Shown piece by piece: positions 1 through 64,000 of a stretch of 64,000 bases of DNA (within the stretch, counting starts at the first letter, position 1; each line of letters opens with the position of its first letter). The notes below the pieces were generated by a model. That model did not search any database and had not been told where the DNA came from. It saw only the letters and a list, made by a program, of their open reading frames with translations. Made by a program: the position numbers and the translations under genes. This DNA comes from Pseudomonadota bacterium (GTDB lineage Bacteria; Pseudomonadota; Alphaproteobacteria; Acetobacterales; Acetobacteraceae). The DNA lies in the NCBI GenBank assembly GCA_021846225.1, contig JAJZCG010000002.1, positions 35,940 to 99,939 of the forward strand. The letters are read 5' to 3'.

Positions 1-2537
1 GCCAAGCCGCCCTCGCCATCGCCATCGCTGACATCGGCGGCCTCTGGCACCTCCCCAAAATCACCGCCGCACTCTCCGAATTCGCCGAAGCCGCCTGCCG
101 CGCCGCCATCCGCCACCTGTTGCTGGCCCTGCACGAGGCCGGGCAGATCGCCTTGCCGCACCCGCAAGACCCCGAGCGCGACTCCGGCTTCACCATGCTG
201 GCGCTCGGCAAGCTCGGCGCGCGCGAGCTCAATTACTCCTCTGACATTGACCTGGTGCTCTTCTTCGACCCGCAATCGCCGGTCTACGATGAAGACGCCC
301 CCCCCATCATGGCCCGCCTCGCGCGCGACTTCACCAGCCTGCTCGCCACCCGCGACGCCGATGGCTACGTCTTCCGGGTCGATCTGCGTCTGCGCCCGGA
401 CCCCTCGGCCACCCCGCCGGTCATGGCCCTGCCCGCGGCACTTGCCTATTACGAGAGCCAGGGCCGCACATGGGAGCGCGCCGCCTTCTCCAAGGCTCGC
501 CCCATCGCGGGCGACATCGCAATGGGCGAGGCATTCCTCGCCGCCATCCGCCCCTTCATCTGGCGCAAGAATCTGGACTTCGCGGCCATCGCCGACATCC
601 ACGACATGAAGCGCCAGATCGACGCCGGGCATAACAGGCCCGGCATCCTGGGGCGCGATGTCAAACGCGGCCAGGGCGGCATCCGCGAAATCGAGTTCAT
701 CGTGCAGACCCTCAGCCTGGTCTGGGGCGGGCAGGACAAGCAACTGCGCATCCTGGCCACGCTCGATGCCCTCCCCGCCCTGGCGAAGGCCGGCCACCTG
801 CCCGCCGCCGTGGCGCGCACCCTGGCCGCTGACTACCGCGTGCTGCGCCGTGTGGAACACCGGCTGCAAATGGTCGCAGACCGCCAGACCCACACCCTGC
901 CCGCAACCGAAGACGCGCTGAGCGCCTTCATCACCTTCCTCGGCGCACCTGACTTCCGCACCAGCTTTCCCCGCCTGCTGGCCCGCGTACACCGCCACTT
1001 CCTGGCCTTTTTCGATGCCGGCGAGGACGCCTCGCCCCACAGCCGCCTAGACCCGGGAGCCGAAGGCCCGCCGCCCGCCAGCTTCACCGCGCGGATACAC
1101 GGCCTTGGTTTCAACGACGATCAACACATCGCCGAGCGCCTGCGCGCCTGGGCTGGCGGCCAGGTCCCGGCCCTGCGCTCGGAGCGTGCGCGCGAACTGC
1201 TGGACAATATCCTGCCCCCGCTGCTCGCCGTGCTGGGCGAACAGCCCGAGCCGGACAAGGTCTTCGCGCATTTTGACACTTTACTCTCCCGCCAGCGCGC
1301 CGGTGTGCAACTTCTCTCGCTCTTCCAGCGTAACCCGGCGGTGCTGCGGCGCATGGCCGCGGTGCTGGGCGCCGCCCCGGCCCTGGCCGAGCATCTGGCC
1401 GAGGACCCGCACGCCCTGGAGGCGCTGCTCTCCCCCACCGCCCGCTTCGCCGCCCCCAAACCGGTGCTGCGCCACCTGCTGCGCGACGCGGACGATCTGG
1501 AGGACGCGGTGGCCCTTACCCGCCACTTCGTCCGGCGCGAGGAGTTTCACCTCTCGGTGGCCACGCTGGAGGGCCGTCTGGACGCCGACTCCTCCGGCCG
1601 CCTGCGTAGCAACCTCGCCGCCGCCGCCCTTGGCGCCCTGCTGCCGCGCGTGCTGGCTCAGCATCAGGCCCGCTATGGCAAGGTGCCGCGCGGCGCCTTC
1701 GCCGTGGCCGCCATGGGCAAGGCCGGCAGCGGCGAGATGCTCGCAGGCTCCGACCTCGACCTGATGCTGATCTACGATCACGCCCCGATGGAAACCGCCC
1801 CCACCCCCTATTTCGTGCGCCTGGCCAACGCGCTCACCACCGCGCTCACCGCCCGCGGGCCGGAGGGGCCGCTCTACCATGTGGACATGCGCCTGCGCCC
1901 TTCGGGCAACCACGGCCCGGTTGCCGTCTCGCTCACCTCCTTCCGCCGCTATCAGGCGAACGACGCCTGGACCTGGGAGCGCCTGGCCCTCACCCGCGCG
2001 CGCGTGCTCGCCGCCACGCCGGGCTTTGCCGCCAAGGTCACGGCCGAGATCGTCACCGCCCTCTCGCGCCCCGATTCCCCGGCCAAAATCCGCGCCGATA
2101 CCCTCGCCATGCGCGATCGCATCGCCGCCGAGCTACCGCCTCGCGGCCCGTTTGACATCAAAACAATCCCCGGCGGCATGCTGGAGCTGAACTTCATCGC
2201 CGCCGCGCTGCAACTCATCCACGGCCCGCACGCGCCCGCTTTGTTCCAGCCCAACACCGCCGCGGCCCTGCGCGCCCTGGCCGCGGCCGGGCACCTGCCG
2301 CAGGCGCACGCGCAAGAGCTCCTCGCCGCTGACCATCTCTGGCGCAGCGTGCAGGGCATCAACCGCATCACCGGCCTGCCGGATCGCGCCCACACCGTCC
2401 CCCCCGCGATGCAAATTCCGCTGCTGCGGGCCACCCGCGCGCCCAGTTGGGAGGCCATGCTGGAGACCATGGCGCAGGCCGCTCAAAATGTGACAAATTG
2501 TTTCGAAATCTACATAAACCAGGGAGTTTTCACATGA
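1..2537 (+). CDS. glnE: Bifunctional glutamine synthetase adenylyltransferase/deadenylylase, 5' truncated by window edge
   Basis: GlnE adds AMP to glutamine synthetase or removes it in response to the PII protein, tuning ammonium assimilation. About 844 residues are visible; the reading frame is open to the window edge, so roughly the first 100 residues lie outside. Two nucleotidyltransferase modules are present in the family order: the deadenylylase module with a GKLGARELN/SSDIDL motif near nt 205-255 and the adenylylase module with AMGKAGSGE/GSDLDL near nt 1710-1765. Each is followed by an LRLRP motif. The TTG at 120 is only an internal codon, because the upstream in-frame residues continue GlnE-like sequence. 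The stop overlaps the next start as ATGA, so bcp is probably translationally coupled. Confidence 0.96.
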   Translation, partial: QAALAIAIADIGGLWHLPKITAALSEFAEAACRAAIRHLLLALHEAGQIALPHPQDPERDSGFTMLALGKLGARELNYSSDIDLVLFFDPQSPVYDEDAPPIMARLARDFTSLLATRDADGYVFRVDLRLRPDPSATPPVMALPAALAYYESQGRTWERAAFSKARPIAGDIAMGEAFLAAIRPFIWRKNLDFAAIADIHDMKRQIDAGHNRPGILGRDVKRGQGGIREIEFIVQTLSLVWGGQDKQLRILATLDALPALAKAGHLPAAVARTLAADYRVLRRVEHRLQMVADRQTHTLPATEDALSAFITFLGAPDFRTSFPRLLARVHRHFLAFFDAGEDASPHSRLDPGAEGPPPASFTARIHGLGFNDDQHIAERLRAWAGGQVPALRSERARELLDNILPPLLAVLGEQPEPDKVFAHFDTLLSRQRAGVQLLSLFQRNPAVLRRMAAVLGAAPALAEHLAEDPHALEALLSPTARFAAPKPVLRHLLRDADDLEDAVALTRHFVRREEFHLSVATLEGRLDADSSGRLRSNLAAAALGALLPRVLAQHQARYGKVPRGAFAVAAMGKAGSGEMLAGSDLDLMLIYDHAPMETAPTPYFVRLANALTTALTARGPEGPLYHVDMRLRPSGNHGPVAVSLTSFRRYQANDAWTWERLALTRARVLAATPGFAAKVTAEIVTALSRPDSPAKIRADTLAMRDRIAAELPPRGPFDIKTIPGGMLELNFIAAALQLIHGPHAPALFQPNTAAALRALAAAGHLPQAHAQELLAADHLWRSVQGINRITGLPDRAHTVPPAMQIPLLRATRAPSWEAMLETMAQAAQNVTNCFEIYINQGVFT

Positions 2538-3001
2538 GCCTCAACATCGGCGATGCCGCGCCCGACTTCACCCTCCCCGCCTCGGGCGGGCGCAGCGTCA
2601 GCCTGGCCGGCCTCAAGGGCAAGCCCTTCGTGCTGTATTTCTACCCGCGCGCGGATACCCCAGGCTGCACCAAGGAGGCTTGCGCCTTCCAGGAAGCACT
2701 GCCCCAGCTTGGCAAAACCGGCGTGACCATCATCGGCGTCTCCAAGGACAGCATGAAGGCGCTTGAAAAATTCGCTGAAAAATACAGCCTCACTTTCCCG
2801 CTGGCTGCCGACCCCGAAGCCGCCGTCATCGCCGCCTATGGCGCATGGCAGGAGAAATCCATGTATGGCAAAAAATACATGGGGATCGAGCGTTCGACCG
2901 TTCTGGTCGATGCCAACGGCAAAATCGCGCACATCTGGCCGAAGGTGAAAGTGCCAGGACATGCCGATGAAGTTTTGAAGGCGGTGCAGGCGCTCACGTA
3001 A
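2534..3001 (+). CDS. bcp: Thioredoxin-dependent peroxiredoxin, Bcp/PrxQ type
   Basis: This 155-residue cytoplasmic peroxiredoxin reduces H2O2 and organic hydroperoxides using thioredoxin. The peroxidatic cysteine is C45 in DTPGCTKEAC and the probable resolving cysteine is C50, the same spacing as E. coli Bcp. The start MSLNIGDAAPDF is the family N-terminus; a longer in-frame extension upstream runs inside glnE and is rejected. The start ATG overlaps the glnE stop (ATGA), and the stop overlaps the next start (TAATG), so glnE, bcp and the following glycosyltransferase form one tight run. Confidence 0.95.
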   Translation: MSLNIGDAAPDFTLPASGGRSVSLAGLKGKPFVLYFYPRADTPGCTKEACAFQEALPQLGKTGVTIIGVSKDSMKALEKFAEKYSLTFPLAADPEAAVIAAYGAWQEKSMYGKKYMGIERSTVLVDANGKIAHIWPKVKVPGHADEVLKAVQALT

Positions 3002-3906
3002 TGCGCTGGTATTTCGCCATCGATGAAGCGGGCGGCCTGGGTGAAACCGGCGCCCTCGCGCGCCTGATGGTCTTGAGCGCACGCGCCATCGGCGGGCTGG
3101 AGCCTATTCTGCTTTATCATGGTTCTCCCACAATTTTTACGGAATGGATGCAGCGCCACGGCGTGCGCATCGTCCCCGTCAGGCCGCGCTTTCTGGACAT
3201 GTTCACCCAGGCGCAGGCCGCCGGTACCTTTCTGCCCTATTCCATAGGCCATTGGCTGCGCCTGGAAATTCCCGATATCGAGCGCGAGCACGACTTTGTT
3301 CTCTACACCGATTGCGACATCATCTTCCTGCGCCGGTTTGATCTCTCGATGCTACGCCCCAAGGTTTTCGCCGCGGCGCCGGAAATGCTGCCCGAAAACT
3401 GGAATTATTTCAACTCCGGCGTCATGCTGTTGAATATTCCCGCCATGCGCGCAACCTATCCGGCGTTGGAAGAGCAGATAAAACACCGCATCTTCGCGGG
3501 TGATATGCTCCGCTATGACGATCAGCTCGCCCTGAACGAAGCCTATCACGGATTATGGGATCATCTTGATCCGCTCTTCAATTACAAGCCCTATTGGCCG
3601 TTCACCAGCCGCGCGGCAATTCTGCATTTGCATGGCCCCAAGCCAGGAAATCTGGAGGCGATGACCAGCGGGCAGTGGCATGGCCAAGACCCTACTTCGG
3701 TGTTTTTCGGTAAAATGTTGAACGCCAACTCGCGGCATTATCTTGATTGGTGCAGCTGGCTCGGCGATTTTTTACAAAACGTCGATTTTTCCGAGGCCAT
3801 TCGCTTCGCCCGGCTGGCCTCCGCCCTCACCCGCTACCGGCGCGAGGCGCCCGCGAACACGGACAGCGGTTTCATGAACCTCAAAATGTTCGCGGAGGCT
3901 CCCTGA
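3001..3906 (+). CDS. GT8-like glycosyltransferase
   Basis: This 301-residue soluble protein looks like a GT-A fold glycosyltransferase related to family 8. The sequence shows FVLYTDCDIIFL with the metal-binding DxD motif at residues 104-106, followed by an NYFNSGVMLLN segment, typical of GT8 enzymes after the DxD. No signal peptide or membrane segment is seen. Donor and acceptor cannot be deduced. It starts within the bcp stop (TAATG), suggesting co-translation with a peroxiredoxin to which it has no obvious functional link. A function in surface polysaccharide or LPS decoration is an inference from the family. Confidence 0.75.
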   Translation: MRWYFAIDEAGGLGETGALARLMVLSARAIGGLEPILLYHGSPTIFTEWMQRHGVRIVPVRPRFLDMFTQAQAAGTFLPYSIGHWLRLEIPDIEREHDFVLYTDCDIIFLRRFDLSMLRPKVFAAAPEMLPENWNYFNSGVMLLNIPAMRATYPALEEQIKHRIFAGDMLRYDDQLALNEAYHGLWDHLDPLFNYKPYWPFTSRAAILHLHGPKPGNLEAMTSGQWHGQDPTSVFFGKMLNANSRHYLDWCSWLGDFLQNVDFSEAIRFARLASALTRYRREAPANTDSGFMNLKMFAEAP

Positions 3907-4016
3907 ATGCGCCACCGGCTCAGGCGTTAACATTAACAACATACTCCCCGTATTTTTATCTTTTCTTAATCATTGCGTACCTAACATCGGCCTATCCAAC
4001 GGAAAGGTTTAGTGCC

Positions 4017-5114
4017 GTGAATGAAATTTTAGCCTTACGCCGTCCCGGAGCCGCTAATGCGCCATTCAGCGCCCCCGTTCTGGACGATGATGAATCCATG
4101 CGCTTGCAAGCGCTGTCTGCCTATGAAATCCTGGATAGCGAGCGGGAGAAATCCTATGACGATATCGCGCGCCTCGCGGCCTTCATCTGCGGTACGCCGG
4201 TAGCACTCATCTCTTTTTTTGACCGTGACCGCCAATGGATCAAGGCGCGCTTCAGCAGCAGCAGCTTCGCGCAAACAAGCTCGAACCTGCCGCGCAGCCA
4301 GGCCTTCTGCGATCTAACCATCGCCCAGCCGGAGCCGGTCATCACCGCGGCGGACATACTGCAAGACCCGCGTTTTGCCGGCGCCGCCAACCTCATCGCT
4401 CCGGCGAAACTGCGGTTTTACGCCGCCGTGCCGCTGGTTGCGCCCACTGGCGCGGTGCTTGGCTCCCTGAGCGTGCTGGACCGGCGCAGCCGCACCCTCT
4501 CGCCGGAACAAACAAGCGCGTTGCAAACCCTGGCACGCCAGGTCATGGAACTGCTGGACATGCGCCGTACCGTCATCGGCCTCTCCGCAGCCAATGCCCA
4601 GCTCGGCCAGCAGAGCATCACTGATGCCCTCACCGGAATCCCCAACCGCCGCGCCTACGACCAGAAACTGAATGAGGAGGTCTCCCGCGCGCGCCGCACC
4701 GGCTCGCCACTCTCCCTGCTGATGGTCGATATCGATATGTTCAAGCAATATAACGATACTTTCGGCCATATGGCAGGCGATTCCGCTTTGCAGTCAGTCT
4801 CGCGGGTGCTGCTGACGAGCCTGCGCCCGTATGATTTCCTGGCCCGTTACGGCGGTGAGGAATTCGCCATCATCCTGCCCGCAACGGATTTATCGGATGC
4901 CATTCTGGTCGCCGAACGTGTGCGCGCGCTGGTCTCGAATTCCGAGTTCCCGCACCGCAAATTCACCGTCAGCATCGGCGTGGCGCGGCTGGACCTTGAA
5001 GCTGGATTGAAAGCCATGGTGCAAACCGCTGACAACGGCCTCTACCGCGCCAAGGCCAGCGGGCGCAACAAGGTTGTGGTCGGCAATCTTGAAAAAATTA
5101 TGGCGGCGGAATGA
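4017..5114 (+). CDS. Diguanylate cyclase with N-terminal GAF domain
   Basis: This protein makes cyclic di-GMP, a second messenger for motility and biofilm decisions. Domains: GAF about residues 45-185, then GGDEF about 200-360 with DALTGIPNRRAYD at its start and an intact GGEEF active site at 279-283. An RPYD inhibitory I-site sits at 270-273, five residues before GGEEF, so product inhibition is likely. No membrane segment is present, so the GAF domain probably senses a cytosolic ligand. I chose GTG at 4017 because GGAAAGG lies nine bases upstream; the open frame upstream overlaps the glycosyltransferase and is not protein-like. The gene ends directly against convergent mutM. Confidence 0.9.
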   Translation: MNEILALRRPGAANAPFSAPVLDDDESMRLQALSAYEILDSEREKSYDDIARLAAFICGTPVALISFFDRDRQWIKARFSSSSFAQTSSNLPRSQAFCDLTIAQPEPVITAADILQDPRFAGAANLIAPAKLRFYAAVPLVAPTGAVLGSLSVLDRRSRTLSPEQTSALQTLARQVMELLDMRRTVIGLSAANAQLGQQSITDALTGIPNRRAYDQKLNEEVSRARRTGSPLSLLMVDIDMFKQYNDTFGHMAGDSALQSVSRVLLTSLRPYDFLARYGGEEFAIILPATDLSDAILVAERVRALVSNSEFPHRKFTVSIGVARLDLEAGLKAMVQTADNGLYRAKASGRNKVVVGNLEKIMAAE

Positions 5115-5942
5115 TTATTTCTGCGTTTCGGGACAATAGAACGTACTGCGCCCCGCCTGCACAATCTGCCTGATTCCCATGCAGTCCGGCGGGCCGGGGC
5201 AGCGTTCGCAAGGCGCCCCGGCGCGGCCGTAAACTTTCCAGGCATGCTGGAAATATCCCAGTTCGCCGTTTGGCTGCACGTAATCGCGCAAGCTCGATCC
5301 CCCGGCGGCTATGGCATCGCGCAGAGTCTCCTTCACCGCCGTTGCCAGCCGCTCCGCCGCCGGTTTGCTCAAGCTCCCCGCCAGCCGGCGCGGCGAAATC
5401 CTGGCGCGGAACAACGCCTCGCTGGCATAGATATTCCCGATACCTGCGACGATGCCCTGGTCCAGCAGCGCAGCTTTGATCGTGGTGGCCTTCCCCTTGA
5501 GCGCCGCCGCCAGCACCGGGCCTGAGAATTCGTTGCCCAGCGGCTCCGGCCCCATGGCGGAGAGGAGCTTGTGGGTATCCTCGGCGCTGGTGGCGATCAG
5601 GTCCAGGGCGCCAAAACGGCGCGGGTCGACAAAGCCGAGTCGCGTTGCGTCGTCCATCTCCAGGGTCAGATGCTCATGCTTGGCGGGCGGCGCGTCGAAG
5701 AGCATCCGGCCGGACATACCAAGGTGGATCAGCACCGAAACCCTCCGGTCCAGCCGCATCAGCAGGAACTTGCCCCGGCGGCGAAACCCCAGCACGCGCG
5801 CGCCGGTCAGGGTTTTGGGCAGCTCGGGGGGGATCGGCCAGCGCAGGTCGGGCCGGTGCAGGCTGGCGCGCGTTATCACATGGCCAGTCAACCTGGCGTC
5901 CAGCCCGCGCATCACGGTTTCTACTTCGGGGAGTTCCGGCAT
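5115..5942 (-). CDS. mutM: Formamidopyrimidine-DNA glycosylase
   Basis: MutM excises oxidised purines such as 8-oxoguanine and nicks the abasic site. The start must be the ATG at 5942, because the mature enzyme needs proline as residue 2 (MPELPEVET); a TTG two codons upstream is rejected. Conserved features are the P2/E3 active site, the RRGKF lysine loop, HLGMSGR and the helix-two-turn-helix segment GIGNIYASE. The C-terminal zinc finger is atypical: it has CERC and a later FYC, but the expected last cysteine of the CPxCQ motif is threonine (CPETQK), with an additional cysteine (PDC) in a longer loop. It is divergently transcribed from ubiE, 25 bp away. Confidence 0.95.
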   Translation of the reverse strand: MPELPEVETVMRGLDARLTGHVITRASLHRPDLRWPIPPELPKTLTGARVLGFRRRGKFLLMRLDRRVSVLIHLGMSGRMLFDAPPAKHEHLTLEMDDATRLGFVDPRRFGALDLIATSAEDTHKLLSAMGPEPLGNEFSGPVLAAALKGKATTIKAALLDQGIVAGIGNIYASEALFRARISPRRLAGSLSKPAAERLATAVKETLRDAIAAGGSSLRDYVQPNGELGYFQHAWKVYGRAGAPCERCPGPPDCMGIRQIVQAGRSTFYCPETQK

Positions 5943-5967
5943 TTGCAAACATGGCTATACTAGGACC

Positions 5968-6717
5968 ATGACAAGCAACACCCCCGAGACTGCAGATTTT
6001 GGCTTCACCACCGTGGAGCGCGCGAAAAAGCGCGAACTGGTGCGCGAGGTTTTCGATTCCGTGGCCGGAAAATACGACATCATGAACGATCTGATGTCGC
6101 TTGGCGTACACCGGCTGTGGAAGCGCGAGTTCATCCAGGCGCTTGACCCGCGCCCCAACCGCACGCTGCTGGATCTGGCCGGGGGCACCGGCGATATCAC
6201 CTTCGGCTGGCTGAAAAAGGGCGGCGGACCGGCGATTTTGTCAGACATCAACGCCGCCATGCTCGCCGTGGGGCGCGACCGCGCCACCGCCAACGGGCTG
6301 CTGGGGGAAATCAGCTTCATGGTGACTGATGCCGAGGCGATTTCCCTGCCCGATTCCTCGGTGGACCGGGTTTCCATGGCCTTTGGCCTGCGCAACTGCA
6401 CCAATAAGGACAAGGTGATCGCCGAGGCGCGGCGGGTGCTCAAACCCGGCGGCAAGTTCCTGGTGCTGGAGTTCTCCAAGCTGCAGATCGCGGGGCTGGA
6501 GAAGCTCTATGATGCGTGGTCGTTCCAGGCGCTGCCGAAAATCGGCCAGATCGTCGCCAAGGATGCGCATAGCTACCAGTATCTGGCCGAGAGCATCCGC
6601 ATGTTCCCTGACCAGGAGACGCTGAAGGCGATGATGGAGGCCGCCGGGCTGGAGCGCGTGAGCTATCGCAACCTCTCGGGCGGGATTGCCGCGATTCACC
6701 AAGGCTGGCGGCTGTGA
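5968..6717 (+). CDS. ubiE: Ubiquinone/menaquinone C-methyltransferase
   Basis: UbiE performs the SAM-dependent C-methylation step of ubiquinone synthesis (and of demethylmenaquinone where present). The 249-residue protein shows the family signature YDIMNDLMSLGVHRLWK, the SAM-binding LDLAGGTGDI, and the downstream AFGLRNCT and HSYQYLAESIR blocks. The ATG at 5968 gives the family N-terminus; a long in-frame extension upstream lies antisense to mutM and is rejected. The ribosome-binding sequence is poor (AGGA two bases before the start). The stop overlaps the coaBC start as GTGA, making ubiE-coaBC-dut one translational run. Confidence 0.96.
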   Translation: MTSNTPETADFGFTTVERAKKRELVREVFDSVAGKYDIMNDLMSLGVHRLWKREFIQALDPRPNRTLLDLAGGTGDITFGWLKKGGGPAILSDINAAMLAVGRDRATANGLLGEISFMVTDAEAISLPDSSVDRVSMAFGLRNCTNKDKVIAEARRVLKPGGKFLVLEFSKLQIAGLEKLYDAWSFQALPKIGQIVAKDAHSYQYLAESIRMFPDQETLKAMMEAAGLERVSYRNLSGGIAAIHQGWRL

Positions 6718-7898
6718 AGCGCATCCTGCTGATCGTCAGCGGCGGGATCGCGGCGTACAAGGCGCTGGAGCTGGTGCGGCTGCTGAGCAAGGCGGGTTAC
6801 GGGGTGCGCTGCGTGCTGACGCAGGCGGGGGAAAAATTTGTTACCCCGATGGCGTTGCAGGCGCTCTCGGGGGAGAAGGTCCACACGGATTTGTTCTCTC
6901 TCACCGATGAGAGCGAGATGGGGCATATTGAGCTGTCCCGTTCGGCGGATCTGGTGGTGGTGGCCCCGGCGAGCGCGGATATTCTGGCGAAAATGGCGGC
7001 CGGGCTGGCGGGGGATCTGGCCAGCACGCTGCTGCTGGCGACTGACAAGCGGGTGCTGGTGGCGCCTGCGATGAATGTGCGCATGTGGGAGCATCCGGCG
7101 ACGCGGGCGAATATGGCGCTGCTGGCGGCGCGCGGGGTGCTGGTGGTGGCGCCCGATGTGGGGCCGATGGCCTGCGGTGAGTTTGGGCCGGGGCGGTTGG
7201 CGGAGCCGCCGGTGATTCTGGCGGCAATTGAGGCGGCGCTTGGGGTTGCGGGGCCGCTGAGCGGCCGGCATGCGGTTGTGACCTCCGGGCCGACGCATGA
7301 GCCGATTGACCCGGTGCGCTACATCGCCAACCGCAGCTCGGGCAAGCAGGGCCATGCCATCGCGGCGGCGCTGGCGGCGCTGGGCGCGCGGGTGACGCTG
7401 GTGAGCGGGCCGGTTGGCATCGCGGACCCGGCGGGGGTGCAAACGCTGCATGTGGAGACCGCCGCGCAGATGCTGGCGGCGGTGGAGGCGGCGCTGCCGG
7501 CGGATATCGCGGTGTGCGCGGCGGCGGTGGGCGATTGGCGCGCGGCCGCCACGGCGGAGCAGAAGCTGAAGAAGGACGGCGGCGCGCCCCCGGCGCTGCA
7601 ACTGGCTGAAAACCCTGATATTCTGGCGCGGCTCTCAGCGCCCGGGCCGCTGCGGCCAAGGCTGGTGGTGGGGTTTGCCGCCGAGACGGAGAAGTTGGCC
7701 GAATATGCGGCGGCCAAGCGGGCGCGCAAGGGGTGTGACTGGATTGTGGCCAACAATGTTGGCGGCACCGGGATTATGGGCGGCGAGGAAAACGAGGTGT
7801 TGCTGCTCAGCGGCGAGGGCGCGCAGGCCTGGCCGAAGCTGAGCAAGCGGGAAGTGGCCGGGCTTCTGGCTGAAAAGATAGGGAAATTTTTTGCATGA
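6714..7898 (+). CDS. coaBC: Bifunctional phosphopantothenoylcysteine decarboxylase / phosphopantothenate-cysteine ligase
   Basis: CoaBC carries out two successive steps of coenzyme A synthesis: CTP-dependent joining of phosphopantothenate to cysteine, then FMN-dependent decarboxylation to 4'-phosphopantetheine. The N-terminal CoaC half has the flavoprotein GGIAAYK start, the active-site histidine in [15 protein letters not shown] and the substrate-clamp cysteine in [10 protein letters not shown]. The CoaB half begins near residue 183 with [15 protein letters not shown] and contains NRSSGKQG and a KLKK segment. Length (394 aa) is normal. The start is GTG inside the ubiE stop; the stop overlaps dut as ATGA. 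Confidence 0.97.
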
Positions 7899-8347
7899 CT
7901 GCCGGGTATGAGGTGAAAATCCGCCGTTTGGCGCATGGTGTTGGGCTGGCGCTGCCGGAATATGCGACCAAGGGCGCGGCGGGGATGGATTTGCTGGCGG
8001 CGGTGAGTGAGGCGGTGCAGATTGCGCCGGGCGGGCGGGCGCTGATCCCCACGGGGTTTGCCATCGCGCTGCCGCCGGGGTTTGAGCTGCAGGTGCGGCC
8101 ACGCTCGGGGCTGGCGCTGAAGCATGGTGTTGTGATTCCAAATTCTCCAGGCACCATCGACGAGGATTACCGGGGAGAGGTTTGTGTGATCGTGCTGAAT
8201 GCGGGGGCGGAGGATTTTACCGTGACGCGCGGGATGCGGATTGCGCAGGCGGTATTGGCGCCGGTTTATCGCGCGGTTTGGCACGAGGTGGAGGATTTGG
8301 ACGAGACGGCGCGCGGGGCTGGCGGGTTTGGCAGCACCGGGCATTAG
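7895..8347 (+). CDS. dut: dUTP diphosphatase (dUTPase)
   Basis: This trimeric enzyme hydrolyses dUTP to dUMP and pyrophosphate, keeping uracil out of DNA and supplying dTMP synthesis. All five trimeric-dUTPase motifs are visible in 150 residues: [27 protein letters not shown] with the catalytic aspartate, RIAQAV, and the C-terminal P-loop-like [10 protein letters not shown]. It starts inside the coaBC stop, and its own stop codon lies in the left arm of a strong intrinsic terminator, so it is the last gene of the ubiE-coaBC-dut run. Confidence 0.98.
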
Positions 8348-8386
8348 CCTGATCGCTTTAAGTACCATCAGGCTAATGCTGTTTTT
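8341..8386 (+). terminator. Rho-independent terminator of ubiE-coaBC-dut
   Basis: A perfect 13-bp inverted repeat (GCATTAGCCTGAT at 8341-8353 and its complement at 8367-8379) encloses a 13-base loop and is followed by TGTTTTT. The dut stop TAG lies inside the left arm. There is no opposing T-run, so it acts on plus-strand transcripts only. Confidence 0.9.
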
Positions 8387-8499
8387 CTGAGGATGCTTCA
8401 CGTGGAGCGTTTGTGAGGAAATTCTCCTAACAAACTGTTTGTAAAAGATTATTTTTTACTTGCACCCCAATTTGTGCGGGTTTGGTGCGGAAAAGGAAT

Positions 8500-8523
8500 G
8501 AAACGCCCGGGAGCGGGTGTTTC
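8500..8523 (-). terminator. Possible terminator after the Sel1-repeat gene
   Basis: Read on the minus strand, GAAACACCCG and CGGGCGTTTC pair with one mismatch around a 4-base loop, 20 bases after the stop codon of the Sel1 gene. The trailing sequence is ATTCCTTTTCC, which is only moderately T-rich, so the call is tentative. Confidence 0.45.
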
Positions 8524-8543
8524 CGGCCGGTGTGGGTTGCGGT

Positions 8544-9515
8544 TTATTTGTTGGCATAAGCGTTGATCGCCGCTGTGACGCCGAGGCTTTGCATCATGCG
8601 GGTCAGGTTTTGGCCGGATTCAATATCCGCTTCCGACATTTGCTGGCTGATACGATCACGGTTTGCCTGGGCTTTCGTCTCGCCCGCCGCCGCCGCCAAA
8701 TTGTAAAGGGCGTAAGCAACGGCATAATCCTGCGGCACGCCCTGGCCGAGTTGGTACATGGCGCCCAGGCTGGTTTGTCCGTCGGCATTGCCTTGGTCCG
8801 CAGCCTTGCGCCACCAGGAGAGGGCCTGCGCATAATCCTGCGGCACGCCCTGGCCGTACTCGTACATGTTGCCCAGACCATTTTGTCCTCCGGCATTGCC
8901 CTGGTCGGCGGCCTTGCGGAACCAGGAGGCGGCCTGGGCATAATCCTGCTGTACGCCCTGGCCTTGCACGTACATGATGCCGAGGTTGGTTTGCGCGAAG
9001 GCATTGCCCTGGTCCGCGGCCTTTTGGTACCAGGAGGCGGCCTGGGCATAATCCTGCGGTACGCCCTGGCCGGTGGCGTACTGGAAGCCCAGGTTGAATT
9101 GCGCCGTGGCATTGCCCTGGTCGGCGGCCTTGCGCCACCAAGAGAGCGCCTGCGCATAATCCTGCGGCACGCCCTGGCCATTGGCGTACAGGAAGCCGAG
9201 GTTGGTTTGCGCGTCGGCGTTGCCCTGGTCAGCGGCCTTGCGCCACCAGGAGACGGCCTGGGCATAATCCCGCGGTACGCCTTGGCCTTGGGCGTACAGG
9301 AAGCCCAGTTCGTATTGCGCGTTAGCATCACCATTGTTGGCGGCGGCTTGCAGCGATTGGAGCGCCGCGGGATTATTGCCGGAGGCGGCTTGTGCGTAGA
9401 GCTGCTTGGCTTGTTGGTTGGTCATGGCCCTGGCGGGCGGGATGGCGAGGGCGAGGGCGAGGCAGAGCGCGATGGCGGTGAGGCTCAGCGCCGTGCGGAG
9501 ACGTGATTGGTTCAT
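8544..9515 (-). CDS. Secreted Sel1-like repeat (SLR) protein
   Basis: The 323-residue protein begins with a clear signal peptide: a basic N-terminus, a hydrophobic core rich in A and L, and PPARA before the probable cleavage site. It then carries six regular 36-residue Sel1/TPR-like repeats (consensus AADQGNAxAQxxLGxxYxxGQGVPQDYAQA) and a degenerate seventh, ending in a short C-terminal helix. Repeats 2-6 are very similar in DNA as well, giving a 108-bp periodicity. SLR proteins form right-handed superhelical scaffolds for protein-protein contacts; the partner here is unknown. It is transcribed alone and is flanked by terminator-like hairpins. Confidence 0.9.
   Translation of the reverse strand: MNQSRLRTALSLTAIALCLALALAIPPARAMTNQQAKQLYAQAASGNNPAALQSLQAAANNGDANAQYELGFLYAQGQGVPRDYAQAVSWWRKAADQGNADAQTNLGFLYANGQGVPQDYAQALSWWRKAADQGNATAQFNLGFQYATGQGVPQDYAQAASWYQKAADQGNAFAQTNLGIMYVQGQGVQQDYAQAASWFRKAADQGNAGGQNGLGNMYEYGQGVPQDYAQALSWWRKAADQGNADGQTSLGAMYQLGQGVPQDYAVAYALYNLAAAAGETKAQANRDRISQQMSEADIESGQNLTRMMQSLGVTAAINAYANK
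8720..9370. repeat. 108-bp coding tandem repeats (Sel1 units)
   Basis: About six consecutive 108-bp units encode the 36-residue Sel1 repeats. Blocks such as CATAATCCTGCGG followed by ACGCCCTGGCC recur once per unit on the plus strand. The array could expand or contract by slippage or recombination. Confidence 0.85.
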
Positions 9516-9543
9516 CGGATGCCCGCCATTTCAGTCTCACTTT

Positions 9544-9627
9544 GTGAAGGGCGGATTTGCCCTGGATTATCAGCATGATACCGGGGTGAAGGGCGGATTT
9601 GCCCTGGATTATCAGCATGATACCGGG
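9544..9627. repeat. Perfect 42-bp tandem duplication with two palindromes per unit
   Basis: Two identical, adjacent 42-bp units occupy 9544-9585 and 9586-9627 in the intergenic region upstream of the Sel1 gene. Each unit holds two small inverted repeats: AGGGC-N6-GCCCT and TATCA-GCA-TGATA. A further small dyad, TCAC-TTT-GTGA, spans the left border (9537-9547). This looks like a REP-like or regulatory intergenic element. The unit length is a multiple of three and one frame reads a 14-residue repeat, but no gene is supported there. Confidence 0.85.
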
Positions 9628-9779
9628 GTTTTGCGGGCGCGGGAAACTGGTTTTACGAGATTGCTTGCGAATTGTTGCGGACAGGCATTTAATGGTGGTG
9701 TGACGTAAGCCTGGACCAGGGGTTAACCCCGGCGGTTGCGGTGGCGGGTGTTGGTTTGGCACAGCACGGAGACTTGAAA

Positions 9780-9968
9780 ATGATGAAGAATGTTGGCGGG
9801 ATTGACCGGATTTTGCGCGTTGTGGTGGGGCTGGCGCTGATTGTGGCGGCGGCGGTGCATTATGTGGGGGGCTGGGGCTATGTTGGCGTTGTGCCGCTGG
9901 CGACCGGGATTATCGGCTGGTGCCCGGCCTACCGGCTGCTGGGGATGAACACCTGCCGCTCGGCCTGA
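9780..9968 (+). CDS. Small DUF2892 (YgaP transmembrane-like) membrane protein
   Basis: This 62-residue protein matches the DUF2892 family: an N-terminal MKNVGGIDRILRVVVGLALI segment, two predicted hydrophobic helices, and a conserved C-terminal GWCPAYRLLGMNTC with two cysteines. In some bacteria this domain is fused to a rhodanese (YgaP), linking it to sulfur or cyanide handling, but no rhodanese is adjacent here. ATG 9780 is preceded by GGAG with 8-base spacing; ATG 9783 is equally possible. Function unknown. Confidence 0.82.
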   Translation: MMKNVGGIDRILRVVVGLALIVAAAVHYVGGWGYVGVVPLATGIIGWCPAYRLLGMNTCRSA

Positions 9969-10088
9969 GTTGGGGTGAGGCCAAGCCTGAGGAGTTCATG
10001 AAAGCGCAACGGCTTCTCCGGGTGACAAAAGAGCGCGACGTGGCTAAGGGGGAACAGCGGAACAACCCTTAAAGCGCCAGGCGGCACG

Positions 10089-11816
10089 ATGACCAATTAT
10101 ACCCCCCCTGCCCTGGCCGGACGCCGGTTGCCCAACCGCTGGGACGGGGTGGCGCTGCTGCTGGTGATGGGGCTGCTGATCGGCCTGGTGGATGTGGGGC
10201 GCGGGACGATCGCGACGCCGATTACGGCCATCCAGAATACGCCGATCCATCTCGACCCCAGCTATCTGCCGTATTATGCGCTGCGCTCCACGGCGCGGAT
10301 GTTCGCGGCGCTGTTCTTCTCGTTTTTTTTCACCTTCACCTACGCCACACTGGCGGCGAAGAGCCGGCGCGCGGGGATGGTGCTGGTGCCGATCCTGGAT
10401 ATTTTGCAGTCCGTGCCGATTTTGGGGTTTCTGACCTTTACGGTGACGTTCTTCATGGCGCTGTTCCCCGGCCAGGTGATGGGCGCGGAGCTGGCGGCGG
10501 TGTTCGTGATCTTCACCAGCCAGGCGTGGAACATGGCGTTCAGCTTTTATCAGGCGCTGACCACGCTGCCCACCGATTTGCAGGAGGTGGCGCGCAGCTT
10601 CCGGCTCTCGCCGTGGCAGAAATTCTGGCGGCTGGATGTGCCCTTCGCGATGCCGGGGCTGATCTGGAACACCATGCTCTCAATGTCGGGCGGGTGGTTT
10701 TTTGTGGTTGCCTCCGAGGCGGTGACGGTGGGCAATACCACCTTCGCGCTGCCGGGCATTGGCTCCTATGTGGCCACCGCGCTGGCGCAGAAGGATATTA
10801 AGGCCATCGGCTACGCTATTTTGGCGATGCTCGTGGTGATTTTGCTCTATGACCAGCTGATCTTCCGCCCGCTGGTGGCGTGGTCTGGCAAGTTCCGCTT
10901 TGAGACGACGGCCAGCGTTTCCGCGCCGGAGCCATGGATGCTGAAGCTGCTGCGCCGCACGGCGCTGTTCCGCACCATAGGCGATGGGGTGGGCGATGCG
11001 CTGGAGGCGGTGTTCCGGCTGCGGCTGGGGGCCGGGGTGCGGGTGCAGATCGACGAGAACCGGGAGCCGTCGCGCATTGTCGATGGGGTGTGGTTCGGGG
11101 TGATCGCGCTGGTGGCGGCTTATGCCGGGTGGAAGATCGTCGGGTTTATCGCAGGCTCGCTGCACTGGCGTGATCTGGGGACCGCGGTGCTGATGGGCGC
11201 CTATACGCTGACGCGGGTGATTGTGCTGATGAGCATCGCGGCGCTGGTGTGGGTGCCGATTGGCGTGTGGATTGGGCTGCGGCCGGGGGCCACGCGCATC
11301 GCGCAGCCGATTGCGCAGTTCCTCGCAGCCTTCCCGGCTAATCTGCTGTTTCCGCCGGTGGTGATCGCGATTGTGTATTTTCATGTGAACGCGAGCATCT
11401 GGCTCTCGCCGCTGATGCTGATCGGCACGCAATGGTATGTGTTGTTCAATGTCATCGCGGGGGCGGCGGCGTTTCCGGGCGACATGAAGGAGGCGGTGGC
11501 GAATTTCCGGGTGCGCGGCTGGCTGTGGTGGCGCAAGGTGATGATCCCCGGTATTTTGCCGTATTTCATCACCGGGGCGCTCACCGCCTCGGGCGGGGCT
11601 TGGAATGCCTCGATCGTGGCCGAGGTGGCGAGCTGGGGCAACAAGAAACTGGTGGCGCAGGGGCTTGGCGCGTATATCGCGCAGGCGACGAACAACGGCG
11701 ATACGGCGCGCGTGGTGCTGGGGGTTGTTGTGATGTCGGTATTTGTTATCGTATTTAACCGCATTCTCTGGCGGCCGCTGTATGCCTACGCGACACGCCG
11801 CACCACCCTGGGGTAA
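10089..11816 (+). CDS. ABC transporter permease, two fused permease domains (nitrate/sulfonate/taurine-like)
   Basis: At 575 residues this is a double-length BPD_transp_1 permease with two homologous halves. Each half has about six membrane helices and an EAA loop contacting the ATPase: EVARSFRLSPWQKFWRLDVP in the first half and EAVANFRVRGWLWWRKVMIP in the second. The sequence resembles the nitrate/sulfonate/taurine permease superfamily. With the next gene, six bases downstream, it forms a minimal importer. No periplasmic binding protein is encoded nearby, so the substrate is unknown; a distant or absent binding protein is common in this subgroup. Confidence 0.88.
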   Translation: MTNYTPPALAGRRLPNRWDGVALLLVMGLLIGLVDVGRGTIATPITAIQNTPIHLDPSYLPYYALRSTARMFAALFFSFFFTFTYATLAAKSRRAGMVLVPILDILQSVPILGFLTFTVTFFMALFPGQVMGAELAAVFVIFTSQAWNMAFSFYQALTTLPTDLQEVARSFRLSPWQKFWRLDVPFAMPGLIWNTMLSMSGGWFFVVASEAVTVGNTTFALPGIGSYVATALAQKDIKAIGYAILAMLVVILLYDQLIFRPLVAWSGKFRFETTASVSAPEPWMLKLLRRTALFRTIGDGVGDALEAVFRLRLGAGVRVQIDENREPSRIVDGVWFGVIALVAAYAGWKIVGFIAGSLHWRDLGTAVLMGAYTLTRVIVLMSIAALVWVPIGVWIGLRPGATRIAQPIAQFLAAFPANLLFPPVVIAIVYFHVNASIWLSPLMLIGTQWYVLFNVIAGAAAFPGDMKEAVANFRVRGWLWWRKVMIPGILPYFITGALTASGGAWNASIVAEVASWGNKKLVAQGLGAYIAQATNNGDTARVVLGVVVMSVFVIVFNRILWRPLYAYATRRTTLG

Positions 11817-11822
11817 CGCATC

Positions 11823-13142
11823 ATGGACCAGAATTATGAAGGCCCGCTGCTGACTGTGCGCAACTGCAGGCAGTCCTACCACAAGGAGGCCAGCGCGGAC
11901 CTGGTGGTGCTGGACGATGTGGAGCTGACGCTGGAGGAAGGCGAGATCGTGGGGCTGCTCGGGCGCTCGGGCTCGGGGAAATCCACGTTGCTGCGCATTG
12001 TCTCGGGGTTGCTGAAGCCGACGGCGGGCGAGGTGAAGTGGCGCGGCAAGGAACTGCGCGGGCCGGCCGAGGGCGTGGCCATGGTGTTCCAGAGCTTCGC
12101 GCTGTTTCCGTGGCTGACGGTGCAGGAAAACGTGGAGCTGGGGCTGGAGGCGCTGGGCGTGCGCAAGGATGAGCGCGAGGAGCGCACGGAGGCGGCGATC
12201 GACCTGATCGGGCTGGGCGGCTACGATACGGCCTACCCGAAGGAGCTTTCAGGCGGGATGCGCCAGCGGGTGGGGCTGGCGCGCGCGCTGGTGGTGCACC
12301 CGGACCTGCTGCTGATGGATGAGCCGTTCTCGGCGCTGGATGTGCTGACGGCGGAGACGCTGCGCACCGATTTGATCGACCTTTGGGTGGACAAGAAGCT
12401 GCCGGTGAAATCCATCCTGATCGTGACGCATAACATCGAGGAGGCGGTTTTGTTGTGCGACCGGATTTTGGTGTTCTCCTCCAATCCGGGGCGGGTGGCG
12501 CATGAGCTGCGGGTGCCCTTTGCGCATCCGCGCAACCGGTTTGACCCGGCGTTCCGCCAGCTGGTGGATGATATATACGGGATCATGACGCGCCGGGCGC
12601 CCAAGGAGGTTTTGGCGGTGCCGGCGGCGGTGCCGACAGGGTTTGCCACGCCGCTGCATCCGGTGGGCACGAATTTGATGTCGGGCCTGATAGAGACGCT
12701 GCATAACCCGCCCTATGACGGGCGCGCGGATTTGCCCGCCCTGGCGGCGGCGCTGCAATATGAGGCCGATGAGCTGCTGCCGCTGGGCGAGACGCTGGGG
12801 ATGCTGGGGTTTGCCGTGCTGGAGGAAGGCGATTTGATCCTGAGCGAGATGGGACGCAAGTTTGCCGAGGCGGAGACCGAGGACCGCAAGGTGATCTTCG
12901 CGGCGCAACTGCGCGCGCATGTGCCGCTTATCTCGGCGATTACCACGGTGATTAACCAGCGCTCCAACCACCGGGCCTCGGCGGTGCGCTTCCGCGACGA
13001 GCTGGAGGACCATATGTCCCCCGAATACGCCGAGGAGACGCTGCGCACGGTGATCGCCTGGGGGCGGTATGCGGAATTGTTCGAGTATGACGAGGAGGCG
13101 CAGCAATTCGGGCTGGAGGAAGAGGATGATGAGGTGGGGTGA
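11823..13142 (+). CDS. ABC transporter ATP-binding protein with C-terminal AAA-associated domain
   Basis: The 439-residue protein has a complete NBD: Walker A GRSGSGKST, Q-loop VFQSFALFPW, signature LSGGMRQRV, Walker B LLLMDEPFSALD and H-loop VTHN. The NBD resembles the SsuB/TauB/NrtD group. An extra domain of about 160 residues follows (from about residue 280), matching the AAA-associated C-terminal domain found on some nitrate/sulfonate-type ATPases; its role is unclear and may be regulatory. The protein ends in an acidic tail (EEEDDEVG). It is co-transcribed with the fused permease. Confidence 0.88.
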   Translation: MDQNYEGPLLTVRNCRQSYHKEASADLVVLDDVELTLEEGEIVGLLGRSGSGKSTLLRIVSGLLKPTAGEVKWRGKELRGPAEGVAMVFQSFALFPWLTVQENVELGLEALGVRKDEREERTEAAIDLIGLGGYDTAYPKELSGGMRQRVGLARALVVHPDLLLMDEPFSALDVLTAETLRTDLIDLWVDKKLPVKSILIVTHNIEEAVLLCDRILVFSSNPGRVAHELRVPFAHPRNRFDPAFRQLVDDIYGIMTRRAPKEVLAVPAAVPTGFATPLHPVGTNLMSGLIETLHNPPYDGRADLPALAAALQYEADELLPLGETLGMLGFAVLEEGDLILSEMGRKFAEAETEDRKVIFAAQLRAHVPLISAITTVINQRSNHRASAVRFRDELEDHMSPEYAEETLRTVIAWGRYAELFEYDEEAQQFGLEEEDDEVG

Positions 13143-13163
13143 GCCTGGGAAAACCAGACTCAC
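13139..13163. terminator. Possible bidirectional hairpin between the ABC operon and convergent outer-membrane factor
   Basis: GTGAG-C-CTGG, a GAAAA loop, then CCAG-A-CTCAC form a 9-bp stem with one internal mismatch directly over the ATPase stop codon. No long T-tract follows on either strand, so termination activity is uncertain. Confidence 0.35.
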
Positions 13164-13189
13164 CTTGCCGCGTGCGCCGCTAAGCCGCG

Positions 13190-14665
13190 CTAAGAGTTGC
13201 CTGCTGGGGCATAGCCCTCCCAGCCGCCGCCCAGCGCCTGGTAGAGGCTTACCAGGTCTGTGCCCAGGGTTTCGCGCGCGAGGGCCTGGCCTTGTTGGGC
13301 GGTCAGATACGCCTGTTGCGCGGTGAGCACGGTTAGGTAGTCCACCAGGCCTTGTTTGTACTGGTCTTCGGCGAGGCTGAGGGCGAGATGGCTTTGCTCG
13401 GCGTCAGTGGTGAGGGCGTTGAGCGTTGTGTGCTCCTGGGTGTAGGCGCTTAAGGCGTTGTCCACCTGGTAAAACGCGGTGAGTACGGTTTTGGCGTAGC
13501 CGATGGCGGCTTCTTTTTCCTGCGCCTTGCGGAGTTTGAGCTGGCCGTGGAGTTGCCCGCCCTCAAACAGCGGGATGGTGAGCGTGGGGCCGACGGCGTA
13601 GGTGAGCGCGCTTAATCCGTTCAGGTTTTTGAGCTGCAGGGCCTGCAGCGAGACGGAGCCGGTGAGCGAGAAATCCGGGAAGAACGCCGCCGTGGCGACG
13701 CCGACCTCGGCGGTGGCGGTGTGGAGCTTGTCCTCGGCCTCGCGCACATCGGGCCGGCGGCGCAGAAGGCTGGCCGGGAGGCCTGCGGGCACGCTGGGCG
13801 GGGTGAGCGGCACGGGGGCGGCGGCCAGCAGCGCTGGCGGGAAGCTGTTGGGGGTTTGCCCCAGGAGCAGGCCGAGCTGGTTGATCAGCGCGTCACGCTG
13901 GGCGGTGAGCGTGGGGATTTGCGCGGAGATCTGGGCTGCCGTGGCGCGGGCATTGGCGACATCGAGCGCGGTGGTGAGGCCGGCCTGCTGGCGCTCGACC
14001 GTGAGGTTGACCAGCTGGTTGGCCGAATCCAGGTTTTTTTGCGTGATGGCCAGCACCGCCTGGGTGCCGCGCAGCTGGATGTAGTTGCTGGCGACCTGGG
14101 TTTCGACATTGAGCAGTGCGGCGCGGCGGGCCTCCAGCGAGCCGGCGGCAGCGGCGACGGCGGCCTCGGCGGTGCGGCGGTTCTTGCCCCAGAGGTCAAG
14201 GTCATACGTTGCCTGGAGGCCGTACTGATAAACGTCGAACGGGGGGACGGCGGCAACGGGAATGCCAGCGCCGCCGCCGCCGCCCAGCGCCTGGACGACG
14301 CCCTTGTCGCTCAACCCCTCGCGGGAATAGGAGGCGTTGGCGCCGATATTGGGGTAGAGCACGGCGCCTTCGATCTGGGCCTGGGCCTGGGCTTCAATCA
14401 GGCGCTGGGTGGCGATTTGCAGGTCCAGGTTCTGGGCCACGGCCTGGGTTTCCAGGCTGCTCAGCTCAGGGTCGTTAAAGCTGTTCCACCATTGGGGATT
14501 TACCGAGCCAGCCGTGACATAAGCGGTGGCCGGGCCGCTGGAGATATAGGCCGTGGGGACCGCGGGATGCGGGGCTTTGAAATTAGGGCCGACCATGCAG
14601 CTTGAAAGGCTCAGCAGCGAGACCGCCGCGAGTAGTTTCGGGTGAAGCCGGGAGGTGGAAAACAC
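13190..14665 (-). CDS. RND efflux outer-membrane factor, NodT/OprM-type lipoprotein (orphan)
   Basis: This is a TolC-like trimeric exit duct with two OEP repeats, 491 residues. The N-terminus is a lipoprotein signal ending in the lipobox LSSC, followed by MVGPNFKAP, typical of NodT-family factors. I chose GTG 14665 because AAGGAG sits nine bases upstream; an upstream in-frame start adds 26 unlikely residues. Conserved OEP features include RRPDVREAE and the C-terminal QYKQGLVDYLTVLTAQQ. No adaptor or RND pump is adjacent, unlike the paralogue at 27550-28998, so it may serve a pump encoded elsewhere. Confidence 0.9.
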   Translation of the reverse strand: MFSTSRLHPKLLAAVSLLSLSSCMVGPNFKAPHPAVPTAYISSGPATAYVTAGSVNPQWWNSFNDPELSSLETQAVAQNLDLQIATQRLIEAQAQAQIEGAVLYPNIGANASYSREGLSDKGVVQALGGGGGAGIPVAAVPPFDVYQYGLQATYDLDLWGKNRRTAEAAVAAAAGSLEARRAALLNVETQVASNYIQLRGTQAVLAITQKNLDSANQLVNLTVERQQAGLTTALDVANARATAAQISAQIPTLTAQRDALINQLGLLLGQTPNSFPPALLAAAPVPLTPPSVPAGLPASLLRRRPDVREAEDKLHTATAEVGVATAAFFPDFSLTGSVSLQALQLKNLNGLSALTYAVGPTLTIPLFEGGQLHGQLKLRKAQEKEAAIGYAKTVLTAFYQVDNALSAYTQEHTTLNALTTDAEQSHLALSLAEDQYKQGLVDYLTVLTAQQAYLTAQQGQALARETLGTDLVSLYQALGGGWEGYAPAGNS

Positions 14666-14880
14666 GTACGCAAACTCCTTATGCGCCCAGACGGCGCCTT
14701 TAGGCTTAAGTGATAGCACAATCCGCCAAAGCACAAGAGCCACGGCCTGGCAGGCCCTGGCACGCCGGGAAGCGCTGGAGCGTTATGTTGTCGCACTATC
14801 TTTGCGCGGTGAGTTAGCCGTGTTGCGTGCGGTCTGCCATACGGCGGCGGCAACGCCTGGGGGCTTGAAGCGGCGGCTGG
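14666..14880. other. Intergenic region upstream of the orphan outer-membrane factor
   Basis: This 215-bp stretch follows the last gene of the che operon and precedes the outer-membrane factor on the same strand. Apart from the AAGGAG ribosome-binding site at its lower end I see no coding sequence. No convincing terminator with a T-run is visible after cheW, so read-through from the che operon is possible. Confidence 0.5.
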
Positions 14881-15375
14881 CTAAACCATTTCCGCCGCGG
14901 GGATTTGTTCCAGCATTGTATTATCAGGCATGAGCGCGGGGATGGAGAGCGTGCTGATGATGCGGCTATCGAGCATGATCAGCCCTTCAATGAATTCGCG
15001 CGGGTTGTTGCTGCCGGTTTGAGGGATATCCTGGCGCATGTCATCCGTGACCGTTATGATATCGCACACCGCGTCCACCAGCAGGCCGGCGGTGTTCGTG
15101 CCGTCTTCCACCACAACCACCACCGAGGCGGCATTGGGCTCCTGCGGCGGCAGGCCGAGGCGCTCGGCAAGGTCGATCACCACCAGCACGGTGCCGCGCA
15201 GGTTGATCATGCCCTTGATGTAGGAGGGGGCGTGCGGCAGGTGGGTGGAGGCGATCCAGCCGCGGATTTCACGGATGGAGCGGATGTCCATGGCGAATTC
15301 CTGGGCACCGAGGCGGATTGAAAGAAGCTCGCTGCGGCGCTCAGGCTGGGCGGGGGTGCGATAGATCTGACTCAT
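14881..15375 (-). CDS. cheW: Chemotaxis coupling protein CheW (second copy)
   Basis: CheW bridges receptors and the CheA kinase at the cytoplasmic face of the receptor array. The 164-residue protein has the full CheW fold: [20 protein letters not shown], a receptor-contact segment [23 protein letters not shown], and [18 protein letters not shown]. It is the last gene of the chemotaxis operon and overlaps the end of the preceding receptor gene by four bases, suggesting it is dedicated to that receptor. A different CheW follows cheA in the same operon. Confidence 0.95.
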
Positions 15376-17291
15376 GGCTGGAACTCCTCCATATCGTGAT
15401 CCGCCAACTGGGGAATTTTGCCCTTGCGGGCCAGCGGCACGAAGCGGCCGGCCGGCGCGGCAGATTTGCGGGTTGGCGGTGGTTCGGCGTGCCGGGTTTC
15501 AATGTGCCCGGTCTGGAACTGGGCGACCAGGCGGGCGAGTTCCTCGGCCTCGGCGGCGAGGCTGTGGCTGGCGGCGGTGGTCTGCTCAACCATGGCGGCG
15601 TTCTGCTGGGTGACCTTATCCATCTGGTTGACGGCGGCGTTCACCTCCGCAAGGCCGGTTGCCTGCTCCTGCGCGGAGGCGGCGATTTCGCTCACCAGCC
15701 TGTTCAGCTGCTCCACCTGCGCCACGATGCGCCCCAGCGCCTGGCCGGTTTCGCCGACCAGCCGCACGCCGGTGGCGACCTGCTGGCCGGAGGCTGAGAT
15801 GAGGGTTTTGATCTCCTTGGCGGCGTCGGCCGAGCGTTGCGCCAGGGCGCGCACCTCGGTTGCCACCACGGCGAAACCGCGCCCCGCGTCCCCTGCCCGC
15901 GCCGCCTCCACCCCGGCGTTGAGCGCCAGCAGATTGGTCTGAAAGGCGATCTCGTCGATCACCCCTATGATGTTGCCGATCTGGCGGGAGGATGTCTCAA
16001 TCCCCGACATCGCGGTGACCGTGTCGCTCACCACCGCGCCGGAGCGCTCGGCATCGGCACGGGCGTTGCCCGCGACCTCGCGCGCCGCATTCGCGCCCTC
16101 GGAGGTTTTGCGAACCGTGGCGGTGATCTCATCAAGCGCGGCGGCGGTCTCCTCCAGGCTGGCGGCCTGCTGCTCGGTACGGTGGGAGAGATCATCCGAG
16201 GCCTGGCGGATCTCGCCCGCACCGGCGCGCACGCCATGCGTGTTGCGCGAAATGGAGCCAAGGGTCTGTAGCAGTTTCTCCATCGCGTTGTTGAAATCAT
16301 GCTTCAAGGTTTCGTAGGCAGGGGCAACATGTTGCTGGAATCGCGCGGTGAGGTCGCCAGCGGCGAGGCCCGAGAGTGCCACGGCCAATCCCTCCACCAC
16401 CAATTTCTGGTCCTGCCCGGCGGCGGCGAAGGCGGCTTCCATCTCTTGCAGCCTGCGGTCCAGCTGATTTTGGAACTCCTTGGCAGCGGCCTCAAGTTTC
16501 AGGCGCTCCTGGGCATTCTCCTTGAATACCTGCACGGCATCGGCCATGGCGCCGATCTCGTCGGAACGGCCGATGCCGGGGATGGTTACCGTCAGCTCCT
16601 GGTGCGCCAGCTGGTTCATGGCGGCGGTCATCTGGCCGATCGGCAGGGACACGCTTTTGTTGACCAAAGCGCCGATCAACAGCGTGCCAAGCGCCATGAG
16701 GCCCAGAACAACGGCGATGAGGAAGGAGCTGGATTTTGCGGCGTGATCCGCGGCGGCGGAAAGCTGGGCTGCCTGGGTATCGTTATAGGCGAAGTCATCG
16801 TTTATGCTGGCCGTGAAATCGTTCATCGCTGATTTTATGCCGCTGTTGAAAACATTTGTGACGCCGGCAGAGTTACCCGCCGTGTACAACGCGGATACTT
16901 GCTGCACGGAATTCTCGAGCCGTATGAACGCCGCGTTGAAGGCGTTGCCATCGGCGGTTTCGCGGCCAGGGTCCATGGTTGCATGATATTCAGCCCACTG
17001 GTTCTGGTAATCCCGTTCCACCTGGGTGGTCTGATTAAACAAAATGGCGGCCATGCCGGTATCACTCTGGTTCGCGGCGATGGCGGCGATGGCCACCAGT
17101 TGGTGCGCATCCTTGGACATGACGCCAAGCGGTTGAATCTGCGCGGTGTTTGCCGCCAGGGCCCGTGCCTCAGCGTTCAGCAGCGTGACCCTGGAGATGG
17201 AGAAAATGCCAAGAGCAACGGTGAAAAACAGAATTGCAGCGAATGCCGCCACAACCTTGTTGCGGATTGAAAGATTGTTGAAGGCGTTCAT
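15372..17291 (-). CDS. Methyl-accepting chemotaxis protein
   Basis: A 639-residue transmembrane receptor. An N-terminal helix (about residues 10-32) precedes a periplasmic helical ligand domain of about 155 residues (4HB-like). A second membrane segment (about 190-213) leads into HAMP ([13 protein letters not shown]) and a long coiled-coil signalling domain. The conserved hairpin tip [21 protein letters not shown] is intact. The signalling region is almost identical to that of the receptor at 23554-25500, whereas the sensor domains differ. The C-terminus (DMEEFQP) lacks a good CheR-tether motif. It overlaps cheW downstream. Confidence 0.95.
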
Positions 17292-17363
17292 TCACTGCGG
17301 CTCCGTGCTGCGGATGTGGCTTGATGGGATTAACGCATACAAATTGCGGGTTGCTTAATCGGG

Positions 17364-17741
17364 TTAGAACATCTCCAACTCGCCGGATTGGCGCGAGAGC
17401 TCATCAGGCACTGGCGCGCCTTGCAGGCGGTAGGCAAGGTCTGACAAGGTGATGTGATGCAGCGCGGTCTGCGAATTCACCCGCCAATCCTCGGGCAGAA
17501 GCCGGCCGATGGTGAGAACGTATTTGGATAAGGCTGAGAGGCGCTGGGAAAGCAGGTCCAGCGTTTGGACATTGCGGTGGCAATCAGGATCGTTGGCGAC
17601 GCGCAGCAGCGCGGGGCTGAGCGAGGCCTGGAACTGGTCCGTGAAGCGCCCGAGTTCATGAAACTCCTCGCCCAGGGCTTCCAAGATTTCCGCCAGTGGC
17701 GCGTGATGGCGTTCATCCTCGCAGGTTCGGCTTTCAACCAT
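17364..17741 (-). CDS. Small helical protein in che operon, candidate CheZ-like phosphatase
   Basis: I do not recognise a named family for this 125-residue protein. It is predicted to be largely helical, with acidic/hydrophobic helices and no signal peptide or membrane segment. Residues 57-68 (NVQTLDLLSQRL) place an Asp at 62 and a Gln at 66 on one helix face, the D-x3-Q spacing of the catalytic D143/Q147 pair in E. coli CheZ. The start ATG 17741 has AGGAG seven bases upstream; an upstream in-frame extension overlapping cheD is rejected. It lies 13 bp after cheD and before the receptor gene. A CheY-P phosphatase role is inference only; a CheD or receptor partner is an alternative. Confidence 0.7.
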   Translation of the reverse strand: MVESRTCEDERHHAPLAEILEALGEEFHELGRFTDQFQASLSPALLRVANDPDCHRNVQTLDLLSQRLSALSKYVLTIGRLLPEDWRVNSQTALHHITLSDLAYRLQGAPVPDELSRQSGELEMF

Positions 17742-17754
17742 GCTGTTTCTCCTG

Positions 17755-18336
17755 CTAAAAAAGTTCCACAGTTCCCTGGCCCGGAGGCGTGGGCGGCACC
17801 GGGCGGGTGCTTTCGGCCCGCATGATGGATGCGGTTTCCTTCGCCAGCAGCACCTGCCGGGCACGGCCAGTGACAGGCCAGAACTGGATGCGCCGCCCTT
17901 GCTCGCCGCGCAGGCTGCCGCCAGCAATGGCGATGCCCTCGGCCTTGAGAAAACGTTCGGCGAAGGTTGCGTTCAGCTCGCCGATATCGGTGAGGCCCTT
18001 GATCATGCGCGCGCCGCCGAAAAGCTTTGCTTGCAGCCGGTGGCGCTGGGCGCCGCGCCGGAGCAGGCCGTTGACCAGCAGCTCCATGGCATGCACGCCA
18101 AAGCGCATGGCGTCGCCCTCCAACATGCGTTGTTGGGACCCCGCATCAGTCCCCGGCAGCAAAAAATGGTTCATGCCGCCCAGGCCGATGGTTTTGTCCC
18201 AGATACAGGCGGAGATGCAGGAGCCGAGGATGGTGGTGAGCACTGTGTTGGGATTATCATCCACATATTGTTCGCCCTGTACGATATGAATCTTTTTCTC
18301 AGCGGCCGGTGCGGAGGGATGCAGGAGCGTAATCAT
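17755..18336 (-). CDS. cheD: Chemoreceptor glutamine deamidase CheD
   Basis: CheD deamidates specific receptor glutamines and participates in adaptation, often with a CheC or CheY partner. In this 193-residue protein the catalytic triad is recognisable by spacing relative to Thermotoga CheD: T34, C40 in TTILGSC, and H57 in [18 protein letters not shown] is another conserved block. ATG 18336 overlaps the cheB stop (ATGA) and follows AGGA; an upstream in-frame extension inside cheB is rejected. Confidence 0.94.
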
Positions 18337-19364
18337 GATATTTTTTTCCTGCATGTGGCGTTGGTGCTTAAAAGCAAGCGTTCGGCGATGCGCTCCAGTG
18401 GGAGTTGCAGCGTGACCCCGCCGATCTCGAAGGCGGCTTTGGGCATACCGTAGACGACGGAGCTGGCTTCGTCCTGGCCGATGGTTTCGCAACCAGCCTG
18501 GCGCAAGGCGAGCAGGCCTTCTGCGCCGTCGCGCCCCAACCCGGTGAGGATGACGCCGATCGCACGGTCATGAAAACAGCGCTGGACGGAATGGAACATC
18601 ACATCCACCGAGGGGCGATGACCATTGACGCGCTCGGCCTCGCTAAGATGGATGCGCGGTGTCGCGATGCCGGAAATTTCCAGATGCGCGCTGCCGGGGG
18701 CGAGGTAGATCTGCCCGGATTTCAGCAACGCGCCTTCCGCGGCCTCGCTCACCTCCGGGGCGCAGAGCTTGTTCAGCCGCGCGGCAAAGCTTTTGGTGAA
18801 GGTGGCCGGCATGTGCTGGCTGATGACCGTGGGCGGGCAGTTGGCCGGGAATTTGCCCAGGATTGTCAGCAGCGCCTCGACGCCGCCAGTGGAAGAGCCG
18901 ATGGCGATGATCCGGCCGTCTGGCGTATAAGCGGCGGTTGAGGGGCGCGCGGGCCTTGCCGCGAGCCTGGGCTGCCGGCGCGACAACGCCGCCGCCCTCA
19001 CCTTCTCGGCCAGTTGCTCAAAACTGTTCTGGTTGAAGGAGGAGGGTTTCGCCACACAGTCGAACGCGCCGATTTCCAGCGCGTGCAGGTTCACATCGGC
19101 GCCCGCCTGGGTGAGGGTGGAGACCATGATGACTGGTGTGGGCCGCAGGCGCATGATTTTTTCCAGAAAGTCCAGGCCGTTCATGTTCGGCATTTCAATG
19201 TCGAGCGTAATGACATCAGGCGCGAGCGCCTTGATGGCTTGGCGCGCCTCATGCGGGTCCGCGGCCTGGCCGACGACCTCGATGAATGGGTCAGCGCGCA
19301 AGGTGGCGGTGATGAGGCCGCGCATGGTCGCGGAATCATCGACGACCAGAACGCGAACGCTCAT
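18333..19364 (-). CDS. cheB: Chemotaxis methylesterase CheB
   Basis: CheB removes receptor methyl groups (and deamidates) when phosphorylated by CheA, giving negative feedback. The 343 residues comprise an N-terminal receiver with phosphoacceptor D55 (ITLDIEMP) and K106, a linker of about 25 residues, and a C-terminal esterase domain from about residue 152. The catalytic serine lies in IGSSTGG (S158), with SQHMP supplying the histidine and [15 protein letters not shown] the aspartate region. It overlaps cheR upstream and cheD downstream by four bases each. Confidence 0.97.
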
Positions 19365-20263
19365 GGCTGGTCCCTCCTGGCGGCGCGGGGGCGGTAGATG
19401 GTGATGCCGTCGCTTTGCAGTCCGGCTTCGGCGGGGCCGCTCACGCGCTCGGAATGGCCGATATACAAGGCGCCGCCGGGAGCCAGCAGCGGCGCGATGC
19501 GCGTCCAGATTTTTTCCTGCGTATCGTTTTCGAAATAAATTACCACGTTGCGGCAGAAAATAACGTCGAACGTGCCGCGCATCGGCCAGTTGCCGATGAG
19601 GTTGAGCCTGCGGAACTTCACCAGCGCGCGGGCTTCATCGGCGATTTGCTGACGGCCCTCCCTGGGGGAGGAAAACCAGCGGCTTCGCAGCGGATCGGGC
19701 ACGGCATCCAGCAGTGAACTCTCGTAAATCCCGGCGGCGCCAAGAGCCAGCATGTTGGCGTCAATGTCGGTTGCGAGGATGCGGATGTCATACTTCACGG
19801 CATCGGGCAGCATGGATAGCAGGGTGAGCGCGATGGAGTACGGCTCCTGCCCGCTGGAGCAGGCGGCCGACCACAGGCGCGCGGCGCGGCCCTGCTTGAC
19901 GCGTGTTATCAACTCCGGGAGAATTTTTGTTTTCAGATGTTCGAAATGATGCGGCTCGCGATAGAAGCGGGTGACATTGGTGGTTAACGCCGCGATCATG
20001 TTCTGGCGCTCGCCCGCGCCGGAGGGACTCTCAACAAGGCGGCAATATTCGGAAAAACTGCCCAGACCCAGGAGCCGCAAGCGTTTGGCGAGGCGCGAAT
20101 AGACCAGATTGGCCTTGTTGCCAGAAAGGGAGATCCCGGCCTCGGACATCAGCATGCCGGCAATGGCGGTGAAGTCGCGCTGGGTCATCAGGAATTCACC
20201 GGTTTCGGTGATGCCTGCTGAGGGTTTCATGCCGTTGCCTGGCGCGTTCATGTTCAGGCTCAC
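19361..20263 (-). CDS. cheR: Chemotaxis methyltransferase CheR
   Basis: CheR methylates receptor glutamates using SAM. The 300-residue protein has an N-terminal helical domain (about residues 25-85) with [12 protein letters not shown], and the SAM domain with [27 protein letters not shown] and [13 protein letters not shown]. The start is GTG at 20263, overlapping the upstream cheW stop as GTGA. A beta-subdomain region that could bind receptor C-terminal pentapeptides is present in the usual position after the SAM motif. Confidence 0.96.
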
Positions 20264-20724
20264 GCGGCTTCCATCTCGCCCTGAGGCAGAACGTGATCGA
20301 GCGAGATCAGGCTGATCATGCGGCCATCGACGGGGAGCAGGCCCTTGACGAAGGTTTTCACCAGATCGGAGGAGACATCGGGCGTGGGCTGGATGTTGGA
20401 ATCTTTGGCGGTGAGAATGTCTGACACCGCATCAACCAGCAGGCCGATCTGCTGATGCGCGATCTGCACCACGATGATGACGTTGCGCGCGCTGGGCTCG
20501 TTGCTCGGCAGACCCAGGCGCACGGCCAGTTCCACGATCGGCAGCACGGCGCCGCGCAGGTTGATGACGCCGCGCACATAGCGCGGGCTGCGGGGCAGCG
20601 CGGTGGCCACGGTCCAGCCGCGGATTTCGCGCACCGCCATGACGTTGATGCAAAATTCCTGACGCCCGACGCGAAAGGCGATCAACTCACGAACGCTGGC
20701 ATCACTATTGGTAGATTGACCCAT
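20260..20724 (-). CDS. cheW: Chemotaxis coupling protein CheW (first copy, after cheA)
   Basis: This 154-residue adaptor has the standard two-barrel CheW fold: [38 protein letters not shown], and the repeated hydrophobic strands [18 protein letters not shown]. It follows cheA by three bases and overlaps cheR. It is about half identical by eye to the second CheW at the operon end, consistent with specialisation for different receptors, or with duplication of the adaptor along with a receptor. Confidence 0.96.
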
Positions 20725-20727
20725 GGT

Positions 20728-22842
20728 CTAATGCGCCTCCAGCACGGATGGTTCAGGACGGCTAAGCTCACTGCGCGTGGTTTTCACCACCGCATCGACA
20801 TCGAGGATTAGCGCCACGCGGCCATCACCCATGACGGTGGCGGCGGCGATGCCGGGAACGGCGCGGTAATTGGCCTCCAGGCTTTTGATGACAACCTGGC
20901 GCTGACCGTGGATGGCATCGGCCAGCAGCACGGCGCGCACGCCGCCCTCGCCTTCCACCAGCAGGGCCACCGACTGGTCCGGCTCGACGAATTCATCGCT
21001 ATAGCCAAGGGAGGCGGCGACATCGACCATCGGCACATAACCGCCGCGCAGGCGGATGACGTTGATCTCGCCATCGAGCGGGAATACGTCCGCCGCCTTG
21101 GGCTTGAGCGTTTCAACGATGGCGCCGAGCGGGATGATGAGCGTGTGGCCGCGCGCGGAGATGACCATGCCGTCCAGCACCGCCAGGGTGAGCGGCAGGC
21201 TAAGGGTGAAGGTGGAGCCATGGCCGGGGCGCGAGGAGATGGAGATGCGCCCGCCGAGCGCCGCCACGGATTGGCGCACCACATCCATGCCGACTCCACG
21301 GCCCGAAATGTCGGAAACCGTGCTGGCTGTGGAGAAGCCCGGCAGGAAGATCAGATTGTCGATCTCATCATCGGTGAGCGCGGCGTCCGGCGAGATCAGC
21401 CCGTTCTCAATGGCTTTTTCCTTGACGCGGGCGCGGTTGATGCCGGCGCCATCGTCGGAGACTTCCAGCACAATGCGCCCCGAGCGGTGCAACGCGGTGA
21501 GGCGCACCAGACCTTCGGCCGGTTTGCCGGCGGCGAGGCGCTTTTCGGGGGATTCCAGCCCATGGTCGATGGCGTTGCGGATCATGTGGGTCAACGGATC
21601 GGCGATGCGCTCGATGACGGTTTTGTCCACCTCGGTGCCTTCGCCCTCGGTGACAAGGCGCGCCTGCTTGCCGGTTTGCGCCGCAACCTCGCGCACCAGG
21701 CGCGGCATGCGCTGGAACACAGAGCGCACCGGCTGGGCGCGGATGGCCATCACGCTGTCCTGAATCTCGCGCGTTAAATGCTCAAGCTCCTCCAACGCCA
21801 TGGCGACGCCAGAGGCGCGCGCGATGCCCGCCTCCAGCACGCGCTGACTCAGCATCGCCTCGTTGATGACGAGTTCGCCCACGAGATCTATCATGCGGTC
21901 CACCCGGTCGAGATCCACACGGATGGTGGCGCTGACTGCCGCGGCGCTCTCCGCCTTGGCGGCCATGACCTCCACGGGGCTTTGCTTTGCCACGGGTGCG
22001 GGCGGGGGTTCGTGATGCTCCGGCTCGGGCGGGGCGAGCGGTTCTTCCTCATCAAACACCGGCGGGGGGAAGAATTCAAAAGAGAAGCCGTTATCGCCGG
22101 TGATGACGTCTCCCGGTTTGAGCGATGGCTCGGCCGGGGTGGCGGCGGTGATCTCAAGATGGCAGTCATCCTCGACGAATTCGAAGACGTTGCGGATTGC
22201 CTGCTCGGCGCAGTCAGCTTCCAGCGTGATGTTCCAGGTGAGATAGGCGCCTTCAGGGTCCATCTCGGAGAGTTCGGGCAGGTTGGTTGTATCCACCGTG
22301 ACCTCGATGGGGCCGAGCCGGCGCAACTCGCGCAGCAGCAAGGCGGTTTCGTTGGCTTTGGCGTAGAGCGGGGGGGTTGGGGTGAAGCTGATCTGCCAGG
22401 CGGGCACGGGCGCGGCGGCCGCGGGCTGTGACTTTGGCGGGGGCGGCGGCTCGTGGCCAAGATTGCTGATCTGGGTGAATTCCACGACCAGAGCGGCGGT
22501 GCGGGTTTCATCCACCGCGCCGTTATCACGCGCGGCGCGCACCAGATCGGCCAGAACATCGGCCGCGCGCAGCAGCAGGTTCATGACGCCGGGGCCGGTG
22601 GCGAGCGTGCCCGAACGCACCTGATCCAGCGCGGTCTCGAACACATGGGCGAAGCGAACCAGCGCATCCAAGGCAAAGATGCCCGCCCCACCCTTGATGG
22701 AATGCACCGCGCGGAAAACCGCGTTCACGGTTTCCGCCTCGGCGGCGCCGCTTTCCATCAGGATCAGCCCGGCTTCAAGCTCGGCGAGCTGTTCCTCACA
22801 CTCCTGGAAAAATGTTTCGCGGATGGCTGCCATCGGGTCCAA
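20728..22842 (-). CDS. cheA: Chemotaxis histidine kinase CheA
   Basis: CheA phosphorylates itself and then CheY and CheB. Domains in its 704 residues: Hpt with phosphorylated H47 (AVHSIKGGAG), a P2-like domain about 145-240 starting WQISFTPTPPLYA, a proline-rich linker, dimerisation helices near 310-375, the HATPase with an N-box IRNAIDHGLE and G-boxes DDGAGI and GRGVGMDV, and a C-terminal CheW-like domain. I kept TTG 22842 because AGGAG lies eight bases upstream, with the internal ATG nine bases later as an alternative. Confidence 0.96.
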   Translation of the reverse strand: MDPMAAIRETFFQECEEQLAELEAGLILMESGAAEAETVNAVFRAVHSIKGGAGIFALDALVRFAHVFETALDQVRSGTLATGPGVMNLLLRAADVLADLVRAARDNGAVDETRTAALVVEFTQISNLGHEPPPPPKSQPAAAAPVPAWQISFTPTPPLYAKANETALLLRELRRLGPIEVTVDTTNLPELSEMDPEGAYLTWNITLEADCAEQAIRNVFEFVEDDCHLEITAATPAEPSLKPGDVITGDNGFSFEFFPPPVFDEEEPLAPPEPEHHEPPPAPVAKQSPVEVMAAKAESAAAVSATIRVDLDRVDRMIDLVGELVINEAMLSQRVLEAGIARASGVAMALEELEHLTREIQDSVMAIRAQPVRSVFQRMPRLVREVAAQTGKQARLVTEGEGTEVDKTVIERIADPLTHMIRNAIDHGLESPEKRLAAGKPAEGLVRLTALHRSGRIVLEVSDDGAGINRARVKEKAIENGLISPDAALTDDEIDNLIFLPGFSTASTVSDISGRGVGMDVVRQSVAALGGRISISSRPGHGSTFTLSLPLTLAVLDGMVISARGHTLIIPLGAIVETLKPKAADVFPLDGEINVIRLRGGYVPMVDVAASLGYSDEFVEPDQSVALLVEGEGGVRAVLLADAIHGQRQVVIKSLEANYRAVPGIAAATVMGDGRVALILDVDAVVKTTRSELSRPEPSVLEAH

Positions 22843-22859
22843 TGGATTAACTCCTGCGT

Positions 22860-23225
22860 TCAGGCCGCGACGCGGCGAATGGCTTCAACCAGCTTGATGG
22901 GATCGAAGGGTTTGACGATCCACCCGGTGGCGCCAGCCGCGCGGGCGCGGTTTTTTTTCTCGGCGTCAACCTCGGTGGTGAGGACCAAAACAGGCGTCGA
23001 ACGGCGGGTCTCATCGCGCCGGACTGCCTCGATGAAGCCAAACCCATCCATGCGCGGCATGTTGATGTCGGTGACAATGACATCCGGCCGTTCCGTCTCC
23101 AAAACTTCCAGCCCGTGCAGGCCATCCTCGGCTTGCAATACGCGAAAGCCCGCCGCAAGCAGCGAATGCCGCAACATGTCCCGCATCGCGCGGGAGTCAT
23201 CGACTGTGAGAACGGTCGTGCTCAT
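22860..23225 (-). CDS. cheY: Chemotaxis response regulator CheY
   Basis: This single-domain receiver of 121 residues carries the phosphoryl signal from CheA to the flagellar motor or another output. Conserved residues are D9/D10, phosphoacceptor D53 (IVTDINMP), the threonine in LTTE, and the lysine in VKPF. The ATG at 23225 overlaps the stop of the STAS gene (TAATG); a longer upstream frame is rejected because the CheY fold begins at STTVLTVDDS. It lies 17 bp upstream of cheA. Confidence 0.97.
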   Translation of the reverse strand: MSTTVLTVDDSRAMRDMLRHSLLAAGFRVLQAEDGLHGLEVLETERPDVIVTDINMPRMDGFGFIEAVRRDETRRSTPVLVLTTEVDAEKKNRARAAGATGWIVKPFDPIKLVEAIRRVAA

Positions 23226-23524
23226 TAAGGCAGTTCCTTGCAATATGTTAGTGTTTTTGGAGCGACGCCAAACAGGTTGAGAGTGGTGAGAAAATCCTCG
23301 GAGCAATCAGCCAGGCTGAGATCCTGCTCATCCGCCGCCCAGGCCGCGCGCGCGGCAAGCAAAACCTGCAGGCATTGCGCGCCGAGACGCTGCACGTCAC
23401 CCGCGTTGAGGCTAAGGGGACGCCCGCGCAGGGTGAGCAAATTCTCCAGCAGGGCGGCGGCGGCTGTAAGGTCCAGAATTGGCGGGAGGGCCAGGGTATC
23501 CGCGCCGGGGTGAATGTGTTCCAT
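23225..23524 (-). CDS. STAS-domain protein of the chemotaxis operon
   Basis: This 99-residue protein is a single STAS domain similar to anti-sigma-factor antagonists: LDLTAAAALLENLL, a central QRLGAQCLQVLLAARAAW, and a C-terminal FLTTLNLFG. STAS proteins of this size frequently accompany che operons of alphaproteobacteria. The serine or threonine usually phosphorylated in antagonists is replaced here (DVQRLGAQ), so it may act as a scaffold or ligand sensor rather than by phosphorylation. It follows the first receptor and is coupled to cheY. Confidence 0.85.
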   Translation of the reverse strand: MEHIHPGADTLALPPILDLTAAAALLENLLTLRGRPLSLNAGDVQRLGAQCLQVLLAARAAWAADEQDLSLADCSEDFLTTLNLFGVAPKTLTYCKELP

Positions 23525-23553
23525 GATGCTTCCTGATTTTGATGGCCCGGGGA

Positions 23554-25500
23554 TTAGAACTCGTCCCAGTCTTCGGCGGCGGGGGCGGAAGGTTCGGTAT
23601 TATGAGATACCGAAATGAATTTTCCGGATGGAGCGTGGACGGGGATGCGCGATTTCCGGCGCGCGGTCTCCTGGGCTGCGGGTTGGGGCTGCGTCTGGGG
23701 CGGAGGCGGAAGCTCGGCATGGCTGGTCTCGAACTGGGCAACCAGGCGGGCAAGCTCCTCGGCCTCGGCGACGAGGCTGTGGCTGGCGGCGGTGGTTTGC
23801 TCGACCATGGCGGCGTTCTGCTGGGTGACCTTATCCATTTGGTTGACGGCGGCGTTCACCTCCGCGAGGCCGGTTGCCTGCTCCTGCGCCGAGGCGGCGA
23901 TTTCATTCACCAGGCTGTTGAGCCGCTCCACCTGTTCCACGATGCGCCCAAGCGCCTTGCCGGTTTCGCCCACCAGGCGCACGCCGGTGGCCACTTGCTG
24001 CCCCGAGGCGGAGATGAGGGCTTTGATCTCTTTCGCGGCATCGGCCGAGCGTTGCGCCAGGGCGCGAACCTCGGTGGCCACCACGGCAAAGCCGCGCCCG
24101 GCATCCCCTGCCCGCGCCGCCTCCACACCGGCGTTGAGCGCCAGTAAATTCGTCTGAAAGGCGATTTCGTCAATCACGCCGATGATGTTGCCGATCTGGC
24201 GGGAAGATGTCTCGATCCCCGACATCGCGCCAACCGTGTCGCTCACCACGGCGCCGGAGCGCTCGGCATCACCGCGCGCGGCATTGACAACATCGCGCGC
24301 CGCATTCGCACCCTCAGAGGTTTTACGAACCGTGGCGGTGATTTCATCCAGCGCCGCGGCGGTTTCCTCCAGGCTGGCCGCCTGCTGTTCCGTGCGGTGG
24401 GAGAGATCATCCGAGGCCTGGCGGATTTCCCCGGCGCCGGCGCGCACACCATGAGTGTTCTGGGCGATCGAGCCCATGGTCGCCTCCAGCGTTTCCATGG
24501 CGCGGTTGAAATCGCCGCGCAGTTTTTCGTATTCAGCGGCGAAATTCGCGGTCAGACGGAATTGCAGATTGCCCAGGGCGAGGCGTTCCAGCCCGGCCGC
24601 CAGCGAATCGACAACAAATTTCTGCTGTTCGAGAAAGCCGGTTCTGGCCTGTTCATCGGCAGCGCGCTGCTGCTCGGCCTTGTGCGCGGCTTCCCGGGCT
24701 TTTTCCTCAAGGAGGAGCTTCTGCAAAGCGGATTCCTTGAAGATTTGCACGGTGTGCGCCATGTTCCCGACTTCATCCTTGCGGTCACGCCCGGTTACAT
24801 CCACTTGCAGGTCGCCGCCGGCCAGGCGCTCCATATTGCCTTGCAGTTGCTTCAGAGGGTTGATGAGCCAGCTGTTGATGGCGAAGAAGGCGGCGATGAC
24901 CGCCAAGACCAAACCACCGATGATGATGAGGAATGTGAGCATGACGGTTGTGCTGGAACTCTGGTCCAGCGCGGCTGCGGCATTGCTGGCCTGGATCTGG
25001 AGCTTTGAGCGCTCCGCGGTCATGGCGGCGGCGGCGGGCTGAAAGCCGGGCATGCAGGAAGTGATGAACTCCTGCTGTGTGGTCACCTCTTCATAGGTCG
25101 TCGTGGCGGCGATGGCGTCAGTAATGGTTTTGGCGCATGTCGTATTGATCAGGTCGTCGCCTTGCTTCTGCAGGATTTGCAGCGCTGGCGCCTCGTCCGG
25201 GAGCAAACGCGCGGCGCTCTCCAGATGTGTGTCAAAAGCGGAATGGTCCAAGACAAGCCGGGACCCGGCGTTGGTGGTGTTGGTGATGAGCAGAACGCCG
25301 ATGTCCGCCTGCATCGCGCTCATATCCCGATTTGATTGCGTGAGCAGATTCGCCGCCGCGCCGGATTTTTCAATGACCTGCCGGTAGCCCGTGGCGATGC
25401 CCTGCAGCTGCCCGGTTGTATAAAACGCGCCGCCGACACCAAAAACGCCGAAAATTCCCAGGATAACGAGGAATTTTGCAATAATTGGCAGATTCTTCAC
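23554..25500 (-). CDS. Methyl-accepting chemotaxis protein, first gene of the che operon
   Basis: A 648-residue transmembrane receptor: membrane helix about residues 9-32, a periplasmic helical domain of about 160 residues, a second helix near 190-215, HAMP ([14 protein letters not shown]), then the coiled-coil signalling domain with the standard tip [18 protein letters not shown] long Pro/Gln-rich linker ends in DWDEF, which fits the aromatic-x2-aromatic CheR-tether pentapeptide. I chose GTG 25500 because AAGGAG precedes it by seven bases; the GTG eight codons upstream is less likely. It heads the operon. Confidence 0.94.
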
Positions 25501-25717
25501 GCGACGGCTCCTTGCTCGTTTCACGCAGCCCGCAATAGCGCCTTCGCCGCAAGCTGCCCCATGTCCTGGAGCCGACTATGCCCTGTGAGGTTTAATGTTT
25601 CGTATCCAAGTTGACGATTTGGCGGTGGGCAGACGCGCGCCGGGCCTGCCACGTTGCCGCGGCAAGCCCGGGGATTGAGCGTTAAAAACAGGTGCGGCCC
25701 CTTGCGGGGCGCCGGGT
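25501..25717. other. Intergenic region upstream of the che operon
   Basis: This 217-bp region must hold the che promoter. I see an AAGGAG ribosome-binding site at its lower end and a 10-bp imperfect inverted repeat (CGGGCCTGCC at 25641-25650, GGCAAGCCCG at 25661-25670, one mismatch) that could be an operator. No convincing sigma-70 or sigma-28 promoter was found by eye. The CpaE terminator lies at its upper end. Confidence 0.5.
25684..25710 (-). terminator. Rho-independent terminator after the cpaE-like gene
   Basis: Reading the minus strand, GCCCC-GCAA-GGGGC forms a compact GNRA-loop hairpin starting 8 bases after the stop codon, with TTTTT following after a short CGCACCTG spacer. The spacer makes it weaker than a textbook terminator. 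Confidence 0.55.
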
Positions 25718-26932
25718 TCAGTTACTGAACATGCGCTTCCACACGGAGGGAGGGTGTTCACCCTGTTTCTCGGGGCCGCCGCCGGTGATGGCGGTGGCGA
25801 TTTCCAGCACGGCCTTGCTGTAGGCCGCGGGCAGGAATTCCTGCGCCCGGCCCAGGTTCTGGCTCTTGGTCAACCCGGTGGTGTAGGGCAGCGTATGGTC
25901 AATGGCGCGGCCCAGGGCCGACTCCATGGCGCTGGCGGTTAGGGTTTCCTGGGTTCTCGGGCAGAGGTTATTACTTACCAGGATGCTGCGCTGGCCGTCG
26001 CTGGCGGTTTCGCGCCCGCGCATGATCCGCGCGGCATTACGCACGGCGAGGATCGTGGGGTCGGCCAGCATGACGAGGAAGCCGCATTGCTCCAGCACGG
26101 CGTTGACCACCGCGCCGCTGCGCGAAGCGGTATCGAGAACCACGAAATGGAAATGCTCGACCAATACGGCGAGCAGCTCCTTCAAACTATCCGGGGTGAT
26201 GGGGTCGGCGGCCATGAGGTCGTTATCGGCGGTGAGCGTGAACAGCCGCGGCCCGCGCAAGGTGAGGATTTTTTCCAGCCCCAGATGGTCCAGCCCGGCG
26301 ATGTTCTGCAGCGCCGCCACGAGGCCATGGCTGGGCGGCAGGTTGAACACCAGGTTCACCGCGCCGTTGTAGACGTCCAGATCAACCACCACCGTCCGGC
26401 GTGAGAATCCATGGGCCAGATGCCAGGCCAGGCTGCAGGCCAGGGTGGTGGCGCCGGCGCCGCCGCGTGCGCCGAGCACGGCGATGGTTTTGCCGGCACG
26501 CGGGGCGCGGACGGGCTCGCCGGCATGCGCGCCCAGGTTAAGGCCGCGGCGCAGCATGGCCGCGGTGAAGGGCTTGAGCAGATAATCAGCGACGCCGAGC
26601 TGCATGAGATCACGGAACAGGCCGACATCGTTACGGTCGCCAGCGACAATGATGCGCGTGCCGGGCTCGGCGAGGTTGGCGACGCGGGTCATGTCGTTCA
26701 GCGGCGCGGGGGAATCGGATATATCAACCAGTATCTGGTGCGGCCAGGATGGAAGGGTTTTGACAAAGTCGAGCGCGTCGCCGATGCCGCCTTGCCGGAC
26801 CACGGCGTTCTTCAATTCAAGGTCGAACACCAGGGACTGCACAAGGTCGCGGTTGTCCGGGTCACTGAGAAAGGCCACAAGCTCCAGCGCGCGGGCGGGC
26901 TCATTATGTTCGGCTGTTTCGTTCATATTCAT
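25718..26932 (-). CDS. CpaE/TadZ-like pilus-assembly ATPase
   Basis: The 404 residues comprise an N-terminal receiver-like (atypical REC) domain, about 15-130, with the segments LVDISDSPAP and DYLLKPFTAAML, followed by a MinD/ParA-type ATPase with deviant Walker A GARGGAGATTLA, an FHFVVLDTAS Walker B region and the family's NLVFNLPPSHG. This architecture is that of CpaE/TadZ, which localises Flp/Tad pilus machinery to the pole. No other cpa/tad gene (cpaF, pilin, secretin) is near, so it is an orphan in this window. It has its own upstream region and terminator. Confidence 0.86.
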   Translation of the reverse strand: MNMNETAEHNEPARALELVAFLSDPDNRDLVQSLVFDLELKNAVVRQGGIGDALDFVKTLPSWPHQILVDISDSPAPLNDMTRVANLAEPGTRIIVAGDRNDVGLFRDLMQLGVADYLLKPFTAAMLRRGLNLGAHAGEPVRAPRAGKTIAVLGARGGAGATTLACSLAWHLAHGFSRRTVVVDLDVYNGAVNLVFNLPPSHGLVAALQNIAGLDHLGLEKILTLRGPRLFTLTADNDLMAADPITPDSLKELLAVLVEHFHFVVLDTASRSGAVVNAVLEQCGFLVMLADPTILAVRNAARIMRGRETASDGQRSILVSNNLCPRTQETLTASAMESALGRAIDHTLPYTTGLTKSQNLGRAQEFLPAAYSKAVLEIATAITGGGPEKQGEHPPSVWKRMFSN

Positions 26933-27125
26933 TCCCCTGCACCAGGAAACAGGTGCGAAGCATTAACGGCATGGAAGAAAGCCGCATTGACCGGGATCAA
27001 GCGGGAACAGGGACCGGGCGGCGGGGGCGATACCCCCTGAGTTTAGCCAAAAGTCTTTAAAAATCAGGCACAACGCCAGCCACTATAATAAAGATGCGGG
27101 GCGTTGAGAAGCCTGTGCGCCGGAC

Positions 27126-27154
27126 AAAAAAAAGGCGGTGCAAACTGCACCGCC
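27126..27154 (-). terminator. Rho-independent terminator of cspA
   Basis: A perfect 9-bp stem, GGCGGTGCA and TGCACCGCC around a GTT loop on the minus strand, is followed immediately by eight T residues. It lies 22 bases after the cspA stop codon. Confidence 0.95.
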
Positions 27155-27176
27155 CCATTCCTCCGGCAAGCGGCGA

Positions 27177-27383
27177 TTAGCCGGCCTGCAGATTTTCCGC
27201 CGAGAGCTTGCCCTGCTGGCCAGCCTGAATCTCGTAGCGAATCTTCTGGCCCTCGTTGAGGGTGCCAAGGCTGGAACGCTCAACAGCTGAAATGTGCACG
27301 AACACATCCTTGGAGCCGTCGTCGGGCTGGATGAAACCATAACCCTTGGTTGCGTTAAACCACTTCACTGTACCTGATGCCAT
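27177..27383 (-). CDS. Cold-shock protein (CspA family)
   Basis: This 68-residue single cold-shock domain is an RNA/ssDNA chaperone. RNP1 (KGYGFI, residues 13-18) and RNP2 (VFVHIS, 27-32) are intact, as are the surface aromatics W8 and F9. AGGAG precedes the ATG by six bases. The intergenic space upstream is about 165 bp and could include a structured 5' leader of the kind known for cold-inducible csp genes, though I found no clear cold-box. A strong terminator follows. The gene number within the csp family cannot be decided. Confidence 0.96.
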
Positions 27384-27549
27384 GTCGCATCTCCTAACAA
27401 ACAGCGACCCGCAACATGCAGGCCAAAATACTCTTCAGATTGTTGGGGAAGCGTCGGACCGCAAAAGCAGAGAAAACACGCAACAACAAGAAACGAAAAG
27501 CGCCGTGGCCACCTTATACGCCAGTTTTGCCCGGACCACAAACAATGAA
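27384..27549. promoter_or_regulatory. Upstream/leader region of the cold-shock gene
   Basis: About 166 bp between the end of the efflux operon and the cold-shock gene, both on the minus strand. It contains the csp ribosome-binding site (TTAGGAG) and must contain its promoter. I see no obvious terminator for the efflux operon here and no confident -35/-10 pair; a long AT-richer stretch around 27440-27545 would be the best candidate. Confidence 0.4.
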
Positions 27550-28998
27550 TTAAGGCGCGAAGGGGAGACGGGCCTGGATTGCCCCCGCCCCGGGCAGGGC
27601 AGATGCCTGAAATCCGCCGCCCAGGTCCTGGAACAGGGCAACACTGGCCAGCAGGCGGTTTTGCTGCACGGCAAGCGCAGCCTGCTGGTCGCCCAGCAGG
27701 ATGACCTGGGCGCTCACCACCGTGGTGTAATTCACGGTGCCGGCCTGATACTGGTTGAGGGCGATGCGCAGGGCGCTTTGCGCATCGGCCACGGCGCGGG
27801 CCTCCACCTGCGCCTGCGCCGCGAGAATCCGCAAACCTGAGAGATCGTTCTCCACTCCCTGCAGGGCGCTCAGCACGGTTTGCCGGTAGGTCTGCACGCT
27901 CTGGTCATAGGCGAATTCCGCCGCGCGCACGCTGGCGCTGCGGGTGCCGCCCGCGAACAGGGTGGATGAGACGCTAGCGCCCAGCGACCACAGGCTGTTG
28001 CTGACAGAGAACAGCCCGCCGATGGGGTCCGCCGCGTAGCCGCCCAGCGCGGAGAGGCTTAAATCAGGGTAATAGGCGCCCTCCGCGATGCCGATTTTGG
28101 CGTTGGCCTCGGCCATCGCGCGCTCGGCGGCGGCAATATCCGGCCGGCGCTGGAGCAAAGTGCTGGGAACGCCGGGCGGGGCCACCGGCACCATGGTGAT
28201 CTGCGGGGCGGCGGGCAGGCTGAAAGACTCGGGCGTCTGCCCGGCCAGCACGGCGATGGCGTGCTCATATTGCGCGCGCGCCACCCCGGCGTTGATGAGC
28301 TGGGCCTGGGCGGCGTCAAGCTGGGCGCGGGCGGTGATGACATCGGAGGGGGCGGCGACGCCCGCCGCCGCCTGGTTCTGGGCGATTTGCAGGCTGCGCG
28401 TGTCGGCCGCGACGGTGGCCTGGTAGAGCGCGGTTGCCGCGCCGGCGGCGCGCAGGTCCACATAATCAGCCGCCAGCGCGGCCTGGGCGCTCAAGGTGGC
28501 GTTGGCGAGGTCCGCGGCGCTGATCTGGGCTGCCGCCACATCCCCCTGGACCTGACGGCGGATCTTGCCCCAGATGTCAGGCGTCCAGGAGGCGCTGCCC
28601 TCAAAAGTGCCGGAGGTGCGCGGCCCGGCGCCAAGGCCGCCGGCGCCCTGTTTGGCCCGCGTCGCGCTGCCGGTGAGGCCGAGGCTGGGGAACAACCCGC
28701 CGCGGGCCTCCTGCACGATCTCCAGCGATTGCCGGTAGGCGTCATAATCAGCCAGCAGGGTTGCGTTGCGCACCGCCACCTGGGGTTCCAGCCGGTTGAG
28801 CTGCGGATCGCCAAAGGCCTGCCACCAGTTGCCTTTAGGGGCTGCGTCGGCGGGTGTGGCGCGCACCCAGCCGGCGGCGGCTTGGTAGCTGGCGGGCATG
28901 ACCAGCTGCGGGCGGTGGTAGTCCGGCCCCACCATGCAGCCGGAGAGGCCAAGCAGGCCGAGGAGGCTGAACGCCCATTTGCTGGTCATCGGTTTCAT
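27550..28998 (-). CDS. RND efflux outer-membrane factor (lipoprotein) of the Mdt-like operon
   Basis: This is the TolC-type outer-membrane channel for the two RND pumps upstream, 482 residues. The start [10 protein letters not shown] leads into a lipoprotein signal with lipobox LSGC and then MVGPDYHRP, as in NodT-family factors. The two OEP repeats include LLQRRPDIAAAERAM and, C-terminally, NQYQAGTVNYTTVVSAQ. ATG 28998 overlaps the pump stop (ATGA) and follows GGAGG; the in-frame extension upstream lies inside the pump gene. It is the last gene of the operon. Confidence 0.93.
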   Translation of the reverse strand: MKPMTSKWAFSLLGLLGLSGCMVGPDYHRPQLVMPASYQAAAGWVRATPADAAPKGNWWQAFGDPQLNRLEPQVAVRNATLLADYDAYRQSLEIVQEARGGLFPSLGLTGSATRAKQGAGGLGAGPRTSGTFEGSASWTPDIWGKIRRQVQGDVAAAQISAADLANATLSAQAALAADYVDLRAAGAATALYQATVAADTRSLQIAQNQAAAGVAAPSDVITARAQLDAAQAQLINAGVARAQYEHAIAVLAGQTPESFSLPAAPQITMVPVAPPGVPSTLLQRRPDIAAAERAMAEANAKIGIAEGAYYPDLSLSALGGYAADPIGGLFSVSNSLWSLGASVSSTLFAGGTRSASVRAAEFAYDQSVQTYRQTVLSALQGVENDLSGLRILAAQAQVEARAVADAQSALRIALNQYQAGTVNYTTVVSAQVILLGDQQAALAVQQNRLLASVALFQDLGGGFQASALPGAGAIQARLPFAP

Positions 28999-31900
28999 CG
29001 TGCCTCCACAATGCTGCCCGCGCGCGGCACGGCGGTGTCTGGCCGGCCGCGCAGACGGGTGGCGAGCCGGTCCAGCCACAGATAGACGACGGGGGTGGTA
29101 TAAAGGGTGAGCGCCTGGCTGACGATGAGGCCGCCGATGATGGTGAGCCCCAGGGGCTGGCGCAGCGAAGCGCCCTGGCCAAGCCCGATGGCGAGCGGCA
29201 AGGCGCCCAGCGCGGCGGCGAAGGTTGTCATCATGATCGGGCGGAAGCGCAAGGTGGCTGCCTGATAGATCGCATCCTCGGGCGAGAGGCCCTGGCCGCG
29301 TTCCAGCTGCAGGGCGAAGTCGATCATCAGGATGGCGTTCTTCTTTACGATGCCGATGAGCAGGATGACGCCGATGAGCGCGATGATGGTGAGCGGCACG
29401 TTGAGCACCAGCAGAAACAGGGTGGCGCCCACCCCGGCGGAGGGAATGGTGGAGAGGATGGTGAGCGGGTGCATTGTGCTCTCGTAGAGAATGCCCAGCA
29501 CGATATAAACCGCGGCCAGAGCCGCCAGGATGATCAGCGGCTCGGCGCTGGCTGTGGACTGGAAGGCCGCGGCGGTGCCCGCGAAATTGCCGGTGATGGT
29601 GAGCGGCACGTCCAGATTGCTCATGGTGCGGGTGATGGTGGCGGCGGCGGTGCCGAGTGCGACTCCGGCGGGCAGGTTGAAGGAGATGGTGGCGGCGACG
29701 CGCCCGCCATCATGGTTCACGGCGATGGCGGTGGAGCCGGGCGCATAGCTGGCGATGGCGGAAAGCGGCACCATGGTTTCGGCATGGGTGCTCACGGCGC
29801 TGCCCGCCGAGGCGGCGGACCGGCCGCTGGCGGCAATGGCGTTGATGGCGGCGTTGGTGGCTGAATCCAGCGCCACGCTGGCAACCGTGCCGCTGGCGCT
29901 GGTGGCCTTCGTGCTGGCGAGCACGGTGCCGGCGGGGGCGTTGGTCTGCGATGTGCCGCTGGCCACGCCGCCGGAGGTGGAAATGTAGATGCGCGAGAGA
30001 TCAGCCGGGGTGCTCTGGTATTGCGGCGCCAGTTCCATCACCACCTGATACTGGTTCAACTCGTTATAAATGGTGGAGACGGCGCGCTGGCCGAAGGCAT
30101 CATAGAGGGTGCTGTCAATTTCGCTGGGGGTGATGTTCATGCGTGCCGCCTGCGCGCGGTTGATGGTGATGTTGGTCTCCAGCCCGCCTTGTTGCAGGTC
30201 GGAGCTGACATCCGCCAGGTCTTTCTGCTGCTTCAGCGCCGCGATGATTTTGGGAATCCAGATGTTCAGCGCATCGGGGGCGTCGCTTTTGAGCGTGTAT
30301 TGGTATTCGGCATTGCTGGAGCGCCCGCCGACGCGCAGATCCTGCGCGGGGACCAGGAAGGTCTGCACCCCGGCGATGCGCGCCAGCGGCTTGCGCAGCC
30401 GCGCCACGATGGCGGTGGCCGAGGCGTGGCGCTGAGCCATGGGCTTGAGGGTGATGAAGAGAAAGCCGCTGTTGGTGGCGCGCCCGCCGGTGAAGCCGGC
30501 GGCGGAGGCGACTCCGGGGTCATGCTGCACGATGGCTTCCAGCTCTGTGAGTTTCTGCTTCATCAGCGGGAAGGAGATGCTCTGGTCGGCCTGCACCGTG
30601 CCGATCAGCAGCCCTGTGTCCTGCTCGGGGAAAAACCCCTTCGGCACCACGATGAAGAGGAGCACGTTGAGGAAGATGGTGAGCACCAGAACGGCGCCGA
30701 CCAGCCTGGCGTGGCGCAGGGCCCAGCGCAGCGAGTGCGCGTAGCCCTCCAGCGTGGCGTTGAAGGCGCTCTCCAGCCAGCGCACCAGCCGGTTTGGGGT
30801 TTTGCCCGGCGGCTCCAGGCGCAAAAACATGGCGCAGAGCATCGGCGTGGCGGTGAGCGAGACGAGCAGCGAGATGAGGATGGTGATAGAGAGGGTTTCG
30901 GCGAACTCCTGAAACAGGCGGCCAAGCAGGCCCGGCATCAGCAGAATGGGCGTGAACACCGCGATGAGCGAAAGGCTCATGGACAGCACGGTGAAGCTCA
31001 CCTCGGCGCTGCCGCGCAGGGCGGCCTCATACGGCGCCATGCCTTCTTCCAGATGGCGCATGGTGTTCTCCACCACCACCACCGCATCGTCCACCACGAA
31101 GCCGGTGGCGATGGTGAGCGCCATGAGGGAGAGATTGTCGATGGAGAAGCCGAGCAGGTACATCGGCCCGAAAGTGCCGATGATGGAGATGGGCACGGCG
31201 ATGCCGGGGATGAGGGTTGCGCGCGGCGAGCGCAGGAACACGAACACCACCGCGACCACCAGCAGCACCGCGATGAAGAGGGTGCGCTCGGTGTCAGCCA
31301 GGGCGGCGCGGATGGATTGCGAGCGGTCCAGCGCGATGCCGAAATGGATGGCCGGGGGCAGCGCCGCGCGCAGGGTGGGGAGCATGGCGCGCAGCCGGTC
31401 CACGGTGCGGATGACATTGGCGTCCGGGCTGGGGTGGATGATGACCAGCACGGCGTGCTGGCCGTTGTAGTATCCGGCATTGTGCAGGTTCTCCACCGAG
31501 TTGGTGACCTGCGCGACATCCGAGAGCCGCACCGCCTGGCCGTTGCGGTAGGCGATGACCAGATTGCGGTATTGCGCGGCCACGCTGGCTTGGTCGTTGG
31601 TGTAGATCTGGTAGCGCATGCCGCCGGCGTTGAAATATCCTTTTGGCGCGTTCGCGTTCGCCGCGGCCAGGGCGGCGCGCACATCCTCCAGCCCGATGCC
31701 GTAGCGCGCGAGCGGCCCCGGTTGCAATTCCACCCGCACCGCGGGCAGCGCGGAGCCGCCGAGTTCGACGTTACCCACGCCCTCGATCTGCGAAAACTGC
31801 TGCTGCAGCACGGTATCGGCGGCGTCGTAGAGCTGGCCGGGGGTCATGGTTTTGGAGGTGAGCGCCAGGACCATGACCGGCGCGTCGGCGGGATTGAACT

Positions 31901-32291
31901 TCTCGTATTGCGGGTTGGCGCGCAGGGTGCTTGGCAGGTCTGCCCGCGAGGCCTGGATGGCGGCCTCCACATCGCGCGCCGCGCCGTTGATGCTGCGGTT
32001 CAGCCCGAATTGCAGGACGATGCGCGTGACGCCGACGCCTGATTGCGAGGTCATCTCGGTGACATCGGCGATGGTGCCCAGGTGGCGCTCCAGCGGCTCG
32101 GCCACGGTGGCGGCCATGGTGTCTGGGCTGGCGCCGGCCATGTTGGCCTGGACCTGGATGGTGGGAAATGAGATCGGCGGCAGCGGCGCGACAGGAAGCT
32201 TGAAGAAGGCAAGCGCCCCGGAAAGCGCTATGCCCAGGGTGAGCAGCGTGGTGGCGACCGGGCGGCGGATGAAGATGGACGAGAGGTTCAT
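28995..32291 (-). CDS. RND multidrug efflux permease, MdtC-like, with internal insertion
   Basis: A proton-driven inner-membrane drug exporter with 12 predicted helices and two large periplasmic loops. It shows typical HAE1 features: the N-terminal [36 protein letters not shown] with the proton-relay aspartates in helix 4, and a C-terminal [19 protein letters not shown]. At 1098 residues it is about 70 longer than its neighbour. The excess is a Ser/Ala/Thr-rich stretch around residues 774-838, between IYISTSGG and VPLSAIAS in the second periplasmic loop. It overlaps the preceding and following genes by four bases. Confidence 0.94.
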
Positions 32292-35200
32292 GCCGGTTTC
32301 AGGCGGCGGGAGAGATTGTCAAACGCCAGATAGACGGCCGGCGTGGTGAACAAGGTGAGCACCTGGCTGACCGCGAGGCCGCCGATGATGGCCAGGCCCA
32401 GCGGCTGGCGCAGCTCCGAGCCCATGCCGCCCGCGAGCATGAGCGGCAGGCCGGAGAACATGGCGGCCAGAGTTGTCATGAGAATGGGGCGGAAGCGCAG
32501 CATGCAGGCTTCAAAAATCGCATCGCGCGGGGATTTGCCCTCATTGCGTTCGGCGTGCAGGGCGAAGTCGATCATCATGATCGCGTTTTTCTTCACGATG
32601 CCGATGAGCAGCACGATGCCGATGATGCCGATGACATCCAGCCCGTCGCCCGCCAGCCAGAGGAACACCAGCGCCCCCACGCCAGCCGAGGGCAGCGTGG
32701 AGATGATGGTGACCGGGTGGATGAAACTCTCATAGAGCACGCCGAGAACGATATAAACGGCGATGAGCGCCGCCAGCAGCAGGAACACCTCGTTGTTGAG
32801 CGAGCTCTGGAACGCCTCGGCGGCGCCCGTGAAATTTGCCGTGACCGAGGGCGGGAGGTTGAGGGATTTTTCCGCCCGCGTGATCGCGTTGACCGCGCCG
32901 CCGAGCGAGGCGCCGGGGGCAAGGTTGAAGGAGATGGTGCTGGCCGGGAACTGGCCGAGATGCTCGAGCACCAGGGGCTCGGGCTGGCTGGTGAAGGTGG
33001 CGATGGCCGAGAGCGGCACCTGCCCGCCGGTGGCCGAGGAGGAAGGCAGGTAGATGTTGCCCAGCGAGGCGATGCTCGTCATCTTGGCGGGGTCTACCGT
33101 GAGAATTACGCGGTACTGGTCGGTCTGGGTGAAGATGGTGGAGATGATCCGCTGGCCGAAAGCGTCGTACAAGGCGCTGTCCACCGTGGCGGGGGTGATG
33201 CCAAAGCGGGCGGCGTTGGTGCGGTCTATGTTGATAAAGACGGAGTTGCCCGTGGCCTGGAGCTGGCTCGCGACATCGGTGAGCTGCGGCAGCGCGCGCA
33301 GTTTGGCCATGAGCGGGGGGATGTAGCGGGCAAAAGCGGCCTGCGAGGGGCTTTGCAGCACAAGCTGATACTGCGCCGGGGAGACCATGGTGTTGAGCGT
33401 GAGGCTTTGCACCGGCTGCAGATACAGCGAAATGCCCGGCACGGCGGCGGCCTCGCGGCTCAGCCGCGCGATGATCTGCGCGGCCGGGGCGCTGCGCGCG
33501 CCCTTGGGCTTCAGGTTGATGAGAAAGCGCCCCTGGTTGAGCGTGGTATTGGTGCCGTCAACGCCGATATAGGAGGTGAGGCTGACAACGTCCCTGTCTT
33601 TCAGGAGCGCATCGGCCAGCGCCTGCTGGTGCTGGGCCATGGCGGCATAGGAGGTGGTTTGCGCCCCTTGGGAGATGCCCGCGATGACGCCGGTATCCTG
33701 CACCGGGAAAAAACCCTTGGGGATGAGCGCGTAGAGCACGATTGTGAGCACCAGCGTGCCGATGGCCACCGCCAGGGTGAGGCGCGCATGGGCCAGCACG
33801 CGCTCCAGCCCGCGCGCGTAGGCGGCGAGCAGGCGGTTGAACTGGCGCTCGTTCCATGCCTCGAAACGTGAAGGTGTGTCCTCGCCTTTTTTGTGCAGCA
33901 GGCGCGCGCAGAGCATCGGCACCAGGGTGAGCGAGACCACGGCGGAGATGATGATGGTGATCGCCAAAGTCACCGCAAATTCGGAGAACAGCCGCCCCAC
34001 GACATCGCCCATGAACAGCAGCGGAATGAGCACCGCGATGAGCGAGACGGTGAGCGAGATGATGGTGAAGCCGATCTGGCCCGCGCCCTTCAGCGCCGCC
34101 TGCAACGGGGGTTCGCCCATTTCAATGTAGCGCGAGATATTCTCGATCATCACGATGGAATCATCCACCACGAAGCCGGTCGCCACGATCAGCGCCATCA
34201 GGGAGAGATTGTCGATGGAGAAATGGCTAAGATACATGAAGGCCAGCGTGCCGATGAGCGAGACCGGCACGGAGATGCTGGGGATGATGGTGGCCCGCAG
34301 GTTGCGCAGGAACACGAAGATGACGGCGATGACGAGGCCGATGCTCAAGGCCAGCTCGAACTCGGCATCGCTGACCGAGGCGCGGATGGAGGTTGTGCCG
34401 TCGCTCATGACGCCGACCACCATCGCCGCCGGGAGGCCAGCGGTGAGGCTGGGCAGCTCACGCTTGATGGCGTCCACCGTGGCGATGACATTGGCGTTGG
34501 GCTGGCGCTGCACGTTGAGGATGATGGCGGGCGTGCGATTGGCCCAGGCGCCCAGCTCTGCGTTCTCGGGCGCGGCGATGATCTTGGCGACATCGCCCAG
34601 ATAAACCGGGGTGCCGTTTTTATACGCCACCACGATCTTCTGATATTCGGCGGCATGGGTGATCTGGTCGTTATCGTTGATGGTGTAGCTCTGCGTGGGG
34701 CCGGAGAAGCTGCCTTTGGGGGTGTTGACGTTGAGATTGCCGATGAGCGTGCGGATATTGTCCAGGCTGATGCCGTAGGCGGCCAGCGCCCGCGGGTTGA
34801 CCTCGATGCGCACCGAGGGTGTGTTGCCGCCGCTTACCGTTACGAGGCCGACGCCGGGGACCTCCGAGATGCGCGCCGCCAGGCGCGAGTTAGCGAGCGC
34901 TTCCACATCCGTCAGCTTCATGGTTTTGGAGGTGATCGCCAGGGTGAGCACCGGGGCGTCGGCCGGATTGACCTTGGCGTAGACCGGCGGGGCGGGAAGA
35001 TCGGCGGGCAGCAGGTTGCCCGCCGCGTTGATTGCCGCCTGCACCTCCTGCTCGGCGACATCCAGGCTCAGCGAGAGGTTGAACTGCAAGGTGATGACCG
35101 AAGCCCCCGCGGAGCTGGCCGAGGACATCTGGTTCAGCCCTTCCATCTGGCCGAGCTGGCGCTCCAGCGGCGCGGTGATGGAGGAGGTCATCACCTGCGG

Positions 35201-35365
35201 GGAGGCGCCTGGGTAGAAGGTCTGCACCTGGATGGTGGGGTAGGTGACATCGGGCAGCGCCGAGACGGGCAGGTATTTGAACGCGACCAGCCCGGTCAGC
35301 ACAAAGGCGACCATCAGCAGCGAGGTCGCCACCGGCCGCAGGATGAAAACCCTGGAGGGATTCAC
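32288..35365 (-). CDS. RND multidrug efflux permease, MdtB-like
   Basis: A 1025-residue inner-membrane RND pump of the HAE1 family, with 12 predicted helices. It begins [19 protein letters not shown] and carries [19 protein letters not shown] with helix-4 acidic residues, and the C-terminal [19 protein letters not shown]. The pairing of two different RND subunits in one operon is the MdtBC pattern, in which the pump works as a hetero-oligomer. It lies between the adaptor and the MdtC-like gene with four-base overlaps on both sides. Confidence 0.95.
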
Positions 35366-36510
35366 GGGGCGGCGGCGGGCGCGGCCACGCTGACCTTGGC
35401 GCCGCCGCTCAGGCGGTCCACGCCGTCGGTCACCACCACCTCGCCGGGGGTGATGCCTTTGGTGATGACGGTGTTGGTGCCATCAGAGGGGCCGGTGGTG
35501 ACGGGCTGCACGCGCACGGTGTCATCAGCGTTGACGGCATAAACATAAGTCCCCGGCGCGCCGGTCTGCACGGCCTGGCTCGGCACCAGCGTGGCGTTTT
35601 GCAAAGTGTTCACCAGCAGATGGATGTTGACGAACTCATTGGGAAAGAGCGTGTCATCGGTGTTGGCGAATTTGGCGCGCAGCTTCACCATGCCGGTTGC
35701 GGTGTCCATCTGGTTGTCAACCGCGGTGAGGACGCCCTTTTCCAGCCTGGTGGTATCATCGCTGGCGTAGGCGATGGCCGGGAGTGTAGCCCCCTGCCCC
35801 AGCCGCACCAGCACCGGCGCCAGATCCGCCTGCGCGACGGAGAAGATCACCGTGGTCGGCGACATGGTGGTGACCACCGCGATGCCGGTGCTGCTGCCGG
35901 GGGTGACGTAATTGCCGGGGTCCACCAGCCGCAGGCCGACCTTGCCCGCCACCGGTGAGGTGATGTGGCAGTAAGCGAGGTTGAGGCGGGCCTGGTCGAT
36001 ATTCGCCTGATCGGATTTGGTGGCGGCGGTGTCCTGCGCGACGAGAAAGCTCTGGTCGGTTACCTGCTGCGCGGAGATGGAGTCCTGGCGGGCCAGAATC
36101 TGGTAGCGCGCGAGGTCTGATTTCGCCTGGCCGAGGGCCGCCGTGTCCTTCGCCAGCGCGGCCTGGTATTGCTCAAGCTGAATCTGGTACGGGCGGGGGT
36201 CGATCTCGGCAAGAAACTGACCCTTGGTGACGTTCTGACCCTCGGTGAAGGCGACCTGGGTGAGATAGCCGCTGAGCTGCGGCAGCACGGTGATGGTCGC
36301 GGTGGGCGTGACGGTGCCAAGCTCGTCGAGCACCACGGGCATTGCCCCGCTGACAGCCTTGGCGACGCCGACCGCCTGCGGCCCGGGCTTATGCGTGCCG
36401 GGGCCGGGGCCTGCGTGGCGATACCAGATGAAGCCTGCGAGAAGGAGCGCGAGCGCCGCGAAAATCCAGCGTTTTTTGCCGCGCTTGGGCGCTGCCACAG
36501 GGTTAACCAC
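35362..36510 (-). CDS. RND efflux periplasmic adaptor (MdtA-like)
   Basis: This membrane-fusion protein links the RND pumps to the outer-membrane factor. The 382 residues start with one N-terminal membrane anchor (about 13-27), then the barrel-sandwich hybrid with [19 protein letters not shown], a long alpha-hairpin (about 100-170), and the second lipoyl half [25 protein letters not shown] 36510 has GGGGAG upstream. It is the first gene of a four-gene operon; a candidate sigma-70 promoter lies about 30-60 bp upstream. Confidence 0.94.
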
Positions 36511-36539
36511 GCCACACTCTCCCCACCAAACTCGTAGGG

Positions 36540-36568
36540 TCTATAGCCCGTTACAATGCGCTTGTCCC
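36540..36568 (-). promoter_or_regulatory. Candidate sigma-70 promoter of the Mdt-like efflux operon
   Basis: Reading the minus strand, GGGACA (36568-36563) and TATAGA (36545-36540) are separated by 17 bases, and the start codon lies about 30 bases downstream. Each hexamer matches four of six consensus positions, so this is a prediction. Confidence 0.35.
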
Positions 36569-36581
36569 GGTGGGGAGTTTG

Positions 36582-36606
36582 CGGGTTGATGACAAAGAGT
36601 AACCCG
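36582..36606. promoter_or_regulatory. Inverted repeat upstream of the efflux promoter (possible operator)
   Basis: A perfect CGGGTT/AACCCG dyad with a 13-base spacer lies 14 bp upstream of the candidate -35 element and 15 bp after the serS stop. It could bind a regulator of the efflux operon or be a weak serS terminator; no T-tract follows on the minus strand. Confidence 0.35.
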
Positions 36607-36620
36607 GCGCCTGGCGTGCG

Positions 36621-37916
36621 TTAGGGCGCGGCGATGCGCTCCAGCCCGCCCATGTAGGGGCGCAGCACGGCGGGGACGTTCACCGAACCATCCTCGTTCT
36701 GGTGGTTTTCCAGCACCGCGATGAGCGCGCGGCCCACCGCGACGCCCGAGCCGTTGAGCGTGTGCACGAAATCCGGCTTGCCCTCGGGCATGCGGTAGCG
36801 CGCGTTCATCCGCCGGGCCTGGAAGGCGCGGGTGTTGGAGCAGGAGGAAATCTCGCGATACATCCCCGGCCGTTGCCCGTCCGCGGGCACAGGCCCGGGC
36901 AGCCAGACTTCCAGATCGTAGGTCTTCACCGCGGAGAACCCGGTGTCCCCCGCGCAGAGCAGCATGCGGCGGTAGGGCAGCTCCAGAGCTTCGAGGATAC
37001 GTTCGGCGCAGGCGGTCATGCGCTCGTGCTCGGCCTCGGACTCCTCGGGCCGGGTGATGCTGACCAGCTCCACTTTCGAGAACTGGTGCTGGCGCAGCAT
37101 GCCACGCACATCGCGCCCGGCGGAGCCTGCCTCGGAGCGGAAACAGGGGGTGAGCGCGGTGACGCGGATGGGCAATTGCGCCGCGGGGAGAATTTCGCCG
37201 GCCGCCAGATTGGTCAGCGAGACCTCGGCGGTGGGGATCAGCCAGCGGCCATCGGTGGTCTTGAAGAGATCCTCGGCGAATTTGGGCAGCTGGCCGGTGC
37301 CAAACATCGCACTGTCGTTGACCAGCAGCGGCACCACGGTTTCAGTGTAGCCGTTTTGCGTGGTGTGGGTATCGAGCATGAACTGGCCGAGCGCGCGCTC
37401 CAGCCGGGCCAGCGCGCCGCGCAGCACGGTGAAACGCGAGCCGGCCAGCCGGGCGGCGCCTTGGAAATCCATCAGCCCGAGGGCCTCGCCGATCTCGAAA
37501 TGCTCCCGCGCGCGGAAGGAAAATTCGGGTTTTTTGCCCCAGGTTTTCACTTCGATGTTGGCGTTCTCATCGCGGCCTTCGGGCACGGCGGAGTCGAGCA
37601 CATTGGGGATGGCGGATAAGGTCTCGCGGATCAGCAGGTCCAGGCGCGGCACCTCGGCCTCCAGCGTCTCCATCTGGCCGCGCAGGGCGCCGCCTTCGGC
37701 TTCCAGGGCGCTGGTATCGTGCTTGGCGCGCTTGGCCTCGCCGATGCGCTTGGCCAGCGCGTTGCGGCCGGCCTGAAGCTCCTGCAACTGCGCCACGGCC
37801 GCGCGGCGCTCGCCGTCCAGTGCAATCAACTCGCCCGAGAGCGGCAAAATCCCGCGCCGCGCCAGCGCCGCGTCAAACGCCGCCGGGTCCTGGGTGATCG
37901 CCTTTATATCATGCAT
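36621..37916 (-). CDS. serS: Seryl-tRNA synthetase
   Basis: SerS charges tRNA-Ser (and tRNA-Sec where present). The 431 residues show the N-terminal coiled-coil tRNA-binding arm (about 30-105), and the class II core with motif 2 [21 protein letters not shown] and motif 3 ([17 protein letters not shown]). The start ATG overlaps the tatC stop by eight bases. It is the last gene of the dgt-to-serS run. Confidence 0.98.
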
Positions 37917-38718
37917 CTGTTGCCTCCACCGGCACTTTCGGTTCCACCATCTTCACGGCGAAAAGCGAAATCTCGAACAAAAAGATCAATAATCCGGCCA
38001 TTAAGCACTGCGAAGGCACATCCGGCGGCGCCATGATGGCGGCCACGATGAAACAGCCGACGTAAGCGTAGCGGCGGTATTTTTTTAAGGCGGCGGCGTT
38101 CACGATGCCCACGCGCCCGAGCAGGGTGAGCAGCACCGGCAGCTCGAAGCTGAGGCCGAAGGCGAAGATCAGCTTCATCACCACGTTCAGATAATCGCTC
38201 ACCTTGGCCAGCAGGGCGATCTGCACATCGCCATTGCCGCCGCTGGTCTGGAAGCTGAGGAAAAATTTCCACGCAACGGGGAAGAACACATAATAGGCCA
38301 GCGCGCCGCCCATGAAGAACAAAATGGGGGTGACGATGAGAAACGGCAGCATCGCGCGCTTCTCGCGCTTGTAGAGCCCCGGCGCGACGAACAGCCAGAG
38401 CTGCCCCGCGATCATGGGAAAGGAGATGAACGCGGCGGCGAACACCGAGACCTTCACATAGGTGAAAAAAGCCTCGAACAGCGCGGTGTAGATCAGCTCC
38501 GGCTTCTCGCCGCGCGCCTCCAGCGCGTGCGCCAGCGGGGCCGCCAGAAATTCATAGATCCGCGCGGCGAAATGGTAGCAGACGATAAACGCGACGATGA
38601 AGGTGATCCCTGACCACACCAGCCGCTTGCGCAGCTCGCTCAGGTGCTCCATCAGCGGCATTTCCCGATCGTTGATCTCGTCACCCGGCCCCGCGGCTGG
38701 CGTTTCCATCTCGGCCAC
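37909..38718 (-). CDS. tatC: Sec-independent (Tat) translocase subunit TatC
   Basis: TatC is the receptor for twin-arginine signal peptides and the core of the Tat export complex. Its 269 residues have six predicted membrane helices and the conserved cytoplasmic start [15 protein letters not shown], with the glutamate that binds the RR motif, and later [19 protein letters not shown]. The GTG at 38718 directly follows the tatB stop. The stop overlaps serS. Confidence 0.97.
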
Positions 38719-39153
38719 TTAATACCCCCAGCGTTTCGTGCCCGGCGGAATAAAGGCCGGGACCGGCTTTTTGCGCGCCGCATCGGGCGGGATGAAAGCC
38801 GGCGACTCGGGCGTCTCCTCCACCACCGGGGCGGGCGGCACATAGGCCGGAGCCGTCACATCGCCCGTGGCCTTGGCCAGCTCCCCGCGCAGCGTGCCAT
38901 CGGGGTCAACCGTTTGTTCCGCGGCGCTCTTGAAGTCAAAATTGCGGAGCTTGCTCAGCTCGCCCTTCACATCGGCCAGATTGGCCTCGCGCATCATTTC
39001 ATCAACATGGCCCTGGAATTCGGCCGCCATGCCACGCGCCTTCTTGATCAGGCCGGTGACAGTGCGGATCGCCACAGGCAAATCCTTCGGCCCGATGGCA
39101 ACCAGTGCCACCGCCATTATCAGACCAATCTCGCCCCAGGAAAATCCAAACAT
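38719..39153 (-). CDS. tatB: Tat translocase subunit TatB
   Basis: TatB forms the substrate receptor with TatC. The 144-residue protein starts MFGFSWGEIGLIMAVALVAIGPKDLP, one N-terminal membrane helix with the TatB-type glutamate at position 8 and a hinge GPKDLP, followed by an amphipathic helix. The C-terminal half is low in predicted structure and contains three related proline-rich blocks (PAYVPP, PAFIPP, PAFIPP) before WGY. I call it TatB rather than TatA because of length, gene order and the E8/GP motif. No tatA gene is adjacent. Confidence 0.92.
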   Translation of the reverse strand: MFGFSWGEIGLIMAVALVAIGPKDLPVAIRTVTGLIKKARGMAAEFQGHVDEMMREANLADVKGELSKLRNFDFKSAAEQTVDPDGTLRGELAKATGDVTAPAYVPPAPVVEETPESPAFIPPDAARKKPVPAFIPPGTKRWGY

Positions 39154-39174
39154 TGTTCGCTTGCTAGCAGAGCC

Positions 39175-39846
39175 TTAAGGGTTGGGCAAAGCGGCGGCGA
39201 TGCGGGCCAGCCCGGCATCATCCAGCCCGAGCGCGTGCAGATGCGCCATGGTGTTCTCCAGATACTCCCGGCAAGTGCCCAGATCGCCCTTCGCGGCTGC
39301 GATCATCGCCGCCGTTTGCGCCACGCTCAGCTCTTTTATGTAGCGCGGATGGGCAGGGTTGATGACGAAGGTAAGCGCCGGAAAGCGCTCTTCCCCGGCC
39401 CGCAGCATCACCCAGCGCGCATGATAGGCGCCGCCGAACATCTCGCGCTGCCACAAAATTTCCAGCTCCTGGCGCACCATGGGGGCTTTGATGCGAAATG
39501 CCAGCCCCCGGCAGGCGCCGCCGCGGTCCAGCGCCAGGACCAGCGCCGGGGTCTCGCGCGTGCCGCGGCCCATGAACATTTTGAGGCAGAAACGCCGGTG
39601 CCAGCCGTGCAGATGCGCCGGGCGGGCCTCGGCATACTCAAACGCCGGGTTCCAGATGAGCGAGCCATAGCCAAACACCCATAAATCCTGGCCGGGGTCG
39701 TGCCGGGCGAGGCTGGCGTCGAGCAGTGCCGCCATCTCGGCCTCGGTGCGCTGGGGGGTATCGTTCGGGCAGATCAGCGCCTGCGACTCCCGATAGGCCC
39801 GCAAAGTACCGTCCAGCAGGGATTCGCGGGTCAGCTTCAGGGTCAT
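39175..39846 (-). CDS. ChaC-like gamma-glutamylcyclotransferase
   Basis: ChaC-family enzymes cleave glutathione to 5-oxoproline and Cys-Gly. The 223-residue protein contains the family's VFGYGSLIWNP substrate-loop motif (about residues 51-61), the RETPALVLALDRGG segment, and a downstream LEILWQREMFGGAY block. ATG 39846 overlaps the scpB stop (ATGA); a longer upstream frame inside scpB is rejected. It sits between scpB and tatB, where a tatA gene might be expected. Confidence 0.9.
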   Translation of the reverse strand: MTLKLTRESLLDGTLRAYRESQALICPNDTPQRTEAEMAALLDASLARHDPGQDLWVFGYGSLIWNPAFEYAEARPAHLHGWHRRFCLKMFMGRGTRETPALVLALDRGGACRGLAFRIKAPMVRQELEILWQREMFGGAYHARWVMLRAGEERFPALTFVINPAHPRYIKELSVAQTAAMIAAAKGDLGTCREYLENTMAHLHALGLDDAGLARIAAALPNP

Positions 39847-40412
39847 GCGCCGGTTCCAGCCTCCGCCGGTGCCGCCGCGGTGGACGGGCCGGAGGGGTCG
39901 ATGAGCAATTCCTCGCGCCGGGGCAGATCGCGCAGACTGTCGAGGCCAAATTGCGCCAGAAAGGCGGGCGTGGTGCACCAGAGCGTGGGCCGGCCCGGGG
40001 TCTCGCGCCGCCCCCTGGGCGTGACCAGGCCGTTCTCCAGCAGCAGGTCCAGCGTGGTTTGGGAGAGCGAGGCGCCGCGGATCTCCTCGATCTCGGTGCG
40101 GGTGACGGGCTGGTGGTAGGCGACGATGGCCAGCGTCTCCATCGCCACGCGCGGCAGGCGGCGCGGCAGCTCCACCACCTTGCGCAAGGCTGGCGCGATA
40201 TCCGGCGCGGTGCGGAACTGCCAGCCCCCCGCTACCTGCACCAGGTTAACCCCGCGCGGCGCATAGAGCGCGGCCAGCGCGGCCATCACCGCGTCCACTT
40301 CCGCATCCTCGGGCAGCAGATTTGCCAGAACACGGGGTGTCACCGGCTGGGTGGCGGCGAACACCACCGCCTCGGCCAGGCGCAGCGCCTGGTTTTGCTC
40401 TGTCTCATTCAT
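39843..40412 (-). CDS. scpB: Segregation and condensation protein B
   Basis: ScpB is the winged-helix (kite) subunit of the SMC-ScpAB condensin that organises and segregates the chromosome. The 189 residues hold tandem winged-helix domains with the family blocks EAVVFAATQPVT, VAGGWQFRTAPDIAPAL, LPRVAMETLAIVAYHQPVTR and RGASLSQTTLDLLLENGLV. ATG 40412 overlaps the scpA stop by eight bases; the upstream extension is not family-like. It is coupled to the downstream ChaC gene. Confidence 0.96.
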   Translation of the reverse strand: MNETEQNQALRLAEAVVFAATQPVTPRVLANLLPEDAEVDAVMAALAALYAPRGVNLVQVAGGWQFRTAPDIAPALRKVVELPRRLPRVAMETLAIVAYHQPVTRTEIEEIRGASLSQTTLDLLLENGLVTPRGRRETPGRPTLWCTTPAFLAQFGLDSLRDLPRREELLIDPSGPSTAAAPAEAGTGA

Positions 40413-41160
40413 CAACGGCCTCACTCTCGCCCGTGTTACGCAACAGAATTGGGCCAAAAATTTGTTCCTGGCGCAATTGCAAACTGCCGCCCTTGGCCAT
40501 TTCCAGCCCTGCGATCAGCGTGGCCGAGATGGCGGCGCGGCGGGGAATGCCGTCCTCCAGCCCCTCGGGCAGAAACTGCTCCAGGCTCGACCAGTCCGGC
40601 AGCGAGCCGACCAGCCGGGCCAGGCGCTGGAGCGCGTCCTGCACCGAGAAATACACCATCGGCCGGGGTTTGTACTGCAATTTTGCCCCGGCGCGGCGGC
40701 GCGCGGCAAGATAGGCGCTGAGCAGCCCGCTCATCTCCAGGCGCAGGCCTGAACGGTCGGTCTCGGTGAACGCCTCGGGCGTGCCGCGATGGAAGAAATC
40801 CCAGCCGAGTTGCGGGCGCTGGCCCATCCAGGCGGCGGCGGCGCGCACGGCCTGCAAATCGCGCAGGCGGCTGGCCAGTGTCTCGGCCGCGTTTTCCGCG
40901 TCCTCCGGCTCGCCCAGGGCCGGGACCAGCAGGCGCGACTTCAGCCAGGTGAGCCAGGCGGCCATCACCAGCCAGTCAGCCGCCAGCTCCAGGCGGATTT
41001 TCCGCGCGCCCTCGATCACCGCGAGAAATTGTTCGACCAGCGCCAAAATGGAGATTTTCGCCAGATCGACCTTTTGCGCGCGCGCCAGCTCCAGCAGCAG
41101 ATCCAGCGGGCCCTCAAACCCCTCGAGCTGCAGAACAAGGGATTCAGTTTCCACTGCCAT
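40405..41160 (-). CDS. scpA: Segregation and condensation protein A
   Basis: ScpA is the kleisin that bridges SMC heads and binds ScpB. The 251-residue protein shows the family N-terminus LEGFEGPLDLLLELARAQKVDLAKI, AADWLVMAAWLTWLKSRLL in the middle, and a C-terminal winged-helix region. The start is inside the last 17 bases of the upstream M50 protease gene, an unusually long overlap that still leaves the strong ScpA N-terminus intact. No smc gene is nearby, as is common. Confidence 0.96.
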   Translation of the reverse strand: MAVETESLVLQLEGFEGPLDLLLELARAQKVDLAKISILALVEQFLAVIEGARKIRLELAADWLVMAAWLTWLKSRLLVPALGEPEDAENAAETLASRLRDLQAVRAAAAWMGQRPQLGWDFFHRGTPEAFTETDRSGLRLEMSGLLSAYLAARRRAGAKLQYKPRPMVYFSVQDALQRLARLVGSLPDWSSLEQFLPEGLEDGIPRRAAISATLIAGLEMAKGGSLQLRQEQIFGPILLRNTGESEAVDE

Positions 41161-41830
41161 GCCCTGTTATGTGCAGGATGATCTGCTCCGCCCAGGGCAG
41201 TATGCGGCCCATGGCTTCCTGAAACGGGTCAAACCGCAGGCCGAACTGCGCCAGCACCAGGGGCAGGATGAATATGACCAGCAAAACCAGTATGATGCCC
41301 TGCCTCTCAAACCCCGCCAGCCAGCGCGCGGCGGGCAGCGGCAACACGCCGACGGCGATGCGCCCGCCATCCATCGGGGGCATGGGAAACAGGTTGAAAA
41401 AGCCGAGAACGAGGTTGATCTCAATAAAATAAACAAAAAAATCGGCGCCGTGGCCGATGTTGAGCAAAAAGCCGCCGAGCAGCGCCAGGGCGAAGTTCAT
41501 CAGCGGGCCGGCGCAGGCCACCACCGCCATCAACTGGCGCGGGTGGCGCGCGCCGTTCAGCCGCAATTCCATGGGGTTGACCGGCACGGGCTTCGCCCAG
41601 CCATACATGAAGGCGACATGGCCGATGGTGGTGAGCTGGCCCACCGCCAGAATCAGCGGGAAGAGGATGCTGCCGAACGGGTCTATATGTTTCAACGGAT
41701 TGAGCGTGAGCCGCCCTGCCCGCTGGGCCGTGGTGTCGCCCAGCAGCCGCGCCACCGCGCCATGCGCCAGCTCATGCAGCACCACGGAAATGACCAGCGC
41801 GAGGATGACCTCCAGAGTGCCGGTGCTCAT
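41144..41830 (-). CDS. Site-2-protease-family (M50B) membrane metalloprotease
   Basis: A 228-residue polytopic protein with the zinc-binding motif HELAH (VVLHELAHGAVA) near residue 20 and a second metal ligand in PMPPMDGGRI (about residue 140), the two hallmarks of S2P proteases of the FtsH-independent SpoIVFB/Rv2625-type group without PDZ domain. About five or six membrane helices are present. Members cleave membrane substrates within the bilayer; the substrate is unknown. ATG 41830 overlaps the nagZ stop. It precedes scpA, a commonly conserved neighbour in related genomes. Confidence 0.9.
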   Translation of the reverse strand: MSTGTLEVILALVISVVLHELAHGAVARLLGDTTAQRAGRLTLNPLKHIDPFGSILFPLILAVGQLTTIGHVAFMYGWAKPVPVNPMELRLNGARHPRQLMAVVACAGPLMNFALALLGGFLLNIGHGADFFVYFIEINLVLGFFNLFPMPPMDGGRIAVGVLPLPAARWLAGFERQGIILVLLVIFILPLVLAQFGLRFDPFQEAMGRILPWAEQIILHITGHGSGN

Positions 41831-42681
41831 GCGTCCAGGGCTTCCAGAATTTGAGTGTTCCCCGCCATATCCCCGGGGCAGTACAGCGCGATGCAGCACC
41901 CTGCCGCCAGCGCCGCCAGCGCGCGCCCGGCCGGGCTGCCGGAGAGCGCGTGCATCGCCAGGTCGTCGCTCACCAGCGTGCCGGAGAAGCCGATTTCGCC
42001 ACGGATGATGTCACGGATCACCCGGGCGGAGACCGTGGCCGGGTGTTGCGGGTCGAGATGTTCGTAGATGACATGCGCCGTCATCGCCCAGGGCAGGTTT
42101 TTGTTCTGCGCGAAGGGGTAGAAATCGGCGCTCAGATCCGCCGCGGTGACGCGCGGCAGGGCCAGGTGGCTATCCACCAGCGCGCGGCCGTGGCCGGGGA
42201 TGTGCTTCATCACCGGAATAACCCCCGCCGCAAGAATGCCGCGCGCCATTTCCGCGCCCAGCTGCGCCACCACCCGCGGGTCCGGCGAGAAGGCGCGGTC
42301 GCCGATGATATCGCTGGCGCCGGGGTGGCGAAGGTCCAGCACCGGGGCGGCGGCAACATCGAAGCCCGCGGCTTTTACCATTTCGCCAAGGGCGAGGCCG
42401 TGGGCGTAGGCGGCCTCGGGGGTTTGCAACGTCCCGGCAGCGGGCAGCGCTGGCCAGTGCGGCGGGCGCAGCCGGGCAACGCGGCCACCCTCCTGGTCAA
42501 CCATCAGGACCGCGCCAGGAGGCAGCGCTTCACGCAATTGTGCCGTAAGTTCAGATAATTGCTGTTTGTCATGGATGTTGCGGCTGAACAGGATGACGCC
42601 CCGGGGGCGATGCGCGCGCAACAGCGCCCGCTCTTCGGCCAGGAGACGCAAGCCCGAAATGCCGAGGATCGCCGGCTTCAA
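41827..42681 (-). CDS. nagZ: Beta-N-acetylhexosaminidase NagZ
   Basis: NagZ (GH3) removes GlcNAc from anhydro-muropeptides during peptidoglycan recycling. The 284-residue protein has MVDQEGGRVARLRPP, KHIPGHG with the catalytic loop histidine, and the nucleophile aspartate in GTLVSDDLAM. I propose TTG 42681, which overlaps the preceding stop as TTGA and begins KPAILGISG, the family start; the longer frame runs antisense-like through the SPOR gene and is rejected. anmK, another recycling gene, is in the same window at 59866. Confidence 0.93.
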   Translation of the reverse strand: MKPAILGISGLRLLAEERALLRAHRPRGVILFSRNIHDKQQLSELTAQLREALPPGAVLMVDQEGGRVARLRPPHWPALPAAGTLQTPEAAYAHGLALGEMVKAAGFDVAAAPVLDLRHPGASDIIGDRAFSPDPRVVAQLGAEMARGILAAGVIPVMKHIPGHGRALVDSHLALPRVTAADLSADFYPFAQNKNLPWAMTAHVIYEHLDPQHPATVSARVIRDIIRGEIGFSGTLVSDDLAMHALSGSPAGRALAALAAGCCIALYCPGDMAGNTQILEALDA

Positions 42682-43391
42682 AACGGCGCGACGGTGCAGG
42701 CCGCCCCTTTTGCCGCCACGGCGGCGCAAAATGCCTGAGCGGCGGCGGGGGTGGCAAACCCGTCCACACGCAGGCGCCAAACGCTCTTGCCGTTGACCAC
42801 GGCGGGAAGAATGACCGGCGATTTGCCAGCCAGAAGATCGGGCATTTTGCGCTTCAGCCCATCCCATACGCTTTGCGCGCCCGCTTCATCCGCCGTGGCG
42901 GCGAGTTGCACCTGCGCGGGGGCGGCAGGCTTCGCCGCCGCAGCGGCCGGCGCAGGCGTTGATGCAGGTATTGATGCGGGCGTTGGCGCAGAAGTTGATG
43001 CCGGTGTTGGCGCGGGCGTTGGCGCAGGGGTTGGCGGCGGCTGGTTGATGCCTGCGGCCTGGTCCAGCTGCGCGACATCGGGCGGCGGGGTGGCAGGGGC
43101 CAGTTGCGGCGGCGCGCCGGAGGCATCGCCGGACATGATCTGCTGGTCGGCCCCCGGCACTGTGAGACCGCCGGGATCAAGCGGGGCGACCCGCAGCGGC
43201 CCCGGCGGCGGGCTGATGACCGGCGGCGGGCCAAAACCCGTGGCGCGCACCCCGCCCCACAGCAGCGCCACCAAAATGAGCAATGCGGAAACACCGCCCG
43301 CCCCCAGCACCATCTTGCGGACGGCCTGGTCCATCGGCTGCGCGGGCCGATGGGTCTGGTAGATGAATTCTTCGTCGCCGGGATCGCTCAA
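42678..43391 (-). CDS. SPOR-domain septal/cell-wall protein
   Basis: A 237-residue single-pass membrane protein: a cytoplasmic N-terminus, a membrane helix (about 28-46), a Pro/Ala/Thr/Ser-rich linker with repeated PTPA and PAS units, and a C-terminal SPOR domain (VQLAATADEAGAQSVWDGL..., closing with FCAAVAAKGAACTV). SPOR domains bind septal glycan strands lacking stem peptides. The linker coding DNA around 42950-43040 is itself repetitive. It begins two bases after argS and is coupled to nagZ. Confidence 0.88.
   Translation of the reverse strand: MSDPGDEEFIYQTHRPAQPMDQAVRKMVLGAGGVSALLILVALLWGGVRATGFGPPPVISPPPGPLRVAPLDPGGLTVPGADQQIMSGDASGAPPQLAPATPPPDVAQLDQAAGINQPPPTPAPTPAPTPASTSAPTPASIPASTPAPAAAAAKPAAPAQVQLAATADEAGAQSVWDGLKRKMPDLLAGKSPVILPAVVNGKSVWRLRVDGFATPAAAQAFCAAVAAKGAACTVAPF
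42950..43045. repeat. Repetitive coding DNA for the Pro/Ala linker of the SPOR protein
   Basis: Short units such as GGCGCAGG, GTTGGCGC and GATGC(A/G)GG recur in 6- to 18-bp steps on the plus strand and encode the TPAP-type linker. The array could vary in length between strains. Confidence 0.6.
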
Positions 43392-43393
43392 GC

Positions 43394-45127
43394 CTATCTC
43401 ATCTCCTCAACCGGGGTGACACCCAGCACCGCCAACCCGGAGCGCAGCACGGTGGCCGTGGCCGCGACAAGGGCGATCCGCGCCGCCGTTTCCACGGGGG
43501 ATTCAGCCTGGATGAAGCGCAGGGCGGCATTATCGCGCCCGGCGTTCCACAACGCATGGAAATCTCCCGCCAATTCATACAGATAAAACGCAATCCGGTG
43601 CGGCTCGCGCGCTTCGGCCGCCTGCTCGACCATGCGCGGCCAGCTGATGAGCCGGCGGATCAGCGCCAGCTCCTCGGGGGCGGTGAGCGAGGAGAGCTCA
43701 GCCCGCGCATCCACCGCGCCCGCCGCGCGAAGCACGGAGCGGCAGCGCGCATGCGCGTATTGCACATAGAACACCGGGTTGTCGCGCGTTTGCGCCACCG
43801 CGGCGTTGAGGTCGAAATCCATCTGCGCGTCGGATTTGCGCATGAGCATGATGAAGCGCACCGCGTCCGGGCCGACCTCGTCGATCAGGTCGCGCAGTTC
43901 CACGAAGGTGCCCGCCCGCTTGCTCATGCGCACCGGGGCGCCGTCCTTCATCACGCGCACGATCTGGCACAGCAGCACATCCAGCCGGGCTGGGGTATCG
44001 CCGGCCAGAGCCTTCACCGCCGCCTGCATGCGCCGCACATAGCCGCCGTGGTCGGCGCCCCACACGTCGATCATGGCGGTGAAGCCGCGCGCCATTTTGT
44101 CCGCATGGTAGGCGGCATCATTGGCGAAATAGGTGTTGCTGCCGTCCGATTTCATCACCGGGCGGTCAACGTCGTCGCCAAAATCGGTGGAGCGGAACAG
44201 GGTTTGTTCGCGCGGCTCCCAGTCTTCGGGCGTTTTGCCCTTGGGCGGCTCCAGCACGCCCTCATAGAGCAAGCCGCGGGCCTTCAGCCTGTCCAGCGCG
44301 CGCCCCACGCCGCCGGCTTCCACCATTGCGCGCTCGGAGGAGAATACATCATGCACCACGCCCAGCGCCGCCAGATCCTCGCGCACCAGCTTCAGCATCT
44401 CGGCCACGGCGAAGTCGCGGAAAATATCCAGCCAATGGGCTTCCGGCGTCTCGGCGAACTCATCGCCATATCGCTCCGCCAGCGCGGCGCCGATGGGAAT
44501 GAGATACGCGCCGCCATATTGCATGCCGCCGGAAACGGTATCGATATAGGCCTGCGGCGAGAGGCCCAGCGCCTCCAGATAGCGGACATAGACCGAGCGG
44601 CCGAGCGCGATGACCTGCGCCCCCGCATCGTTGACGTAGAATTCCTTGGTGACCGCATACCCCGCCTTGGCCAGCAGGTTCGCCAGCGCATCGCCCACCA
44701 CGGCGCCGCGGCAATGGCCGACATGCAGCGGCCCGGTGGGGTTGGCGGAGACATATTCCACGTTGACGCGCCCGCGCCCGGCGCCCTGCCCGTACCCCTC
44801 GCCCGCCGTCAGGATTACCGGCACCTGCGCCAGCAGCAAAGCGGGCTCCAGCGTGAGGTTGAGAAACCCCGGCCCGGCCGGCTCCGCCTTGGCGATGCCA
44901 GGGCGCATGCCCAGGCTGGATGCCAGGGCGGCGGCGATCTCGCGCGGGTTTTTGCCTGCCGGTTTGGCCGCCACCATCGCCGCGTTGCTCGCCATGTCGC
45001 CATGGGCGGCATCCTTGGTTGGCGTCACCTCGATGCGGGCTAAAATCTCTCCGGGCAACCCTGGCAGCAGGGCTGCGAGATCTTCCAGAACCCAGGCGCG
45101 GGCCTGGGCGAACATGTTCTCGGTCAT
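43394..45127 (-). CDS. argS: Arginyl-tRNA synthetase
   Basis: ArgS charges tRNA-Arg. The roughly 577-residue protein has the Arg-specific N-terminal domain, the class I signature HVGH in NPTGPLHVGHCRGA, the KMSKS-like MSKRAG (VRMSKRAGTF), and a C-terminal anticodon domain with VQYAHARCRS. Three overlapping start triplets (GTG-ATG-ATG) are available; I prefer ATG 45127 because AAGAG is then at five-base spacing. It follows dgt closely. Confidence 0.97.
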   Translation of the reverse strand: MTENMFAQARAWVLEDLAALLPGLPGEILARIEVTPTKDAAHGDMASNAAMVAAKPAGKNPREIAAALASSLGMRPGIAKAEPAGPGFLNLTLEPALLLAQVPVILTAGEGYGQGAGRGRVNVEYVSANPTGPLHVGHCRGAVVGDALANLLAKAGYAVTKEFYVNDAGAQVIALGRSVYVRYLEALGLSPQAYIDTVSGGMQYGGAYLIPIGAALAERYGDEFAETPEAHWLDIFRDFAVAEMLKLVREDLAALGVVHDVFSSERAMVEAGGVGRALDRLKARGLLYEGVLEPPKGKTPEDWEPREQTLFRSTDFGDDVDRPVMKSDGSNTYFANDAAYHADKMARGFTAMIDVWGADHGGYVRRMQAAVKALAGDTPARLDVLLCQIVRVMKDGAPVRMSKRAGTFVELRDLIDEVGPDAVRFIMLMRKSDAQMDFDLNAAVAQTRDNPVFYVQYAHARCRSVLRAAGAVDARAELSSLTAPEELALIRRLISWPRMVEQAAEAREPHRIAFYLYELAGDFHALWNAGRDNAALRFIQAESPVETAARIALVAATATVLRSGLAVLGVTPVEEMR

Positions 45128-45137
45128 CATCACTCTT

Positions 45138-46280
45138 TCAGGCCGGCACTGCCGGGTTGGTCAATCTTGCGTATTCGTCCAATGCGTAGCGGTCGGTCAT
45201 CCCCGCCACATAGTCGCGCACCACGGTGGCGGCCTGCGCGCTGCCCGGCTCGCCCGCACGCACCCGCCAGTCGTCAGGCAGCAGATACGGGCGCTCCAGC
45301 AGCAGCCTGCCCAGCTCCGTGGTCACCACCCGGGCTTTGTGAGTCATCCGGTTGACGCGCCAGTGCCGGTACATCCGCTCAAACAGGAAAGCCTTGATCT
45401 CGCGGTGCGCCGCCGCCAGGGCGGGGGAGAAGCCGACCACCGGGGCGGCGGCATCACGGATGGCATCGGCATCGGCGGGCGCCAGCGCCGCCAGCCGCGC
45501 GGCGCTTTCACGCAGCACATCATGCACCAGGGCGTTGATCATGCGGCGGCTCAGCTCATGGCGCACGCGGTTGGTCTCACCTGTCAGCGCCTGGGATTCG
45601 CGCAGGGCGTCGCCGATCAGCGGCAGATGGGCAATATCGGCAAAGCCGAACAGCCCGGCGCGCAGGCCGTCGTCCATGTCATGCGTGTTGTAGGCGATGT
45701 CATCGGCAAAGGCCGCCACCTGCGCCTCGGCGGAGGTCTGGCGCAACAGGTCCAGCGGGTATTTCACATCAAACGCGGCGATATAGGCCGGGGGGTTACG
45801 CAGCGGGCCGTTGTGCTTGGCCAGGCCCTCCAGAGTTTCCCAGCTCAGATTCAGCCCGTCAAACGCGGCGTAGCGATGCTCCAGCAGGGTGACGACACGC
45901 AGGCTCTGCGCGTTATGGTCAAACCCGCCAAAAGCTTCCAGCGCCTCGTTCAGCCCGCGCTCGCCCGCATGGCCGAAGGGCGGATGCCCCAGATCATGCG
46001 CCAAAGCGAGGCACTCGGTCAGGTCTTCATCCAGCCCCAGCTTGCGCGCGATGCTGCGTGCGATCTGCGCCACCTCCAGGCTGTGGGTCAGCCGGGTGCG
46101 GTAGAAATCGCCCTCGCGGGTGACAAACACCTGGGTCTTGTACTGCAGCTTGCGGAAGGCCGAGCAGTGAACCACGCGGTCGCGGTCGCGCTGGTAGGGG
46201 CTGCGGTCATCGGAGTGGATTTCAGCGAATTGCCGGCCGCGCGAGCGCGCCGCCTGCACCGCATAAGGGGCTAACGTCAT
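45138..46280 (-). CDS. dgt: Deoxyguanosinetriphosphate triphosphohydrolase-like protein
   Basis: An HD-domain dNTPase (380 aa) that releases triphosphate from dNTPs and shapes dNTP pools. The HD residues are visible in RTRLTHSLEV and HDLGHPPFGHAGE, with a later VAAFADDIAYNTHDMDD. The N-terminus RSPYQRDRDRVVHCSAFRKLQYKTQVF is the family start. This alphaproteobacterial subgroup is often annotated as dGTPase-like without confirmed substrate specificity. It is the first gene of the 11-gene minus-strand run, diverging from erpA. Confidence 0.92.
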   Translation of the reverse strand: MTLAPYAVQAARSRGRQFAEIHSDDRSPYQRDRDRVVHCSAFRKLQYKTQVFVTREGDFYRTRLTHSLEVAQIARSIARKLGLDEDLTECLALAHDLGHPPFGHAGERGLNEALEAFGGFDHNAQSLRVVTLLEHRYAAFDGLNLSWETLEGLAKHNGPLRNPPAYIAAFDVKYPLDLLRQTSAEAQVAAFADDIAYNTHDMDDGLRAGLFGFADIAHLPLIGDALRESQALTGETNRVRHELSRRMINALVHDVLRESAARLAALAPADADAIRDAAAPVVGFSPALAAAHREIKAFLFERMYRHWRVNRMTHKARVVTTELGRLLLERPYLLPDDWRVRAGEPGSAQAATVVRDYVAGMTDRYALDEYARLTNPAVPA

Positions 46281-46307
46281 ACGCTCAGCCTTAACCCATC
46301 CCCACCC

Positions 46308-46343
46308 TTACCTCCAAGGCCCGGACGCACTATATACGCAGGC
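46308..46343 (+). promoter_or_regulatory. Candidate promoter for erpA, nearly leaderless
   Basis: TTACCT (46308-46313, three of six consensus) and TATATA (46331-46336) are separated by 17 bases. The expected transcription start lies about 7 bases further, at or next to the erpA ATG (46344), and no strong ribosome-binding site is present. This would give a leaderless or near-leaderless mRNA. Confidence 0.4.
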
Positions 46344-46685
46344 ATGAGTGAAACACTTGAAACTTTCCGGCTTTCTCCGGCCGCCGCGGTGCGGGTGGCC
46401 GAAATTCTGCAAAGCGAACCGGCGCAGAAAGCCCTGCGCGTGGAAGTGATGGCTGGCGGCTGTTCGGGCTTTCAGTACAGGTTTAACCTCACCGCCGAGC
46501 AGCACGCTGACGATCTGGTGATCCAGGCGCAGGGGGCTACCGTGTTCGTCGATCCCAGCAGCCTGGAATTGCTCGCAGGCGCGGAGCTGGAGTTCAAGGA
46601 CTCCCTGATGGGCGCGCATTTTGCGGTGAAAAACCCGATCGCCAAATCCTCCTGCGGCTGCGGCACGTCGTTTTCAGTTGATTAA
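46344..46685 (+). CDS. erpA: A-type iron-sulfur carrier (ErpA/IscA/HesB family)
   Basis: This 113-residue protein accepts Fe-S clusters from the assembly scaffold and passes them to apo-proteins. The three cluster cysteines are present: C40 in GGCSGFQY and C104/C106 in SSCGCG. ErpA is the likeliest member because of the stand-alone position, but IscA or SufA cannot be excluded. It overlaps the following xth gene by eight bases. An Rrf2-family regulator with a cysteine cluster lies just past xth on the other strand. Confidence 0.9.
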   Translation: MSETLETFRLSPAAAVRVAEILQSEPAQKALRVEVMAGGCSGFQYRFNLTAEQHADDLVIQAQGATVFVDPSSLELLAGAELEFKDSLMGAHFAVKNPIAKSSCGCGTSFSVD

Positions 46686-47460
46686 GATCACCACCTGGAA
46701 TGTGAACTCGGTGCGCACGCGCGAGTCGCATGTGGCGGATTTCCTCGCCCGCGAGCAGCCGGACTTGCTGCTGCTGCAGGAGATAAAATGCGAGGAACAC
46801 CAATTTCCGCGCATGGCCTTCAAGAACCTGGGTTATGATGCCGTGGCCGTCGGCCAGAAATCCTATAACGGCGTTGCTGTGCTGCACCGCGTCCCGGTAG
46901 AGGTTTTGCACCCCAAGCTGCCGGGCATGCCCGAGTCCGACACGCACGCGCGCTTCATCGAGGTGCGCGCCCAAGGCATTACGGTTGGCAACCTCTACCT
47001 GCCCAACGGCAATTCCGGCGGAGATGAAGGCTATGCCTACAAGCTGGCCTGGATGGCGGCGTTGCGCGCTCATGCAGCGAGCCTCATGGAGGCTGATACC
47101 GATTTCATCCTGGCGGGTGATTACAACGTCTGCCCAACCGATGCTGATTTTGCCCCCCGCACCCTGCCGGCGGGCGATGCGCTGCTCCGCCCGGAGACGC
47201 GCGCGGCGTTCAACGCGTTGATCTGGACCGGGCTGACAGACGCCACCCGCGCGCTCTACCCGCGCGAGACGCTCTATACCTTCTGGGATTACCAGGCCGG
47301 AGCGTGGGACCGCAACGCCGGGCTGCGGATTGATTTTCAGCTGCTCTCGCCGCGCCTGGCGGAACGGCTGACGGATGTGATCATCCATAAGGATGAACGC
47401 GCCAAGACGCAGCCATCGGACCATGTGCCGCTCTCAGTGAAACTCGCCCAAGCCGCCTGA
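46678..47460 (+). CDS. xth: Exodeoxyribonuclease III / AP endonuclease
   Basis: Exonuclease III repairs abasic sites and 3' blocking lesions. The 260-residue protein has the Mg-binding TTWNVNSVRTR start, LLLQEIK, GVAVLHRVP, NLYLPNG, DYNVCPTD and the C-terminal SDHVPLSV with the catalytic histidine. The start is TTG 46678, inside the end of erpA, so translation is likely coupled. A small GGGCT/AGCCC dyad (47466-47480) sits between it and the convergent regulator. Confidence 0.96.
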   Translation: MIKITTWNVNSVRTRESHVADFLAREQPDLLLLQEIKCEEHQFPRMAFKNLGYDAVAVGQKSYNGVAVLHRVPVEVLHPKLPGMPESDTHARFIEVRAQGITVGNLYLPNGNSGGDEGYAYKLAWMAALRAHAASLMEADTDFILAGDYNVCPTDADFAPRTLPAGDALLRPETRAAFNALIWTGLTDATRALYPRETLYTFWDYQAGAWDRNAGLRIDFQLLSPRLAERLTDVIIHKDERAKTQPSDHVPLSVKLAQAA

Positions 47461-47473
47461 GCGGCGGGCTTGT

Positions 47474-47914
47474 TCAGCCCTCCAGCACGGCGCGGGCCTT
47501 GCCTTCAGCCAGCGCCTGCGCCAGCGAGGTGCCGTCCAGCTCGCGCGCCACGGCATCGCGCACCCGGCGCATCACCCGGCGGATCTCGCAGCTCTGCTCG
47601 TCCCGGCAATCGTCGCATTTGCGATAATAATTCACGCTGACGCAGGAGAGCGGTGCCAAAGGCCCGTCCATGATCCGCACGACCTGCCCGAAGGTGATCA
47701 GGTCCGCCGGTTTGGCCAGGGCATAGCCACCGCCGCGGCCGCGGCGGCTGCGCACCAGCCCGTTGCGGTTGAGCTCGAGCAGAATCGCCTCAAGAAATTT
47801 TTTCGGCAGATTTTCACGCTCGGCAATATCGCTCACCAGCAGCAGCTCATCGCTGTTCCCGCGCGCCAACACCAACAGCGCCTGCAGCGCATATTTGCAT
47901 TTTTGCGACAGCAT
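47474..47914 (-). CDS. Rrf2-family transcriptional regulator with cysteine cluster
   Basis: A 146-residue Rrf2 regulator. The N-terminal winged helix runs about residues 10-60, with SDIAERENLPKKFLEAILLEL as recognition region and the wing RGRGGGYALA. Residues C91, C100, C103 and C109 (C-x8-C-x2-C-x5-C) lie where IscR, NsrR and RirA hold an Fe-S cluster, although four cysteines rather than three are present. It may sense iron, Fe-S status or NO; cysteine-thiol sensing is an alternative. ATG 47914 follows GAGGAG. An extended -10 promoter and a short dyad lie upstream. Confidence 0.9.
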   Translation of the reverse strand: MLSQKCKYALQALLVLARGNSDELLLVSDIAERENLPKKFLEAILLELNRNGLVRSRRGRGGGYALAKPADLITFGQVVRIMDGPLAPLSCVSVNYYRKCDDCRDEQSCEIRRVMRRVRDAVARELDGTSLAQALAEGKARAVLEG

Positions 47915-47952
47915 GAACCTTCTCCTCAACCCGCTTAATTCGCGTGGCTTTC

Positions 47953-47986
47953 TCTATAGCACCGCTTGCCTGGCAGAAATACAGGC
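47953..47986 (-). promoter_or_regulatory. Candidate extended -10 promoter and operator of the Rrf2 gene
   Basis: On the minus strand TGCTATAGA (47961-47953) forms an extended -10, and a transcription start about seven bases downstream would give a leader of about 30 bases. A GCCTG/CAGGC dyad (47968-47972 and 47982-47986) overlaps the -35 region and could be an autoregulatory site. No recognisable -35 hexamer is present. Confidence 0.4.
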
Positions 47987-48149
47987 ATAGCGCCAAGCGC
48001 GAAAATCACCTGAAACGAGCTTTGCCTCCCGCCAGGATGATTGAAAACGGGCATATTCCGGCAGCGGTTGCGCCGCATACGCGCGGACGTTTTTCCTATT
48101 GGCTTGCTGGGTTTTTACCGGAAAACCACGCGGGCGCAGCGGCACGAAA

Positions 48150-48181
48150 GAGCGCCGCCCTTTTTAAAAAAGGCGACGCTC
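48150..48181 (-). terminator. Terminator of the GFA-family gene
   Basis: A 32-bp near-perfect palindrome (GAGCG...CGCTC arms with a T/A core) begins 40 bases after the gene's stop codon. Read on the minus strand the two mismatches become G-U pairs. The tail is only TTT, so strength is uncertain. Confidence 0.6.
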
Positions 48182-48221
48182 CAAAGATTTTTATTATTTA
48201 TTCAATACGTTGAAGGGCGAT

Positions 48222-48650
48222 CTATTCCGGAACGCTCTCGCCGGAGCCGCCCAGCTCGGCGGGGAAGTCCTTCAGCTTGGGCAGACCATCATGCATGGGC
48301 AGCACCGTCTCGGCATAATTCACATGCAGCTGGGGGATAAAGGCCAGATCGGGCAAGGTGGCCGCGAAAATATCAACCAGCCCGAAACCCGGATGGCGCG
48401 TAAGCACATGCCCGCCGCATTTTTTGCAAAATGCACGCTCGCTCGCCGGGGTTTTGGCGTAGCTCACGAGCGCGTCCCCGCCCTCGGCCACACGCACATC
48501 CTCCGGCTTCCACAACGTAAACGCATTCACCGGCGAGGCCGACCACGACCGGCAGGACCCGCAATGGCAATAGCCCATGCCCGCTGGCGCCCCTGTGGCC
48601 TCAATCGTCACCGCGCCGCAAAAACAGCTGCCCTTATAAGTTGTGCTCAT
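48222..48650 (-). CDS. GFA-family (glutathione-dependent formaldehyde-activating-like) protein
   Basis: This 142-residue protein has the GFA fold with two zinc sites: CFCG near residue 9, CHCGSC near 28-33, and CKKCGG near 94-99. GFA enzymes are associated with formation of S-hydroxymethyl-glutathione, but most family members have unknown activity, and no formaldehyde dehydrogenase is adjacent. It is transcribed as a single gene with a terminator downstream. Specific function unassigned. Confidence 0.88.
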   Translation of the reverse strand: MSTTYKGSCFCGAVTIEATGAPAGMGYCHCGSCRSWSASPVNAFTLWKPEDVRVAEGGDALVSYAKTPASERAFCKKCGGHVLTRHPGFGLVDIFAATLPDLAFIPQLHVNYAETVLPMHDGLPKLKDFPAELGGSGESVPE

Positions 48651-48751
48651 TATCCTGGTCTCCTCCTGGGGTTTTTTTTACAGCTTGGCGGGAAGGCGCA
48701 CGGCGCGCAAGCCTGTGCCAAAAGACCACATATCTTCGGGCTTCCTCAGCC

Positions 48752-50338
48752 TCAGAGATCAGCCAGGCTGAGCCCCACCGCTTCCGCGACCTTGATGCCA
48801 TCCACCCCGGCGGAGAGAATGCCGCCCGCATAGCCAGCCCCCTCGCCCGCTGGATAAAGCCCGCGCGTGTTGAGCGAGCAGAAATCCTGCCCGCGGGTGA
48901 TGCGCACCGGCGAGGAGGTACGGGTTTCCACCCCGGTCAGCACCGCATCGGGCCGGGAAAACCCGCGTATCTGTTTCTCGAAGGCGGGTAGCGCCTCGCG
49001 GATGGCGGCGATGGCGTAATCCGGCAGGGTGGGGGCGAGGTCTGTGAGGTGGACGCCCGGTTTGTAGGAGGGCTGCACCTCGCCGAACGCGGTTGAAGCC
49101 CGCCCGGCGATGAAATCGCCCACCAGCTGCCCCGGTGCCGCGTAAGTGCCGCCGCCCGCGAGGTAGGCGGCAGACTCCCAGCGGCGCTGAAATTCCACCC
49201 CGGCCAGCACATCGCCGGGGTAGTCAGCCGGGGTGATGCCGACCACGATGCCCGCATTGGCGTTGCGCTCATTGCGCGAATACTGGCTCATGCCGTTGGT
49301 CACCACGCGGCCCGGCTCGGAGGTGGCGGCCACCACCGTGCCGCCGGGGCACATGCAGAAACTATAGACCGAGCGGCCGTTGCCCGCGTGATGCACCAGC
49401 TTGTAATCCGCCGCGCCCAAAATCGGGTTGCCCGCGAAGGCGCCAAAGCGGTGCTGGTCGATCATCGACTGCGGATGCTCGATGCGAAACCCGACCGAGA
49501 ACGGCTTCGCCTCCATGAACACGCCGCGCTGGTGCAGCATCGCGAAGGTGTCCCGCGCGGAATGGCCCACCGCCAGCACCACATGGCCGGTCTCGATCCG
49601 CTCGCCCGATTCCAGCACCACGGCGCGCACCTGGCCTTCGGTGATCTCGATATCGCTCACCTTGCAGCCAAAGCGGTACTCACCGCCCAGCGCCTCGATG
49701 CTCGCGCGCATCGTCTCGACCATGCCGACCAGGCGGAAGGTGCCGATATGCGGTTTGGCGACATAGAGAATCTCTTCCGGCGCACCGGCCTTCACGAACT
49801 CGGTGAGCACCTTGCGGCCGAGGTGGCGCGGATCCTTGATCTGCGAATAGAGCTTGCCGTCAGAGAAGGTGCCGGCCCCGCCCTCGCCGAACTGCACGTT
49901 GGATTCCGGGTTGAGCACGCCGCGCCGCCACAGGCCCCAGGTGTCCTTCGTGCGCTGGCGCACCACCTTGCCGCGCTCCAGAATGATCGGCGCGAAGCCC
50001 ATCTGCGCCAGCACCAGCGCCGCGAAAATGCCGCACGGCCCGGTGCCGATGACCACGGGGCGCCGGGCGGGCGGCACCTTGGCCCGGGTGACGAATTTAT
50101 ACGCAACATCGGGCACCGGCTCGCCCTGCGTGACGGGCACGGACAGCTCGGCATCGATGGTGTAGACCAGCGTGATGTCGCTCTTCTTGCGCGCATCGAA
50201 GGCGCGGCGGAACACCTGCATACCCAGCAGCTGCGCCTCGGCCACGCCCAAAGCCGCGCAAACCGCGGCGCGCAACTGCGCCTCGTCATGGTTCAGGGGC
50301 AGGCGCAGGCCGGTTATGCGTTTGGGATAAATTGCCAT
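48752..50338 (-). CDS. FAD-dependent oxidoreductase (YdhS/COG2509-like dehydrogenase)
   Basis: The 528-residue protein contains a Rossmann FAD-binding motif IGTGPCGIFAALVLAQMGF with an acidic residue after it (ILERGK), a second GGAGTFSDGKLYS block, and ASGARF-like C-terminal glycines ending in GEGAGYAGGILSAG, matching large uncharacterised flavoproteins (NAD(FAD)-utilising dehydrogenases). ATG 50338 gives the family start MAIYPKRITGLRLPL; the extended frame overlaps the divergent glycosyltransferase. Reaction unknown. Confidence 0.82.
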   Translation of the reverse strand: MAIYPKRITGLRLPLNHDEAQLRAAVCAALGVAEAQLLGMQVFRRAFDARKKSDITLVYTIDAELSVPVTQGEPVPDVAYKFVTRAKVPPARRPVVIGTGPCGIFAALVLAQMGFAPIILERGKVVRQRTKDTWGLWRRGVLNPESNVQFGEGGAGTFSDGKLYSQIKDPRHLGRKVLTEFVKAGAPEEILYVAKPHIGTFRLVGMVETMRASIEALGGEYRFGCKVSDIEITEGQVRAVVLESGERIETGHVVLAVGHSARDTFAMLHQRGVFMEAKPFSVGFRIEHPQSMIDQHRFGAFAGNPILGAADYKLVHHAGNGRSVYSFCMCPGGTVVAATSEPGRVVTNGMSQYSRNERNANAGIVVGITPADYPGDVLAGVEFQRRWESAAYLAGGGTYAAPGQLVGDFIAGRASTAFGEVQPSYKPGVHLTDLAPTLPDYAIAAIREALPAFEKQIRGFSRPDAVLTGVETRTSSPVRITRGQDFCSLNTRGLYPAGEGAGYAGGILSAGVDGIKVAEAVGLSLADL

Positions 50339-50374
50339 AATCTCCGCTCTATAACCGGAAAGCCCGCAACGCCA

Positions 50375-52522
50375 ATGCCGCAACGCCTCATTATCGACAT
50401 GCGCTGCCTGCAGGACCCCAACTATAGCGAACGCGGCATCGGCAACCATGCGCGCAACCTCATCACCCATGCGCCGGAGCCGTTCATCGGCCTGTACGAC
50501 CCAAAACTGCCGCCGCTGCCCGTGGATATGGCCGCGCGGGCGGCGGTGCTCTCACCCCACGCCTACCTGCCGGGCCTATCGCCGGGGGCGGTGCTGCTCA
50601 ACCCCTCGCCGATGAGCCCGGACCAGCATTTTCTGGCGCGCCTGCTGTACGCCCCGGGCATCACCAAGGCGGTATGCGTGCATGATTTCATCCCCTATGA
50701 CGACCAGGCGAACTACCTCACCCACCCGCTCAACCGGCTGGACTATTTCGCCGCGATGGCGTGGCTGAAGCGCTATGATTTGTTTTTCCCGAACTCGGAG
50801 GCCACGGCTGAGCGCCTGCGCGGCCTCTATGGTCCGGTGCGCGCGCATATAACCGGCGTGGCGCTGCCGCCCTGGGCGCAGGGCATTACGCCGCTGCAAC
50901 CGCGCCATATCCTCATGGTCGGCGGCGATGATGCCCGCAAAAACCCCGAGGTGCTGGCCCGCGCCCATGCCGCCAGCGCGATATTGCGCCGTATTCCACT
51001 GGTGATCAGCGGCGGCTGCCGGGCGGAGACGGTGGCGCGCCTGCGCGCGATCACGCGGGTGGAGCTGCCCGGCCGGGTGAGCGATGCGCGGATGCGCGCG
51101 CTCTATGCACAAGCGCTCTGCGTCGTCACCCCCTCACGGGCGGAGGGGTTTTCGCTGCCCGTCATCGAGGCCGCCGCCGCGGGGGTGCCATCCATCGCCT
51201 CGGACATCGCAGCCCACCGCGCCCTGGGTGTCGCGGCGGGGGAGCGTTTCGCGCCGGAGGATACGGCGGGGCTGGCCGGGATTCTGGAGGCGCTGGTGCA
51301 CAGCCCGGCGCGGCGGGCGGAAATTGTTGCCGCGCAGGCGGACATCTGGCGCCCCTTCAGCGCCCAGGCCATCGCCGCCTCGCTCTGGCAGGCGTTGACG
51401 CCGCAAGCCCCCGCCATTTTGCGGCGTAAAAAGCCTCGCATCGCCATGCTCACCCCCCTGCCCCCGGAAAAATCCGGCATCGCCAGTTATTCCGCCGCGA
51501 CGGCGCGCGCGCTGGCGCCGCTGGCTGAGGTCACGCTCGTCTCCACCGAACAGGCTTGCGCGATTGCTCACACCTCGCCGGAATATGACCGTGTGCTGAG
51601 CGTGCTCGGCAATGCGCCGCTGCATGCGCAAATCCACGACCTGGCGGTGAAATGGGGCAGCGCCGTGCTCTGCCACGACTCCCGCCTGCTGGGCCTTGCG
51701 ACCCGCAACGGGCCGAAACCCGCCGCTGCCCAAGCCAGCCGGGAGCTGGGCCGCAGCGTGACGCCGCGCGAGATCATCGCCTGGGCCAGGGATGAGCGCC
51801 TGCGCGAAGCCAGTTTTCTGGCCGAACTGGCGCGCGCCGCGCGGCCGCTCATTTTTCATAGCCCGCAGCCGGTAGCCGAGGTGGCGGCGCGTTTTGGCGT
51901 GGCGGCGAAGCATCTGCCCTTTGCCCTGCAACGAGAATTCGCCCCGCGCACGGCGGCGGCACGGCTGCGGGCGCGCGCCGCGCTGGGGATTGCGGCGGAT
52001 GAAAAACTTATCATCAGCCTGGGCTTCATCACCCGCAACAAAGGCATCCCCGCCGCGCTGCATGCCCTGGCGCTGCTGCCCGGCGCGCGGCTGGTTTTGG
52101 TGGGCGAGCCCAGCGAAGACACCAAGACATTCGAGAAACTGGCTGCAAAACTGGGGCTTCACGCCCGGGTGGCGTTCGGCCAAAGCTTTGTGCCCGAGCG
52201 CGATTACCGTGATTATCTGCTCGCCGCCGATTGCGCGCTGCAACTGCGCGAGGGGCTGCCCGGCAACATCTCCGGCACCTTGCAGGATTGCATTTCCGCC
52301 GGGCTGCCAACCGTCGCCAGCCAGGACCTCGCGGAGAACATCGCGGCACCCGGCTATGTCAAAACCGTTTCAGACAGGCTCGACCCGCTTGAGATCACCG
52401 CCGCGCTCATAGAACGGTTGAACGCAGATGACGACACCGAGGCCGAACGCCTCGCCTATTGCGCGGCGCACACCATGGGGCGTTATGCCGCCTCGTTGCT
52501 GGCGCTGCTGGAGCTTGGCTGA
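50375..52522 (+). CDS. Tandem GT4-type glycosyltransferase (two GT-B domains)
   Basis: The 715-residue protein appears to hold two GT-B glycosyltransferase units. The first has HILMVGGDDARKN near residue 190 and the C-terminal donor-binding motif EGFSLPVIEAAAAGVPSIASD near 258-278. The second starts about residue 354 (RIAMLTPLPPEKSGIASYS) and ends with a LISLGFITRNKGI segment and a GLPTVASQD nucleotide site near 648. Both lack membrane segments. Such fused enzymes add consecutive sugars to surface polysaccharides. ATG 50375 follows the divergent FAD gene; an upstream frame is a shadow. Confidence 0.85.
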   Translation: MPQRLIIDMRCLQDPNYSERGIGNHARNLITHAPEPFIGLYDPKLPPLPVDMAARAAVLSPHAYLPGLSPGAVLLNPSPMSPDQHFLARLLYAPGITKAVCVHDFIPYDDQANYLTHPLNRLDYFAAMAWLKRYDLFFPNSEATAERLRGLYGPVRAHITGVALPPWAQGITPLQPRHILMVGGDDARKNPEVLARAHAASAILRRIPLVISGGCRAETVARLRAITRVELPGRVSDARMRALYAQALCVVTPSRAEGFSLPVIEAAAAGVPSIASDIAAHRALGVAAGERFAPEDTAGLAGILEALVHSPARRAEIVAAQADIWRPFSAQAIAASLWQALTPQAPAILRRKKPRIAMLTPLPPEKSGIASYSAATARALAPLAEVTLVSTEQACAIAHTSPEYDRVLSVLGNAPLHAQIHDLAVKWGSAVLCHDSRLLGLATRNGPKPAAAQASRELGRSVTPREIIAWARDERLREASFLAELARAARPLIFHSPQPVAEVAARFGVAAKHLPFALQREFAPRTAAARLRARAALGIAADEKLIISLGFITRNKGIPAALHALALLPGARLVLVGEPSEDTKTFEKLAAKLGLHARVAFGQSFVPERDYRDYLLAADCALQLREGLPGNISGTLQDCISAGLPTVASQDLAENIAAPGYVKTVSDRLDPLEITAALIERLNADDDTEAERLAYCAAHTMGRYAASLLALLELG

Positions 52523-52665
52523 GGCGCGCGCTCCAGCGCAATCGCCAGCAGCGCGCCTTCCAGCACCTCGTTGCGCCGCGCCAGCTCCAGCCTGATCGCC
52601 GCCAGCTCGTTGAACAATTCGGCAAAGGCGTAGCGCTGGAGCCGGCGGATCAGGTTTTTAAGCAT
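52483..52665 (-). CDS. Small hypothetical protein coupled to the transglutaminase gene
   Basis: A 60-residue reading frame starting MLKNLIRRLQRYAFAELF overlaps the stop of the transglutaminase-DUF2126 gene by eight bases (ATGCTTAA), a typical coupling pattern. It is mostly helical and basic at the N-terminus with a Ser-rich tail. Its 3' end runs 40 bases antisense into the glycosyltransferase end. I do not recognise a family; the support is start position and coding appearance only. Confidence 0.45.
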   Translation of the reverse strand: MLKNLIRRLQRYAFAELFNELAAIRLELARRNEVLEGALLAIALERAPQPSSSSASNEAA

Positions 52666-55600
52666 TGCGGCGCAGATCCAGCGTGCGCGGATACTCAACC
52701 GCCCGCACCTCGCGCGGCTGCGCCATCGGCCCCGGCGTATGGCCAAAGGGGAAGAAGCGCGAGCGCCGCCGTGCTTCCGCCGCATTCGCGTTCACGGGGA
52801 AATCGTCATAGGCTCGCCCGCCCGGATGCGCGACATGATGGCTCATGCCGCCGATGCTGCGGCCGGACCATTTGTCATACACATCGAACACCAGCGGCAC
52901 CTGCGCCGGAATGGTGGGGTGCAGCGCTGAATAGGGCTGCCAGGCCTTGAAGCGCACACCGGCCACATATTCACCCGGCACTTCGGTTTTTTGCAGCGGC
53001 AGCGAGGCGCCGTTGCAGGCCAGGGCGTAACGCTCATCCACCCAGCCCGAGACCTTCGCCTGCAGCCGTTCGGCGGAGCTATCAACATAGCGCGCCGTGC
53101 CGCCGGAGGTTTGTTCCTCGCCCAGAACATGCCACGGCTCCAGCGCATGGCGCAGCTCCACGCGCATGTCGCGCAGCGCGATCTCGCCCACCTGCGGAAA
53201 ACGGAACTCCAGATGCGGCGCGAACCATTGCGGGTCCAGCCCGAACCCCAAAGCATCAAGCTCCGCCAGCGCATCTTTGAAATCGGCTTCCGCATAATGC
53301 GGCAGTAGAAATTCGTCATGCAGCCGCGTTCCCCAGCGGACCAGCCGCCGCTCATAGGGCTTGTTCCAGAATGCGGCGATGGCCGAGCGCATCAGCAGCA
53401 CCTGGGCTGCTGACATCTGCGCATGCGGCGGCATCTCGAAGGCGCGGAATTCCACCAGCCCGCGCCGGCCCGAGCCGCCATTGGGGGCATACATCTTGTC
53501 GATGCAGAATTCCGTGCGATGACCGTTGCCGGTCATATCCGCCAGAATGTTGCGAAACAGCCGGTCCACCAGCCAGGGCGGCGTGTAAGTTGCGCTGTTC
53601 ACCTGTTGAAACGCGATCTCCAGCTCGTTGAGCGAGTCCTCGCGCGCCTCATCGATGCGCGGATGCTGGCTCGAAGGCCCGATGAACAAACCGCTGAACA
53701 AAAAGCTCAAGCTCGGGTGATTATGCCAGAATCCCAGCATGGATTTCAGCAGATCCGGCCTGCGCAAAAACGGACTGTCGCCGGGCGTCGCGCCGCCCAT
53801 CACCACATGGTTGCCGCCCCCGGTGCCGACATGCCTGCCATCGAGCATGAACTTCTCGGTCATCAGCCCCACTTCGCGCGAGACCTCATAAAGCTGTTCG
53901 GTACGCTCCACGATCTCGCCCCAGTTGGCGGCGGGGTGGATGTTGGTCTCGATCACGCCGGGGTCCGGCGTGACGGAGAAATTGGTCACCCGCGGGTCTT
54001 CCGGCGGCAGATAGCCTTCCAGCACCACCTTGCGGCCCATGCCGGCGGCGGTTTCCTCCACCGCGGCGGTGAGCTCCAGCCAGTCGCTCACATCATAAAG
54101 CGGCGGATAAAAAACATGCAAAATCCCGTCGCGCGCCTCCACCGCCAGCGCGGTGCGCACCAGCCCCGGTTCCTCACGCCCCACCACCGGCGCATCCTGC
54201 GGCACGGGGCGGAACCCCTCGATGCCGCTGCCGCCGTAACCTTCGTGCGTCGGCTGCATGGAGTCACGTTGCGGCAATTTCTTGCGCGGGGCGAACGGGT
54301 CGGTCTCGAAAGCAACCTCCATATGCGCCGGGTCCGCCCAGGGCAGGCTCTCCAGCGGCAGGCGCAGCCCCACCGGCGAATCACCGGGGATGAGGAACAT
54401 CACATCATCGCGGAAAAACCATCTGCCGCTCTGCCAGGCGCGCTCACCCTCCATGACCACCCGGCGCAGCGGCAGCACGCTGCCCACCGGCGCCGCCAGC
54501 CCCTGGCCGAACACCTTTGCCAGCCGCGCGCGCTCCAGCTCGTCGCCCAGCCTGGACTCCATGGCCAGCACATTCGCGGGCAGGCGCTTCTCGCGCCACA
54601 GATAATAGTGAATATCCTCATACGCCTGGTTCACCAGCGCCGGGTCCACCTGCAAACGTTGCGCCAGCGCAGCGGCGAAGGCCGCCGCATCCGCCGCCGC
54701 CGCATCGTCCTTGTCATCATCGCTGGCCAGCAGCGCCGGGTTTTTCCACACGGGCTCGCCATCGGCGCGCCAATGCGCGTGGATCGCCCAGCGCGGCAGC
54801 TGCTCGCCGGGATAATGCTTGCCCATGTTATAGGTGAGCGCCGCGCCCTTGCTCCACAGCGGGGTGAGCTTGCGGATCAGCCGCCCGGCGAATTGCCGCT
54901 TGGTCGGCCCCAAAGCATCGATATTCCACTCCGGCGCCTCAAAATCGGAGGCCGCCACGAATGTCGGCTCGCCGCCCATGGTCAGGCGGACATCGCCCTT
55001 GGCCAGCGCGGCATCCACCGCCCGGCCCTGCGCCAGAATATCCTGCCACACGCGCGGGGTGTAGGGTTTGGTCACACGCGGCGTCTCGGCCACGCGCGTC
55101 ACCTTCATGTCGAACTCAAACTCCGTCTCGCATTCTCCCACCAGCCCGGAAATCGCCGCGGCCGAGCTTGGCGAGGGTGTGGCCGCCAGCGGGATATGCC
55201 CCTCGCCCGCCATCAGGCCCGAGGTTGCGTCCAGCCCGATCCACCCGGCTCCCGGCAGATACACCTCCGCCCAGGCGTGCAGATCGGTGAAGTCGGCGGT
55301 GGGGCCTTCGGCGCCGCCATCCACCGGCTTCACATCGGCGACCAGCTGGATGAGATAGCCCGAAACAAACCGCGCCGCGAAGCCCAGGTGGCGCAGCAGA
55401 TTCACCAGCAGCCAGGCGGAATCCCGGCAGGAGCCTTTCGCCTTGGTTAAGGTCTGCTCGGGGCTCCACACGCCAGGCTCCATGCGCACCACATAGGAGA
55501 TGCGCTCGGCGATCATCCGGTTGATGAGCACCAGCATGTCCACCATGCGCAGCTCTTTGTTGCCGTGCCCGGCGTGGACCTCGCCGATGAGCGCCTGGAG

Positions 55601-55978
55601 TTTTTTGCCCGGATTGCGCAGCACGCGAAACGGCGCCAGCTCCTCGGCGAGAATTTCATCGTATTTAAACGGATACGTCTCCGCTTCCGGCTCCAGGAAA
55701 AAATCGAACGGGTTGATGGTCGCCATGTCGGCCACCACGTCCACCACCACCTCAAAGCTCGTCACCCGCTCGGGGAACACCACCCGGGCCATGAAATTGC
55801 CTTGCGGGTCCTGCTGCCAGTTAAGAAAATGCGGCTGGGGCGAGACTTTCAGGGAATACGACAGGATCGGCGTGCGCGCATGCGGCGCGGGGCGCAGGCG
55901 GATCGTCTGCGGGCCCAAGGCCACGGGACGATCGTATTTGTAGGATGTACGATGTGTAATCGCGGCATGGACGGACAT
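52658..55978 (-). CDS. Large transglutaminase-like/DUF2126 protein
   Basis: The 1106-residue protein has a bacterial transglutaminase N-terminal beta domain (about 1-110), a papain-fold transglutaminase-like core with the Cys in KGSCRDSAWLLVNLLRHLGF, the His in DLHAWAEVYLPG and the Asp in IGLDATSG, and a long DUF2126 region from about residue 330. ATG 55978 follows GAGGAG. Such proteins usually work with a circularly permuted ATP-grasp and an alpha-E protein in peptide-tag-like synthesis, but no such neighbours are seen here. No signal peptide is present. Confidence 0.88.
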   Translation of the reverse strand: MSVHAAITHRTSYKYDRPVALGPQTIRLRPAPHARTPILSYSLKVSPQPHFLNWQQDPQGNFMARVVFPERVTSFEVVVDVVADMATINPFDFFLEPEAETYPFKYDEILAEELAPFRVLRNPGKKLQALIGEVHAGHGNKELRMVDMLVLINRMIAERISYVVRMEPGVWSPEQTLTKAKGSCRDSAWLLVNLLRHLGFAARFVSGYLIQLVADVKPVDGGAEGPTADFTDLHAWAEVYLPGAGWIGLDATSGLMAGEGHIPLAATPSPSSAAAISGLVGECETEFEFDMKVTRVAETPRVTKPYTPRVWQDILAQGRAVDAALAKGDVRLTMGGEPTFVAASDFEAPEWNIDALGPTKRQFAGRLIRKLTPLWSKGAALTYNMGKHYPGEQLPRWAIHAHWRADGEPVWKNPALLASDDDKDDAAAADAAAFAAALAQRLQVDPALVNQAYEDIHYYLWREKRLPANVLAMESRLGDELERARLAKVFGQGLAAPVGSVLPLRRVVMEGERAWQSGRWFFRDDVMFLIPGDSPVGLRLPLESLPWADPAHMEVAFETDPFAPRKKLPQRDSMQPTHEGYGGSGIEGFRPVPQDAPVVGREEPGLVRTALAVEARDGILHVFYPPLYDVSDWLELTAAVEETAAGMGRKVVLEGYLPPEDPRVTNFSVTPDPGVIETNIHPAANWGEIVERTEQLYEVSREVGLMTEKFMLDGRHVGTGGGNHVVMGGATPGDSPFLRRPDLLKSMLGFWHNHPSLSFLFSGLFIGPSSQHPRIDEAREDSLNELEIAFQQVNSATYTPPWLVDRLFRNILADMTGNGHRTEFCIDKMYAPNGGSGRRGLVEFRAFEMPPHAQMSAAQVLLMRSAIAAFWNKPYERRLVRWGTRLHDEFLLPHYAEADFKDALAELDALGFGLDPQWFAPHLEFRFPQVGEIALRDMRVELRHALEPWHVLGEEQTSGGTARYVDSSAERLQAKVSGWVDERYALACNGASLPLQKTEVPGEYVAGVRFKAWQPYSALHPTIPAQVPLVFDVYDKWSGRSIGGMSHHVAHPGGRAYDDFPVNANAAEARRRSRFFPFGHTPGPMAQPREVRAVEYPRTLDLRRNA

Positions 55979-56107
55979 GCGATCTCCTCGGGCTTGTACA
56001 TGCCACTCACCACGCAAAAACAAGTTTGGCAATGTAGGAGATGCCGCCTGAATCGTTCAATCCGGCGCGCGCAGACGAAGTTGATTTTTCAATGGACAGT
56101 TCCGGCA

Positions 56108-56131
56108 CCCCGCGCGGCAGGATGCCGGAAA
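56108..56131 (-). terminator. Weak hairpin after tyrS
   Basis: On the minus strand GGCATCC and GGGGTGCC (with flanking TTCC/GGAA) can pair after the tyrS stop. It lacks a T-tract, so the call is low confidence. Confidence 0.3.
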
Positions 56132-56141
56132 AATCAGCAGC

Positions 56142-57374
56142 TCAGGTCAGCTTCACCAGAACATGGTGCTTCTTCCCGGCGGAGAGCTTCATCTCGGCCG
56201 CCGGCGCGATCATCTGCGCCTCGCCGTCCACCACCTCATCATTCAGCCGCGCGCCGCCGCCGCGGATCAGCCGCCGCGCCTCGCCATTGCTGGCGGCCAG
56301 CCCCGCGCGGGCAAACAGCGCGAACGCCGCCATCCCGGCGCCAAACTCCGCCGCCGGAATCTCCACGCGCGGCAGACCTTCGGCCACGCCGCCCTGGCTG
56401 AAGATTTTATGCGCCGTTGCCGCCGCATCCGCCGCCGCCGCGCGGCCATGCGCCAGCGCGGTTGCCTCGGTCGCCAGAATCACCTTGGCGCCGTTCAGCT
56501 CCGCCCCGCCCAGCGCTTCCAGCCGCGCGATCTCATCCAGCGGCAGATCCGTGAACAGTTTCAGGAAGCGGCCAACATCCGCATCCTCGGTGTTGCGCCA
56601 GAACTGCCAGTAATGATACGGGCTCAGCTTTTCCGCCGAGAGCCACACCGCGCCCGCCGCCGACTTGCCCATTTTCGCGCCCGATGCCGTGGTGATCAGC
56701 GGGGTCGTAAGGCCAAACACGCCCTTCTGGTCGGTCCGGCGCACCAGGTCGACTCCAGAGACGATATTGCCCCATTGGTCGGAGCCGCCCATCTGCAAAA
56801 CAACGCCGTACTGGCGGCTCAACTCACGGAAATCATAGCTTTGCAGAATGGAGTAGTTGAACTCCAGGAAGGTGAGCCCCTGCTCACGCTCCAGCCGCGA
56901 GCGCACGGAATCGAACGAGAGCATGCGGTTGACGGAGAAATGCACCCCCACTTCGCGCAGCATCTCGATATAGCTCAGCCGGTCCAGCCAGTCGGCATTA
57001 TTGACCAGCACGGCATCATTCGGGCCGTCGCCAAAGGTGATGAACGCCTCGATGTTCGCGCGGATGCCGATGAGGTTTTTGGCGATCTGCTCGCCGGAGA
57101 GCAGCTGGCGCGCCTCCTCGCGAAAGGAGGGATCGCCGATCCGCGTCGTCCCCCCGCCCATCAGCGCCACCGGGCGGTGTCCATGCTTCTGGAACAGGCG
57201 CAAAAGCATAATGGGGATCATATGCCCGACATGCAGGCTCTCGGCTGTCAGATCGAACCCGGCATAACCCGCAATCGGCCCCGCGGCGCAGGCGGCGTCG
57301 AGCGCCTCCTCGTCGGTGCACTGAAACACAAAGCCGCGCGCCTTCGCCTCGGCCAGAAACTCACTAACTGCCAT
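56142..57374 (-). CDS. tyrS: Tyrosyl-tRNA synthetase
   Basis: TyrS charges tRNA-Tyr. The 410-residue protein has the class I signature HVGH ([11 protein letters not shown], near residue 47), the KMSKS equivalent KMGKS ([10 protein letters not shown], near 234), tyrosine-pocket residues in [21 protein letters not shown], and a C-terminal S4 RNA-binding domain with [16 protein letters not shown]. Length is typical. It is transcribed divergently from a GT87 gene, 36 bp apart. Confidence 0.97.
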
Positions 57375-57410
57375 CTTCTAATCCTCTTGCGCGCGGGGTA
57401 GCACAACCGG

Positions 57411-58685
57411 ATGACAGTTCAAAACCTCGCAATCTGGCAGCGCCTGCAAAGCGGCAGCTGGCTGACCCGGGAGCGCGTGCGCGGCTATCTGGCGCTGCTC
57501 GCCATCGCCAATCTTATCGGCCTTGCACTCGCGATATGCCGGGGGACCGGCTGGCTGTTTTCCCCGGTGCCGCATTTTTCAACTGAGTTCCTGAGCTTTT
57601 ATGCCGCCGGGCGGCTGGCCGCGGCGGGCCATGCGGCCTTGGTGTATGCGCCGGGCATTCCCGCCCATGCGTATATTGCCTCTTTTCATGTTCCTCCCGG
57701 GCATCAGGCGATGGAACGCGCGCTGAGCCACGATCCCCAGGTGATGTATTTCAGTTTTTTCTATCCCCCGGTTTATTGGCTGCTCTGCGCGCCGCTTTCA
57801 CTCTTGGCGTATTACAGGGCCTATCTGCTCTGGGTGGGGCTGAGCGGCGCTTTGCTGTGGTGCTGCCTGCGCCAGATGATGGGCGGCTGGCTGCGGGCAT
57901 GGCCGGCCCTTGCTTATCTCGCCATAACCGAGAACGCGGCCGTCGGCGAGAATGCGTTTTTATCCACCGCGCTCGTGGGATTTGGCCTGCTCAACCTGGA
58001 AAAACGCCCGCTCCTCGCTGGCGCCTGCTTCGGCGCGCTCTGTTACAAGCCAAACTTCGTTCTGCCGGTGATCTTGCTGCTGCTGACTGGCCGGCATCTG
58101 GCCGCTCTGGTGAGCGCCGCATTCACCGGTACAGCACTTTGCCTGCTTTCCGCCGTTTTGTTCGGGTGGCGGAACTGGCTCAGCTATTTTCTCGTCACCG
58201 TGCCGCATGCCCAGTTCCTGTTCACCCATGGCGGTTTTTCCTACGCGCTCATGGTAACACCCGGTTCGGCTGTCCGCCTGCTGGGCGGCGGCGGCGTGCT
58301 GGCGGCGGTGGTGCAGGCCGGGGGCATGCTGTTTGCCGCCTATTGCATTTACGCCGCGCGCCGGGCCAGTTTCAACGTCAGGGCGGCAATGTTCGCCGCC
58401 AGCTTCCCGATGCTGCTTACCGTGATGCTCAGCTACGACCTGACCATGAGCGGACTGGCCATCCTCTACATGCTCCGCGAAGTAGAGCGCACAGCCTATC
58501 GGCCGTGGGAGAAAACCGCCCTGGCCGCGATGTTCGCGCTGCCCCTGGTGACCGAGGTTTTCCGTACCCAGCTGCATATCCCGCTGGATCCGCTGATCAC
58601 CCTTACCTTCATGGCGCTGCTGCTGCGCCGCGTGGGGCCCGTTGCCATGTTCGCCACGCCGCCAATGCGACCACTACAGGCGTGA
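57411..58685 (+). CDS. GT87-family (DUF2029-like) membrane glycosyltransferase
   Basis: The 424-residue protein has about nine predicted membrane helices and matches polyprenyl-phosphate-dependent GT-C enzymes of the GT87/DUF2029 group. The first periplasmic loop carries TEFLSFYAAGRLAAAGHAALVYAP, with an acidic residue after the first helix, and YPPVYWLLCAPLSLL in the family position. A GALCYKPNFVLPVILLL segment is shared with the frameshifted paralogue next to it on the other strand. The gene's last 77 bases overlap the end of that paralogue. Confidence 0.82.
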   Translation: MTVQNLAIWQRLQSGSWLTRERVRGYLALLAIANLIGLALAICRGTGWLFSPVPHFSTEFLSFYAAGRLAAAGHAALVYAPGIPAHAYIASFHVPPGHQAMERALSHDPQVMYFSFFYPPVYWLLCAPLSLLAYYRAYLLWVGLSGALLWCCLRQMMGGWLRAWPALAYLAITENAAVGENAFLSTALVGFGLLNLEKRPLLAGACFGALCYKPNFVLPVILLLLTGRHLAALVSAAFTGTALCLLSAVLFGWRNWLSYFLVTVPHAQFLFTHGGFSYALMVTPGSAVRLLGGGGVLAAVVQAGGMLFAAYCIYAARRASFNVRAAMFAASFPMLLTVMLSYDLTMSGLAILYMLREVERTAYRPWEKTALAAMFALPLVTEVFRTQLHIPLDPLITLTFMALLLRRVGPVAMFATPPMRPLQA

Positions 58686-59843
58686 GCAGAACGCCGGTGG
58701 CGCCATACACCACAGGGCAGAGGGCTGGCCAAAGCCAGAAGATCACGTCCAGGAAATCAATGTACCAGCCGCGCGTTTGCGCGAGCATGGCAAGCGCAAT
58801 GGAGTATCCGACCATATAGTCGACACCTCCGTAAGGTGTCGCCAGCAAGGAGAGAAACGCGCACAGTGCTACCTTCTCTTGTGTCGGCATGAAGCTGCGC
58901 CAGGCCCGCCAAGTGAGCAACACCGCAGCCACGGAGACCGCACCCTGCAAAGCTTCGCTGACGGGCAATCCCAATTTCAATGATAGCGCCATATTGAAAA
59001 CTGACAGCCCGAACGCAGCAGAGCCGGGTATCAGCGGCAACGTATCAAGCATCAGCTTCGACATCGCCAAGCCGTTGCTGAGATAGGCATGCCAGACCGG
59101 CCAGCCGAATACAACGATACTGGCAAGGATCAAGAATAATCCCGCCCCACAGGCCGCGGCGATGGCGCGCCATCGCCGCGCGGCGAACAGCGCCACGGGC
59201 GCAAGCAGGACCATCTGCGGTTTAACAATGAGCCCCCCAGGACAACGCCAGAAAAACCCGGCCGCACCGCCGATGCCAAAAGCCCCGAGACGAGCGCTGC
59301 CCCGCACAGGACACCGAACTGGCCAAGCTCCAGACTCCAAAGCGCCGCCGGACTCAAAAGCCCCAAAATTATCACCCGCCGATCCAAACCGGCGATACGC
59401 AACATCCCGGCGGCAAGGAGAAGCACCGCCAGCGTCCACACCCAGAACGATACTTCAAATGGCAACCGCGAGAGCGGCTGCACGGCCAGCAAGGCTGGCG
59501 GCGGGTAAAACCAAAGGGGTGGATCAGCCTGTGCGGAAAACAAATTCCTTCGCAAGGCAAGAAACATCACCGGATCATACGTTGCGGCCGCACGGCCATG
59601 CGCGGCCATGACGCCCGCCTGCCAGAAAACAGAAAAATCGCAAAGCGGACTCGCGCATGGCAAATCCTGCACGCGCATCCCAGCAGGTGAATAATGCCCG
59701 GCACGGCTCGCCATATCGCGCAGAAAAACCACGCCATACCAGCCCCACCAGACAATCAAAGCCGGCCAGGTTGCGGCGCTGGAGATTATATTTCCGTATT
59801 GCTTAAGCCTGCCCAGAACAGCTTGCCCTTGAATGCTTTTCAT
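58609..59843 (-). pseudogene. GT87-like membrane glycosyltransferase interrupted by a frameshift at a C6 tract
   Basis: Two adjacent minus-strand frames together encode one GT87/DUF2029 protein. The N-terminal part runs from ATG 59843 (MKSIQGQAVLGRLKQ) through SVFWQAGVMAAHG and FYPPPALLAVQPLSRL to about 59240. The C-terminal part continues from GGLIVKPQMVLLAP to the stop at 58609. The frame changes at a run of six C (six G on the coding strand) at 59233-59238; a seventh would restore one frame, LGGLIVKPQ, of 411 residues. Sequencing error, true pseudogene or slippage are all possible. It overlaps the convergent GT87 gene by 77 bases. Confidence 0.75.
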
Positions 59844-59865
59844 ACCTAAGCCTAACACTGCAACA

Positions 59866-60948
59866 ATGAAAAACAACTCAATCCGCGCCATCGGCCTGAT
59901 GTCCGGCACCTCGCTCGACGGCGTGGATGTCGCCTGGCTGGAGACCGATGGTGAGCGCATCACCCATTTCGGCCCCACCGCCATGCTCGCCTATGAGGAT
60001 TCGCTGCGCGCCGATCTGCGCCGCCTGCTCGACCTCGCCCCCACCCTCGCGCCGGATGATGCATTCCTGAAAGACGTGGAGCAGCGCCTCACATATGAGC
60101 ATGCCATCGCCATTGCGCTGGCCGGGCGCAATGCGGATGTCATCGGGTTTCACGGCCAGACCATTCTGCATGCCCCCGCGCAGCATCGCACCTGGCAGAT
60201 CGGCGATGCGGCCCAGCTGGCGCGGCTCGCGCGCATTCCGGTGGTGCATGATTTCCGCTCCGCCGATGTTGCCGCCGGGGGCCAGGGCGCGCCGCTGGCC
60301 CCGATCTTCCATGCCGCGATGGCGCATGACCTGCCCAAACCACTGCTGATCGTGAACATCGGCGGTGTTGCCAACATCACCTGGCTCGGCGCCCATGGGG
60401 AAATCCTCGCCTGCGACACCGGCCCCGGCAACGGCCCGCTGGATGATCTGGCGCAGGCGCATCTCGGCCTGCCCTATGACAAGGACGGCGCCCTGGCCGC
60501 TGCCGGCATTGTGGACGAGGCCCGGCTGGCCACGCTGCTGGCGCATCCGTATTTTAACAGACCGGCGCCAAAATCGCTGGACCGCCTCACCTTCTCGGCG
60601 CTTATCGCCCAGGCCACGGCGGCGCTGCAACCAGCGGACGCCGCCGCCGCGCTGGCCGCCTTTTGTACCCGCGCCATCGCCGCCGCGCCGCTGCCCGCGG
60701 CCCCGCTGCGTGTGCTGGTTGGCGGCGGGGGGCGCAAAAACCCGGTGCTGATGGCCGGGCTGCAAGCGCAATTCGCCGTGCCGGTGCAGCCGGTGGAGGC
60801 AGCCGGATGGGATGGCGACGCGCTGGAGGCGCAGTGTTTCGCCTATCTGGCGGTGCGCTCGCTAAAGGGCCTGCCGCTCTCGCTGCCCGGCACCACCGGC
60901 GTTGCCCGCCCGCTCACCGGCGGGCGGCTTCAGAAGGTTATTTTATAG
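59866..60948 (+). CDS. anmK: Anhydro-N-acetylmuramic acid kinase
   Basis: AnmK phosphorylates and hydrolyses 1,6-anhydro-MurNAc, returning it to peptidoglycan synthesis. The 360-residue protein has the ASKHA-type IGLMSGTSLDGVDVA, GFHGQTILHAP, the acid/base region ADVAAGGQGAPLAPIFH, NIGGVANITWLG, DTGPGNGPLDD and VGGGGRKNP. ATG 59866 gives the family start; an in-frame ATG 11 codons upstream is less likely. It diverges from the GT87 pseudogene 22 bp away, and its end overlaps the convergent next gene by 19 bases. Confidence 0.95.
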   Translation: MKNNSIRAIGLMSGTSLDGVDVAWLETDGERITHFGPTAMLAYEDSLRADLRRLLDLAPTLAPDDAFLKDVEQRLTYEHAIAIALAGRNADVIGFHGQTILHAPAQHRTWQIGDAAQLARLARIPVVHDFRSADVAAGGQGAPLAPIFHAAMAHDLPKPLLIVNIGGVANITWLGAHGEILACDTGPGNGPLDDLAQAHLGLPYDKDGALAAAGIVDEARLATLLAHPYFNRPAPKSLDRLTFSALIAQATAALQPADAAAALAAFCTRAIAAAPLPAAPLRVLVGGGGRKNPVLMAGLQAQFAVPVQPVEAAGWDGDALEAQCFAYLAVRSLKGLPLSLPGTTGVARPLTGGRLQKVIL

Positions 60949-62633
60949 AGCCGCCAGCCCTGCGCGTTGCTGCCCACAAATTGCAACCAAGGGGGCGGAT
61001 TGCCTGCTTCCATCGCGTCCCATAACGTGACCGGCGCCAGATCCGCGACCGGCAGGTAACGCGCCGCGCTGGGGCAGAACAGCACGAACCGCGCCCCGCT
61101 CGCCAGCACCGCCGGCGGCACCCGCGTGCCAGGCGTTGCGCGCCAGGCCGCACGGTCACGCAGATAACCCCGCAGGCCATGTTGATACAGCGAGCCGACG
61201 GTTTCTACTTTCGTGCGGTACAGTAATTCGGGCGAATCCCCCGCCTGGGCCAGCACCACCTGCCCGGCCGCCGGAACCAGCAAGGGCGCGATTTCACGCA
61301 GGTTGCACGAGGGATAATGTGTCCCGGCCGCCCCCGGTGATGGCTTGTTCAGCCCAGCCGCCGCCACGGGCACCAGCAGCACGGCCAGCAACACCCCCAG
61401 GCGCGAGAGCATCGCCACCATCGGCCGCGCATCAAATCGCAGGCTCACCTCGCTCAACGCCAAGGGCAGCAGCACCGCCGCCGCCGCGGGCGCGAATTCC
61501 GTGAACAGCATGAACTGAACGCCAAGGGCCAGCGCCACGCCCGTGCACGCCGCGATATAGAGCCACAGCCAACGCGCCCGTCCCGCCGCGCGCCATAGCG
61601 CATAGCCCAGCGCCAGCGCGCCGGGCCCCAGATACACCAGCAGATCCCACCCGCGCACGGGCTGCAATTCCTGAATCAATCCAAAAAATTTACGCGCATC
61701 CGCCGGGGGCATGATGCCGTACGGCCCCATCGCCACCTTCGGGAACATCGCCACCCAGCCCGCCACCGCCAGCACCATCAGCGCCACCCCCAGCGGACGT
61801 GCGTGTTTTGGCCGCCAGCGAGTCTCCAGCAGCCACAGCCCGCCCGCGCCCGCCAGCAGCAACATGCTCAGCACCACGTAAACCAGCGAGAGACGGTCAA
61901 TCTCGGGCACGCCCCAGCCGCCCTGGGGCGGATCGATCATCAACGCGATACTCAACACATCGAAAAATCCGGCCGCGCAGGCGGTGATGGTCTTGCCCAG
62001 GGGCGCATACAGCCAGCGCAGCAGCAGCGCCGCGAATGCCATCAGCACAAAGGGCATGGTCTCAGGTGTCAGCCAGATGGCGAAACCGCCGCTCACCCCG
62101 GCGAGCAGCCCGTAGGTGACATTATCCTGCCAGGCGCGCGCCACGCAGCCCACCGTCAGCACGATCATCACCAGCAGCAGAATGTGATAATGCACGACCC
62201 CCGGGACCGCGAAGGCCTGCAGCCCCGGCAGCAGCGCCGCCGCCACGGCCGCCGCCCAGATGAAGCGCCGCGCGGCGAAGGGCTCCGCCACCCAAGCGCA
62301 GGCCGCCCCCAGCGCGCCAACCCCCAGCGGCCCCAGCGCCACCCCGGCCACATACAGCGCCCGGTGCCAGCCGAGAAACGGCGCAAAGGGCGCGGCCAGC
62401 AGCCACAGCACCATATCCAGCAGGCGCGACCACTCCACCATCACCCCGGCGCCGGAATCATCGCGCGCCACCCTGATCACCAGATGCCCGGCGCGGATGC
62501 CATCCTCCAGCCGCAGCAGCCGCATGTAGCTGTCAGGGTCGTTCAAACTGCCCGCGAGCACGCCGGGCCATTGATGCGCCCCGGCCAGAATGTTGAGCGC
62601 GGCGGCCAGGAGAAAAAGCAGCGGATACATCAT
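60930..62633 (-). CDS. Polytopic GT-C-like membrane protein
   Basis: A 567-residue protein with about 12 predicted membrane helices and a soluble C-terminal region of about 110 residues. It starts MMYPLLFLLAAALNIL, and the first loop carries SLNDPDSYMRLLRL, an acidic motif like the N-terminal DxD/DPD of GT-C glycosyltransferases and oligosaccharyltransferase-like proteins. A C-terminal FCPSAARYL segment is unassigned. ATG 62633 overlaps the stop of the upstream glutamate-synthase-like gene. Substrate unknown; a polyprenyl-linked sugar transferase is plausible. Confidence 0.75.
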   Translation of the reverse strand: MMYPLLFLLAAALNILAGAHQWPGVLAGSLNDPDSYMRLLRLEDGIRAGHLVIRVARDDSGAGVMVEWSRLLDMVLWLLAAPFAPFLGWHRALYVAGVALGPLGVGALGAACAWVAEPFAARRFIWAAAVAAALLPGLQAFAVPGVVHYHILLLVMIVLTVGCVARAWQDNVTYGLLAGVSGGFAIWLTPETMPFVLMAFAALLLRWLYAPLGKTITACAAGFFDVLSIALMIDPPQGGWGVPEIDRLSLVYVVLSMLLLAGAGGLWLLETRWRPKHARPLGVALMVLAVAGWVAMFPKVAMGPYGIMPPADARKFFGLIQELQPVRGWDLLVYLGPGALALGYALWRAAGRARWLWLYIAACTGVALALGVQFMLFTEFAPAAAAVLLPLALSEVSLRFDARPMVAMLSRLGVLLAVLLVPVAAAGLNKPSPGAAGTHYPSCNLREIAPLLVPAAGQVVLAQAGDSPELLYRTKVETVGSLYQHGLRGYLRDRAAWRATPGTRVPPAVLASGARFVLFCPSAARYLPVADLAPVTLWDAMEAGNPPPWLQFVGSNAQGWRLYKITF

Positions 62634-64000
62634 CCCGCATGCGCCCTGAAGCCGCCGACGCCGCGCTCGATCTCGGTGACATGGCGGGGCCGCAGACCGC
62701 TGGCATCCGTTAGCCCGCAGGAATGCGCGATCATCTCCACCTCCTCGATCAGCCGTCCGGCATAGCGGCTCACCCGCACCGCCTTGTCCGCCGGGTCCAG
62801 CCCCGCGATCAACCGCGGGTCCGCGGCGGTCACCCCGGTCGGGCAGCGCCCGGAGCCGCATTTCATCGCCTGGATGCAGCCGAGCGAGAACATGAAGCCC
62901 CGCGCGGAGGAAACGAAATCCGCCCCCATGCACAGCGCCCAGGCCACCTTGTCCGGCGTTATCAACTTACCCGCCGCGATGATGCGTATCCGCCCGGTCA
63001 GCCCGTGTTCATCGCGCAGCGCCACCGCATAGGGCAGCGCCTGGGTGATCGGCAGCCCCATATAGTCGGCCAGCGGCTCCGGCGCCGCGCCGGTGCCGCC
63101 CTCGCCGCCGTCCACCTGAATATAGTCGGGGCAATGCTCCGGGTTCTCCGCACAGTCACTGAACCATTCATCGAGAAAGCGCGGATCGCCAACGACGAAC
63201 TTAACCCCCACCGGCTTGCCGGTGATCCCCCGCACCCGCGCGATGAACGCGCCCAGCTCGGCGATGTTGGCGATGTCACGATGGCGGTTGGGGGAGATGC
63301 TGTCGCGCCCTTCGGGAATACCGCGAATCGCGGCGATTTCCGCCGTCACCTTGCCGCCCGGCAGCACGCCGCCCTTGCCCGGCTTGGCCCCCTGCGCCAG
63401 CTTCACCTCGAACATCTTCACCTGCGGTATCGCCGCGATCTCGCGCAGCCGCGCCTCGGAAAGTTCGCCGTTGGCATCACGCACCCCATATTTGGCGGTG
63501 CCGATCTGCATGATGATATCCGCCCCGCCCTCCAGATGGAATTTCGAGAGCCCGCCCTCGCCGGTGCTCATCCACACGCCCGCGAGCTTCGCCCCGCGCG
63601 AGAGCGCGCTCACCGCCGCATGGCTCAGCGCGCCATAGCTCATGCCCGAGATGTTGAAAAAATGCTGCCCCATGTAAGGCTGCGCGCACGCCCCCGGGCC
63701 GCTGGCGATGCCGATCAGCTTGCCGGGGAAATGCAGCTTCTCCTCATCGAGCACCGGAAACGCGGCATTGCGGAACACAAAACTCGGCACATTCTCCGAG
63801 CCGAAGCTCACCAGATTGGAAACCCCTTTCGCCGAGCGGTACACCCAGCTGCGCTCCAGCCGGTTGAACGGCCGCTCCGCCCAGTCGGGCAGATACTGGT
63901 ACTGGCGCATATATTCGCCCCAGGTCTCGGCGAAATAGCGAAAATGCCCGATAACGGGAAAATTCCGCAGCACCGTGTGCTTTTGCTGATGCGTGTCGCG
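62630..64000 (-). CDS. FMN-binding glutamate-synthase-family protein, 5' truncated by window edge
   Basis: The visible 456 residues correspond to the FMN and Fe-S part of glutamate synthase as a stand-alone protein. They show YGALSHAAVSALSRGA, TGEGGLSKFH, a DGGEGGTGAAPEPLAD FMN-phosphate site, and the cluster cysteines C-x5-C-x4-C in GCIQAMKCGSGRCPTGV. Upstream codons beyond the nominal start continue with RDTHQQKHTVLRNFPVIGH, family-like, so the start lies past the window end. Such proteins are common in proteobacteria and their exact substrate is often unproven. Confidence 0.92.
   Translation of the reverse strand, partial: RDTHQQKHTVLRNFPVIGHFRYFAETWGEYMRQYQYLPDWAERPFNRLERSWVYRSAKGVSNLVSFGSENVPSFVFRNAAFPVLDEEKLHFPGKLIGIASGPGACAQPYMGQHFFNISGMSYGALSHAAVSALSRGAKLAGVWMSTGEGGLSKFHLEGGADIIMQIGTAKYGVRDANGELSEARLREIAAIPQVKMFEVKLAQGAKPGKGGVLPGGKVTAEIAAIRGIPEGRDSISPNRHRDIANIAELGAFIARVRGITGKPVGVKFVVGDPRFLDEWFSDCAENPEHCPDYIQVDGGEGGTGAAPEPLADYMGLPITQALPYAVALRDEHGLTGRIRIIAAGKLITPDKVAWALCMGADFVSSARGFMFSLGCIQAMKCGSGRCPTGVTAADPRLIAGLDPADKAVRVSRYAGRLIEEVEMIAHSCGLTDASGLRPRHVTEIERGVGGFRAHAG

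Follow-up and report, generated by a model that had tools for sequence, protein, structure and literature searches.

Is a glycosyltransferase gene that lies in two reading frames, broken at a short run of a single base, a gene that can be switched off and on, a gene that is being lost, or an intact gene that has been misread by one base? This question is raised by a locus in the window, the whole 64,000-nucleotide stretch of DNA that we analyzed, which comes from an Acidocella genome (G000; 2.69 Mb in 123 contigs, 98% complete, with the gene on contig C29). The first-pass annotation had placed a frameshifted GT87-like gene here and had proposed that slippage in the run could act as an on/off switch, with assembly error and real decay as its two alternatives. 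From the comparisons described below, we consider it probable that the broken GT87 gene is a recent null allele, an ordinary gene loss by one-base slippage in a slot where such genes turn over at a high rate.

The gene occupies 1235 bases of the minus strand, a length that is not a multiple of three, between an ATG at 59843 and the stop at 58609, and both the coordinates and the frames given in the first-pass annotation are correct (Table 1). The 5′ frame has 203 native codons before it crosses the CCCCCC run, which on the coding strand is GGGGGG within the codons CTG GGG GGC. Past the run, this frame reads foreign residues up to a stop at 59130, for a total of 237 amino acids, and the 3′ frame covers 59232 down to the stop at 58609. 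A longer ORF that begins with a GTG at 59439 only extends the open frame of the 3′ part. That the two frames meet at the run is borne out by the ORFs and by the alignment to the sister species, and a list of runs shows that it is the longest homopolymer of the gene, with all others being five bases or shorter. The adjacent GT87 protein of 424 residues is also present as described, and it is only ~28% identical to the broken one.

Table 1. The broken GT87 gene and neighboring features, in window positions.
Feature	Positions	Strand	Evidence
tyrS (tyrosyl-tRNA synthetase), left flank of variable GT87 slot, conserved	56142..57374	-	Pfam, slot comparison
Second GT87 gene, intact, 424 aa, divergent paralogue	57411..58685	+	Pfam; G009 and G016 show no syntenic counterpart
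77-bp tail-to-tail overlap between the two convergent GT87 genes, kept in sister	58609..58685		ORFs, sister comparison
3′ part of broken GT87 gene, begins LIVKPQ, ends at shared stop	58609..59232	-	Pfam GT87 profile 106-237; alignment to intact sister protein
6-base C run (coding-strand G run), meeting point of frames; 7 bases in sister	59233..59238	-	Alignment to L024, run list
5′ part of broken GT87 gene, C-x5-D-x3-FW motif, putative catalytic Asp69	59130..59843	-	ORF, Pfam GT87 profile 1-104, 26 conserved columns vs 36 homologues
anmK (anhydro-N-acetylmuramic acid kinase), right flank of slot, conserved, divergent from broken gene	59866..60948	+	Pfam, slot comparison

Each part of the gene can be assigned to the GT87 family in its own right. 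The 5′ part matches the Pfam GT87 profile (PF09594) with an E value of 1.5e-9 and 39.9 bits, and the 3′ part matches it with an E value of 5.2e-10 and 38.4 bits, both exceeding the curated cut-off of 25 bits. The two matches are separate and lie side by side on the profile, in keeping with the earlier claim that both halves are homologous to GT87. We then examined the 26 columns that are conserved in 90% of 36 homologues, and all of them are intact in the window copy, including Asp69 and the 3′ KPQ, except for one that deviates in the window copy and the sister alike. Asp69 itself is conserved in at least 90% of the aligned homologues (33 of the homologues). A search of plasmid records found no relative.

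The nearest relative among the genomes compared is Acidocella sp. MAG 20 (G011, contig NZ_JABEVC010000172.1), which was recovered by HiSeq 2500 sequencing and MEGAHIT assembly of an acid mine drainage metagenome (PMC8357290). Both G000 and G011 are draft assemblies, the latter a MAG, and one genome per species was compared. The sister gene (L024:2422-3657) aligns with the broken gene from end to end at ~94% DNA identity with a single gap, where the sister has a 7-base run and the window a 6-base run. This missing base is the only indel across the 10.5 kb shared by the two genomes (10,486 alignment columns, with lengths differing by one). The sister gene is intact and has 411 codons, so the 411-residue protein that a seventh C had been predicted to restore is exactly the sister's state. 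The other Acidocella homologues, which are 31–45% identical, all read G-x8-KPQ through the site in one frame. Because the sister and these homologues keep the G-x8-KPQ spacing of the uncontracted frame, the intact state is ancestral, and the alignments demonstrate at the level of sequence that the window allele is a one-base contraction of the run, from seven to six, in an intact ancestor. An intact orthologue in a close relative together with a disabling lesion here is the pattern by which a recent pseudogene is recognized.

How long ago the lesion arose can be judged from the rest of the gene. Between the two species, dN/dS is 0.30 in the N-terminal half and 0.35 in the C-terminal half (0.29 outside the 77-bp overlap), which indicates constraint on the gene over most of the period that followed the species split. 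The dN/dS of the broken gene is in the top 6% of 187 genes, for which the median is 0.11, so the constraint is weaker than on most. Within the overlap, the changes fall mostly at nonsynonymous sites of the broken gene (4 vs 1). We polarized the 33 amino-acid differences between window and sister with distant homologues, and 12 favored the window's residue and 17 the sister's, with 4 ties, which is at best a faint indication that constraint has relaxed. A search of both halves for further inactivating mutations relative to the sister found none. Thus, the gene does not behave as an old pseudogene, and the fixed pseudogene with additional lesions that had been considered at the outset does not fit. 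Since both halves still bear the signature of purifying selection and are free of other lesions, the event appears to be recent.

It might be argued that the two frames still yield a working product. Programmed −1 ribosomal frameshifting or transcriptional slippage on G GGG GGC would give the full-length enzyme, and the in-frame heptamer does fit the X XXY YYZ pattern, with a −1 slip restoring the downstream frame. However, this fit is the automatic outcome of losing one base from a 7-base run, and the slippery site is not conserved, as the sister and all of the homologues read straight through. In addition, the downstream fold is no better than that of shuffled sequences (z −1.15), a strong hairpin starts ~30 nt past the site, and no Shine-Dalgarno-like element is evident upstream. 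We therefore regard recoding as highly improbable. Even less credible is the idea of two separate subunits, with the 3′ part translated from its own internal start. The 3′ part does have an in-frame ATG 21 bases from its beginning (residue 211), but this ATG has no clear ribosome site ahead of it, the first frame ends ~90 bases beyond it, and every relative encodes a single chain.

Next, we considered whether the run is a contingency tract, with the glycosyltransferase being on at seven bases and off at six. In favor of this, the tract differs in length between the two sister species, so that the gene is in frame in one and out of frame in the other, and genes for glycosyltransferases are among the classic examples of phase variation (PMC6321876, PMC5953494). 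In Campylobacter, however, a poly-G length of 7 is the lowest cut-off used, switching has been shown at 8 or more, and 9–10 is typical (PMC6321876), so the 6 bases here and 7 in the sister lie below the length shown to switch. A G run this long occurs at the site only in the two sisters, while the other homologues have 2–6 and mostly 2–4, and other runs of similar length do not vary between the two species. Long G/C tracts are also not in excess in G000. In 1.01 Mb of this genome, we observed 65, 14, and 1 G/C runs of 7, 8, and at least 9 bases, where a second-order Markov model expects 61, 14, and 6 (the last comprising ~5 of nine and ~1 of ten), so run lengths are as base composition predicts. 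A literature search found no paper linking Acidocella with phase variation, and the one match concerns another genus. The break is in the gene's longest homopolymer, the site most exposed to chance slippage. Thus, of the switch originally proposed, the slippage event itself stands, with 7 bases in the sister and 6 here, while reversible switching is not supported by these run comparisons, and phase variation is a distinctly unlikely explanation; the comparison rests on two genomes, which by their nature cannot reveal reversibility.

The remaining alternative is that the real gene is intact and that one base was dropped in the consensus or assembly at the homopolymer. Sequencing and assembly errors tend to fall in homopolymers, and the apparent constraint on both halves and the absence of a second lesion are also what an intact gene would give. 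Moreover, according to the GeneTack authors, a frameshift that is validated by homology but stands as a singleton should in most cases be a sequencing error (PMC3711429). To judge how trustworthy runs are in this assembly, we used the comparison of ~1.0 Mb of G000 with 0.8 Mb of G011, of which 262 kb aligned at 94.5% identity. Runs of at least six bases have equal lengths in the two genomes in 41/42 cases for G/C and in 54/55 cases for A/T, which argues against a consensus error. Of the 188 long G011 genes compared, only the GT87 gene has a clear frameshift in the interior of its G000 counterpart, which speaks against a generally faulty assembly. Where indel lengths are not divisible by three, most of the indels are intergenic or fall in over-extended starts or antisense ORFs. 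One further pair, L066/L148, had a possible interior frame difference, and it was not counted because it contains in-frame stops and several compensating gaps that mark it as a spurious or poorly aligned ORF. Also weighing against an error, broken GT87 copies arose independently at the same slot in other genomes, as described below. As between a recent loss and a single consensus error, the surrounding data favor a recent loss, and we consider the error unlikely, though a serious enough prospect to keep in mind.

The setting of the gene bears on the same choice. We surveyed the interval between tyrS and anmK in those Acidocella species with contigs that reach far enough, and GT87 genes lie between the two in G000, G011, G009, G016, G012, G003, G049, G007, G021, and G041, with one or two copies per slot. 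Compared with G009, anmK is 91% and tyrS 94% identical at the DNA level; the GT87 genes of the slot are ~43% identical in protein, and their DNA can hardly be aligned. With G009 and G016 together, the GT87 DNA is too divergent for full alignment, whereas anmK and tyrS there are 88–94% identical. We looked for a counterpart of the second GT87 gene in the G009 and G016 slots and found none. Gene fragments are frequent in the slot. That of G009 also holds a C-terminal GT87 remnant of ~29 codons, and that of G007, a near-complete Acidocella genome in 10 contigs, has one intact GT87 copy and a second copy whose frame breaks near residue 320, at a place that is not close to a run of six.

Several other observations were made on GT87 copies in these genomes. 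The break in the split G007 copy (L008:903-2106; G007:C4:497983-499186) adjoins a GCGCGCGCGCG stretch, and this copy has 7- and 6-base G runs that are in frame. In the slot of G045, the first 48 codons of anmK lie between two GT87 copies (L168; G045:C31:92069-92212), apparently as the scar of a tandem duplication. A GT87 copy in G050, which is not placed relative to the slot, has an in-frame TAG near residue 150.

From this survey, the tyrS-anmK interval looks like a glycosyltransferase turnover slot, and the birth, replacement, and death of GT87 copies within it make a real loss likelier here than in an average gene. Loss of the gene would then have proceeded as follows. The common ancestor of the window Acidocella and its sister had an intact GT87-type polytopic membrane glycosyltransferase, and in the window lineage replication slippage would have cut one base from the gene's longest homopolymer, taking it from seven to six. 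Translation would cease to be native after 203 residues, ahead of the KPQ motif and all of the C-terminal membrane segments, and since the truncated protein would lack these, the copy should make no working enzyme. The slot, with its repeated swapping, duplication, and breakage of GT87 genes, would thereby have undergone a further loss. The selective reason for the turnover may be altered surface glycans, and loss of this enzyme was presumably tolerated or even favored. One could go further and propose that the slot is an unrecognized surface-glycan diversification locus of Acidocella, in which recombination swaps genes, slippage and decay toggle them, perhaps under phage pressure, and the 6- and 7-base alleles are standing on/off variation, but this is a long shot.

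By itself the frameshift is ordinary, being either a recent one-base loss in a large glycosyltransferase family whose members look expendable or a consensus error, and the turnover of the slot is of more interest. The value of the finding is modest: it points to a slot flanked by housekeeping genes in which the glycosyltransferases differ almost completely between species with flanks that are ~90% or more identical, and the tyrS-anmK interval would be well suited to studies of how the surface varies in an acidophile.

The broken gene can be compared with three known systems. The first is PimE, a mycobacterial GT87 enzyme that uses a polyprenol-phosphate-sugar, and both halves of the broken gene match the same Pfam family. 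The catalytic residue of PimE, D58, is in the first loop (PMC12041525), and Asp69 of the broken gene, likewise in the first periplasmic loop, is its putative equivalent. A sequence search of solved structures returned no match to the protein, PimE included, and an AlphaFold model of the intact sister protein has a mean pLDDT of 38.8, which is too low for use of its fold. By analogy, the encoded enzyme would use a polyprenyl-phosphate donor to add a sugar to a surface glycolipid or polysaccharide.

The second comparison is with the phase-variable glycosyltransferases of Campylobacter, Helicobacter, and Neisseria, in which the frame is likewise broken by one base within a poly-G/C run. Unlike the tracts in those genera, the run here is just 6–7 bases long and unconserved, and it lies in a genome with no excess of long tracts.

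The third comparison is with the GeneTack singletons, a class in which one lineage has one validated frameshift while its relatives are intact, as the result of either a recent indel or a sequencing error (PMC3711429). The broken GT87 gene fits this class on each of these counts. Unlike GeneTack singletons, however, it sits in a slot that holds other broken copies, and this tilts the interpretation toward a real loss.
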